Positions 1 to 37,733 of a stretch of 37,733 nucleotides of DNA are shown here, one piece after another; position 1 is the first letter of the stretch, and each line of letters starts with the position of its first letter. The position numbers and the translations under genes were made by a program. The DNA is taken from contig JAKACA010000014.1 of the NCBI GenBank assembly GCA_021796455.1, positions 1 through 37,733 on the forward strand, read 5' to 3'. The DNA is from Actinomycetes bacterium. Lineage in GTDB: Bacteria; Actinomycetota; Acidimicrobiia; Acidimicrobiales; Bog-793. The notes beneath the pieces were generated by a model. It was not told the origin of the DNA. It saw only the letters and a program-made list of their open reading frames with translations, and ran no database searches.

Positions 1-237
1 CGTGAACCCGACACCCAGCCGGCCGAGCACGTCGACTCCAACTCCCCTGCGGTAGAGGGCGTGGGGCCCTTGGTTCAAGACGAACCCTTCCCGCTCGTCG
101 CTTCGCGCCCGGCCCCCCGCCGCGCGCACGTCGCAGCACACGACCGACGCTCCACGTCGCGCCGCCACCGCCGCCGCGACAAGCCCGGCAAGCCCTGCTC
201 CGACCACCACCACCTCGACATCGACCCTGTCGCCCAC
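1..237 (-). CDS. FAD-dependent oxidoreductase, phytoene-desaturase-like (5' end only)
   Basis: This is the N-terminal 79 codons of a minus-strand gene that runs off the left edge. The translation begins with a hydrophobic beta strand followed by GAGLAGL, the dinucleotide-binding fingerprint of FAD oxidoreductases. It continues through a second strand and the segment GGRARS, then NQGPHALY, the arrangement typical of phytoene desaturase and amine-oxidase-like flavoproteins. I chose GTG at 237 because a GAGGAGG Shine-Dalgarno lies 6 nt upstream; GTG at 243 is in frame but directly abuts that site. The substrate cannot be told because the substrate-binding part is outside the window. The gene is divergent from the toxin-antitoxin pair at 577. 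Confidence 0.8.
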   Translation of the reverse strand, partial: MGDRVDVEVVVVGAGLAGLVAAAVAARRGASVVCCDVRAAGGRARSDEREGFVLNQGPHALYRRGVGVDVLGRLGVGFT

Positions 238-371
238 GGGCACCCTCCTCGATCTCGTCTCGACAATCCGACGCCGACGCCCGCCGTGTTGTGACACCCG
301 ATCGGCTCGGATCGCGTCGACCGCCACCCACAGGCCGTGCCGACGCCTGCCGTACGCTGCGGACCGTGGAG

Positions 372-399
372 GGGCGTGATCTGGGGACTGATCACGCCC
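372..399. promoter_or_regulatory. Perfect 10-bp inverted repeat in a divergent intergenic region
   Basis: GGGCGTGATC (372-381) and its exact reverse complement GATCACGCCC (390-399) are separated by 8 nt. The repeat lies between the minus-strand oxidoreductase and the plus-strand toxin gene. The rest of 238-576 shows no convincing ORF. It could be an operator or a hairpin in the leader of either transcript; the sequence does not distinguish these. Confidence 0.35.
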
Positions 400-576
400 G
401 GCGAGTGGAGCACTGCAGGCGTCAGGCGCGGCCGAGTGAACGAGAGCTTCCGGAACGGCCCGGCAGGCTTGCGGCGCTGCACTCCGAGGTCGCCATGGCT
501 GGCGAAAGCTTCGGCCAAGCCCAGTGCGCCGTCTGCCCCGCGCGTCGCTGGCTTTCTCGTACTACACTTATTCTGT

Positions 577-822
577 ATGGAGATCCACGACTCAGCCCGG
601 CGCCATGGCGTCGCCGACGAGGGCATCGAGCACGCGGTGGCCCACTCGGTCACCTGGGTCGAGCTGGGCGACGACCCCCAGCGCTACCTGCTCGCCGGAC
701 CCGACCGCGCCGGCAACATGCTTGAACCGGTCGTCTTGGACCTCGGGGGAGATGAGCTGGTGATCCACGCGATGGGACTTCGGCGCTCGACCGTCCAGGA
801 GCTCTTCGGAGACGAGTCATGA
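577..822 (+). CDS. Small toxin-like protein of a toxin-antitoxin pair (BrnT/RelE-like)
   Basis: An 81-residue protein starting at ATG 577 (MEIHDSARRH). It belongs by appearance to the small actinobacterial proteins that begin with an 'SARRHGV' helix, carry a 'GPDRAGNMLE' beta hairpin and end with 'VIHAMGLR'. These are usually encoded directly upstream of an RHH protein and are regarded as BrnT/RelE-like toxins. The stop overlaps the next start by 4 bp (ATGA), so the pair is translationally coupled with the toxin first, as in brnTA. There is no Shine-Dalgarno site; the AT-rich stretch at 561-576 just before the ATG could hold a -10 element for a leaderless mRNA. No catalytic residue can be assigned with certainty, and toxicity is inferred from gene order and family resemblance. 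Confidence 0.6.
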   Translation: MEIHDSARRHGVADEGIEHAVAHSVTWVELGDDPQRYLLAGPDRAGNMLEPVVLDLGGDELVIHAMGLRRSTVQELFGDES

Positions 823-1106
823 CCCAGAAGCACACGTGCGGACACACCACGAGCGGCGAGCCGATCACCGACGAGACGATCGAGCGGTTCGCCGAGGAAG
901 CCGAGCGCGGCTACGAGCCTGATCAGCTGAAGGGACGTCGCCGGGGACCTGGCCGGCCACCGCTCGGTGAGGCTGCCAAGTTAGTCGAGTCGGTGCGGCT
1001 GGACCCCGACCTTCGCGACGAAGTCGCCCGGCGGGCACAGACCGACGGCGTCACCGTCTCCGAGCTCATCCGCAGAGCCCTCCGCCAGTACCTCAAGAGC
1101 GCGTAG
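819..1106 (+). CDS. CopG-type ribbon-helix-helix antitoxin
   Basis: A 95-residue protein. The N-terminal half contains the segment EPITDETIERFAEEAERGYE and a basic proline-rich linker (KGRRRGPGRPPLGE). Residues about 55-95 form a ribbon-helix-helix: a strand (ESVRLDPDL), helix A (RDEVARRAQ), a turn (TDGVTVS) and helix B (ELIRRALRQYL). RHH antitoxins bind operator DNA as dimers and neutralise the toxin through an extension. Its start overlaps the stop of the toxin-like gene by 4 bp. Likely role: DNA-binding antitoxin and autorepressor of the pair. The inverted repeat at 372-399 lies roughly 200 bp upstream and is only a possible operator. Confidence 0.75.
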   Translation: MTQKHTCGHTTSGEPITDETIERFAEEAERGYEPDQLKGRRRGPGRPPLGEAAKLVESVRLDPDLRDEVARRAQTDGVTVSELIRRALRQYLKSA

Positions 1107-1935
1107 CGCCTGGAGCCAGCGTCTCTCGGGAGCTCGCACGCCGGGCCCACGTCAGTAGGGCAACCGCCCGGGAGGCTGGACAGGGCAGCCCGGTGACCAG
1201 CGGTTTCTTGTTCCGCCGCCCGTCGGAGATGCGGGTTTCTCGGGTGTCTTTCTCGGGGCCTTATCAACGCTGCGTACGCATGCGTATGCAGGGTGGCGCG
1301 ACGCGAGCGGCCTGTACGCTGCGACTTCGCGGTCGAGGCTTTCGCCGAGATGGCGTTGCATAGGGCAGCTCAGGGCGTGCGTACGCAGTGCACTGATCAA
1401 CGTCTCGGGCGGCCCCCGGGAGCCTCTGCCCGTTTGAGCTCTTGAGTCCCTCCGTCACCTGTCTCGGGTCGGGCGACCTCTATCGGAGAATTCAGCGGTC
1501 GGGTCTTGCAGGGCGGATTCGGCCGCGCCCAGTTGCTGGCTACGACGTCAACGGAAAGCGTTCGCAAATAGAGGCTGCCGTATTTGTGGCCCCCCGGGTT
1601 GATGATGATTGAGCCATGGCGATGGCACGCGTGTGGGATCAGCCAACGGTGGCCAGTTGCTGGTGGACCGCCGCGGTGGTACGCCTAACGTCGCCGGTAG
1701 CGAGGAGGTCGACAGTAGCGAGAAGGTCGAGAAGAGCGCGTCGTAAGATTGCCAGGACTGCGCTGGACGGCGCCGACGGTGCTTTTCCGCATGGCGCGCG
1801 GCTGGTACTCCGCGAGCACGGCCAGTCGGTCACGGTCTGCTCGGCGAAGTCGCCCCGTGCCCCGGCCGGGTCCATGAGTGAGCGGGCATAGCCCTCCATC
1901 CACTGACAGGTCCGAAATCGGCACAGTGCACTGCG
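1107..1935. other. Gene-poor stretch with repeated palindromes
   Basis: No ORF here has credible domain content or a ribosome-binding site. The palindrome TGCGTACGCA occurs twice, at 1271-1280 and 1378-1387, and the first copy is followed by a related TGCGTATGCA (1281-1290). An imperfect 18-bp tandem duplication sits at 1697-1732 (GTAGCGAGGAGGTCGACA then GTAGCGAGAAGGTCGAGA). With the decayed toxin-antitoxin remnant downstream, this looks like a degraded accessory region. Confidence 0.4.
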
Positions 1936-2100
1936 TGGACGACGACTCTGCCGTTGACTGAGGCCGAAGCGAGGCGCACCGAGCTGGTTGAGGAGATAGC
2001 CGCGACGCACGCGCGGGCTACCATCACCCGCCACCGGCGGCCGGCGGTCGTGCTGCCGTGGGTCGAGGACATCGAGCGCTTGCAATCGACTCTGTTCCGG
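1936..2100 (+). pseudogene. Decayed Phd/YefM-type antitoxin
   Basis: Reading 1936-2100 gives W-TTTLPLTEAEARRTELV, then EEIAATHARATITRHRRPA and VVLPWVEDIERLQSTL. That is the ordinary layout of a Phd/YefM antitoxin: an 'LPLTEAR' start, a 'THxxxTITRxGRPAVVL' beta hairpin and an 'EDIExLxxTL' helix. The initiator position is TGG; one extra G in GTGGACGACG appears to have removed a GTG start, because GTG-ACG-ACG-ACT would restore it. Downstream the frame loses homology and runs into the toxin remnant in another frame. The toxin-neutralising C-terminus and the junction with the toxin gene are therefore missing. A short product from TTG 1954 is possible but unlikely to function. Confidence 0.7.
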
Positions 2101-2102
2101 CC

Positions 2103-2219
2103 GGGCTGCACGGCGCTATTCGGGGTGGCTATCGGGTGCTGTACGAGGTCGACGACGAACAACAGGCGGTCGCGGTGGTGCGTGTAGCGCCTCGTGCCGA
2201 CGCGTGCGTCCCAAAGTGA
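2103..2219 (+). pseudogene. RelE/ParE-family toxin remnant (C-terminal part)
   Basis: The frame ending at TGA 2217-2219 encodes GLHGAIRGGYRVLYEVDD, then EQQAVAVVRVAPRADA. This matches the C-terminal beta sheet of RelE-type toxins, where '(G)xYRVLYEVDDxxxxVxVxxVxHRxxAY' is the standard pattern; the usual HR dipeptide is PR here. Only 39 codons survive. There is no start, and the N-terminal half that should follow the antitoxin is absent. Antitoxin and toxin fragments lie in the correct order and on the same strand but in different frames, so this is one decayed operon with an internal deletion. Confidence 0.72.
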
Positions 2220-2933
2220 CAGCGTCTTCTTGTCGTTCCGACCCGTAGCTCGCGGGTGGGGAAGCGGCGGGGCGGGCCAATCGGGTTTGGCGGCTGCTCG
2301 GCCATTCCGACCCCTCGCTCGCCGTCCGGGTGTAGAACCACGCCGTCGAGGAGCGGAGCCGAGTCGCTGCCGCCATCACGGCGGCGTCCCCGGTTCGGCG
2401 TCGCCGACCCTAATGCCCGCTATGGATGGACAGGCTGGGCAGGCTGCCGGATATTGATATCTGCAAATGCTGATGCCTGCATATGCATTCATTTGGACGT
2501 CTGCACATCTGCGCTACACCCTGTTGTTGCCGACGCTGGCCCACAGGGCTCTGAGACCGAAGGGTCGATCCTCATGGAGGATGAGCGACCGTTCGACCTT
2601 TTCGCTGACTTTGGGAAAGTCGGGGTCCTCCGGCATGAATGTTGGTGCCCGAGGGGAGCCCGTGCCCGGGGATCCGCCCTGGAGCAGGGCAGGCGTACCG
2701 CCCACGGTCGTCTAGCAGCCGGTTCCAAGTCGGCCGCGAGTCCCCCCGCTGCGCTTCGGCCCTGCGGACGGCCCTGCGCTTCGGCCGTGTGGACGGCCCA
2801 GCAGACGGCCCTGCGCTTCGGACTTGACCCGACCCGCCGGCTGCATTTCGGCCCTCAGGCAGGCTGACGGGCGAGCCGGTGATGGGGCGGCTCAGATACA
2901 CGGGGCTCGATGCGACCTCAGTGTTGATTGAGT
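2220..2933. other. Non-coding stretch with repeats, an AT-rich island and a hairpin
   Basis: No convincing gene. A 203-codon open frame exists at 2256-2867 but has repeat-driven, low-complexity composition. About 2448-2520 is a markedly AT-richer island with the palindrome TGCATATGCA (2478-2487) and several TGCA steps. At 2563-2590 a hairpin can form: GGTCG pairs with CGACC and CTCAT with ATGAG around a GGAGG loop, with a 3-nt bulge. The kinase promoter should lie near the end of this stretch, but I cannot identify it. Confidence 0.35.
2749..2851. repeat. Interspersed short repeat, CTGCGCTTCGG
   Basis: The 11-mer CTGCGCTTCGG occurs exactly at 2749-2759, 2774-2784 and 2811-2821, with a degenerate copy CTGCATTTCGG at 2841-2851. 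Spacings are 25, 37 and 30 bp. The spacers share GGACGGCCC or AGACGGCCC. Spacer lengths vary and there is no conserved palindrome, so this is not a CRISPR array. It lies in non-coding DNA 80-185 bp upstream of the kinase gene. Confidence 0.6.
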
Positions 2934-4067
2934 ATGGTCAGAATCATGTCGAAGCGGCGGTCGTCTCCATTCGAGGAGTCGAGGCTTCTTGACGCGATCT
3001 TGTCCCTCGGGTCCGACCTCGAGCTTGACGGCGTGCTCAAGCGGATAGTCGCCGCTGCGTGCGAGCTTACAGAGGCCACCTACTGCGCCCTCGGCGTGCT
3101 CAACCCGACAGGTGATGCAATCGCTCAGTTCGTTACCTATGGCCTGTCGCCTGAGGAGGAGGCGCAGGTCGGGGACAGGCCTACGGGACGTGGTGTGCTC
3201 GGCCTGCTCTTGCGCGATCCGCGCCCGATTCGCTTGGCGGATCTGTCCGCGCATCCGATGTCGGCAGGCTTCCCGCCCAATCACCCTCAGATGCACTCCT
3301 TCCTTGGCGTGCCGATAAGGGTAAGAGGCGTCGTGTTCGGCAACCTGTACCTGACCGAGAAGCGTGGAGGTCGCGATTTCAGCGAGCACGACGAGAGGCT
3401 GCTGTCGGCGCTGGCTGCAGCCGCCGGCGTTTCGATCGACAACGTCGCCCTGCATCAGCGCCTAGGTGAGATGGCGCTATTTGCAGACCGGGAGCGCATT
3501 GCCAGAGACCTCCATGACACGGTGATCCAGCGTCTTTTCGCCATCGGTCTGAGTCTCCAAGGGCTGTGCAGGCTCGTGGAGCCACCAAGTGCCGCGGCGC
3601 GCATCGAGGCGGCAGTCGACGAGCTCGACCTCACGATCGCCGATGTCCGAAGCACGATCTTCGAGCTCGAGACCCGGAGTCCGGCAGGTGCGCAGGCCGA
3701 GATCACAAGGACCATCAACGACGCGCGCCACGCACTCGGGTTCCTACCCCGTGTCGCCTTCGAAGGCCCGCTCGATACTGCGGCCGGGAGCGAGGTACTG
3801 AAGGAAGCAGTTGCAGTGGTGCGCGAGGCGTTGTCCAACGCGGCTCGACATGCGCGCGCGAGCCGAGTCGAGGTTGTGGTGGCTGCCAAGGCCGACGAGC
3901 TGGAGGTCAGCATCAGGGACGATGGGGTCGGGATGAGACCCCCGGTTGCCTCCGGTGGCCACGGCCTGCGGAACATGGCAGCGCGCGCAGAAAGGCTCGG
4001 TGGCACCGTCGAGGTGCATTCCGAGCCCGGGCAAGGCACGACGATCACCTGGAGGGTTCCACTTTAG
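2934..4067 (+). CDS. DosS/DevS-like GAF sensor histidine kinase, predicted haem-binding
   Basis: A soluble kinase of 377 residues. Residues about 17-175 are one GAF domain, close in sequence to GAF-A of mycobacterial DosS. DosS binds haem there through His149 with Tyr171 on the distal side. Here NHPQM supplies His117 and FGNLYLTEK supplies Tyr139, the same 22-residue spacing. The kinase core follows: an H-box RERIARDLHDTVIQRL with phospho-acceptor His194, an N-box EALSNAARHA, and G-boxes DDGVGM and GHGLRNMAARAERLGG. This is the HisKA_3/HATPase type that normally phosphorylates NarL/DosR-type regulators. DosS has two GAF domains and this protein has one. Start ATG 2934 or 2946; neither has a clear Shine-Dalgarno. 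No NarL-type regulator lies nearby. Likely role: oxygen, NO, CO or redox sensing for the stress genes that follow. Confidence 0.88.
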   Translation: MVRIMSKRRSSPFEESRLLDAILSLGSDLELDGVLKRIVAAACELTEATYCALGVLNPTGDAIAQFVTYGLSPEEEAQVGDRPTGRGVLGLLLRDPRPIRLADLSAHPMSAGFPPNHPQMHSFLGVPIRVRGVVFGNLYLTEKRGGRDFSEHDERLLSALAAAAGVSIDNVALHQRLGEMALFADRERIARDLHDTVIQRLFAIGLSLQGLCRLVEPPSAAARIEAAVDELDLTIADVRSTIFELETRSPAGAQAEITRTINDARHALGFLPRVAFEGPLDTAAGSEVLKEAVAVVREALSNAARHARASRVEVVVAAKADELEVSIRDDGVGMRPPVASGGHGLRNMAARAERLGGTVEVHSEPGQGTTITWRVPL

Positions 4068-4084
4068 CGCTGGCAGCGCCAGCG
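4068..4084 (+). terminator. Stem-loop directly after the kinase stop codon
   Basis: CGCTGGC (4068-4074) and GCCAGCG (4078-4084) form a perfect 7-bp stem with a 3-nt loop, immediately after the TAG stop at 4065-4067. No U-tract follows, as is common in GC-rich actinobacteria. Confidence 0.5.
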
Positions 4085-4318
4085 GTTCGTGGTGGGCGTA
4101 CCCTCGATGCTGTCCGAACCCATATGCGATGGCACAGTGGTGGTAGAAGCTGGGCCAAGTGCCGTCCGGTGGCTATCCGATGTGTCATTTGGCCCTATCA
4201 GGCTGCACCTCCAAGCGCCACCATGATTACGACGTGAGTTTGGAGAAGGTCGGCGATCCGGAACGCACCGCTGCGCTCCGTAGCTGGCTGAGCCTCGAGA
4301 GAGACGGGAGGCCCAGGC

Positions 4319-4804
4319 ATGAGCAGTGCACCGAGGCGCGACCCGTCCGGCTCCGATCACGGCACGGCAGGCGCCGGAGCCACCCCCTCGCGCCGCCGCC
4401 ATGCCGTGTTCGTGAACGACTTTCTCCATCTCGAGCGCTCCTTCGAGGAGCTGGCACCAGAGTTGCTGGACCATCGCGGAGAGTGGCGGGAGGCAGCCAT
4501 CCGGTCGGCCCAGCGCCAGCGGTTCGACGCGGTCATCGGCGAGGCCCGTAGAGGAGAGACCAGCGTGATAGTGCCTGTCCGCCTCGAGCCGGCCGCCTTC
4601 GAGCGACTCCTGCCCTGGCTCGATGCGGACATTGAGCTCTTCGAGGCAGGAGAGGGTTACAGCCGCCTATCGGTGAGCGGTCGCTATCTCGTGCCGCTGT
4701 CCCAGCTCGGGGCCGCTCTTGATCGTGTCGCGCTGCACCGGGTGGCCGAGACGGCGGTTCGGAAATTCCTCTCCGAGATCGCCGATGCTCTGGGGCCGAG
4801 ATGA
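4319..4804 (+). CDS. SRPBCC-like small protein of unknown function
   Basis: A 161-residue soluble protein. Start ATG 4319 has GGAGG 7 nt upstream. The first 25 residues are low-complexity and charged. The C-terminal half reads RLSVSGRYLVPLSQLGAALD followed by RVALHRVAETAVRKFLSEIA. This resembles the 'LSGxYxPPLGxLGxxLDRxLLHRVAExTVxxFL' signature of small actinobacterial proteins with a START/SRPBCC-like fold, often found near universal stress genes. I do not know its ligand. It is convergent with the nitroreductase gene, separated by 16 bp, and lies in the stress cluster downstream of the kinase. The assignment rests on the C-terminal signature only. Confidence 0.6.
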   Translation: MSSAPRRDPSGSDHGTAGAGATPSRRRHAVFVNDFLHLERSFEELAPELLDHRGEWREAAIRSAQRQRFDAVIGEARRGETSVIVPVRLEPAAFERLLPWLDADIELFEAGEGYSRLSVSGRYLVPLSQLGAALDRVALHRVAETAVRKFLSEIADALGPR

Positions 4805-4820
4805 CCACCGGACCCTGGTC

Positions 4821-5828
4821 TCATGGATCAGGCAGGTCCAAGACCAAGTCCACCGGACGACGCGGCGTGCTCGGGTGTCCGTGGGCATATCCCATTCGCA
4901 GGACGATCTGAGGGTGTCCAACGAGGCCAAGACCAGCCGTGAGCATGGCGCGAACCGAAGGGACCTCGGTCACCTGTGTCATAGGTGAGGCCTGTACGCC
5001 GAAGGCGGCGGCCTCGAGGAGCAACCGACCGAGAGCCTGACCGGCCTGCAGCCAGGCACGCGCGTCGTCCTCGGGGGTACCGATGATGCATACGAGGGGG
5101 TGCTCGGCGGGCGGGGGCTCCTTTGGCGGGCGGTCCGCCGCCGAGGCACGCGGCACCTCGACGTCGCTCTCCATCTCTCGCAGCCGGAAGGAGGATGCCC
5201 TTTCCTGGGTCGAGACGGTCGCGTCCGGCGGAATTCCGTCGCGCGAGCTCTGGGGCCGGTGCAGCCAGGTGGTGAGCTCAGATTCGTATCGGCTGTCGTG
5301 CCGTTCGATCTCGTCGGAGCGCGCGAGCAGGACGGCCAGGGTCACCTCGTCTTCTCGGTCCCCAAGCACCCGAAGCCAGGTCCCCACTTCCGCCACCGTC
5401 TCTTCGAGACGCACCACGAGCTCATCCGGCACCGGTGTGTCGTCGAAGCGCTCACGGGCCGTGTAGCGGTCGGGAACCGCGGCGATGAGCTGGAGTTCCT
5501 CGTCGGTGGGCGGTTCCTCATTCCCGATACCAATGAGCGCGAGCAGGTCACTCCGATCGACGTCGGGGAAGAGAGTGACGGCGCACGACAGGCCGAGAGC
5601 GCGGACGGCAATTCGGGCAAACTCGATGGCTGCGCCGCAGCTCATGTGGAGCTCTCGGCCCTCGGGGTCGATCACCTCCAGCACGCGTTCTCGGTCTGCC
5701 AAGACAGCGATGCCGGTGATCTTTCCGTCTGGCTCGGCACGGCCAGCGAAGTGCCAAGGCTGGGTGTTGTGGACCGAGGGGGCACGGGTTGCCACCTCGA
5801 CGACGTGTCGCAGCGCTTCGGCGTTCAT
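4821..5828 (-). CDS. Acg-type FMN nitroreductase-fold protein
   Basis: A 335-residue protein. It starts MNAEALRHVVEVATRAPSVH and continues NTQPWHF; the 'RAPSxHNTQPW' box marks the Acg/Rv2032 branch of the nitroreductase family. Acg proteins have two tandem nitroreductase half-domains and bind FMN; in M. tuberculosis acg is adjacent to hspX in the DosR regulon. The C-terminal half has ARAWLQAGQALGRLLLEAAA and PQIVLRMGY, the usual second-half motifs. I place the start at ATG 5828, preceded by AGAGGA at a proper distance, rather than at an upstream in-frame codon (5861). It lies downstream of and parallel to the alcohol dehydrogenase, with a 123-bp gap. Probable role: flavin protein of hypoxic or redox stress; nitro-reduction itself is not established for Acg. 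Confidence 0.87.
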   Translation of the reverse strand: MNAEALRHVVEVATRAPSVHNTQPWHFAGRAEPDGKITGIAVLADRERVLEVIDPEGRELHMSCGAAIEFARIAVRALGLSCAVTLFPDVDRSDLLALIGIGNEEPPTDEELQLIAAVPDRYTARERFDDTPVPDELVVRLEETVAEVGTWLRVLGDREDEVTLAVLLARSDEIERHDSRYESELTTWLHRPQSSRDGIPPDATVSTQERASSFRLREMESDVEVPRASAADRPPKEPPPAEHPLVCIIGTPEDDARAWLQAGQALGRLLLEAAAFGVQASPMTQVTEVPSVRAMLTAGLGLVGHPQIVLRMGYAHGHPSTPRRPVDLVLDLPDP

Positions 5829-5951
5829 GGAGTCCTCTCTATGGGAGCCACGCTGACGCAAATACCGGCAATAGTCAATCCTAAAATGGTCCGAGAGCGG
5901 GTCGGGGCGTGATCCGGGCCATCACGGCGGCCCAGGCCCCGAGGTGACACG

Positions 5952-6983
5952 CTAACTACCGGAAGCCGGGAAGACGAGAACGGCCGCCCCCTGCACCCGG
6001 TCCTGGGCGAGGTCGAGGAGGGCAGTGTTCGCGTCTTCGAAAGGGTAGGGAGTCGTTGTCACCTTGATGTCGATGCGCGCGGCGATCTCAAGGAAGTCGC
6101 GGCCGTCTTTCCGGGTGTTTGCCGTGACACTGCGCACAGTCCTCTCCCCGAATAGGTGGCTGGCGTAGTTGAGCCGCGGGATGTCGCTCAGGTGGATTCC
6201 CGCGATGGCGAGCGTCCCCCCGCGGTCGAGGGCAGCAAGGCAGGTCGGAACAAGGTCCCCAACAGGCGCGAACAACACGGCGGCATCGAGCGGCTCGGGG
6301 GGATGATCGTAGGCTCCGCCGGCGCTGGCACACCCAAGCCCAAGCGCGAGCTGCTGAGCCTCTGGCGATCGCGTCAGCACATGGACGGTCCCGCCCTCGG
6401 CCAAAGCCACCTGCGCAGTGAGGTGAGCCGAAGCACCGAAGCCGTATATGCCGAGCACACCTCCTCGGCGGAGGCTCGAGCGACGGAGGGAGCGGTAGCC
6501 GATGATCCCGGCGCACAGGAGTGGGGCCACGGTGGCGTCATCGAAACCCTGCGGTAAGCGGTAGGCGAAGTCTTCGTCGGCCAGGGCGTACTCGGCGTAG
6601 CCGCCGTCCCGATCCCATCCAGTGAAGCTAGGAGAGACGCAGAGGTTCTCGTTCCCGCGGCGGCAAAAGCGGCACACGCCGCACGTACTCGCGAGCCAAG
6701 CCACCCCGATCCTGTCGCCCAAGTCGAACCTGCCGGAAGCTTGCGGCCCGAGGCGATCGACCACACCGACGATCTCATGTCCAGGTACCGTGAGCGGCAG
6801 GCGCGGGGCCAGGTCTCCTTCGGCTAGGTGGAGGTCGGTACGGCAGACGCCGCACGAGTGCACGCGCACGAGGATCTGGCCGATACCGGGGTCTGGTACC
6901 GGACGCTCCACCAACCGGAGCGGGTGGGACTCGATGGGCCCGGGACTGTCGACAGCAAAGGCACGCATCATCGCTCTTGCCAT
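5952..6983 (-). CDS. Zinc-dependent alcohol dehydrogenase (MDR family)
   Basis: A 343-residue medium-chain dehydrogenase. Catalytic zinc ligands are visible as CGVCRTD (Cys44) and PGHE (His69). The structural zinc site is complete (Cys101, 104, 107, 115 in CGVCRFCRRGNENLC). The Rossmann domain has GIYGFGASAH. It resembles the AdhA/AdhP-type enzymes that interconvert primary alcohols and aldehydes with NAD(P). The family usually begins directly at MRAF, so the true start may be ATG 6971 or 6968 instead of 6983; neither has a strong ribosome site. It is divergent from the universal stress gene at 7108 and upstream of the Acg-type gene, so hypoxic fermentation or aldehyde detoxification fits the context. 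Confidence 0.88.
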   Translation of the reverse strand: MARAMMRAFAVDSPGPIESHPLRLVERPVPDPGIGQILVRVHSCGVCRTDLHLAEGDLAPRLPLTVPGHEIVGVVDRLGPQASGRFDLGDRIGVAWLASTCGVCRFCRRGNENLCVSPSFTGWDRDGGYAEYALADEDFAYRLPQGFDDATVAPLLCAGIIGYRSLRRSSLRRGGVLGIYGFGASAHLTAQVALAEGGTVHVLTRSPEAQQLALGLGCASAGGAYDHPPEPLDAAVLFAPVGDLVPTCLAALDRGGTLAIAGIHLSDIPRLNYASHLFGERTVRSVTANTRKDGRDFLEIAARIDIKVTTTPYPFEDANTALLDLAQDRVQGAAVLVFPASGS

Positions 6984-6993
6984 GTCAGAGATA

Positions 6994-7014
6994 TTGCGCT
7001 CCCTCCGGGGGCAA
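6994..7014. promoter_or_regulatory. Near-palindrome between divergent dehydrogenase and stress genes
   Basis: The 21-bp sequence TTGCGCTCCCTCC then GGGGGCAA is a partial palindrome, with TTGC/GCAA ends and two further C:G matches per arm. It sits 10 bp upstream of the dehydrogenase start and 94 bp upstream of the stress-protein start. Position and symmetry suit a regulator site shared by both genes. It does not match the mycobacterial DosR box (GGGACT/AGTCCC halves). A second perfect small palindrome, CTCGTAACGAG, is at 7062-7072. Confidence 0.3.
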
Positions 7015-7107
7015 TTCTAGAGCCGTAAGACTCTGGCGGTCACGGTCGAGTGCAAGGCATTCTCGTAACGAGGTAGCAGGGTCGGCTGCAGGAATAGGAG
7101 ACCGGAG

Positions 7108-7611
7108 ATGGCTGGTGCAGGCAGCGAAATCAGAGGGGAGGCGCCGTCGGGGATCGTTGTAGGCGTCGATGGCTCAGACTCGGCCAAGGCCGCGCTGGCA
7201 TGGGCCGTCCGGCAGGCTCTACTGACTGGAGCCAGCCTGCAGGTGGTGATCAGCTGGGAGATTCCGACAACCTACGGCTGGGTCACGCCCCTGCCCGAGG
7301 ACCTTGACTTCGAGGCGGATGCGCGAAGGATCGTCACCGCGACTGTGGCGGAGGTGGTCGGCTCAGAGGAGCCCGGGAATCTGGACCTGACGCTGAGCAT
7401 CGTAGAGGGTCACCCTGCGGCCGTCCTGCTTCGCGAGTCGCAGCAGGCTGCTCTTGTCGTCGTCGGCTCAAGGGGTCATGGGTCGTTTTCGGGCATGCTT
7501 CTCGGCTCGGTGGGGCTGCACCTCGCTACTCACGCTCATTGTCCGGTGGTCATAGTTCGCGACGGAGAAGAGCTGCTCGCACGGCAGGAGGAATCCGACT
7601 TTCGGCCCTAG
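7108..7611 (+). CDS. Universal stress protein (UspA family), ATP-binding type
   Basis: A 167-residue single-domain Usp. The N-terminal strand and Asp (IVVGVDGSDSAKAAL) and the C-terminal nucleotide loop VGSRGHGSFSGMLLGSVGLH fit the G-2x-G-9x-G-S pattern of ATP-binding Usps. It ends with the expected CPVVIV strand. The 14-residue N-terminal extension precedes the fold. ATG 7108 has AGGAG 7 nt upstream. It is followed by the hsp20 gene on the same strand after 69 bp, and a second usp lies beyond. In mycobacteria several Usps belong to the dormancy regulon; here it is divergent from a dehydrogenase in a similar cluster. Confidence 0.92.
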   Translation: MAGAGSEIRGEAPSGIVVGVDGSDSAKAALAWAVRQALLTGASLQVVISWEIPTTYGWVTPLPEDLDFEADARRIVTATVAEVVGSEEPGNLDLTLSIVEGHPAAVLLRESQQAALVVVGSRGHGSFSGMLLGSVGLHLATHAHCPVVIVRDGEELLARQEESDFRP

Positions 7612-7680
7612 CGCGTGGGCTCCCCGAGGCGCATGCTGATCTCAGATGGCGGACGGACCGCCACCGAAAGGAGGTCAGCT

Positions 7681-8103
7681 ATGACGCTCACGAAGCATGA
7701 AAGATTCTCCTTGGACTTTCGTCCCGAGCGTCTGCGTAGGCTGCTCGACTTCGACGTGGATCTCGGTGAAGCCTTCAGGATCGAGGAACTGCAAGACGGT
7801 GGCGATTTCGTCGTCCGGGCGGAGCTTCCGGGAATAGACCCCGACAAGGATTTAGAGGTCACCCTCGCAGACCACGTGCTGCGCGTTGTGGCTCACCGCA
7901 CTGAGCGCTCCGAAGCCAAGGGCAAGGAGGGTTACCGGTCCGAGTTCCGCTATGGCGAGCTGATGCGTGAGCTGCCGCTCCCCCTCGGCAGCAACGAGCC
8001 CGGCGTGAGCGCAGCATACAAGGATGGGATCCTCGAGATCCGCGTGCCGGTCTCGCAGGAGACGAAACCCCCGGTGACCCGTGTGCCGGTGACCGCCTCC
8101 TGA
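7681..8103 (+). CDS. Hsp20/alpha-crystallin small heat-shock protein
   Basis: A 140-residue ATP-independent holdase. A short N-terminal arm (MTLTKHERFSLDF) precedes the alpha-crystallin domain (about residues 33-135): IEELQDGGDFVVRAELPGID begins it, followed by strands with LRVVAHRTE and YKDGILEIRVPV, the conserved 'A-x-x-(D/N)-G-x-L' sheet end. The length is close to mycobacterial HspX (Acr), which sits next to acg and is induced by DosR in hypoxia. I chose ATG 7681 because AAAGGAGG is 7 nt upstream; an upstream in-frame codon at 7615 has none. A TGGCGG/CCGCCA repeat at 7647-7663 lies in the leader. No CIRCE or HAIR element is seen. Confidence 0.93.
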   Translation: MTLTKHERFSLDFRPERLRRLLDFDVDLGEAFRIEELQDGGDFVVRAELPGIDPDKDLEVTLADHVLRVVAHRTERSEAKGKEGYRSEFRYGELMRELPLPLGSNEPGVSAAYKDGILEIRVPVSQETKPPVTRVPVTAS

Positions 8104-8120
8104 GCAAGTGCACGGTTGAT

Positions 8121-8154
8121 GCCCGTTCGCTTCTTCAGCGAGGGGCGAACGGGC
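8121..8154 (+). terminator. 10-bp hairpin after hsp20
   Basis: GCCCGTTCGC (8121-8130) and GCGAACGGGC (8145-8154) are perfect reverse complements with a 14-nt loop, 17 bp after the hsp20 stop. There is no U-tract. It could terminate or attenuate read-through into the downstream usp. Confidence 0.55.
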
Positions 8155-8215
8155 TCGCGGCGGACGATTATGCACAGCAAAGGCGGGCCATGTCGGAGCC
8201 AGAAGGAGGAGAGAG

Positions 8216-8641
8216 ATGTTCGAAAAGCTGATCGTTGCCGTGGACAGCTCGCCCGCGTCCGACCGCGCAGTCGCAAGGGCGAGCGATCTAGCCAGGATCT
8301 CGGGCGGCACCGTGCAGCTCTTGCATGTGGTGGAGCATGTGAGCGCTCCGGCGGGGCGTTTCGCCGGCGGTTTCGATCTGGAGGATACCGGAGAGGGTGA
8401 ACAGCTCCTCGCCAGGGAGATCGCGGTGCTGAGGAGCTCCGGGGTGCCGGTGAGTGCAAAGGTCGTGCGCGCTCGCGTCGGGCATGTCGCGCAAGCCATC
8501 GCGGAAGCCGCGCGGTCCGAGGAGGCGGACCTGATCGTGATGGGGAGTCGGGGCCGGTCGGAGATAGCCGCCCTCATGCTCGGAAGCTCGGCCTTCAAGT
8601 TGCTTCATATCTCCAACCGCCCGGTGCTCATCGTTCCCTGA
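8216..8641 (+). CDS. Universal stress protein (UspA family)
   Basis: A 141-residue Usp. It starts MFEKLIVAVDSSPASDRAVA, the strand, Asp and helix of the fold, and contains VMGSRGRSEIAALMLGSSAF, the nucleotide-binding loop (G-2x-G-9x-G-S), ending PVLIVP. ATG 8216 follows GAAGGAGGAGAGAG, a strong ribosome site. It is distinct from the Usp at 7108: shorter, without the N-terminal extension. It is separated from hsp20 by a hairpin, so it may be a partly independent unit of the stress cluster. Confidence 0.92.
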   Translation: MFEKLIVAVDSSPASDRAVARASDLARISGGTVQLLHVVEHVSAPAGRFAGGFDLEDTGEGEQLLAREIAVLRSSGVPVSAKVVRARVGHVAQAIAEAARSEEADLIVMGSRGRSEIAALMLGSSAFKLLHISNRPVLIVP

Positions 8642-8970
8642 GCCACCTTCGCTCCGCGGTCCTCCAGCAGAGCGAGGTCATCGCTTGGCTGAAGACGCCG
8701 TATAGGCCCGCGCTCCTACGCTTGGGCGTGCACTATCATCTTGCATGCGGGGCGCCGAGCAGACCGGGCTTGTGCGGTTCCCGGCGGTGGGCATGGGTGG
8801 TGGGTCGTCTGGGCCACCTTCGTTAGCGGTTCCAGTCGCGAGGTGACGCACTGTCTCACAGCGAACGACTTGATGGTGCTCGTGCGGCAGTCGCAAGCGA
8901 TCTGCCTGGCCGACGTACGCTCCGGGCGAAAGTCCTGGCAAGATCCAAAGTGCGAGAGGAGGCAGGCGAC
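8642..8970. other. 329-bp intergenic region upstream of the L,D-transpeptidase
   Basis: No credible ORF. I looked for a c-di-AMP (ydaO) riboswitch, which often precedes actinobacterial cell-wall enzymes, and did not recognise its conserved blocks. AGAGGAGG at 8955-8962 is the ribosome site of the next gene. A promoter cannot be assigned with confidence. Confidence 0.35.
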
Positions 8971-10686
8971 GTGACCGAGAGGGCGCATCTACGCGGCGAG
9001 AAGCGGGACGCCCGGTGGAAAAGGGCACTCCTGGTCCTGGCCGGCGGTGCCGCTTTCGTTGGCGTCGGCCTGGTGGTTATTGCCCTAACGGACCGACCCG
9101 GAGTCAGCCTGCGCCCCTCTAACGGAGCTCTCGCGGCTGTGAGCGAGCAGGGCATCGGTGTTCATCTTGCGGGCATCGAGGCGGTCCTTGCAGGTCGGAG
9201 GGTTCGGCTGGAGGACCGCAGCGGGCTGCTCTATCCAGCCGTCGCGCTGCCGGCAGGAGCCAGTGTCGAGGTCGAGGCCACCGCAGTGGCTCCCAGCTGG
9301 AGCGAATGGCTGACCGGTGGCGCGGCGCGTGCCGAGACGACGGTGACGACACCGGTCACCGTGCTGACCGCTTCCGTCGTGCGGGTCCGTCCCGGCACAC
9401 GTGGCGACGTGAGCTTCAGCCGCCCCGTCACAGAGGTGGTTTGGCAGGACGGTCGTGTCCATCACACCTTGAAGCTCCCGATCCCCTCCACCGTCGTGAC
9501 TGTGGGTTCTGCAGTAGCGGCCGGGACGGTTGATCATGTCACTGTTGCCGCCACTCCGGAGCCATGGGTCCGACTCTCGACCCCGGTGAGGATCACGTAC
9601 TTCGGCGGCCGCAGGACGATGGCCTTGGTCTCTCCGCGGCCCGGATACGCGAGGCTTCGGCCCAGCACGGCAATCACCCTCGCCTTGTCCAAACCGGTTG
9701 CAACGGTCTTCGGCGCGGCGCGCCCGGTTCTCAACCCGCCTACGCCGGGCAAGTGGAGGGAGCCGAACGCCTACACCCTCGTCTTCGACCCCGCGGGTCC
9801 GGGAGCCTGGCCAGGTGAGTCACTGACGGTCAAGCTGCCGAGCCCTGTCGTCGTGGCAGGGTCGGCGCAGGGGCGTCCCACGAGCACGCTTAGCTACACG
9901 ATGGGCCAGGGATCAGTGTTGCGCCTGCAGCAGGTGCTTGCGCAGCTCGGCTACCTGCCGCTTCAGTGGCAGTCGAACGGCGCAGGCCCCGCACCAGCCG
10001 TTCCGGCTGGAGCGGCGGATCGCGTCACCACCGCGGCCGTCGTTTCCACCAAGGCGACGCGCAGACAGAGCGCTCTTGAAGCTCAGGCGCAGCTGGACTA
10101 CTCGCCGCCTGCCGGTAGCTTCACGTGGCGCTGGAAGATGCCTGCCCAGCTGACCTCTCTGTGGGGGGCCGGCGCATATACGGTCGTGACCGAGGGCGCT
10201 CTCATGACTTTCGAGCAAGTCGAGGGACTGGACCCTGTCGGTCTGTCGAACCCCTTGCTGTGGTCGTACCTCGCCACCGCCGAGGTGCAGCACGCGCGCG
10301 ATCCGTACGGCTATGCCTATATCGACGTCACTCAGAGCCTTCCCGAGCAGCTGCGCCTCTGGTACAACGGCAGGATCATCATCACGACCGCGGTAAACAC
10401 CGGCATCCCGCAGTCGCCGACGGCGGACGGGACTTTCCCGGTGTACCTGCGGTACCAGTTCCAGTACATGAAGGGCTTCAACCCGAACGGTACCTACTAT
10501 GACGATCCAGTCTCCTGGATTGCCTACTTCAACGGCGGCGATGCGGTCCACGGCTTTCTTCGCGCTAGCTACGGTTTCCCGCAAAGCCTCGGCTGCGTCG
10601 AGTTGCCGGTGGCCGGTACCAATCCTGTCTCGGAGCAGGTCTGGGGCTACGACCATATTGGCACTCTCGTGACGGTTCAGAGCTGA
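8971..10686 (+). CDS. L,D-transpeptidase (YkuD), membrane-anchored
   Basis: A 571-residue cell-wall enzyme that makes 3-3 peptidoglycan crosslinks or attaches proteins to peptidoglycan. Layout: cytoplasmic basic tail, one membrane helix (about 19-41, LLVLAGGAAFVGVGLVVIAL), a long extracytoplasmic beta-rich region with Ig-like segments, a short repeat that could bind peptidoglycan (LRLQQVLAQLGYLPLQW), and a C-terminal YkuD domain. The catalytic signature is HGFLRASYGFPQSLGCVELP, with His527, Ser and nucleophile Cys542. I chose GTG 8971, 8 nt after AGAGGAGG; GTG 8950 upstream overlaps that site. The neighbour downstream is convergent. The envelope theme matches the DPA genes further on. Confidence 0.92.
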   Translation: MTERAHLRGEKRDARWKRALLVLAGGAAFVGVGLVVIALTDRPGVSLRPSNGALAAVSEQGIGVHLAGIEAVLAGRRVRLEDRSGLLYPAVALPAGASVEVEATAVAPSWSEWLTGGAARAETTVTTPVTVLTASVVRVRPGTRGDVSFSRPVTEVVWQDGRVHHTLKLPIPSTVVTVGSAVAAGTVDHVTVAATPEPWVRLSTPVRITYFGGRRTMALVSPRPGYARLRPSTAITLALSKPVATVFGAARPVLNPPTPGKWREPNAYTLVFDPAGPGAWPGESLTVKLPSPVVVAGSAQGRPTSTLSYTMGQGSVLRLQQVLAQLGYLPLQWQSNGAGPAPAVPAGAADRVTTAAVVSTKATRRQSALEAQAQLDYSPPAGSFTWRWKMPAQLTSLWGAGAYTVVTEGALMTFEQVEGLDPVGLSNPLLWSYLATAEVQHARDPYGYAYIDVTQSLPEQLRLWYNGRIIITTAVNTGIPQSPTADGTFPVYLRYQFQYMKGFNPNGTYYDDPVSWIAYFNGGDAVHGFLRASYGFPQSLGCVELPVAGTNPVSEQVWGYDHIGTLVTVQS

Positions 10687-10688
10687 TC

Positions 10689-10712
10689 GCCGCTTCCGGC
10701 TGAGTCAGCGGC
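10689..10712. terminator. Hairpin in the 42-bp gap between convergent genes
   Basis: GCCGCT (10689-10694) and AGCGGC (10707-10712) form a 6-bp stem; the loop holds a second small palindrome, and GCTGAGTCAGC (10699-10709) is self-complementary. The position between convergent stops suggests a bidirectional terminator. Confidence 0.4.
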
Positions 10713-10728
10713 AGCGCTCGTGCCCTCC

Positions 10729-12150
10729 TCAGCAAGCCTCCAGTCGCACGATGGCGTCCACGCCGCCTGACTCGGAGACATCTAGCCAGGCGGTGCCTCC
10801 AGAGACGCGGACGAGCTGGGCAACTATCGCCAAGCCGAGCCCGCTCCCCTCGTGGTGAGCGCCTTCGGGCCTCCAGAAGCGATCGAAAGCTCTGGTTCGA
10901 TCCGAAGAAGTCATTCCCGGCCCGCTGTCGATCACGTGGATCTCTACCTGCCCGCCTATACGGCTGGCCCCGAGCTGGACTGAGCCTCCCGCGGGCGTGG
11001 CATCGAGCGCGTTGGCGAGGAGGTTGTCCAGCACCTGTTCGATATGGCCTGCACAGGCAAGGGCGCGAAGCGCGCTCACGCTGCCCGCCGCAGCCATCGC
11101 TTTGCAGCTGAGGGTCACGTGTCGCTCCTCGGCGAGGGCACTCCAGGCATCTGCCCGCTCCCGGAGGGCAGCAGAGACGTCGATCTCCTCTCTCGTCGGC
11201 CTGGTCCCATCAGTACGCGCGAGCGCCAGCAACCCGTCTACGACGCGAGACAGTCGGTCGGCCTCCGCTATCGCAGGTGCCAGCTCCGTTCTCTGCGTGC
11301 TGTCAAGGGTGTCCTCCAGGTTCTCGAGACGGAGTCGAAGGGCCGTCATGGGAGTTCGGAGCTGGTGGGACGCGTCAGCCACAAAGGCCCGCTGGGCATG
11401 CAGCAGCTCCTCGAGGCGCTCCGCCATCTCGTTGATGGTGTCAGCCAGTGCTCTAAGTTCCGACGGTCCGCGATTGACGGGCGCGCGCTCGGACAGGCTG
11501 CCTGCACCAAATGCGGCGACCGCGGCCTCGATCCCGCCGAGGTGACGCGTGAGAGATCGCGCGAACATGGTGCCCGCTGCGGTCGCGACAGCAAGTATGA
11601 CGGCGCCGAAGATCGCCAGTCTGATCCACTCACTGGCGATGTGCCTATGCAGTGGTGCGGCAGGCTCGGCTACGAGCAAGACTGTCGTGAATGCCCCCAC
11701 CGCCGGGTGGGTGGCGGCGCCCGGTGTCGCCGGGCTCGCTGGCGCTACCGGCAACGCCGCGTACAAGAGGTCGTCGTCTGGATCCCGGGATCCCTCCTCC
11801 CCAGACTCCCGCCCCGCCTCGGCCGAGCGAAGAATCGCGCGGGTCGGCGGTTCGGCCATCTCCTCAGCTGCGCCGGCACCGGCCGACATTTCGAGCTTGC
11901 CGTTCGACACGACGACAACGATGGCGTTCTCGGCACGCGCGAACCTGGCGATGATCTTCATGGCTACGGCCATCTCGCCGCGACCGAGCGATGCTCCGAC
12001 GAGTACCCCGAGAGACGCGCTGTCGTTTTGCAGCTCAGAGAGAGCGATCGTCCGGGCGTTGTGTGAGAGGCTGAAACCGAGTGGCACCTCCAAGAGGAGC
12101 ACCACGGCCAGGGTGAACAGGAAGAAACCCCCGATCAACCGCCGTCTCAC
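10729..12150 (-). CDS. Membrane sensor histidine kinase (HAMP-HisKA-HATPase)
   Basis: A 473-residue classical kinase. Membrane helix 1 (about 5-27), an extracytoplasmic sensor region of about 145 residues rich in Ala/Pro/Gly, helix 2 (about 175-197), a HAMP linker (197-250), an H-box VADASHQLRTPMTALRLRLE with phospho-acceptor His262, then HATPase motifs: N-box DNLLANALDAT, G1 DSGPGM, G2 EGSGLGLAIVAQLV. GTG 12150 is 7 bp downstream of the response-regulator stop, so the two genes form one operon with the regulator first. Signal unknown; the sensor region has no recognised domain. The pair is divergent from the ferric-reductase/FMN/ApbE genes, which suggests it controls them in response to an envelope or redox signal. 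Confidence 0.92.
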   Translation of the reverse strand: MRRRLIGGFFLFTLAVVLLLEVPLGFSLSHNARTIALSELQNDSASLGVLVGASLGRGEMAVAMKIIARFARAENAIVVVVSNGKLEMSAGAGAAEEMAEPPTRAILRSAEAGRESGEEGSRDPDDDLLYAALPVAPASPATPGAATHPAVGAFTTVLLVAEPAAPLHRHIASEWIRLAIFGAVILAVATAAGTMFARSLTRHLGGIEAAVAAFGAGSLSERAPVNRGPSELRALADTINEMAERLEELLHAQRAFVADASHQLRTPMTALRLRLENLEDTLDSTQRTELAPAIAEADRLSRVVDGLLALARTDGTRPTREEIDVSAALRERADAWSALAEERHVTLSCKAMAAAGSVSALRALACAGHIEQVLDNLLANALDATPAGGSVQLGASRIGGQVEIHVIDSGPGMTSSDRTRAFDRFWRPEGAHHEGSGLGLAIVAQLVRVSGGTAWLDVSESGGVDAIVRLEAC

Positions 12151-12157
12151 GGGCTTC

Positions 12158-12823
12158 TCACTGCGAGATACCGAGGCGGAACCCTACCCCCCGACTTGTC
12201 TCGATCCAGTCGGGATGACCCAGCTTCTTGCGGAGAGAGGCGATGTGGACATCCACGGTCTTCGAGGTCCCGTACCAGTGGGGATCCCATACCTCGGCGA
12301 GGATGTCCCTTCGCGTGACCATCGCGCCAGGATCGACAGCCAGCAGCGCGAGGAGGTCGAACTCCTTCGGCGTCAGGGCGATCTCGTCGCCTGCCAGGTA
12401 GACCCTGTGGGTGCGACGGTCGATCTCGAGCTCCCCGATCCGCTGCGGCCCGCTTCCGGTGGTCGCGGCCGCCGCCGCGCTCCGCCGGTTGACCGCTCTG
12501 ATGCGCGCTGCCAGCTCCCGGAACCCGAATGGCTTGACCACGTAGTCGTCGGCCCCGATTTCGAGGCCGGTCACGCGGTCGATCTCGTCGTCGCGAGCTG
12601 TGACGATGATGATCGGTACAGACGAGCGCGCGCGGAGCTGCCGGCACAGCTCGAATCCGTGGCCGTCCGGGAGTCCCAGATCGAGCAGGAGGAGATCTGC
12701 CGGTGGGGCAGCCAGAGCAGCTGCCGCCGTGCTCACCCTGGCCACCTCGAACCCCTCGCGGCGCAGACCCAGCCCGAGAGGTTCGGCGATGGCATCGTCA
12801 TCCTCGATCACGAGAATCTTCAC
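12158..12823 (-). CDS. OmpR/PhoB-type response regulator
   Basis: A 221-residue two-domain regulator. The receiver domain begins VKILVIEDDDA and has the phospho-acceptor in LLLLDLGLPDGHG (Asp48), the Thr of VTARDD and the Lys of VVKPF. The C-terminal winged helix shows EIALTPKEFDLLALLAVDPG and KTVDVHIASLRKKLG, the OmpR/PhoB DNA-recognition helix. I chose GTG 12823; an open frame extends far upstream but overlaps the divergent gene and has no domain content. It is followed by its kinase after 7 bp. It probably binds the direct repeat in the divergent promoter region (12909-12937). Confidence 0.94.
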   Translation of the reverse strand: MKILVIEDDDAIAEPLGLGLRREGFEVARVSTAAAALAAPPADLLLLDLGLPDGHGFELCRQLRARSSVPIIIVTARDDEIDRVTGLEIGADDYVVKPFGFRELAARIRAVNRRSAAAAATTGSGPQRIGELEIDRRTHRVYLAGDEIALTPKEFDLLALLAVDPGAMVTRRDILAEVWDPHWYGTSKTVDVHIASLRKKLGHPDWIETSRGVGFRLGISQ

Positions 12824-12908
12824 CTGTTGCCCACCATTTTCGATTGACGTGCTCAGATCTGATGGCACCAGCGGAGAGTCTCTCGTGCTGGGAGGCCGTG
12901 CACCCGCG

Positions 12909-12960
12909 CTTGGGTGAATCTTTACCACCCCTTGGGTCCCCGATGGAGGCAAGATACCTA
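12909..12960 (+). promoter_or_regulatory. Candidate promoter with OmpR-type direct repeats
   Basis: CTTGGGT occurs at 12909-12915 and again at 12931-12937, exactly 22 bp apart, two helical turns. The second copy contains TTGGGT (12932-12937), which with TACCTA (12955-12960) and a 17-nt spacer makes a plausible -35/-10 promoter for the ferric-reductase-like gene starting at 12989. Direct repeats in register overlapping a -35 box are typical of OmpR-family activation. This is sequence-pattern inference only. Confidence 0.45.
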
Positions 12961-12988
12961 ACGTCGGTATCGTGAAGGCCGTCCGACC

Positions 12989-14380
12989 ATGACATCTGTA
13001 ACCTTCGACCCCGTCGGCTCCTCGCGACGCACCGGGGGCAGGCACCGAAAGCCGGCATCGAAACCGGGACCGGTGCCACGGCCCTGGGTGCTCGAGGTTG
13101 CTGTAATAGTACTCGCCGTCGGGTTCGGAGCGACGCTCGGGCTCTCGATCACGGCCGAGAGCTGGACCCAGCTGCAGGCGCCCGGCGGTGTGGCGATGTT
13201 CCTCGGCAGTGCCACTGGGCTCGCTGGGACGTACCTTGCGCTCGTGATGGTCCTCCTCGTGTCTCGCGTCCCAGCAGTTGAGCGTGTGCTCGGCCAAGAC
13301 GGCCTCTTGCGCTGGCACCGCCGGCTTGCCCCCTGGCCGATCTCGCTCATAGCCGCCCACGTCGTGCTCCTTACGATTGCCTACGCCCAGGCGGCACGCA
13401 CAGGCGTATTGCGCGAGTTCGGCACTCTTTTGCAGAGCTTTCCCGACGTGCTCGAGGCGACCGTCGGTTTTGCCCTCATGGTTGCGGTGGCCATCGTGTC
13501 GATTCACGCGATTCGCCGGCGGATACGCCGGGAGCGCTGGTGGGCTTTCCACCTTCTCATGTACCTGGCACTCGCGCTGGCTTTCGCACATGTGATCGTG
13601 CTCGGGCCCTCTTTTGTCGGCCACCCGCTCGCCCGCGTACTCTGGTCGCTTCTCTGGCTTGCCACTGCAGGGCTCGTGATCGCCTACCGCTTCGGACTTC
13701 CCGTTGTCCGATCACTTCGGCACCGCCTCGAGGTCGTCGAAGTACGAGAGGAAGGCCCAGGAGTCGTGTCTGTGATCTGCAAGGGTCGCAGGCTCGACGC
13801 TCTACCGGTGTCAGGGGGCCAGTTCCTCGAGTGGCGCTTCCTGACCCGCTCCATGTGGTGGCAGGCGCACCCGTTCTCCCTGTCAGCGCGGCCCAGCCCT
13901 CCGTACTTGCGGCTCACCGTAAAGGGCATCGGCGACTTCTCCTCGGCAATCGCCCGCCTGAAGCCCGGCACCAAGGTGGCTATCGAGGGGCCCTACGGGG
14001 CTTTCACGAGTCATGCCCGGCGGAACCAGAAGGTCGCCCTGATCGCCGGCGGCATCGGCGTCACCGCCGTGCGATCCCTCCTGGAGGATCTCCCGCGCGG
14101 ATCGGATCCCATCGTCATACTTCGAGCCTCGACGAGCGAGGACCTGGTCCTGTCGGGCGAAGTCGCTGAGCTCGTCAGGCATCGCAAGGGTCGTGTCCAT
14201 GAGCTCGTCGGCTCCCGTTCCCTTGTCGGGTTCGAGCGGCTGGCCGAGCTGCTGCCCGACATAAAGCAAAGAGACGTCTATGTGGCAGGTCCCGAGGAGT
14301 TCGTCAATCGGGTAGTGGCAACCGTGTCTCGACTCGGAGTGGCGAAAGACGCAGTTCACTACGAGATCTTCGCGCTCTAG
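12989..14380 (+). CDS. Ferric-reductase-like transmembrane flavocytochrome b
   Basis: A 463-residue membrane protein that would pass electrons from NAD(P)H through FAD and two haems across the membrane. The N-terminal half has six predicted helices. Two helices carry His pairs at the spacing of this superfamily: WHRRLAPWPISLIAAH (14 apart) and FHLLMYLALALAFAH (13 apart). The C-terminal half is a ferredoxin-reductase module, with an FAD-binding HPFSLSARP and GEGPYG-like EGPYGAF, and a nucleotide-binding LIAGGIGVTAVRSLL, ending DVYVAGPEEFV and YEIFAL. ATG 12989 follows a weak AAGG. It is first in a three-gene run with an FMN-binding protein and ApbE, so the likely acceptor is that exported flavoprotein. 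Confidence 0.9.
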   Translation: MTSVTFDPVGSSRRTGGRHRKPASKPGPVPRPWVLEVAVIVLAVGFGATLGLSITAESWTQLQAPGGVAMFLGSATGLAGTYLALVMVLLVSRVPAVERVLGQDGLLRWHRRLAPWPISLIAAHVVLLTIAYAQAARTGVLREFGTLLQSFPDVLEATVGFALMVAVAIVSIHAIRRRIRRERWWAFHLLMYLALALAFAHVIVLGPSFVGHPLARVLWSLLWLATAGLVIAYRFGLPVVRSLRHRLEVVEVREEGPGVVSVICKGRRLDALPVSGGQFLEWRFLTRSMWWQAHPFSLSARPSPPYLRLTVKGIGDFSSAIARLKPGTKVAIEGPYGAFTSHARRNQKVALIAGGIGVTAVRSLLEDLPRGSDPIVILRASTSEDLVLSGEVAELVRHRKGRVHELVGSRSLVGFERLAELLPDIKQRDVYVAGPEEFVNRVVATVSRLGVAKDAVHYEIFAL

Positions 14381-14447
14381 TGGATCACGCGCCGCCCTCG
14401 CCCACGTTCCTCGGGCTGCCTGCTCGCCACTGTTCAGGAGGCCTGTC

Positions 14448-14900
14448 TTGAAGAGAACACCCGTCGTCGTCACCTCGATCGCCGCGGGTCTCGCCGCGGT
14501 GGTGCTCTTGAAGCCGGCGCGAGCATCGGTTCCACTTTCCAGCGTGCCGGCCGGTACGTCTGCGCCGCCGCCGACGACTCCAGGCGGGCATCAGGCGCCG
14601 TCCACGACGGCTCCGCCAGGTGCCGTCCTCAGCGCAACAGGTACGAGCGAGCAGTACGGCTATGGCGTCCTTGCTGTCAAGGTGAGCGTAAAGGGGCGGC
14701 GGATCCTTGACGTGTCCGTCGCGACCCTCCAGACGGCCGAGTCATACTCGCAGCAGATCGCACAGCAGGTGATCCCTATGCTGAGAAGCGAGGTGCTGTC
14801 AGCGCAGAGCGCGCGGGTGAGCATCATCACCGGAGCGACCTACACATGCGAGGCGTATCTCTACTCACTCCAGTCGGCGCTCAATCGCCTTCACCTGTAG
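14448..14900 (+). CDS. Exported FMN-binding-domain protein, predicted covalent flavoprotein
   Basis: A 150-residue protein. TTG 14448 is a convincing start: AGGAGG ends 6 nt upstream. A signal peptide or anchor (residues 1-27, VVVTSIAAGLAAVVLL) is followed by a Pro/Thr/Gly-rich linker (about 28-62) and a small FMN-binding domain that includes YGYGVLAVKVSVKGRRI and SIITGATYTCEAY. The TGAT tetrad (residues 128-131) matches the (S/T)GAT site where ApbE attaches FMN to the Thr, as in NqrC/RnfG; Thr131 is the predicted site. It lies 67 bp after the ferric-reductase-like gene and 13 bp before apbE. Likely role: electron carrier outside the membrane. Confidence 0.9.
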   Translation: MKRTPVVVTSIAAGLAAVVLLKPARASVPLSSVPAGTSAPPPTTPGGHQAPSTTAPPGAVLSATGTSEQYGYGVLAVKVSVKGRRILDVSVATLQTAESYSQQIAQQVIPMLRSEVLSAQSARVSIITGATYTCEAYLYSLQSALNRLHL

Positions 14901-14913
14901 GGCCGTTTGCCAG

Positions 14914-15666
14914 GTGGGGCCAGTGGTTCACGCCGAGCCCGTAATGGGAACGGTCGTGTCGTTCCATCTCCACGACGACGACCGCTCCGATGATGAGCTT
15001 TCTAGCGTGGTCGAGCGCGCTTGTGTAAGGCTTCACCAGCTGGATGCCATGTTCAGCACCTGGCAGCGAGACAGCCCCATAAGCCTTCTCCGGGCCGGGC
15101 TCATCGGCGATGATTGCCTGCCCGATGAGGTCTGCGAGGTGCTGGAGCTTTGCCGGGAGGCGAGGCGGCTGTCGCGGGGCTGGTTCGACCCATGGTCGAT
15201 GCCCGGAGGCGTGGATCCCACGGGTCTCGTCAAGGGCTGGGCGGTCGAGCAGGCACTCGCGGTCCTGCGGCGAGCCGACGTCGGCGCGGCGGTCGTGAAC
15301 GGCGGAGGCGATGTAGCCATGCACGGCGAGCCGCCCGGTGGCGGAGGGTGGCGGGTCGGCATCCAGCACCCATGGCGTCCCGGCGCTCTGGCTTGCGTGA
15401 TTGAGGCGAAGCACGCCGTCGCGACCTCGGGGTGCTACGAGCGGGGCGCCCATCTCGTCAATCCGAGAGACGGCCGTCGACCCACCACGACGGCATCGGC
15501 GACGGTTGTCGGGAGCAGTCTGGCCCTCGCGGACGCGCTCGCGACTGCCACTGCCGTCGCCGGAGACGAGGCGCTCGAGCTGATCAGGCCGCTCGAGGGC
15601 TACGAGGCCTACTTGATCCGTGCGGACGGGTCAGAGGAAGCGACATCGGGGATGGTGTTCGTATGA
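14914..15666 (+). CDS. apbE: FAD:protein FMN transferase (ApbE)
   Basis: A 250-residue transferase that moves FMN from FAD onto a Thr/Ser of target proteins, using Mg. Family landmarks: an N-terminal PVMGTVVSFHL, SRGWFDPW, DPTGLVKGWAVEQA (the 'DPSGxxKGxAV' motif), VNGGGDVAMHG, and the C-terminal VATSGCYERG plus SLALADALATATAV. It is somewhat short compared with the usual 300 or more residues and has no obvious signal peptide. The start is uncertain: GTG 14914 or 14923, neither with a strong ribosome site. Its substrate is almost surely the FMN-binding protein encoded just upstream. Confidence 0.93.
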   Translation: MGPVVHAEPVMGTVVSFHLHDDDRSDDELSSVVERACVRLHQLDAMFSTWQRDSPISLLRAGLIGDDCLPDEVCEVLELCREARRLSRGWFDPWSMPGGVDPTGLVKGWAVEQALAVLRRADVGAAVVNGGGDVAMHGEPPGGGGWRVGIQHPWRPGALACVIEAKHAVATSGCYERGAHLVNPRDGRRPTTTASATVVGSSLALADALATATAVAGDEALELIRPLEGYEAYLIRADGSEEATSGMVFV

Positions 15667-15769
15667 GGCGAGACCAGCTCGGCTGCAGGCGTTCCAGATC
15701 CACCAGGCGAAAAGGAGATGTCCCGGGCAGGACCCGGAGTGAGGGTCCCATGGTTTACGGTTGGTGGTA

Positions 15770-16747
15770 GTGAGCAGATCCCAGGTGCACTCCAACTCTG
15801 CCGCCGAAGCACCGCGCCGCCAGCCACCACACCGGCAGCCACCTCGGCGACCACCGGCGGCAAGAACCGCCGCGGCACTGGTGCGGGCGACGCGACCTAG
15901 GCAGTGGGTGAAGAACATCCTCGTGTTCGCCGCACCGGCCGCGTCGGGCGCGCTCGTGCACGAAGGGTCGGTCATGAGGACCGTCGCGGCGTTTTGGATA
16001 TTCGTCGCCGCGTCTGCTTGCACCTATCTGATGAACGACGTGGTGGACCGCGAGAGCGACAAGCTCCATCCCGTGAAGCGTCGCCGGCCCATCGCCTCTG
16101 GCTCCGTGTCACCGCGCTCGGCGGTCGTCATGGCAGCTGTGCTCGGCGCGGCTGCAGTCATCGCGGCTGCAGTCATCGGCGCGGCGCTTGCGGTTATCGT
16201 CGTCGCTTACCTCGCCATCTCCCTCAGCTACTCCTTTGGGCTGAAAAGGGTGCCGCTCATCGAGCTCGCGTGCGTTACGTCGGGCTTCGCGCTCCGGGCG
16301 GTAGCCGGCGGGGCAGCGACACACGTCCCCCTCTCACCGTGGTTTCTCGTCGTGACCTCATTCGGCGCTCTGCTCATCGTCGCCGGCAAGCGGTCCTCCG
16401 AGCAGGAGGTGCTCGGAGAGCAGCAGGCGACCCATCGCGCGTCGCTTGCGTCCTACCCCTCCGGGTTTCTTCGAAGCGTGCGGATTCTCGCGATGTCTGT
16501 CACTGTCACCACCTACTGCTTGTGGGCCTTCGAGCGCGCCGCCGGTTTGCGGCCCGGTGATCACGCGGGGGACCTCAAGTGGTTCGAGCTTTCCATTATC
16601 CCCTTCGTGTTGGCAGTATTGGCGGTCGAGCTTGCGATCAGCCGTGGCCGAGGCGGAGAGCCTGAAGATCTCGCGCTCGGAGACCACTTGCTCCAGCTGC
16701 TGGGCATTGCCTGGATCGTGCTCCTGCTCTGCGGTATCTACGCGTGA
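15770..16747 (+). CDS. ubiA: Decaprenyl-phosphate phosphoribosyltransferase (UbiA superfamily, DPPR synthase)
   Basis: A polytopic membrane enzyme of about 325 residues that transfers phosphoribose from PRPP to decaprenyl phosphate, the first committed step to DPA. After a basic, proline-rich N-terminus comes RATRPRQWVKNILVFAAP, which is distinctive of the DPPR-synthase branch (Rv3806c), and the Mg-pyrophosphate site NDVVDRESDKLHPVKRRRPI (NDxxDxxxD). The second conserved loop is SYSFGLKRVPLIELACVTS. Eight or nine hydrophobic segments follow. The start is uncertain (15761, 15770 or later) because no ribosome site is clear. The stop overlaps the dprE1 start by 4 bp (GTGA), so the pathway genes are translationally coupled. 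Confidence 0.9.
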   Translation: MSRSQVHSNSAAEAPRRQPPHRQPPRRPPAARTAAALVRATRPRQWVKNILVFAAPAASGALVHEGSVMRTVAAFWIFVAASACTYLMNDVVDRESDKLHPVKRRRPIASGSVSPRSAVVMAAVLGAAAVIAAAVIGAALAVIVVAYLAISLSYSFGLKRVPLIELACVTSGFALRAVAGGAATHVPLSPWFLVVTSFGALLIVAGKRSSEQEVLGEQQATHRASLASYPSGFLRSVRILAMSVTVTTYCLWAFERAAGLRPGDHAGDLKWFELSIIPFVLAVLAVELAISRGRGGEPEDLALGDHLLQLLGIAWIVLLLCGIYA

Positions 16748-18132
16748 GACAGACGTACCGTCGGGAGCTGCTGTCCGGCTGGGGCAGGGCGGCACCGTCG
16801 GTCGCCACGGTGGCGAGACCAAGACATGGCTCCGAGATCGCAGGCTTGATCTCGCCAGGCGCGGCGGTCCCTGGAGCCCGCATCGCGCGGGGACTCGGGC
16901 GCTCCTATGGCGACGCGGCCCAGTGTGCCGGCGGTCTCGTGCTCGACTGCACGCACCTCGACTCAGTCATCGAGCTCGACGAGGGCTCCGGCACACTTAG
17001 GTGCGAGGCGGGCGCATCTTTTGACGCGCTCTTGAAGCTCCTTGTGCCCCGCGGCTACTTCCTGCCCGTAACTCCAGGCACTCGATTTGTCACCGTCGGC
17101 GGCGCCATCGCAAGTGATGTCCACGGCAAGAACCATCACGTCGACGGGTCGCTTGGCGCGCATGTGGATGAGCTTGTTCTCGTCGCCCCGACTGGTTCAA
17201 TCACATGCGGTCCGGGACGGGAAAGCGATGTCTTTGCTGGGACGTGTGGGGGCATGGGTCTCACCGGAGTGATATCTGAGGCAACTATGCGACTCATCCC
17301 GATCGAGAGCTCACGGATGCTGGTAGACACCGAGCGAGCCGAGGACCTCGACTCCTGCATGGCACTTCTGTCCGAAGAGCGCGAGCGGTTCCGCTACTCG
17401 GTGGCGTGGCTCGATGCACTTGCGTCAGGCCGGAGATTGGGAAGGGCTGTGGTGACGCGGGGGGACCACGCGAGAGTGGCGGACCTGCCTAGCCGAGAAC
17501 AGCGGGACCCACTGGCCTACGGTCCACGCGCACCGATCGCGGTGCCGATGGCGCCACCGGTCTCGTTGCTTAACCACCCGTCGATAAGCGCCTTCAACGA
17601 GATGTGGTTTCGGAAGTCTCCGCGCCGCCGGACGGGTCACCTAGAGCAGATTCCTGGCTTCTTCCATCCCCTTGACGGCCTCGGAGGCTGGAACCTTCTC
17701 TACGGTCCAAGGGGCTTCACCCAATACCAGTTTGTCGTACCCTTCGGCGCCGAGTCGGTCGTGAAGACGGTGCTCGAACGCCTGAGCAAAGCGCGAGTTG
17801 CGTCTTTTCTTGCGGTCCTGAAGTGTTTCGGCCCACAGGGCTCCGGCTACCTCTCGTTTCCTTCTGAGGGCTGGACGCTTGCGCTCGACATCCCGCTCGG
17901 CTCGAGGGACCTCGTAGCGCTTCTCGACTCTCTCGACCTGATCGTCGCCGAAGCTGGTGGCCGCATCTATCTCTCGAAGGACAGCCGTCTGCGGCCCGAG
18001 CTCCTAAAGGTCATGTATCCGCGCCTGAGCGAGTGGGCGGCCCTTCGGGATCGCCTCGATCCGGCAGGGCTGCTCAGCTCTGACCTGTCTCGCAGGCTCG
18101 GCCTGTGCGGATCGGACAAGGCAGCGGCATGA
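16744..18132 (+). CDS. dprE1: Decaprenylphosphoryl-beta-D-ribose 2'-oxidase (DprE1)
   Basis: A 462-residue FAD enzyme that oxidises the ribose C2' of DPR to the keto intermediate. The FAD-binding half has ARGLGRSYGDAAQ, TPGTRFVTVGGAIASDVHGK followed by NHH, and GGMGLTG; the C-terminal substrate half has SFPSEGWTLALDIP and IYLSKDSR (Lys412, equivalent to the essential Lys418 of M. tuberculosis). The position of Cys387 in M. tuberculosis DprE1, the covalent target of benzothiazinones, is Ala380 here (codon gcg, 17881-17883). GTG 16744 overlaps the ubiA stop; the TGA overlaps the dprE2 ATG. It makes the epimerase complex with DprE2. Confidence 0.94.
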   Translation: MRQTYRRELLSGWGRAAPSVATVARPRHGSEIAGLISPGAAVPGARIARGLGRSYGDAAQCAGGLVLDCTHLDSVIELDEGSGTLRCEAGASFDALLKLLVPRGYFLPVTPGTRFVTVGGAIASDVHGKNHHVDGSLGAHVDELVLVAPTGSITCGPGRESDVFAGTCGGMGLTGVISEATMRLIPIESSRMLVDTERAEDLDSCMALLSEERERFRYSVAWLDALASGRRLGRAVVTRGDHARVADLPSREQRDPLAYGPRAPIAVPMAPPVSLLNHPSISAFNEMWFRKSPRRRTGHLEQIPGFFHPLDGLGGWNLLYGPRGFTQYQFVVPFGAESVVKTVLERLSKARVASFLAVLKCFGPQGSGYLSFPSEGWTLALDIPLGSRDLVALLDSLDLIVAEAGGRIYLSKDSRLRPELLKVMYPRLSEWAALRDRLDPAGLLSSDLSRRLGLCGSDKAAA

Positions 18133-18890
18133 TCGACGCCACCGGCATGCCACAGTCGGCCGTCGTCATCGGCGGCGGGTCCGATATAGCCCGGGAGACC
18201 CTGAGGCTGCTGGCTTCCCGCAGGCTGAAAAGTGTGCTTCTCGCGGGACGAGACCAGCACAGGCTCGAGGGAGTGGCGGCCGAGCTGGCGGCTCTCGGCG
18301 TCACGACGACCGCGACCACCTATCTCGACGTGACCCGAATCGGCGACCTCGAGAAGTTCGCCGACGACGCCGCGGCTCTCCTCGGCCGGATCGATCTCGT
18401 CCTTGTGGCCGCGGGGGATCTTGGGACCGCCGAGCTCGGCGAGCTGGACGCCCCCAGGTCAGCGGCGATGCTCGAGGCCAACTTTGTCGGGCCGGCGGCC
18501 GCGACCGTGGCGCTGGCCCGTGTGCTTCGCATACAGGGGGCGGGCAGGATAGTGATCCTCTCCTCGGTCGCTGGAGTACGCGTCCGCAGGGCCAACTTCG
18601 TCTACGGCTCGGCTAAGGCGGGTCTCGACGGCTTTGGCCTCGGCCTCGCCGACGCGCTCGAGGGGTCGGGCGTCGAAGTGATGGTGGTCCGCCCCGGTTT
18701 CGTGAGAACCAGGATGACAGCTGGACTTGACCCGGCACCGCTTGCCGTCGACGCACCAGAGGTGGCAGAGGCGATCGTGCGCGGCCTCGAGACCGGCGCC
18801 ACGGTGGTGTGGGTGCCAGCGGCGCTGAGGGCCGTCTTTGCGGTGATGCGCCTGCTGCCGCGCTCGCTGTGGAGGCGGATTCCCGGCTGA
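18129..18890 (+). CDS. dprE2: Decaprenylphosphoryl-2-keto-ribose reductase (DprE2), SDR family
   Basis: A 253-residue short-chain dehydrogenase that reduces the keto intermediate with NADH to give decaprenylphosphoryl-arabinose. The nucleotide fold has VVIGGGSDIARETLRLLASR, the middle has the NxxG-like LVAAGDLG, and the active site is ILSSVAGVRVRRANFVYGSA with Ser, Tyr and the following Lys (YGSAK). Substrate loop: VRPGFVRTRMT. The start ATG 18129 overlaps the dprE1 stop (ATGA), and an upstream in-frame GTG (18105) lies inside dprE1. With ubiA and dprE1 it completes the route from PRPP and polyprenyl phosphate to DPA. Confidence 0.93.
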   Translation: MIDATGMPQSAVVIGGGSDIARETLRLLASRRLKSVLLAGRDQHRLEGVAAELAALGVTTTATTYLDVTRIGDLEKFADDAAALLGRIDLVLVAAGDLGTAELGELDAPRSAAMLEANFVGPAAATVALARVLRIQGAGRIVILSSVAGVRVRRANFVYGSAKAGLDGFGLGLADALEGSGVEVMVVRPGFVRTRMTAGLDPAPLAVDAPEVAEAIVRGLETGATVVWVPAALRAVFAVMRLLPRSLWRRIPG

Positions 18891-19051
18891 TCCCATCCGG
18901 CCGGCTCTGCGCGATAGAAAGGGAGGGGCTATCAGCTGCTCCCCGCGATCAGCGCCGCGTTACCGCTGAGCTGGAGATCAGGAAGAATTTCGTTCAGATT
19001 CGGACAAGATGACACCAATGTGGCCTCTCCGTCAGGCAATATCTCAACCAA

Positions 19052-20599
19052 ATGCGTGTTAACCATTCGTCGGCCGACCGAGCCGATCCCGAGACCCTTG
19101 TCGGTCGTGGTGGCTCGCGCCCTTTGCACAATGAGCGCCTGGGCACCGGAGCGAGGGCGCCGAGACGCGCAGCGCGCATCCCGGGGCCCGAGCGACCCCG
19201 AAGTGCCGCCGAGGTGCTACAAGCAGTCCGATCCCGCCGCAGGGGCGCGTCGCGAGCTGTCGGTGCCTCTCCCCGCAAGCGGACAGCCACATCCCAGAGA
19301 TCGCCGTTTGCAGGGCTGCACCGACCCTCGTGGGGCAGTCACAGAGCCTATGTAGTCGCCCGTCGCGCCCGTCGCCGCGAACGGCTGCGGGCCAGGCGGA
19401 CGTGGCAAGGACGGCATCCGAAGACGAGCGTGGCAATCGGACTGCTGGTGTTGATGACACCGATCTGGGTGTCTCTGGGATCTGCGCTCACGAACCCCGC
19501 CCTCGGATTCGGCATCGGGGCCCGCGGGGCCGAGTGGGTGCGCGACCATGGCGGCGGTTCGATCGTGACCACGATAGAGAACTGGTGGTACTCTCTGCAT
19601 CCCCCGCCTGTCGGAGGTCGTCCCTCGGCGAGCAACCTCCCGGGCTCGGGCACTGCAGCCAGCGTGTCGCCCAAGGGTGCGGCTGGTGGCAAGAGCGCCA
19701 AGAGTCGCAAGGCGTCGTCCTTCTACCTGCCCAAGCCGGCGCCTCTGGTGCCCTTCGCGAGCCCGGCGCTAGCTGGCGAGGGAAAGTGGGTTCCTGCCGG
19801 TCGTCTCGTCGACGGGGTGCCGGCCGTGTACACGACCTTCATGCGCCCCGACGCCGTCCACACAAGCGTCGTGGACGGCGTCGCGTGGATGGACATGCGC
19901 CTCCTCAGAGCGACTCTTTATTCCGGGAGCTACATCCCCGGCGGCGGACCCTACAAGTACACCGCGCCGATCCAACCGAGCGCTGCCCGGACCCTTGTCG
20001 CCGCGTTCAACGCCGGGTTCAGGGTCCAGAACTCCAATGGTGGCTACTTCACCCAGGGAAAGATGGTTCTACCCCTTCGAACCGGGGCGGCGTCGTTTGT
20101 GATCTACAAGAACGGCACGGCGAACATCGGCGCGTGGGGCACGAACGTGAACATGACTCCCGACGTCGTGTCCGTCCGCCAGAATCTCGACCTGATCGTG
20201 AACAACGGCAAACCCGTTCCCGGCCTCAACGACAGCTACTCGACGAAGTGGGGCGCCGTACTAGGTAACAGCATCTATGTCTCTCGCTCAGGGATCGGCA
20301 TCACGAAGAACGGAGCTCTCGTCTATGTCGGCGGCCCGTTCCTCGACATCACCGACCTTGCCAATCTCCTCACGCGAGCGGGCGCCGTGAGAGCCATGGA
20401 GCTCGATATCAACAGCGACTGGGTCAATTACGCTACTTTCGACCCCTCCACCCCGAACGGCCTCGCGAATACGGCCAACGGCACCGACCTGCTGCCCTAC
20501 GCTGACATGTACGGCCCTCCGAGCCGTTACTTCGTCACCTGGTGGGCCCGTGACTTCTTCACGATGTCGGCCCGCTCGGGGCTCGTCAAGCATCCTTGA
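19052..20599 (+). CDS. Phosphodiester glycosidase family protein (NAGPA domain), membrane-anchored
   Basis: An open frame of up to 515 residues. The first about 125 residues are Arg- and Pro-rich with no homology signal, so the true start may be later than ATG 19052. A membrane anchor follows (about 128-150, VAIGLLVLMTPIWVSLGSAL), then a linker and a C-terminal NAGPA (DUF2233) domain: VDGVAWMDMRLLRATL, VAAFNAGFRVQNSNGGYFTQ, IYKNGTANIGAWGT, NLDLIVNNGKPV and AVRAMELDINSDW. The FNAGF and (M)ELD segments are the family's conserved active-site pieces. Members hydrolyse sugar-1-phosphodiesters; the natural substrate is unknown here. It follows the DPA genes after a 161-bp gap and would act outside the membrane, perhaps on envelope glycans. 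Confidence 0.8.
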   Translation: MRVNHSSADRADPETLVGRGGSRPLHNERLGTGARAPRRAARIPGPERPRSAAEVLQAVRSRRRGASRAVGASPRKRTATSQRSPFAGLHRPSWGSHRAYVVARRARRRERLRARRTWQGRHPKTSVAIGLLVLMTPIWVSLGSALTNPALGFGIGARGAEWVRDHGGGSIVTTIENWWYSLHPPPVGGRPSASNLPGSGTAASVSPKGAAGGKSAKSRKASSFYLPKPAPLVPFASPALAGEGKWVPAGRLVDGVPAVYTTFMRPDAVHTSVVDGVAWMDMRLLRATLYSGSYIPGGGPYKYTAPIQPSAARTLVAAFNAGFRVQNSNGGYFTQGKMVLPLRTGAASFVIYKNGTANIGAWGTNVNMTPDVVSVRQNLDLIVNNGKPVPGLNDSYSTKWGAVLGNSIYVSRSGIGITKNGALVYVGGPFLDITDLANLLTRAGAVRAMELDINSDWVNYATFDPSTPNGLANTANGTDLLPYADMYGPPSRYFVTWWARDFFTMSARSGLVKHP

Positions 20600-20673
20600 T
20601 CCTTCGGAGGCTCTCGACCAGCTCGGCGACGCCCCAAGCCGGACCGGTGGGTCGCGCGGCGCGGCAACGTGAC

Positions 20674-21105
20674 ATGAGCACACGGATCCAACTGTCTGCG
20701 ACCGTCGCCGCCTCCGCGGCAGCCGTGTTCGCTCGTGTCACCGACTACTCGAACGTGCCTGCGTTCATCGAGGGGCTGCAGCTCTTGACGCCCGCTGGAC
20801 TGGCGACGACCGGGACGGGCGCTCTCTTCGACGCCGTGATGAAGATCGGGCCCTCGACATTTCACTCCAAGGTGGAGATCACCGAGTACGAGCCGGACCG
20901 CCGCGTCACCTGGGCCGCGTCCGGAGGACAGGCTCAGGCTGTGACCTTCGATCTCGATCCGATCCCGAGCGGTACGAGGGTTGTCGTCGAGGTCCGCTAC
21001 GAGCGCCCGGGCGGGCTCGCGGGATCACTTCTCGCCCCTGCAATCGAGCAGACCGTACGCGTCCGAGCACGAGGTGCCCTCAGGAGGCTCGAGCAGCAGC
21101 TCTAG
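20674..21105 (+). CDS. SRPBCC-family protein (polyketide cyclase/dehydrase type)
   Basis: A 143-residue protein with the START/SRPBCC pattern: IQLSATVAASAAAVFARVTD (strand, then helix after 'a-x-a-x-x-v-(f/w)'), the SNVPAFIEGL loop, FHSKVEITEYEPDRRVTWAA and a long C-terminal helix (LLAPAIEQTVRVRARGALRR). This fold binds hydrophobic ligands; the ligand is not predictable. ATG 20674 is the likely start; the open frame extends upstream but holds no homology. It is convergent with the metallopeptidase gene, and both TAG stops share the 4-bp palindrome CTAG at 21102-21105. Confidence 0.82.
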   Translation: MSTRIQLSATVAASAAAVFARVTDYSNVPAFIEGLQLLTPAGLATTGTGALFDAVMKIGPSTFHSKVEITEYEPDRRVTWAASGGQAQAVTFDLDPIPSGTRVVVEVRYERPGGLAGSLLAPAIEQTVRVRARGALRRLEQQL

Positions 21106-21749
21106 TAGGCACGGCTGGTCGCTTCGAGGCAGCCGTCGTCACCGTCTTGCTCATCTCCGAGGGACCCTGGTCGTGCCGACATGCCGAGCGAGTAGCCGAG
21201 CAGGTAGGCATCGGCTTCGGCAAGGCGCGGGTATCGAGCCGCCAGCGCATGGAAACGAGGCGAGTGGGAGGCCTCCAGCAGGTGGGCAAGCTCGTGCACG
21301 AGGACGGAGTCGAGCACCCATGCCGGGACGATCTGGAGACGGCTGGAGATCCTGATCTCGCCGGTCGAGGGTGTGCAGGATCCCCACCGTCGGTGCTGGT
21401 TCGACGACCATCTGACTGATCGCGGCCTCACGCCGTCGAGGTAACGGTCGCCGAGGCAGGCCGCCCGGGCCCCGAGCGCTTCATCCGAGACTGCCGAGCG
21501 TGGTACGCGGCGCAGGAGCTTGCCGACGAGGCGGTCGGCGAGCTCCTGCTGCTGGGAAGCCGACAGCCGGCCGGGGACGAGGACGACGATCCGACCTGTC
21601 TCGTAGAAGGCCGTGGCTGTCTTGCGCCTTCGGGAGCTAGGTCGGATCTCGACTTGGGGGCGAGAGCCTGGTTCGGGCGCGGATCGGTCTGGTCGGACGC
21701 TCGGAGTCACTGAAGTGGGGAGTGTCGAGGAGGATTGATGCTCGGCCAT
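21102..21749 (-). CDS. YgjP/SprT-like zinc metallopeptidase-fold protein (M48-like)
   Basis: A 215-residue protein. The C-terminal part holds VHELAHLLEASHSPRFHALA: a zincin HExxH (His152, Glu153, His156) with a downstream His162. RRWGSCTPSTGEIRISSRLQ is the conserved 'RWGSCxxxGxIxxxxxL' block of YgjP-type proteins. The N-terminal about 40 residues are low-complexity. I chose ATG 21749, 8 nt after GGGAGG; an upstream open frame to 22004 is unsupported. Function in cells is poorly known for the family; protein quality control or cell-wall roles have been guessed elsewhere. Confidence 0.85.
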   Translation of the reverse strand: MAEHQSSSTLPTSVTPSVRPDRSAPEPGSRPQVEIRPSSRRRKTATAFYETGRIVVLVPGRLSASQQQELADRLVGKLLRRVPRSAVSDEALGARAACLGDRYLDGVRPRSVRWSSNQHRRWGSCTPSTGEIRISSRLQIVPAWVLDSVLVHELAHLLEASHSPRFHALAARYPRLAEADAYLLGYSLGMSARPGSLGDEQDGDDGCLEATSRAY

Positions 21750-21939
21750 TTTGGTGTCCTCCCGGGTTATCGTCATCTGTGGGCCGTCGGAAAAACTAGC
21801 GAGTTGGTGTGTCAGTCCCCCTGCATGCAAAGACCTCTTGCACGATCGAGGTGACGATCTGGCGCAGATCCTGCCGGCAGGCGCTGACCACGAGACCCTC
21901 CGGTGTCGGCTATCATGAGTCGTGCCGGAGAAAAGCGCT

Positions 21940-21958
21940 CTGGCGCACGCTGCGCCAG
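21940..21958 (+). promoter_or_regulatory. Perfect hairpin in the helicase leader
   Basis: CTGGCGCA (21940-21947) and TGCGCCAG (21951-21958) form an 8-bp stem with a CGC loop, 61 bp before the helicase start. TATCAT at 21911-21916 could be a -10 element but has no convincing -35. A structured leader would suit a cold-regulated RNA helicase; this is inference. Confidence 0.35.
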
Positions 21959-22019
21959 CGGCGGGGCCTGATTCGGACTTCCATCTCGAGTTGGCCTTCA
22001 TCAACTCGTCTGGAGTCTT

Positions 22020-23504
22020 GTGACAGTCACGTTTTCCGATCTCGGGGTCTCCCCGGAGCTAGTCGCCCGCCTACGCACCCTAGGCCTCACCACACCGTTT
22101 CCGATTCAGACTGCAACCGTGCCCGACGCCCTTGCTGGCCGGGATGTCTGCGGGCGCGCCCCCACCGGCTCCGGGAAGACACTTGCATTCGGGATTGGGA
22201 TAGTCAGTCGGTGCAATGGAGCGGCTCCCCGTCGTCCCCTCGCTCTGGTCCTCGTGCCAACTCGTGAGCTGGCGGCTCAGGTGCAACGCGAAATCGCCGG
22301 TCTGTCGGCGTCGGGCTCGCGCCGCGTCATCGCGATCTATGGGGGAACGGGCTACTCGCCCACCCGCCAGGCTCTTTCGAAGGGGGTAGACACTGTCGTT
22401 GCCTGTCCGGGTCGTCTCGAGGATCTGCTCAGCCAGCAGATGATCGATCTGAGCGCGGTGGAGACCGTCGTTCTCGACGAGGCCGACCGCATGGCTGACA
22501 TGGGGTTTCTTCCCTCGGTCAAGCGCATTCTCGACGTGACGAAGCCGGGGCGCCAGGTGCTTCTCTTCTCGGCGACGCTCGGCCCGGAGATAGAGGCACT
22601 CGTTCGCCAGTATCTTTCCAGCCCGGCGCGACACGATGTCACTCCAGCCGAGGAGTCGTCCGACGTGTCACATCTGTTCTGGCACGCAGAGCGCGAGGAG
22701 CGCGTCGGCCTGACGGCGCGCCTTGCCGGGGAGCACGGTCGGGCGCTCGTCTTTTGTCGCACACGTCACGGTGCTGACCGTCTCGCCAAGCAGCTGAAGT
22801 TCGCCGGCGTCGAGGCCATGGCCATCCACGGTGACCGCACCCAGGCCCAGCGGGAACGAGCGCTCGCGGCGTTCTCCCGTGGCTCGACGCAAGTGCTCGT
22901 GGCCACCGATGTGGCAGCCCGGGGCATTCACGTCGATGACCTGTCTTGCGTCGTCCACTTCGACCCGCCTGCAGATGCGACCGACTACCTGCACCGATCG
23001 GGTCGAACGGGCAGGGCGGGCAAGACGGGCACAGTCGTATCGCTTGTGACCGGAGAGCAGCAGAAGGCTGTCCGCTCCCTGCAGCGCTCCCTTGGCCTCG
23101 AACAGCTCCTGCGCTCACCTGGACGTGCACTACCCGCAGACGGCGGTGCTCCCCGGACACCGGCGCCCTTGGTGGGCCGCCCCGCGCGACCCGACCGCCC
23201 CGCGCGACCCGACCGCCCCGCGCGACCCGACCGCTTCAATGACCGCAACACTTACCGCAACACCGAATACAACGCCTCTAGAAGGCACAATCAAGGAGCA
23301 AGAATGCCAGTCGGCACTGTCAAGTTTTTCAACGCTGAGAAGGGGTACGGTTTCGTCTCCCGGCCGGACGGGGAGGATGTCTTCGTCCATTACAGCAACG
23401 TGCAGGGCTCGGGCTACCGTACGCTCGAGGCCGGCCAGCAGGTCGAGTTCGAGGTAGCGCCCGGCCGGAAGGGCGACGAGGCGCGCAACGTCCGGGTTAT
23501 CTGA
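22020..23504 (+). CDS. DEAD-box RNA helicase fused to a C-terminal cold-shock domain
   Basis: A 494-residue fusion. Residues 1-about 360 are a complete DEAD-box helicase: Q motif ([12 protein letters not shown]), motif I APTGSGKT (47-54), Ia PTRELAAQ, motif II DEAD (153-156), motif III FSAT, motif [13 protein letters not shown] and motif [12 protein letters not shown]. Residues about 390-428 are a basic Arg/Pro/Asp and Asn/Arg linker with three RPARPD repeats. Residues 429-494 are a full CspA-type domain ([15 protein letters not shown] with RNP1, DVFVHY as RNP2). Such a fusion couples duplex unwinding to single-strand RNA binding. Met429 has its own Shine-Dalgarno (AAGGAG at 23293-23298), so a stand-alone 66-residue cold-shock protein may also be made. 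GTG 22020 has GGAG just upstream. Confidence 0.93.
23178..23231 (+). repeat. Three 18-bp tandem repeats encoding RPARPD
   Basis: CGCCCCGCGCGACCCGAC is repeated three times without any mismatch at 23178-23195, 23196-23213 and 23214-23231, inside the linker between helicase and cold-shock domain. Perfect identity suggests recent expansion and a length-variable linker. The encoded peptide is Arg-rich and probably disordered. Confidence 0.9.
23293..23306 (+). promoter_or_regulatory. Internal ribosome-binding site and ATG for a separate cold-shock protein
   Basis: AAGGAG (23293-23298), a 5-nt spacer and ATG (23304-23306) are in frame with the helicase and lie exactly at the first residue of the cold-shock domain (MPVGTVKFF). 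This is the start one would choose for a free-standing csp gene. No stop codon intervenes upstream, so both products are possible. Confidence 0.7.
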
Positions 23505-23521
23505 CGGCCAGGTGATCGAAA

Positions 23522-23558
23522 CGCTCCCCCGTAGGTGATTCGCACCCTCGGGGGAGCG
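23522..23558 (+). terminator. Strong hairpin after the helicase-Csp gene
   Basis: CGCTCCCCC (23522-23530) pairs perfectly with GGGGGAGCG (23550-23558); the loop contains a second small stem (GGTG/CACC at 23534-23546). It lies 17 bp after the stop and before the start at 23596. No U-tract. Confidence 0.7.
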
Positions 23559-23595
23559 CGTGCCACCTTGACCAGCAGTTGGCAGACTGGCGGAC

Positions 23596-26217
23596 ATGGC
23601 GAACGCTGAGCAAGCTCGTCTCGACTCCGGTGGACCCGCATGGCGACGTTTCGGCCCCTATGTGGCAGAACGGGCTTGGGGCACTGTACGCGAGGACTAC
23701 AGCGAGGACGGAGACGCCTGGGGTTACTTCCCCTTCGAGCATGCCCACAAGAGAGCGTACCGGTGGAGCGAGGACGGCCTCGGGGCCATATGTGACGAGA
23801 CGCAGTTGGTCTGTCTCGGTTTCTCATTCTGGAATGGCCGCGACGAAGTATTGAAGGAGCGCGTCTTCGGGCTGAGCGGACCCCAGGGCAACCATGGTGA
23901 GGATGCAAAGGAGTACTGGTGGTACCTCGACTCCACGCCGACCTACTCCTGGATGAAGTGGCGGTATCTGTACCCGCAAGACGCCTTTCCCTATGCACGC
24001 CTGCTGGAGGAGAACGGCCGCCGCTCGCGCCATGAGCCCGAGTTCGAGCTGATCGACACCGGTATCTTCGAGGAAGACCGCTATTTCGACATAACCGTCG
24101 AGTATGCGAAGGCAGATCCCGCGGACATCTGCATCAGGGTGCGGGTCAAAAATGCCGGTCCTCAGGCGGCGACCCTTCATCTCCTGCCGACAGTGTGGTT
24201 CCGCAACACATGGTCTTGGTCCGACGAGCGGCCTCCCGGGAGTGACCCGTTGCCACGGGTGACGGCCGCGGGCGGGTGCCTGATAGCTGAGCACAGTGAG
24301 CTTGGCTCGTTCAGCCTTGCAGGAGACGGCTCTCCCGAGCCGTTGTTCTGCGAGAATGTCTCCAACTCGCCGGCTTTGTGGGGCTCGAGCGGCACGACCC
24401 CCTACCCGAAGGATGGGATCAACGACCACGTCGTATCCGCGGCCGCGACTGTCAACCCAGATCGCACCGGGACCAAGGCTGCACTGTGGTACCTGCTCGA
24501 TATTGCGGCCCGAGCCGAGACGACTGTCGCTCTTCGCTTTCGTCCCCATAGGGGCGAGGAGCTGGCGCCCGCGGTCGGGCGAGGCTCTGATTGGTCAGAG
24601 GTGCTGGCGGCACGCGAGCAGGAGGCCGACGAGTTCTACGCTTGCTTGGCCCCTAAGGACGCCTCGGGCGACGAGCTGTCGATCATGCGCAAGGCATTCG
24701 CGGGGATGCTCTGGTCGAAGCAGTTCTTCCACTATGACGTCGAGCGGTGGCTCGATGGCGATCCGGCTCAGCCTCCTCCGCCCGATGCCCGCAAGAAAGG
24801 CCGCAATTCCGGATGGCGGCATCTGAACAATCACGACGTGATCTCGATGCCGGACAAGTGGGAGTACCCCTGGTACGCGTCATGGGATCTCGCGTTTCAT
24901 TGCGCGGTGCTCGCGCACGTGAACCCGGGCTCGGCAAAAGCTCAGCTGCTGACTGTATGTCGCGAGTGGTACATGCACCCGAACGGCCAGCTCCCGGCCT
25001 ATGAGTGGGATTTCAGCGACGTGAACCCACCGGTCCACGCGTGGGCTGCACTGCGGGTCTTCGAGATCGACGGAGCGACGGACTACGGGTTCCTGCGGCG
25101 GATATTCGCGAAGCTGGTCATCAACTTCACCTGGTGGGTGAACCGGAAGGACATGGCGGGGAACAACGTGTTCGAAGGCGGTTTCCTCGGCCTCGACAAC
25201 ATCGGGCCCATTGACCGCTCCGCAAGGCTGCCCGTCGACGGTCTCCTCGAGCAGGCAGACGGAACCTCGTGGATGGCAATGTACTGCCTCAACATGTTGG
25301 AGATAGCCCTTGTGCTCGCGGTTCATGACAGCGTTTACGAAGACATGGCTATCAAGTTCTTCGAGCACTTCGCCTATATCGGCAACGCCGTCTACAGCCA
25401 GGGCCTCTGGGACGAGGACGACGGCTTTTTCTACGACCTGCTGCGCCTCGCCGGAGGCGAGCGGGTACCGCTGCGCGTGAGGTCAGTCGTTGGTCTCCTC
25501 CCACTCTGCGCGACTACGACCATTGACAGGCAGACGTTCTCGCAGCTGCCGTATTTTGCCGAGCACTTCGAATGGTTCCTCACGCACAAGGCCCAGTACG
25601 CGGGCTCGGTTGTCCATTCCCATGCCGGCGGCACCGAGGTCTCTCATCTCCTCTCGATCGTCGATCCCGGGCGCGTGCGCAGGGTGCTCTCCTACATGCT
25701 GGACGACGGAGAGTTTCTCTCCGAGCGGGGGCTACGGGCTCTCTCGCTCGTGCACAAGGACCACCCGTTCACGATCGAGCTTGGGGGACAGCTGGACACT
25801 GTCGACTACGAGCCGGGCGAGTCGACTACCAACCTTTTCGGCGGTAACTCCAACTGGCGAGGTCCTATCTGGTTTCCCACCAACTACCTGATTATCGAGT
25901 CGCTGCGCCGTCTCCATCGCTTCCTCGGCGACGGCTTCACAGTCGAGTGCCCAACCGGTTCAGGTAGGAGGCTGACGCTGGAAGGAACGGCGAAGGAGAT
26001 AAGTCGCCGCCTGATCTCGATCTTCCTCGACGGTCCCGATGGGCGGCGGCCCGTCTTCGGCAGCTACGAGAAGTTCCAGACCGATCCGGCATGGCACGAT
26101 CTCATTCCGTTTCATGAGTATTTTCACGGCGATACCGGTCAGGGCCTCGGAGCCTCCCACCAGACCGGGTGGACCGGGTTGGTAGCCGATCTGATCACTC
26201 GTCGGCAAGCGACGTAG
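23596..26217 (+). CDS. GH63-like (MGH1-type) glycoside hydrolase
   Basis: An 873-residue soluble (alpha/alpha)6-type glycosidase. The N-terminal beta domain (about 1-370) opens with ERAWGTVREDYSEDGDAWGY and FPFEHAHKRAYRW. The catalytic barrel includes WYASWDLAFHCAVLAHVNPG (Asp431 region), FDLLRLAGG-like YDLLRLAGGERVPLRVRS, and near residue 752 GGNSNWRGPIWFPTNYLIIE, the signature shared by GH63-like 'glucosidase' proteins and mannosylglycerate hydrolases. There is no signal peptide, so it acts in the cytoplasm. The substrate may be a glucose- or mannose-containing compatible solute or oligosaccharide; the sequence alone does not say. ATG 23596 has only a weak ribosome site. It is convergent with the membrane operon and overlaps its last gene by 23 bp. 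Confidence 0.85.
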   Translation: MANAEQARLDSGGPAWRRFGPYVAERAWGTVREDYSEDGDAWGYFPFEHAHKRAYRWSEDGLGAICDETQLVCLGFSFWNGRDEVLKERVFGLSGPQGNHGEDAKEYWWYLDSTPTYSWMKWRYLYPQDAFPYARLLEENGRRSRHEPEFELIDTGIFEEDRYFDITVEYAKADPADICIRVRVKNAGPQAATLHLLPTVWFRNTWSWSDERPPGSDPLPRVTAAGGCLIAEHSELGSFSLAGDGSPEPLFCENVSNSPALWGSSGTTPYPKDGINDHVVSAAATVNPDRTGTKAALWYLLDIAARAETTVALRFRPHRGEELAPAVGRGSDWSEVLAAREQEADEFYACLAPKDASGDELSIMRKAFAGMLWSKQFFHYDVERWLDGDPAQPPPPDARKKGRNSGWRHLNNHDVISMPDKWEYPWYASWDLAFHCAVLAHVNPGSAKAQLLTVCREWYMHPNGQLPAYEWDFSDVNPPVHAWAALRVFEIDGATDYGFLRRIFAKLVINFTWWVNRKDMAGNNVFEGGFLGLDNIGPIDRSARLPVDGLLEQADGTSWMAMYCLNMLEIALVLAVHDSVYEDMAIKFFEHFAYIGNAVYSQGLWDEDDGFFYDLLRLAGGERVPLRVRSVVGLLPLCATTTIDRQTFSQLPYFAEHFEWFLTHKAQYAGSVVHSHAGGTEVSHLLSIVDPGRVRRVLSYMLDDGEFLSERGLRALSLVHKDHPFTIELGGQLDTVDYEPGESTTNLFGGNSNWRGPIWFPTNYLIIESLRRLHRFLGDGFTVECPTGSGRRLTLEGTAKEISRRLISIFLDGPDGRRPVFGSYEKFQTDPAWHDLIPFHEYFHGDTGQGLGASHQTGWTGLVADLITRRQAT

Positions 26218-29056
26218 GGACTCTACCCCGGCGCCGGCGCCGGCGAGCGAGGAGCATAGCGAGAGGGATCGAGGCTATCGTGGCCAGCAGCGTCGTAGCG
26301 GTGATCGCGAGTCCCTTCGAGAACCCCTCGGCGGTGTAGGAGAAGCGGATTACGCTCAGACCAGCGGGGATACCCAGACCCTGCATCACGCCGACCTGGC
26401 GAACCGGTTCGAGGGATCCTCCCGAGAGTTGGCGGCGTTTTCCTGCCGGGCTGGCGCGAAGGAAGCGCGAAGCCGTGGTGCCGCTCACAATCTCCGCGTT
26501 CCAACCGGCTTCCCAGGCGTCGCTTCGAACGAGGATGGAAGCTCGCGGCGCGCGCACTGCGATCGTGGCAGAGTCGGTGCTTTCGGCCAGTATGTCGACC
26601 GTCGCCTTGAGGTGAGCGGCGATCTCGTAGGTTCCAGGTGCCTGTACCCAGGCCTGCTCAGGGGTGTAGCCAGTCCGAAAGACTGTGAAGTTGTCCTCTT
26701 GACCCACGTACCTCCAAGACGCCGGCGTCATCGCGCGAGCGAGCGGGCCGTTGACGACATAGGACCTCCCGTCGGCTTCCAGCGTCAGCTGCGGAGAATC
26801 GAGGTTGGCACCCGAGAGCAGCTTCAGCACAAGGCCCGTGCTCTTCAAGCTCTTGAACCTGAGCACGACCTCTGTCGATCCGATCTTGAGTCGTTGGGCC
26901 GGCTGCCAGTCGATCGGGCCCGACGCGCGAACCAGGCCGACGCGCACGAGCTGAGCGTCGCTTGGATGCGAGAGGACGATCACCGCGGCCGTCGGAGCGG
27001 TCACGGTTCCATAGAGCCAACCGGTTCGCTCTCCCGCCTGCAAGGTCGGTAATGGTTCGGAGAGCGCGGGTGCCGGCAGGCTGGCTTCGGGAGGGACGTA
27101 GTCTCCCGCGGGCAAGAGAGGGTCGATCCCGGGCCCTTCGGCGATCGGGGAGAGGTTCGCCGTCTCGTTCGGCCGCGGCAGTGTCGCGATAGGGGTCAGG
27201 AACTCCTCGGTCGGGGCGACCATGACCTGCAGACCGAGGGGACGAAAGTAGCCAGCCCCGAGCTCGCCTGGTGAGAGATAGGCGCGTACATGGGTGGCGG
27301 TGCGCTGTGCATAGACGCCGTCGTCGATGGCACCGTAGCCCTCCACGCTCGGGAGCCCCTCGAGGATCCCGACGTCGGGCTCGCCCGCAGCGATGATGCC
27401 GGAGGGGTAGAAGAGGTCCGGGTCGAAGACACCATAGCGGCCACCGACAGAGAGGTTGTTCCCCACCATCTGCATCAATGGACCGGGAGCACCGACGGGC
27501 GGCGCAGCCTGCGAGGCTGCAAATGTCGTACCCGATACGAAGAGCGCGAGATCAAAGACCACGAACGCGGAGGTGATGAAGAGCCAGCCGACTCGGCCCA
27601 CCCGGCTGCGCAGGAACACGACTCCGGCGGCTAAGCCCGCGAGACACAAGGATATCCCCGCGGCGACATCTATGCTGGCGCGCTGGGAGGGGCTGGGCGC
27701 GACGGCGCCGAGCAGGGCGGAGAGCGATGTCGACGAGATCGTCGTCCACGCGAGCAGTACGACCATCACTGCGACCAACGCGCCAGCCGCGCCGGCCTCT
27801 GCTCGGGTGCGGACACGCTCTGGCCGGGTGCCGCCGTCCAACCACCAGGCCAGCAGCATGCAGCTGGCGAAGTCCACGTCTACTATGTTGCGCCCCTGGT
27901 TGCGCTGTTTGCCATAGAGAGGTATATGGAAAAGGAGGTGCTCTAGCGGTGTCCCCGCGGCCATCGCAAGGAGGAGGCCGACGAGTCCGACGACGTACCA
28001 TGTGCGTCTCTCCCCGCGCGGGAGCCAGGCCGCCCAGCGGCGGCTCGCGAGCGCGATAGCCGCTATCACGGGAAGCAGGCCTACGTAGAGACCGACCTCG
28101 GCGAGGTTGGATCGACCCAGGTACTGAGGTTGGGAGATGAGGCTCCAGCCGCCTTCCAGAAACGGCACCAGAGCGAGCACGAGAGCGCGCGGTGGGAAGC
28201 TGTAGCTCGAAGCGAATCTGGCAGTGACTGATGCCCGCTGCGAAGTGGCGATGAAGTGCAGGGCAGGAAGCGAGACGAACGCCGAAAGCCCGGCACCGAT
28301 GGCGAAGCCGACGAAGGTCCGGACTGCGACACGCCGCCAGCTCGACTGTTGCAGCGACACCCGCAGGGCGCCGTAGGTTAGCGTCAAGATGGTGACATCG
28401 AGCATCGCCTCGGGTGCCCCCGCCAGGATCAGGCAGGCCACCGCAGCTCCGAGCAGGACAGTGCATCGCCAGCGGCGCGTCTCGGTCATCTCACGCACGG
28501 CCAGGAGCATCCAGGGCAGCGATGCGAAACCCTCCGCCATATCGATGTGAACCGCACTCTGGGAGGCAACGGCGCCTGCGAACGCGAAAGAGCCGGCACC
28601 AAGGAACGACGCCAGGGGGCCGGTCCCCGTTGCTCTCATGAAGAGGTAGGTGCCGACTGATACCGAGCAGGAGACGAGGATCTGGTTGATGACCCAGGCG
28701 GTGTTGGGAGACGTCACGGCGAACAACAGGGTTGAGGGGTAGAACGCTCCGGCGTTCAGTCCCGCCATCAAAGGAGTGCCGCTCCAGATCCAGGGGTCCC
28801 ACAGTGGGAGGTGGCCGTGTCGCAGGTCAGAGCCGACGAGCACCCTGAGCGGGTAGTTCTGAATGAGGTTGTCGCCCATAAGCAGCGGGTGTCCAAGCAC
28901 CAGCGCCCCTCCCGCGAAGATAGCTACGGTGACGAGGATCAGCGCGGCGATCGGGGCCAAGGTGGTGGGCCACGCTCTTGCTTGCGGCGTGCCCGTGGCC
29001 TCGTAGTCTCGCGAGGGGCTCCCACCGGCGCGTGGCGCATCGGTGGCGAGTGTCAC
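26195..29056 (-). CDS. Large polytopic membrane protein, YfhO/GT-C-like
   Basis: A protein of about 953 residues. The N-terminal two thirds contains more than ten hydrophobic segments, with the extracytoplasmic loop MGDNLIQNYPLRVLVGSDLR and PLWDPWIWSGTPLMAGLNAG. This 'D-N-x-x-Q-x-Y-P' first loop followed by 'P-L-W-(D/N)-P' is typical of YfhO-like GT-C glycosyltransferase relatives. The C-terminal third is a beta-rich extracytoplasmic domain, ending in one more membrane helix and a basic tail (RRRRRRGR). The probable start GTG 29056 overlaps the upstream stop by 4 bp; GTG 29080 is an alternative. Last gene of a three-gene membrane operon. A glycan-modifying role is inferred from fold and neighbours. 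Confidence 0.75.
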   Translation of the reverse strand: MTLATDAPRAGGSPSRDYEATGTPQARAWPTTLAPIAALILVTVAIFAGGALVLGHPLLMGDNLIQNYPLRVLVGSDLRHGHLPLWDPWIWSGTPLMAGLNAGAFYPSTLLFAVTSPNTAWVINQILVSCSVSVGTYLFMRATGTGPLASFLGAGSFAFAGAVASQSAVHIDMAEGFASLPWMLLAVREMTETRRWRCTVLLGAAVACLILAGAPEAMLDVTILTLTYGALRVSLQQSSWRRVAVRTFVGFAIGAGLSAFVSLPALHFIATSQRASVTARFASSYSFPPRALVLALVPFLEGGWSLISQPQYLGRSNLAEVGLYVGLLPVIAAIALASRRWAAWLPRGERRTWYVVGLVGLLLAMAAGTPLEHLLFHIPLYGKQRNQGRNIVDVDFASCMLLAWWLDGGTRPERVRTRAEAGAAGALVAVMVVLLAWTTISSTSLSALLGAVAPSPSQRASIDVAAGISLCLAGLAAGVVFLRSRVGRVGWLFITSAFVVFDLALFVSGTTFAASQAAPPVGAPGPLMQMVGNNLSVGGRYGVFDPDLFYPSGIIAAGEPDVGILEGLPSVEGYGAIDDGVYAQRTATHVRAYLSPGELGAGYFRPLGLQVMVAPTEEFLTPIATLPRPNETANLSPIAEGPGIDPLLPAGDYVPPEASLPAPALSEPLPTLQAGERTGWLYGTVTAPTAAVIVLSHPSDAQLVRVGLVRASGPIDWQPAQRLKIGSTEVVLRFKSLKSTGLVLKLLSGANLDSPQLTLEADGRSYVVNGPLARAMTPASWRYVGQEDNFTVFRTGYTPEQAWVQAPGTYEIAAHLKATVDILAESTDSATIAVRAPRASILVRSDAWEAGWNAEIVSGTTASRFLRASPAGKRRQLSGGSLEPVRQVGVMQGLGIPAGLSVIRFSYTAEGFSKGLAITATTLLATIASIPLAMLLARRRRRRGRVPTSLADE

Positions 29057-30987
29057 GGCTGGCCGGAGGGTGACCGCCACCGTCCAGTCCCGGGTAACCA
29101 GATCGCGACCAGGTGGGAGCGGTAGGTGGGAGGGCCCAGCGCCTGGGCGAGATAGTCATAGGCAGCGATCGGGTCGTCCCCACCGCCCCAGTAGACGACC
29201 GCACCCACGAAGTAGCGGGCGAGAAAGATGTGCAGAGCTTCGAGGTCAGCGGAATTGACCACCCCGGGGAGGGGCCATTGGTCGCCGACGTTTGCATAAC
29301 CGAGCATCTCTTGCACATAAGGCGGCGACAGCAGCTCGGGCCATCTGTGACCAGAGTTTCCTATCTGGATGTTGGCATACCCACCGAGGAGGTGGTAGTC
29401 CATGCCGGTCTGGGCTTCCCAGAGCAGTGCGCCTGGGTGCAGGGGGGTCGGGTAAGGATAGGTCAACACGACCGAGCCCGGAGGTACGAGCCTCCTAATC
29501 GTCGTTATGAGGGACGGCGGCCATGGAGCCGGCCGGGAGGGGAAAGGTAGGTTCGGCAGCAGCGAGAGCACAGTGATGCAGGCAACGAGTCCCACCCGCG
29601 CTCGCCGTGCCGCGGTCGTGTCGGACCCGAGCGGGCCGAGTCTGGACAGCCACTTGGCACTGAGGACGCTCTCGGAGCTTTGCCGTTGCACGAAGCGGTC
29701 CAGCCCGAGTGCCAGGACCATCGCCGCGAACAGCGAAACGTAGAGGTCGTAGCGGGCTGGGATGGTGTTGTCGAGCAGAGGTAGGTGCGCAAAGACGCGC
29801 TCGGGCAGCGGTATGTGGGTGCTGAGGGTTCCTATCGTGAGCACCGGTCCGAGCGAGAGCACGAATGCGGCCACCGCCAGCCACCCGAGCGCCTGCACCA
29901 CGGCGTTGCCGCGCGATTTGCGGACGATCACGATTAGGAGGATGACGAGCGGGATGCCAAGATAGGTCCCGTTCTCCGACAGGTTGCTCGACACCATGTC
30001 GTTGCCGAGATGAGCCAGGAAATGGGGTGCCAGGACCTGGTTGGAGGTGGGAACGATTGACCCCAGAAGGTCCGCGTGCAGTCCCTGCAGCGCGGAAGGT
30101 GGTATGACTGCTCCAAGGAGATGATGGGGCCCAGCTACCATATCGAAGATCAGATAGCCGCAGACAAGAGCGAAGGTCGCCACCGCGACTGCGCTGGCGG
30201 AGACGATGTAGGCGAGCTTGGACGCAAGCAGGTGCCGGTGGGCGATAGCCAGGGCGACCGCCGCGACCACGGCCATAACGACGCATCCGCTCACGACGTC
30301 AGGCGAGATGAGCAGCTCTGCAGAGATTGCGACGCCGGTGAGGATCCCGAGCTTCCACGGCCGCATCGATTGGGTACGAACCAGCTCGTCGGCGCAGAGC
30401 ACGAGAAGCGGCGGGATCGCAACGAAGGCAAGGTCCAAGTGGAGCTCTTGGCCCACCATGTAGGGGCCGAAGCCGTAGAGCAGCCCACCTGCGAACGGAG
30501 CGATAGTCGATGAGCACCAGCGGTGCAGAACGAGGAACATGCTTGTTGCCGAAAGCGCAAATGCAAGTCGCAGGAGGAAGTTGAACGCAGCGACAGGGCC
30601 GAGCGTCGCCGTTACCGGCCACCCGAGAAGTCCGAGGAGGGGGACCGAGGTGTTGTCGGCGAGGTTCACCCCTTGGGGGTAGTCGAACAAGTTCGTGTGG
30701 AAGATGTTGAGACCATGCGTGAGCGCGTATGGGAGCCAGCTCAAGAACCACGCCATCTGGAAGGGATCGGAGCCGGCCGGATTGCCGGGACCGGCTGCAG
30801 GAATTGCGCGGGAGGCGAGAGGGCCGTGGGGGAGGAAGGCGACGATGGCGAGAACGAAGTAAGAGACGACGGACGCCGTCGTAGCGAGGCGCCGCTGCCT
30901 GGTGCTCTTCTCGATGGTCGCTCTCTCGGGAGCGGCGGCGCCAGAGTAGTCTGATCCGGCGGCGCTCTCGGTCACTGTCGCGGTCAT
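29053..30987 (-). CDS. Polytopic membrane protein, putative GT-C-type glycosyltransferase
   Basis: A 644-residue protein. ATG 30987 overlaps the stop of the preceding gene by 4 bp (ATGA); an open frame upstream is Arg-rich and non-homologous. After about 30 cytoplasmic residues there are at least ten membrane helices. The first large outer loop includes AGSDPFQMAWFLSWLPYALT and NLFDYPQGVNLADN, with an acidic residue just after helix 1 as in GT-C enzymes using polyprenyl-phosphate sugars. The C-terminal about 170 residues form a soluble outer domain (LTYPYPTPLHPGALLWEAQT). Donor and acceptor are unknown. Its coupling to an AftC-like gene makes a role in envelope polysaccharide plausible. Confidence 0.72.
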   Translation of the reverse strand: MTATVTESAAGSDYSGAAAPERATIEKSTRQRRLATTASVVSYFVLAIVAFLPHGPLASRAIPAAGPGNPAGSDPFQMAWFLSWLPYALTHGLNIFHTNLFDYPQGVNLADNTSVPLLGLLGWPVTATLGPVAAFNFLLRLAFALSATSMFLVLHRWCSSTIAPFAGGLLYGFGPYMVGQELHLDLAFVAIPPLLVLCADELVRTQSMRPWKLGILTGVAISAELLISPDVVSGCVVMAVVAAVALAIAHRHLLASKLAYIVSASAVAVATFALVCGYLIFDMVAGPHHLLGAVIPPSALQGLHADLLGSIVPTSNQVLAPHFLAHLGNDMVSSNLSENGTYLGIPLVILLIVIVRKSRGNAVVQALGWLAVAAFVLSLGPVLTIGTLSTHIPLPERVFAHLPLLDNTIPARYDLYVSLFAAMVLALGLDRFVQRQSSESVLSAKWLSRLGPLGSDTTAARRARVGLVACITVLSLLPNLPFPSRPAPWPPSLITTIRRLVPPGSVVLTYPYPTPLHPGALLWEAQTGMDYHLLGGYANIQIGNSGHRWPELLSPPYVQEMLGYANVGDQWPLPGVVNSADLEALHIFLARYFVGAVVYWGGGDDPIAAYDYLAQALGPPTYRSHLVAIWLPGTGRWRSPSGQP

Positions 30988-32444
30988 GGGGCGAGCATGC
31001 CTTCCAGGGGGCCCGCCCCGGCGGTCGCGCGGTCGGCGTCTTCTTGCTTCCCGTCGGTGCTTGCTGGCGCGGCGGCTGCTGAGCTCTTCCCGGCTCCGGC
31101 CGGGAGCCATCTTGAGCTCCCGGTGTCGCGCTGCGTTGCTCTCTTGGACTTGTGGGAGAACCTCTTCGAGCCGAGCGCTGCGACCACGGTCAGCACGACG
31201 AGCGTCATCCCGAGCGCTCGGAAGAGCGAGAGGTTGGCCGCGGAGCCGAGCCCGAGCAGCGACCCGGGAGGCGTGAGCCCCATGAAGAGCAGCACACCGA
31301 CCCAGGCGCTAACCCAGCGAGCTGGCGCACCTGTGACCACTGCCGTCATGGCCAGCGGCACGAGCGTCAACATGAAGTGGTTCTCCGAGAGAGTGCCCGC
31401 CAGGTACGTTCCCATGAGCAGCACGCTCGAAGTCGTGATGGTTCTCGTTGGTCCGTCGGCCATCTCCTGCCATGACCACCAGGCGCCAAGGGCCACGACC
31501 CCGACCGTCAGGACCCGCACGAGGATGGTGACAGCATGGGGTGCGCCCAGGCTCGCCATGACGTCCACCCAGGCCGAGTTCAAGAGAGCGCCGGTGCCGG
31601 TGCGGTCGAGCAGGCTCGGTAGCTTTGCAAAGACGGCCGTCGAATCTCGTACGACGACGAACGCCGCGATGTTAAGCACAGCAGGGATGGCCACCGCTAC
31701 CGCGAGCGCTCGCCACTTCCTTCCGAGAACGAACACGAGCAGTACCGCGACCAGCAGCGGCTTGATGGCCAGGGTGAGACCGATGGCAGCGCCTGCCAGC
31801 ACCCAGTGCTCTCGGGCGCTCAGCAGATAGAAGAGGGCAAGTGCCAGCGTGCAGACCACCGTGACGTTCTCGAGGCCAAGCTCAGCCACGAGCGGCTCGG
31901 CGAAGCGGAGCGCGAACACCACCACCGCCGCGGTGAAGCCCCACCACCTCATTCCGAGCACGGCCGCTGAGATCATGACGGCGGCCCACATCATCACTGC
32001 GGTGGCGGCAAGGCCGAGGAGTTGCACCTGGTGCAGCGAGAGCAGGGCGAGCGGCCGAAGTACGAGCAGCGCGCTCGGAGGGTAGAGATAGAGGCGGTGG
32101 TCGGTCGCGGCGATCGAGTACGGCTGGCCACCGCGGGCAAAGACGCGCTCAGCCCTGTACGAAGTGACGAGATCCCAGCCCAGATTGGTGTCAGTACGGG
32201 CCAGGCGAAGGCACACCAACGACCACGTCACCGCCGATGCTATCCACAGAGCGACGGTGGCCGTCACTGCCACGCCTTGGCGGGCCGGAGACGAGCTGCA
32301 GCGGTGCCACAGTCCGGTCACCGCCTCGGCGGAGCGCTTCGTGCTGCGTAAACGGCTCAGATTCGATCTCGGGCTTGCGGACGCGCCACAGCCATCGGCT
32401 TCGATGGTGCCGGGCATCGCCCAATGATACTCGGGGGTCTCCAC
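30984..32444 (-). CDS. AftC-like GT87 polyprenyl-phosphate glycosyltransferase (candidate arabinofuranosyltransferase)
   Basis: A 486-residue GT-C membrane protein (GT87/DUF2029). The first outer loop holds GWDLVTSYRAERVFARGGQP with Asp91 as a candidate catalytic residue, then LYLYPPSALLVLRPL. The segment IGLTLAIKPLLVAVLLVFVL and RKWRALAVAV lines up, from memory, with IGLTLVLKPLL and RQWRALVAAV of mycobacterial AftC, the alpha-1,3 branching arabinofuranosyltransferase that uses DPA. PimE and other GT87 mannosyltransferases share the fold, so the sugar is inferred. The tail of about 60 residues is low-complexity and charged. GTG 32444 is the likely start; ATG 32417 is an alternative. It begins the three-gene membrane operon. 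The DPA pathway 13 kb away would supply its donor. Confidence 0.75.
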   Translation of the reverse strand: METPEYHWAMPGTIEADGCGASASPRSNLSRLRSTKRSAEAVTGLWHRCSSSPARQGVAVTATVALWIASAVTWSLVCLRLARTDTNLGWDLVTSYRAERVFARGGQPYSIAATDHRLYLYPPSALLVLRPLALLSLHQVQLLGLAATAVMMWAAVMISAAVLGMRWWGFTAAVVVFALRFAEPLVAELGLENVTVVCTLALALFYLLSAREHWVLAGAAIGLTLAIKPLLVAVLLVFVLGRKWRALAVAVAIPAVLNIAAFVVVRDSTAVFAKLPSLLDRTGTGALLNSAWVDVMASLGAPHAVTILVRVLTVGVVALGAWWSWQEMADGPTRTITTSSVLLMGTYLAGTLSENHFMLTLVPLAMTAVVTGAPARWVSAWVGVLLFMGLTPPGSLLGLGSAANLSLFRALGMTLVVLTVVAALGSKRFSHKSKRATQRDTGSSRWLPAGAGKSSAAAAPASTDGKQEDADRATAGAGPLEGMLAP

Positions 32445-32495
32445 GATGCTCGGCAGCCACTCATGGATCGGGTGGTTGCGCTGAAAGCCCTGAGA

Positions 32496-33716
32496 TCAGC
32501 GCGTCGGCACCCTCAACCAGGTCGGGCTGAGCTCTGCCAGGTCCTGGCACCCAAGCAGGATCATGTCCCGCGTGATCTCACTTTGGAAGAGGTCCAAGAT
32601 GTGCTCTACCCCAAGCTGTCCTGCTGTGGCAAGGCCGTAGAGGAACGGGCGACCGATGAAGACCGCTCGCGCTCCGAGCGCGACGGCCTTCAGAACGTGG
32701 GTGCCACGCCTCACACCCCCGTCGAGCATCACCTCGGCCGAGTCACCGACGGCGTCGGCGACCTCGGGTAGGACGCTGAGGGTCGCCGGCGCGCCGTCAA
32801 GCTGGCGACCGCCGTGGTTCGAGATGATGACAGCGTCTGCTCCTAGGTCGACCGAGATGCGGGCGTCGTCGCCTCTGAGCACCCCCTTGACGACGAGCTT
32901 GCCTGACCAGCGTGCCTTGAGGTGCTCGACGTCGGCCCATGTGAAGGGCGAGGAGACCATCCTCAGCACCCCATGACCCTGCGTTCGTGGTCCGTCGGGG
33001 ACGCTGCGGCCGCTCAGCTTTAGCCATTGGCCCGCCACAGCGGAGCGAGCCGCAGACAAGAGGGGCGTGTCTTGAGCGCTACGCAAAGTGCTCACGCCGT
33101 GGCGAGCCATCCGGTATGTCCACAGTGGACGGGCAAGCACCTGTGGACCGAGGTGGATGGCGTTGTGCGCGTCCAGACGCAGAGGTGGCGTGACGCCGTG
33201 ACGCCGGTCTCGTTCCCGATTGCCCAGTGTAGGAGTGTCCATCGTCACGACGAGAACGCTGACGCCAGCAGCCTCAGCGCGTGCCAGCAGCTTGTCGGCC
33301 TCCGAGCGGCTGCCACCGGCATAGAGCTGGAACCATACCGAGCCCGGTGCTGCCGGCGCGACCTGCTCGACGGGAGAACCGGCGACAGTGCTGAGCACAC
33401 AGATCGTCCCCCGGCTGGCGGCTGCCCGGGCAGCTCCAACGGCACCATCTCGGTGCATGACTTCTGCCAGGCCAGTAGGCGCCAGGAGGAGCGGCATGGA
33501 GAGCTTGGCTCCGAGCACCGTGGTGGTCATATCCGGCTCTCGGACGTCGAGCCCCACCCGAGGGCGGAACACCACTTCGTCGAAGGCCACCGTGTTGGCG
33601 CGCATCGTGGCCTCGTCGTCGGCAGCGCCGTCGATGTAGTCGAACAGAACGCCGGGGATGGTCCGCTTGGCGATCTTGCGGGCATCCGCGACGTTGGCGA
33701 TGCGCTCAAGTCTCAT
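32496..33716 (-). CDS. FMN-dependent alpha-hydroxy-acid oxidase/dehydrogenase (LldD/GOX family)
   Basis: A 406-residue TIM-barrel flavoenzyme oxidising alpha-hydroxy acids such as L-lactate, glycolate or mandelate. N-terminal RRTIP-like AKRTIPGVLFDYIDGAADDE, substrate-side LLLAPTGLAEVMHRDGAVGA, FQLYAG, VVTMDTP, the catalytic His in IISNHGGRQLDGAPATLSVL and the FMN-phosphate loops LDGGVRRGTHVLKA and FIGRPFLYGL. It is closer to L-lactate dehydrogenase (LldD) than to the mycofactocin enzyme MftD. ATG 33716. It follows DUF6295 after 36 bp on the same strand. Confidence 0.88.
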   Translation of the reverse strand: MRLERIANVADARKIAKRTIPGVLFDYIDGAADDEATMRANTVAFDEVVFRPRVGLDVREPDMTTTVLGAKLSMPLLLAPTGLAEVMHRDGAVGAARAAASRGTICVLSTVAGSPVEQVAPAAPGSVWFQLYAGGSRSEADKLLARAEAAGVSVLVVTMDTPTLGNRERDRRHGVTPPLRLDAHNAIHLGPQVLARPLWTYRMARHGVSTLRSAQDTPLLSAARSAVAGQWLKLSGRSVPDGPRTQGHGVLRMVSSPFTWADVEHLKARWSGKLVVKGVLRGDDARISVDLGADAVIISNHGGRQLDGAPATLSVLPEVADAVGDSAEVMLDGGVRRGTHVLKAVALGARAVFIGRPFLYGLATAGQLGVEHILDLFQSEITRDMILLGCQDLAELSPTWLRVPTR

Positions 33717-33752
33717 CTGCCTGGTCCTGTCCTTGGCGCCGGTGGGACGGGG

Positions 33753-34055
33753 TCAGCTGCGCGGCCGTGGGTGGCAGTCCTCATATGAGCCTGAGGGCGC
33801 GGCCGCGGTTCCCGCGGCAGCAAGAGCTTCCTCGATGCAGCGAAGCAGAGCACGGGCCGAGTCTGCGGTGAGCTCGACGGCGACTCGTGCCGAAGGACCC
33901 TCGTTCTCGTTCAGAAAGTCGATGTTCAAGGTGTGCTCGGCGCTCGAATGGTACGGGTGGTCGAAGTAGGCCATGGCGGAGGTGAGGCTGAACCAACCGC
34001 TCGCGCCTTTGCCGCTTCCTTCGAGCGCGGTGGCTGAGGTGAGGTAGGAGCACAT
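33753..34055 (-). CDS. DUF6295-type small protein
   Basis: A 100-residue protein. It starts MCSYLTSATALEGSGKGASG, continues with WFSLTSAMAYFDHPYHSSAE and HTLNIDFLNENEGPSARVAV, and ends in a helix with ELTADSARALLRCIEEAL. I recognise this as the DUF6295 family, whose conserved core is 'GSGKGxxGWFxLxxAxVYFDHPxHxxxEHTLNIDF'. Function unknown; the His and Asp residues of DHPYH and EHTLNIDF could bind a metal or a small ligand. It begins 9 bp after the dienelactone hydrolase stop, so the two are almost certainly cotranscribed. The last 15 residues are Pro/Arg-rich and variable. Confidence 0.75.
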   Translation of the reverse strand: MCSYLTSATALEGSGKGASGWFSLTSAMAYFDHPYHSSAEHTLNIDFLNENEGPSARVAVELTADSARALLRCIEEALAAAGTAAAPSGSYEDCHPRPRS

Positions 34056-34064
34056 GTGACTGGC

Positions 34065-34802
34065 TCAGGCGGCGAGGTGCCGGCCGAAGAAAGCAAAGAT
34101 GCGCTGCCAGCCGTCCGCGGCGGCTGCGGGCCGGAACGAGTCTCTGGTGGTATTGAAGAACGCATGTCCGGCGCCCTCATAGCGGTGGAACTCGTAGGGC
34201 TTGGCGAGCCGCTTGAGCTCGTTCTCGAGCTCGTCGACCTCCTCGGGGGAAGGATGCTGGTCGTCCAGCCCGAAGAGCCCTAGCAGCGGACAGTGGAGGT
34301 TCTCGGCGAGATGCAGGATCGGCCTCATGTTCATGCCCTCAGGCGGCGTGCCCACTACGAAGGCCCCGTAGCAGTCGACGGCGGCGTCGAGCTCGAGCGA
34401 GCAGGCAGATAGGAAAGCCTGGCGACCCCCCGAGCAGTAGCCGATGACGCCAATTTTCCCGTTCGAGTCGCTGAGCGAGCGCAGGTAGGCAGCTGCGCCC
34501 GCTACATCTCCGACCAGCCGATCGTCGGGAACGCCGCCCGCTGCCCGGCTCGCGGCTGCGGCGTCGTCCGGGGAGGCGCCTGGCGCATCGCGGAAGTGGA
34601 GGTTCGGGAGTATTGCCGAGTAGCCATGGGCTGCGAAGCGGTTCGCGATCTCGGTCGTCGCCTCGTCCCATCCGGGCATGTGGTGGATTACTACAACTCC
34701 GGGAAATGGTCCACTGCCGTGTGGCCTCGCGACATAGGCATTTATCTCGTCGCCGCCGTGGCCGGCGATGACGGTCTCTTCGGCGGTGAGGCCAGAGTAC
34801 AT
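34065..34802 (-). CDS. Dienelactone hydrolase family protein
   Basis: A 245-residue alpha/beta hydrolase. The nucleophile is Cys in GVIGYCSGGRQAFLSA (the G-x-C-x-G elbow of dienelactone hydrolases), with Asp in LFGLDDQHP and His in GAGHAFFN completing the triad; PFPGVVVIHHMPGWDEATTE is the oxyanion side. I chose ATG 34802, 4 nt after GGAGGG; upstream in-frame ATGs have no such site. It hydrolyses small lactones or esters; the true substrate is unknown. It precedes DUF6295 and the hydroxy-acid oxidase and follows the dimethylglycine-dehydrogenase-like gene by 132 bp. Confidence 0.88.
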   Translation of the reverse strand: MYSGLTAEETVIAGHGGDEINAYVARPHGSGPFPGVVVIHHMPGWDEATTEIANRFAAHGYSAILPNLHFRDAPGASPDDAAAASRAAGGVPDDRLVGDVAGAAAYLRSLSDSNGKIGVIGYCSGGRQAFLSACSLELDAAVDCYGAFVVGTPPEGMNMRPILHLAENLHCPLLGLFGLDDQHPSPEEVDELENELKRLAKPYEFHRYEGAGHAFFNTTRDSFRPAAAADGWQRIFAFFGRHLAA

Positions 34803-34934
34803 GAGCCCTCCCATGGATCTAGATAGGTGCACATCTGAGCGTGGCCAGGCACCAGCGCCAGCTGGCCCGTTGGCTCCTTGGTGTCGAGATGCTAGTGGCT
34901 CCGGGGAGCTGGGGCCCTTGCAATCGGGGACATC

Positions 34935-37361
34935 TCAAGCTCTAATTCGAGCGTTTCCGGGGTCGAAGAGCGGCTCGGTTGCGACTTCGCCTCCGATCCA
35001 ATCGCCGAAGAGGTTGACTTCGACGCGTTGGCCGGCCGAGGCCATCTCCACCGGAATATAGGCGTAGGCGATCGACCGTCCGATGCTGTAGCCAAAGCCC
35101 CCGCTCGTGACGCGCCCTTGGGTGTGGCCGGCGATGCGTACCGGCTCTTCGCCGAGGACGACCGAGCGGGGGTCGTCGAGCACCAGGCAGGCGAGCAGCC
35201 GGTCGGGCGACCTCGCTGCTTCGAGGGCCCTCTTGCCGATGAAGTCGCCTTTGTCCATTGCGACGGCGAAGCTGAGACCTGCCTCGACGGGCGTGTCCAC
35301 AGGAGTGATGTCGGAGCCCCAGACGCGGTAGCCCTTCTCGAGCCTGAGTGAGTCGATCGCCCTGTACCCGGCTGCGACGATCCCGTGCGGGCCGCCGGCC
35401 TCGAACAGCGTGTCCCAAAGGCGCGCACCGTATTCAACCGGGCAGTAGAGCTCCCAGCCCAGCTCACCGACAAAGGTGACCCGCACGGCCAGGCAGGGGA
35501 CCGGCCCAACGTTGAGCTCGGCGGCACTCAAGTATCTGAAGGCGTCGCTCGATATGTCGGACTCGGTGAGTGGTGCCAGGATGTCGCGTGCCAGTGGTCC
35601 CCACAGGCATACGCACGCGTAGCGCGACGTGACGTCCTCGATCAGGGCCGAACCGTCGCCGGGGAGGTTGGCCTCGATCCAGGCCCTGTCATGGCTCCCC
35701 GTCGCCGTCCCGGTGACGAGACGAAAACGCTCCGCGTCCAGGCGCGTGACCGTGAGATCGCACTCTATTCCCCCGCGTTCGTTGAGCATCTGGGTATAGA
35801 TGACGCGGCCGGGCGGTCTGTCTATACGGTTCGCGCAGATGCGTTCCAGCGCCGCGAGCGCGCCGGGTCCGAAGACTTCCATCTTCGCGAACGAAGTCTG
35901 ATCGAACAGCGCGGCGCGCTCTCGGCACGCTCGGTGCTCTGCTCCCACGGCAGGCGACCATTCACGTCCGGCCCAGCCTCTCGGGCGGAGGCCCTCGTCA
36001 CCGTCGTTCTCGTTGCAGGTGAACCAGTTTGCACGTTCCCACCCGGACTTTTCGCCAAAAGCTGCGCCTAGGCTTGACAAGCGAGGATAGATCGGCGAGA
36101 GCTTGAGCGGCCGTCCCGCCGAACGCTCGTGCCCGGGGTATACGACGTCGTAGTAGGTCGCATAGACCTCGGTGGTGCGCTCCAGGGTATAGGCCCTCGA
36201 TCTGTACTGGTCACCGAATCGCCTCGAGTCCATGTGCCAGGCGTCGAGGCCGGGCTGGCCCGTAGCTATCCATTGCGCGACCAATCGCCCCATCCCCCCC
36301 GAGCCGGCGATGCCGTGCGCGCAGAAACCCGCGGCTACCCAGAGCCCGCCTACCGCCGACTCGCCGAGGATGAACTCGCCATCAGGGGTGAAGGCCTCCG
36401 GGCCGTTCACGAGCTTGACGATCTCGGCCTCCGAGAGCAGGGGTATCCGCCGGCAGGCGTTCTCGTAGAGAGGTGCGAAGCGGTCCCAGTCACCATCTAG
36501 GAGTCTGTTGTTGAAATCTCTCGGGATCCCTCCTAGCCCCCAGGGCACCGGATCGCGCTCGTAGCCGCCAGCGACAAGGCCGCCGCTCTCGCCGCGGAAG
36601 TACACGAGCAGGGAGGGGTCGCGAAGAGTAGGCATGCTCGTGGGGAGCCCGCTCGGCTTCGTGATCGCGTACTGGTGTGCCATCGCTACAAGTGGCACGT
36701 GGATTCCCGCGAGGGCTCCGATCTCGTGCGCGTAGATGCCGCCGGCGTTGACGACGACGTCGGTGAGTAGCTTCGAGCGACTGCCGTCGTGCTCGATCTC
36801 CACCCCGGTCACTCGCCCAGAAGAGACATCTATGGCGGTCACGACAGTCTCGGTCCGTATCTCGGCTCCCAACAGGCGCGCTCCCTTGGCGAGCGCAAGC
36901 GTCAGCTGGCTCGGGTCGAGATAGCCGTCGCTTGGCAGGAACGCCGCCCCCAGCACGCCTTTGGTGTCGAGAGGGGGGAACAGCTCGGCTGCCGCTGGCG
37001 GGGAGATGAGCTCGAGAGGAAGCCCGAAGGTCTCGGCCCAGGCCGCTTGGCGCCTTAGCTCCTCCATCCGCTCAGGCGAAGAAGCGAGCCTGAGAGACCC
37101 TACCTCGCGCCAGCCGGTCTCGAGATCCACCTCGGCGCCCAGCTCCCGGTATAGCTCGACGGAGTTCATCATCATGGTCGTGAGCGCCTTCGACGAGCGG
37201 AGCTGGCCCACGAGGCCGGCGGAATGGAACGTCGAGCCGCTTGTCAGCTGTGCTCGCTCGAGCAGCACGATGTCATGCCAACCAAGCCGTGCAAGCCAGT
37301 ACGCGATGGAGCAGCCCCCCACGCCGCCACCGATGATGACTGCTCGCACCCTTTCCGGCAT
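34935..37361 (-). CDS. Dimethylglycine/sarcosine-dehydrogenase-like FAD-GcvT fusion protein
   Basis: An 808-residue enzyme oxidising N-methyl groups of glycine derivatives, with the formaldehyde unit passed to tetrahydrofolate. The N-terminal FAD domain has VIIGGGVGGCSIAYWLARLG and STFHSAGLVGQLRSS; His46 is in the place where dimethylglycine and sarcosine dehydrogenases attach FAD covalently. The DAO domain ends AAGFCAHGIAGSGGMGRLVA. The C-terminal about 370 residues are a GcvT folate-binding module with RAALFDQTSFAKMEVFGPGA, GWELYCPVEY and RVTSGGFGYSIGRSIAYAYI. ATG 37361 follows AAGGAGG by 5 nt. It is divergent from a GntR regulator, and likely controlled by it. Related family members act on other amines, so the substrate is inferred. 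Confidence 0.88.
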   Translation of the reverse strand: MPERVRAVIIGGGVGGCSIAYWLARLGWHDIVLLERAQLTSGSTFHSAGLVGQLRSSKALTTMMMNSVELYRELGAEVDLETGWREVGSLRLASSPERMEELRRQAAWAETFGLPLELISPPAAAELFPPLDTKGVLGAAFLPSDGYLDPSQLTLALAKGARLLGAEIRTETVVTAIDVSSGRVTGVEIEHDGSRSKLLTDVVVNAGGIYAHEIGALAGIHVPLVAMAHQYAITKPSGLPTSMPTLRDPSLLVYFRGESGGLVAGGYERDPVPWGLGGIPRDFNNRLLDGDWDRFAPLYENACRRIPLLSEAEIVKLVNGPEAFTPDGEFILGESAVGGLWVAAGFCAHGIAGSGGMGRLVAQWIATGQPGLDAWHMDSRRFGDQYRSRAYTLERTTEVYATYYDVVYPGHERSAGRPLKLSPIYPRLSSLGAAFGEKSGWERANWFTCNENDGDEGLRPRGWAGREWSPAVGAEHRACRERAALFDQTSFAKMEVFGPGALAALERICANRIDRPPGRVIYTQMLNERGGIECDLTVTRLDAERFRLVTGTATGSHDRAWIEANLPGDGSALIEDVTSRYACVCLWGPLARDILAPLTESDISSDAFRYLSAAELNVGPVPCLAVRVTFVGELGWELYCPVEYGARLWDTLFEAGGPHGIVAAGYRAIDSLRLEKGYRVWGSDITPVDTPVEAGLSFAVAMDKGDFIGKRALEAARSPDRLLACLVLDDPRSVVLGEEPVRIAGHTQGRVTSGGFGYSIGRSIAYAYIPVEMASAGQRVEVNLFGDWIGGEVATEPLFDPGNARIRA

Positions 37362-37404
37362 CCTGGCCTCCTTCTAGTGGACCTTCGTGATGGCACCCGA
37401 CAGT

Positions 37405-37412
37405 GTGTCAGC
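37405..37412. promoter_or_regulatory. GTGTCAGC half-site in the DMGDH-GntR intergenic region
   Basis: GTGTCAGC occurs here between the divergent genes. The same 8-mer forms a perfect inverted repeat with a 2-nt spacer at 37669-37686 inside the GntR gene. GntR proteins usually bind palindromes near their own gene, so these are candidate sites. The coding copy lies where LGVSRLTLR is encoded, a conserved helix of the family, so coincidence is possible. Confidence 0.25.
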
Positions 37413-37517
37413 AATACTCGCGGGTTCTGCGCGCCGTGGGACGGCCGGGATGGCTAGATTTCGGGTCGATCGCTCGGCACGGGCCGGGCTGCCGCCATGG
37501 CTACGAGAGGGAAGCCG

Positions 37518-37733
37518 ATGTCGCAGACGGTTGAGGGCACGGCGCTCGAAGCACGAGGCGGCCCGATCTATGCTCGGATCGCAGCCGCGATCGGGACCGG
37601 GATCGAGAACGGCAAGTACCCGCCCGGCCACCGCTTCCCACCTGAGCCGGAGCTTGCCGCGATCCTTGGTGTCAGCAGGCTGACACTCCGCCAGGCGCTC
37701 GCGGTGCTCGAGCGCCGCGGGCTCATCGACCGG
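37518..37733 (+). CDS. GntR-family transcriptional regulator (5' end only)
   Basis: The first 72 codons of a gene cut by the window end. The winged helix-turn-helix is complete enough to recognise: GGPIYARIAAAIGTGIENGK, YPPGHRFPPEPELAAILGVS and RLTLRQALAVLERRGLIDR. I chose ATG 37518, with GAGAGGG about 7 nt upstream; ATG 37497 is in frame but lacks a ribosome site. The effector domain is outside the window, so the subfamily (FadR, HutC and so on) is unknown, though the start 'GGPIYARIAAAI' resembles HutC/PhnF-type proteins. Divergent to the dimethylglycine-dehydrogenase-like gene, it probably controls that operon. Confidence 0.88.
   Translation, partial: MSQTVEGTALEARGGPIYARIAAAIGTGIENGKYPPGHRFPPEPELAAILGVSRLTLRQALAVLERRGLIDR

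Follow-up and report, generated by a model that had tools for sequence, protein, structure and literature searches.

A DEAD-box helicase–cold-shock domain fusion of Acidimicrobiia with a predicted internal start for a free cold-shock protein

A gene in the 37,733-nt stretch of Acidimicrobiales DNA analyzed here (the window) encodes a DEAD-box RNA helicase that continues in frame into a complete cold-shock domain (CSD), and it probably specifies two products, a helicase-Csp fusion and, by internal initiation, a free 66-aa cold-shock protein (Csp). We put the probability of this sequence-based reading at roughly three in four. Full-length translation from the GTG at 22020 would yield a helicase carrying an RNA-binding CSD on a flexible linker of ~55 residues, and ribosomes would also initiate on the same mRNA at the internal AAGGAG/ATG (23293/23304), producing the free Csp. 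In the fusion, an RNA chaperone that binds single strands would be tethered to the helicase, and the free Csp would be a diffusible chaperone; we infer that ribosomes use the internal site and that both products are active.

The fused gene and its domains

The plus-strand reading frame at 22020–23504 contains no internal stop, and its product matched the Pfam families DEAD (residues 28–192), Helicase_C (237–334) and CSD (432–493), all far above cut-off, with the CSD match reaching 84.9 bits (cut-off 27) and spanning positions 3–65 of the 66-position profile. This bore out the initial annotation, according to which the helicase runs without a stop into a complete Csp domain. Motifs Q, I (APTGSGKT), II (DEAD), III (SAT) and VI (HRSGRTGR), together with a two-RecA core, identify the N-terminal part as a DEAD-box RNA helicase. 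None of the named equivalogs DbpA, CshA, SrmB, RhlE and CsdA scored above its NCBIfam cut-off for the window helicase, the best scores being 330.5 for DbpA (cut-off 524) and 313.6 for CshA (cut-off 646). An AlphaFold model of the fusion, for which 22 fused relatives served as input, presented a confident helicase up to about residue 370, a disordered linker and a confident five-stranded fold for the CSD (residues 430–494). The nearest records come from Acidimicrobiales (Actinomycetota). At the DNA level, positions 23185–23235 of the linker are near-perfect repeats of GACCCGACCGCCCCGCGC, which encode the PARPDR repeats, and the linkers of other fusions carry long RPERSF-type repeats.

Table 1 Features of the fused gene in window coordinates
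Feature	Position	Strand	Remarks
DEAD-box RNA helicase–cold-shock domain fusion, 494 aa	22020..23504	+	GTG start, GGAG at 22012–22015
Helicase core, ~residues 1–370, including Q motif	22020..23129	+	motifs; AlphaFold pLDDT mostly >90
Flexible linker, residues 375–426	23142..23297	+	pLDDT <50; R/P-rich with PARPDR repeats, then an N-rich low-GC3 stretch
Internal Shine-Dalgarno AAGGAG, 5-nt spacer to ATG	23293..23298	+	conserved in sister genes
Cold-shock domain with its own ATG; predicted free 66-aa Csp	23304..23504	+	RNP1 KGYGFV and RNP2 DVFVHY intact

The candidate internal start and its recurrence among relatives

The first methionine of the Csp had been annotated as having an AAGGAG site of its own, and this was confirmed: Met429 (ATG at 23304) follows the motif after a 5-nt spacer, and 66 codons remain in frame. 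Exact Shine-Dalgarno (SD) motifs were used for counting in place of anti-SD duplex energy, which is too permissive in GC-rich sequence, and ~290 kb of the window genome served as background. AAGGAG or AGGAGG was present at −16 to −4 of 2 of the 765 in-frame internal ATGs, one of these being the 23304 site, and of 11 of 173 gene starts. The combination of an in-frame start and an SD at the domain boundary of the window gene therefore lies beyond chance, as is to be expected of a gene within a gene. Synonymous codon usage gave probabilities of 0.026 for CAA and GGA at Gln-Gly in the window's own genome and of 0.013 for AAA and GGA at Lys-Gly in the genome of its sister gene (G007), so that the codon choice at the motif is an unusual one in both genes. 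The internal start is also comparatively accessible, with an unpaired probability of 0.62 against a gene mean of 0.40 (top 5% of gene positions), and the corresponding site in G007 is less paired than 90% of gene positions. GC3 is 0.36 in the last 11 linker codons (418–428), compared with 0.74 for the helicase and 0.85 for the CSD. A dip of this kind also occurs in some start-less fusions (L085, L089, L018); it is therefore nonspecific and was rejected as sole evidence of a start.

A survey of relatives for separate versus fused genes, as had been proposed for the window gene, collected 171 distinct helicases of this kind across Acidimicrobiia, 61 of which are distinct fused genes with an in-frame C-terminal CSD. 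Most fused CSDs lack a start codon at the boundary (e.g., APVGTVRFF in L003 and L004, the closest relatives in a first scan, versus MPVGTVKFF in the window), and for these start-less genes the fusion protein is the only predicted product and presumably the only one made. Six of the 61 combine an ATG or GTG at the first CSD codon with AAGGAG or AGGAG, namely the window gene (AAGGAG-5-ATG) and those of G007 (AAGGAG-8-ATG), G707 (AAGGAG-7-GTG), G740 (AGGAG-7-ATG), and G652 and G716 (both AAGGAG-4-ATG). Neither motif occurred in the same stretch of the 48 fusions without a boundary start codon (Fisher p = 3e-5 for the association of motif and start, which is a guide only as the rows are related and not independent). 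A GTG with GGAG at the boundary of L005 constitutes a weaker case.

The six genes sit in two well-supported helicase clades (37 rows, support 98; 13 rows, support 99), both of which also contain start-less fusions, and within the window's own clade the full site is found in only two genomes. The codon phase of the motif varies, with CAA GGA G in the window gene and AGG AGC in G707; it reads as Gln-Gly-Ala in one clade and as Arg-Ser in the other, and because different residues are encoded the protein sequence alone does not explain the SD. Two further observations concern helicases of this group. The gene L317 (G750:C43), sister of the G707 gene, appears unfused, but this is an artefact, as its contig ends exactly before the csp start. 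In other related Acidimicrobiia DEAD helicases (L035, L038, L039, L041, L043, L047, L054, L055, L060, L071, L073, L077 and L078) the place of the CSD is taken by a domain resembling an RRM (VYVANLPW...GRSKGFGFVDMP), which represents a parallel fusion to a different RNA-binding domain.

Conservation of the site and the likely source of a predicted free Csp

Across three sister pairs, 46 of 55 columns (84%) were identical within the last 20 linker columns before the start, compared with 199 of 385 (52%) in the rest of the linker, although the encoded residues (RSNT, RST) could be the reason why part of this stretch is maintained. The site is conserved in six fused genes and in three diverged pairs, again as a gene within a gene would be. 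These figures bear most directly on the leading alternative, which we consider unlikely, that only the fusion protein is made and that the internal SD and methionine are unused relics of a captured free csp. The abundance of relatives without a CSD start codon speaks for it, as the fusion evidently functions where its own gene supplies no free Csp, and so do the boundary methionines of L022, L082 and L297, which have an ATG and no clear or strong SD. Against relics stands the finding that in all three pairs the linker is diverging and no part of it is conserved as well as the SD stretch, and that the window and G007 genes both retain the SD at a helicase identity of 67–68% with the same codon at only 41% of shared helicase residues, a divergence that an unused 6-mer would not be expected to survive.

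Constraint on the CSD points in the same direction as the two-product reading. The difference between CSD and helicase identity averaged +0.11 among the genes with start and SD (15 pairs) and −0.11 among the remaining fusions (52 genes, 1185 pairs). For the window and G007 the identities were 0.88 (CSD) and 0.68 (helicase), and no other sister pair of comparable divergence has a distance ratio as low as theirs (0.32). Stronger constraint on a CSD behind a start is what a free Csp would require, although a recent recapture of a csp would give the same pattern.

The internal ribosome-binding site (RBS) would be equally conserved if the free Csp were translated from a separate short mRNA, transcribed from a promoter inside the helicase gene, and actinobacterial promoters can match the consensus poorly. 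However, no sigma-70-type site was found near the internal start, and TANNNT is absent from the plus strand at 22617–23345, which includes ~690 nt upstream of the ATG. With no promoter-like sequence nearby, the same mRNA is the likeliest source of a free Csp, and a separate transcript is rather improbable. Rfam returned no match in the window.

Overall, the proposal of a fusion plus a stand-alone Csp from one gene stands in two respects: the fusion is genuine and in frame, and the internal start, whose site recurs and is conserved in relatives, is credible. The two products themselves remain a prediction. Internal initiation on one mRNA might, more tentatively, characterize a dual-product gene family of Acidimicrobiia in which that mRNA sets the ratio of fusion to free Csp, possibly with a shift in the cold owing to the open stretch around the internal RBS, and in which start-less CSDs subsequently diverge.

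Age and origin of the fusion

Entire helicase clades spanning orders of Acidimicrobiia are made up of CSD fusions, and one clade of 35 rows is nearly all fused. In a careful CSD tree, one of several that are weak for resting on 65 columns, the window and G007 CSDs sit on short branches among fused CSDs that lack a start and belong to their helicase clade (93/99), and they adjoin a set of free csps (group A). Based on the 35-row clade and this placement, the simplest history would be an old fusion in which the internal start was kept in some lines and lost in others. AU tests of one fusion versus csp recapture gave p values of 0.24 and 0.12, with which a recapture stays compatible.

The initial annotation had instead suggested a recent fusion of two adjacent genes, by which a helicase and a neighboring csp would have been joined lately through stop-codon loss in the window lineage. 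This is very unlikely, although several observations fit it. The window and G007 CSDs are closer to free Csps of the same bacterial family (68–79% identical) than are the CSDs of their nearest fused relatives lacking the methionine, L003, L004 and L005 (58–63%). The linker of L022 extends beyond the helicase C-terminus of the unfused L081 (NRKARRAHLQ), consistent with an independent fusion by stop loss, and another helicase of the family, from the genus to which G007 belongs (L112, G023:C150), is followed ~110 nt past its stop by a separate csp, adjacent and unfused. The nearly complete fusion of the 35-row clade and the grouping of the window and G007 CSDs with fused CSDs lacking the methionine argue against recency, as does the location of the most similar free Csps, since free group A csps do not lie beside a helicase in G005, G006, G009, G012, G018, G022 and G028, all of the window's family. 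Among unfused relatives, a csp lies directly downstream of L112 and L056 only; none follows the helicase in L316–L336, and none was found within the 99 nt between L081 and its contig end. An assembly or sequencing error that conceals a helicase stop codon, conceivable in a 3.57-Mb draft of 334 contigs, is ruled out, since dozens of genomes carry independent fused genes with this layout.

Group A type CSDs are present in the window genome and in G007 as the fused copy only, and the one CSD found elsewhere in the window genome belongs to a free csp on contig C24. Genes surrounding the window fusion are not common to its relatives; two-component genes shared with G005 and G006 were rejected as a synteny signal because they are generic. 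Free group A csps (L115, L116, L119, L120) have an upstream leader in common that contains GGCTACGCTC as well as an inverted repeat like CGCTCCGAGGTGGAGCG; the repeat may form a regulatory hairpin and has no Rfam match.

Relation to known systems

In bacteria, cold-shock proteins and DEAD-box helicases are believed to act together in RNA unfolding as products of separate genes. Throughout part of a bacterial class, helicase and chaperone are here combined in a single polypeptide, and some of the genes seem, from their sequences, to retain a free chaperone through an internal start. The genes provide a natural series (start kept, start lost, unfused) for testing why the two activities are linked, and would add a housekeeping case from RNA remodelling to the few known genes within genes. 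No DEAD-CSD fusion with an internal start was described in the papers reached by a literature search that covered few subscription journals; the architecture may be listed in protein databases.

The window helicase core aligns over its whole length with bacterial DEAD-box RNA helicases (heat resistant RNA dependent ATPase 4kbf, CshA, DbpA), from which it differs in having a CSD as its C-terminal extension and in scoring far below the equivalog cut-offs. The CSD itself resembles free Csps of the CspA/CspE type, with RNP1 and RNP2 intact, but its coding sequence forms the 3′ end of a helicase gene. In Arabidopsis, the DEAD-box helicase AtRH7 is partnered with the cold-shock protein AtCSP3 (PMC4846089); there, the two are encoded by separate genes and meet by protein-protein contact, in contrast to the fusion in the window.

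As for translation, a CRISPR large subunit with an internally translated small subunit (McBride 2020, as cited in PMC10327210) offers a likeness in so far as that citation describes it, in that a C-terminal domain is also made alone from an in-frame internal start, as predicted for the window gene. The CRISPR proteins are unrelated to those of the window, and their short product belongs to the same complex as the large one. The Rpn nucleases (RpnL/RpnS) likewise use an internal translation start to produce a full-length protein and a separately translated C-terminal domain (PMC10327210). The window gene would share with them the use of one frame for a full-length protein and its C-terminal domain alone, the small product being in this case a prediction. 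Unlike the Rpn pair, the window pair would consist of an RNA helicase fusion and a canonical RNA chaperone, in which no toxin-antitoxin logic is seen.
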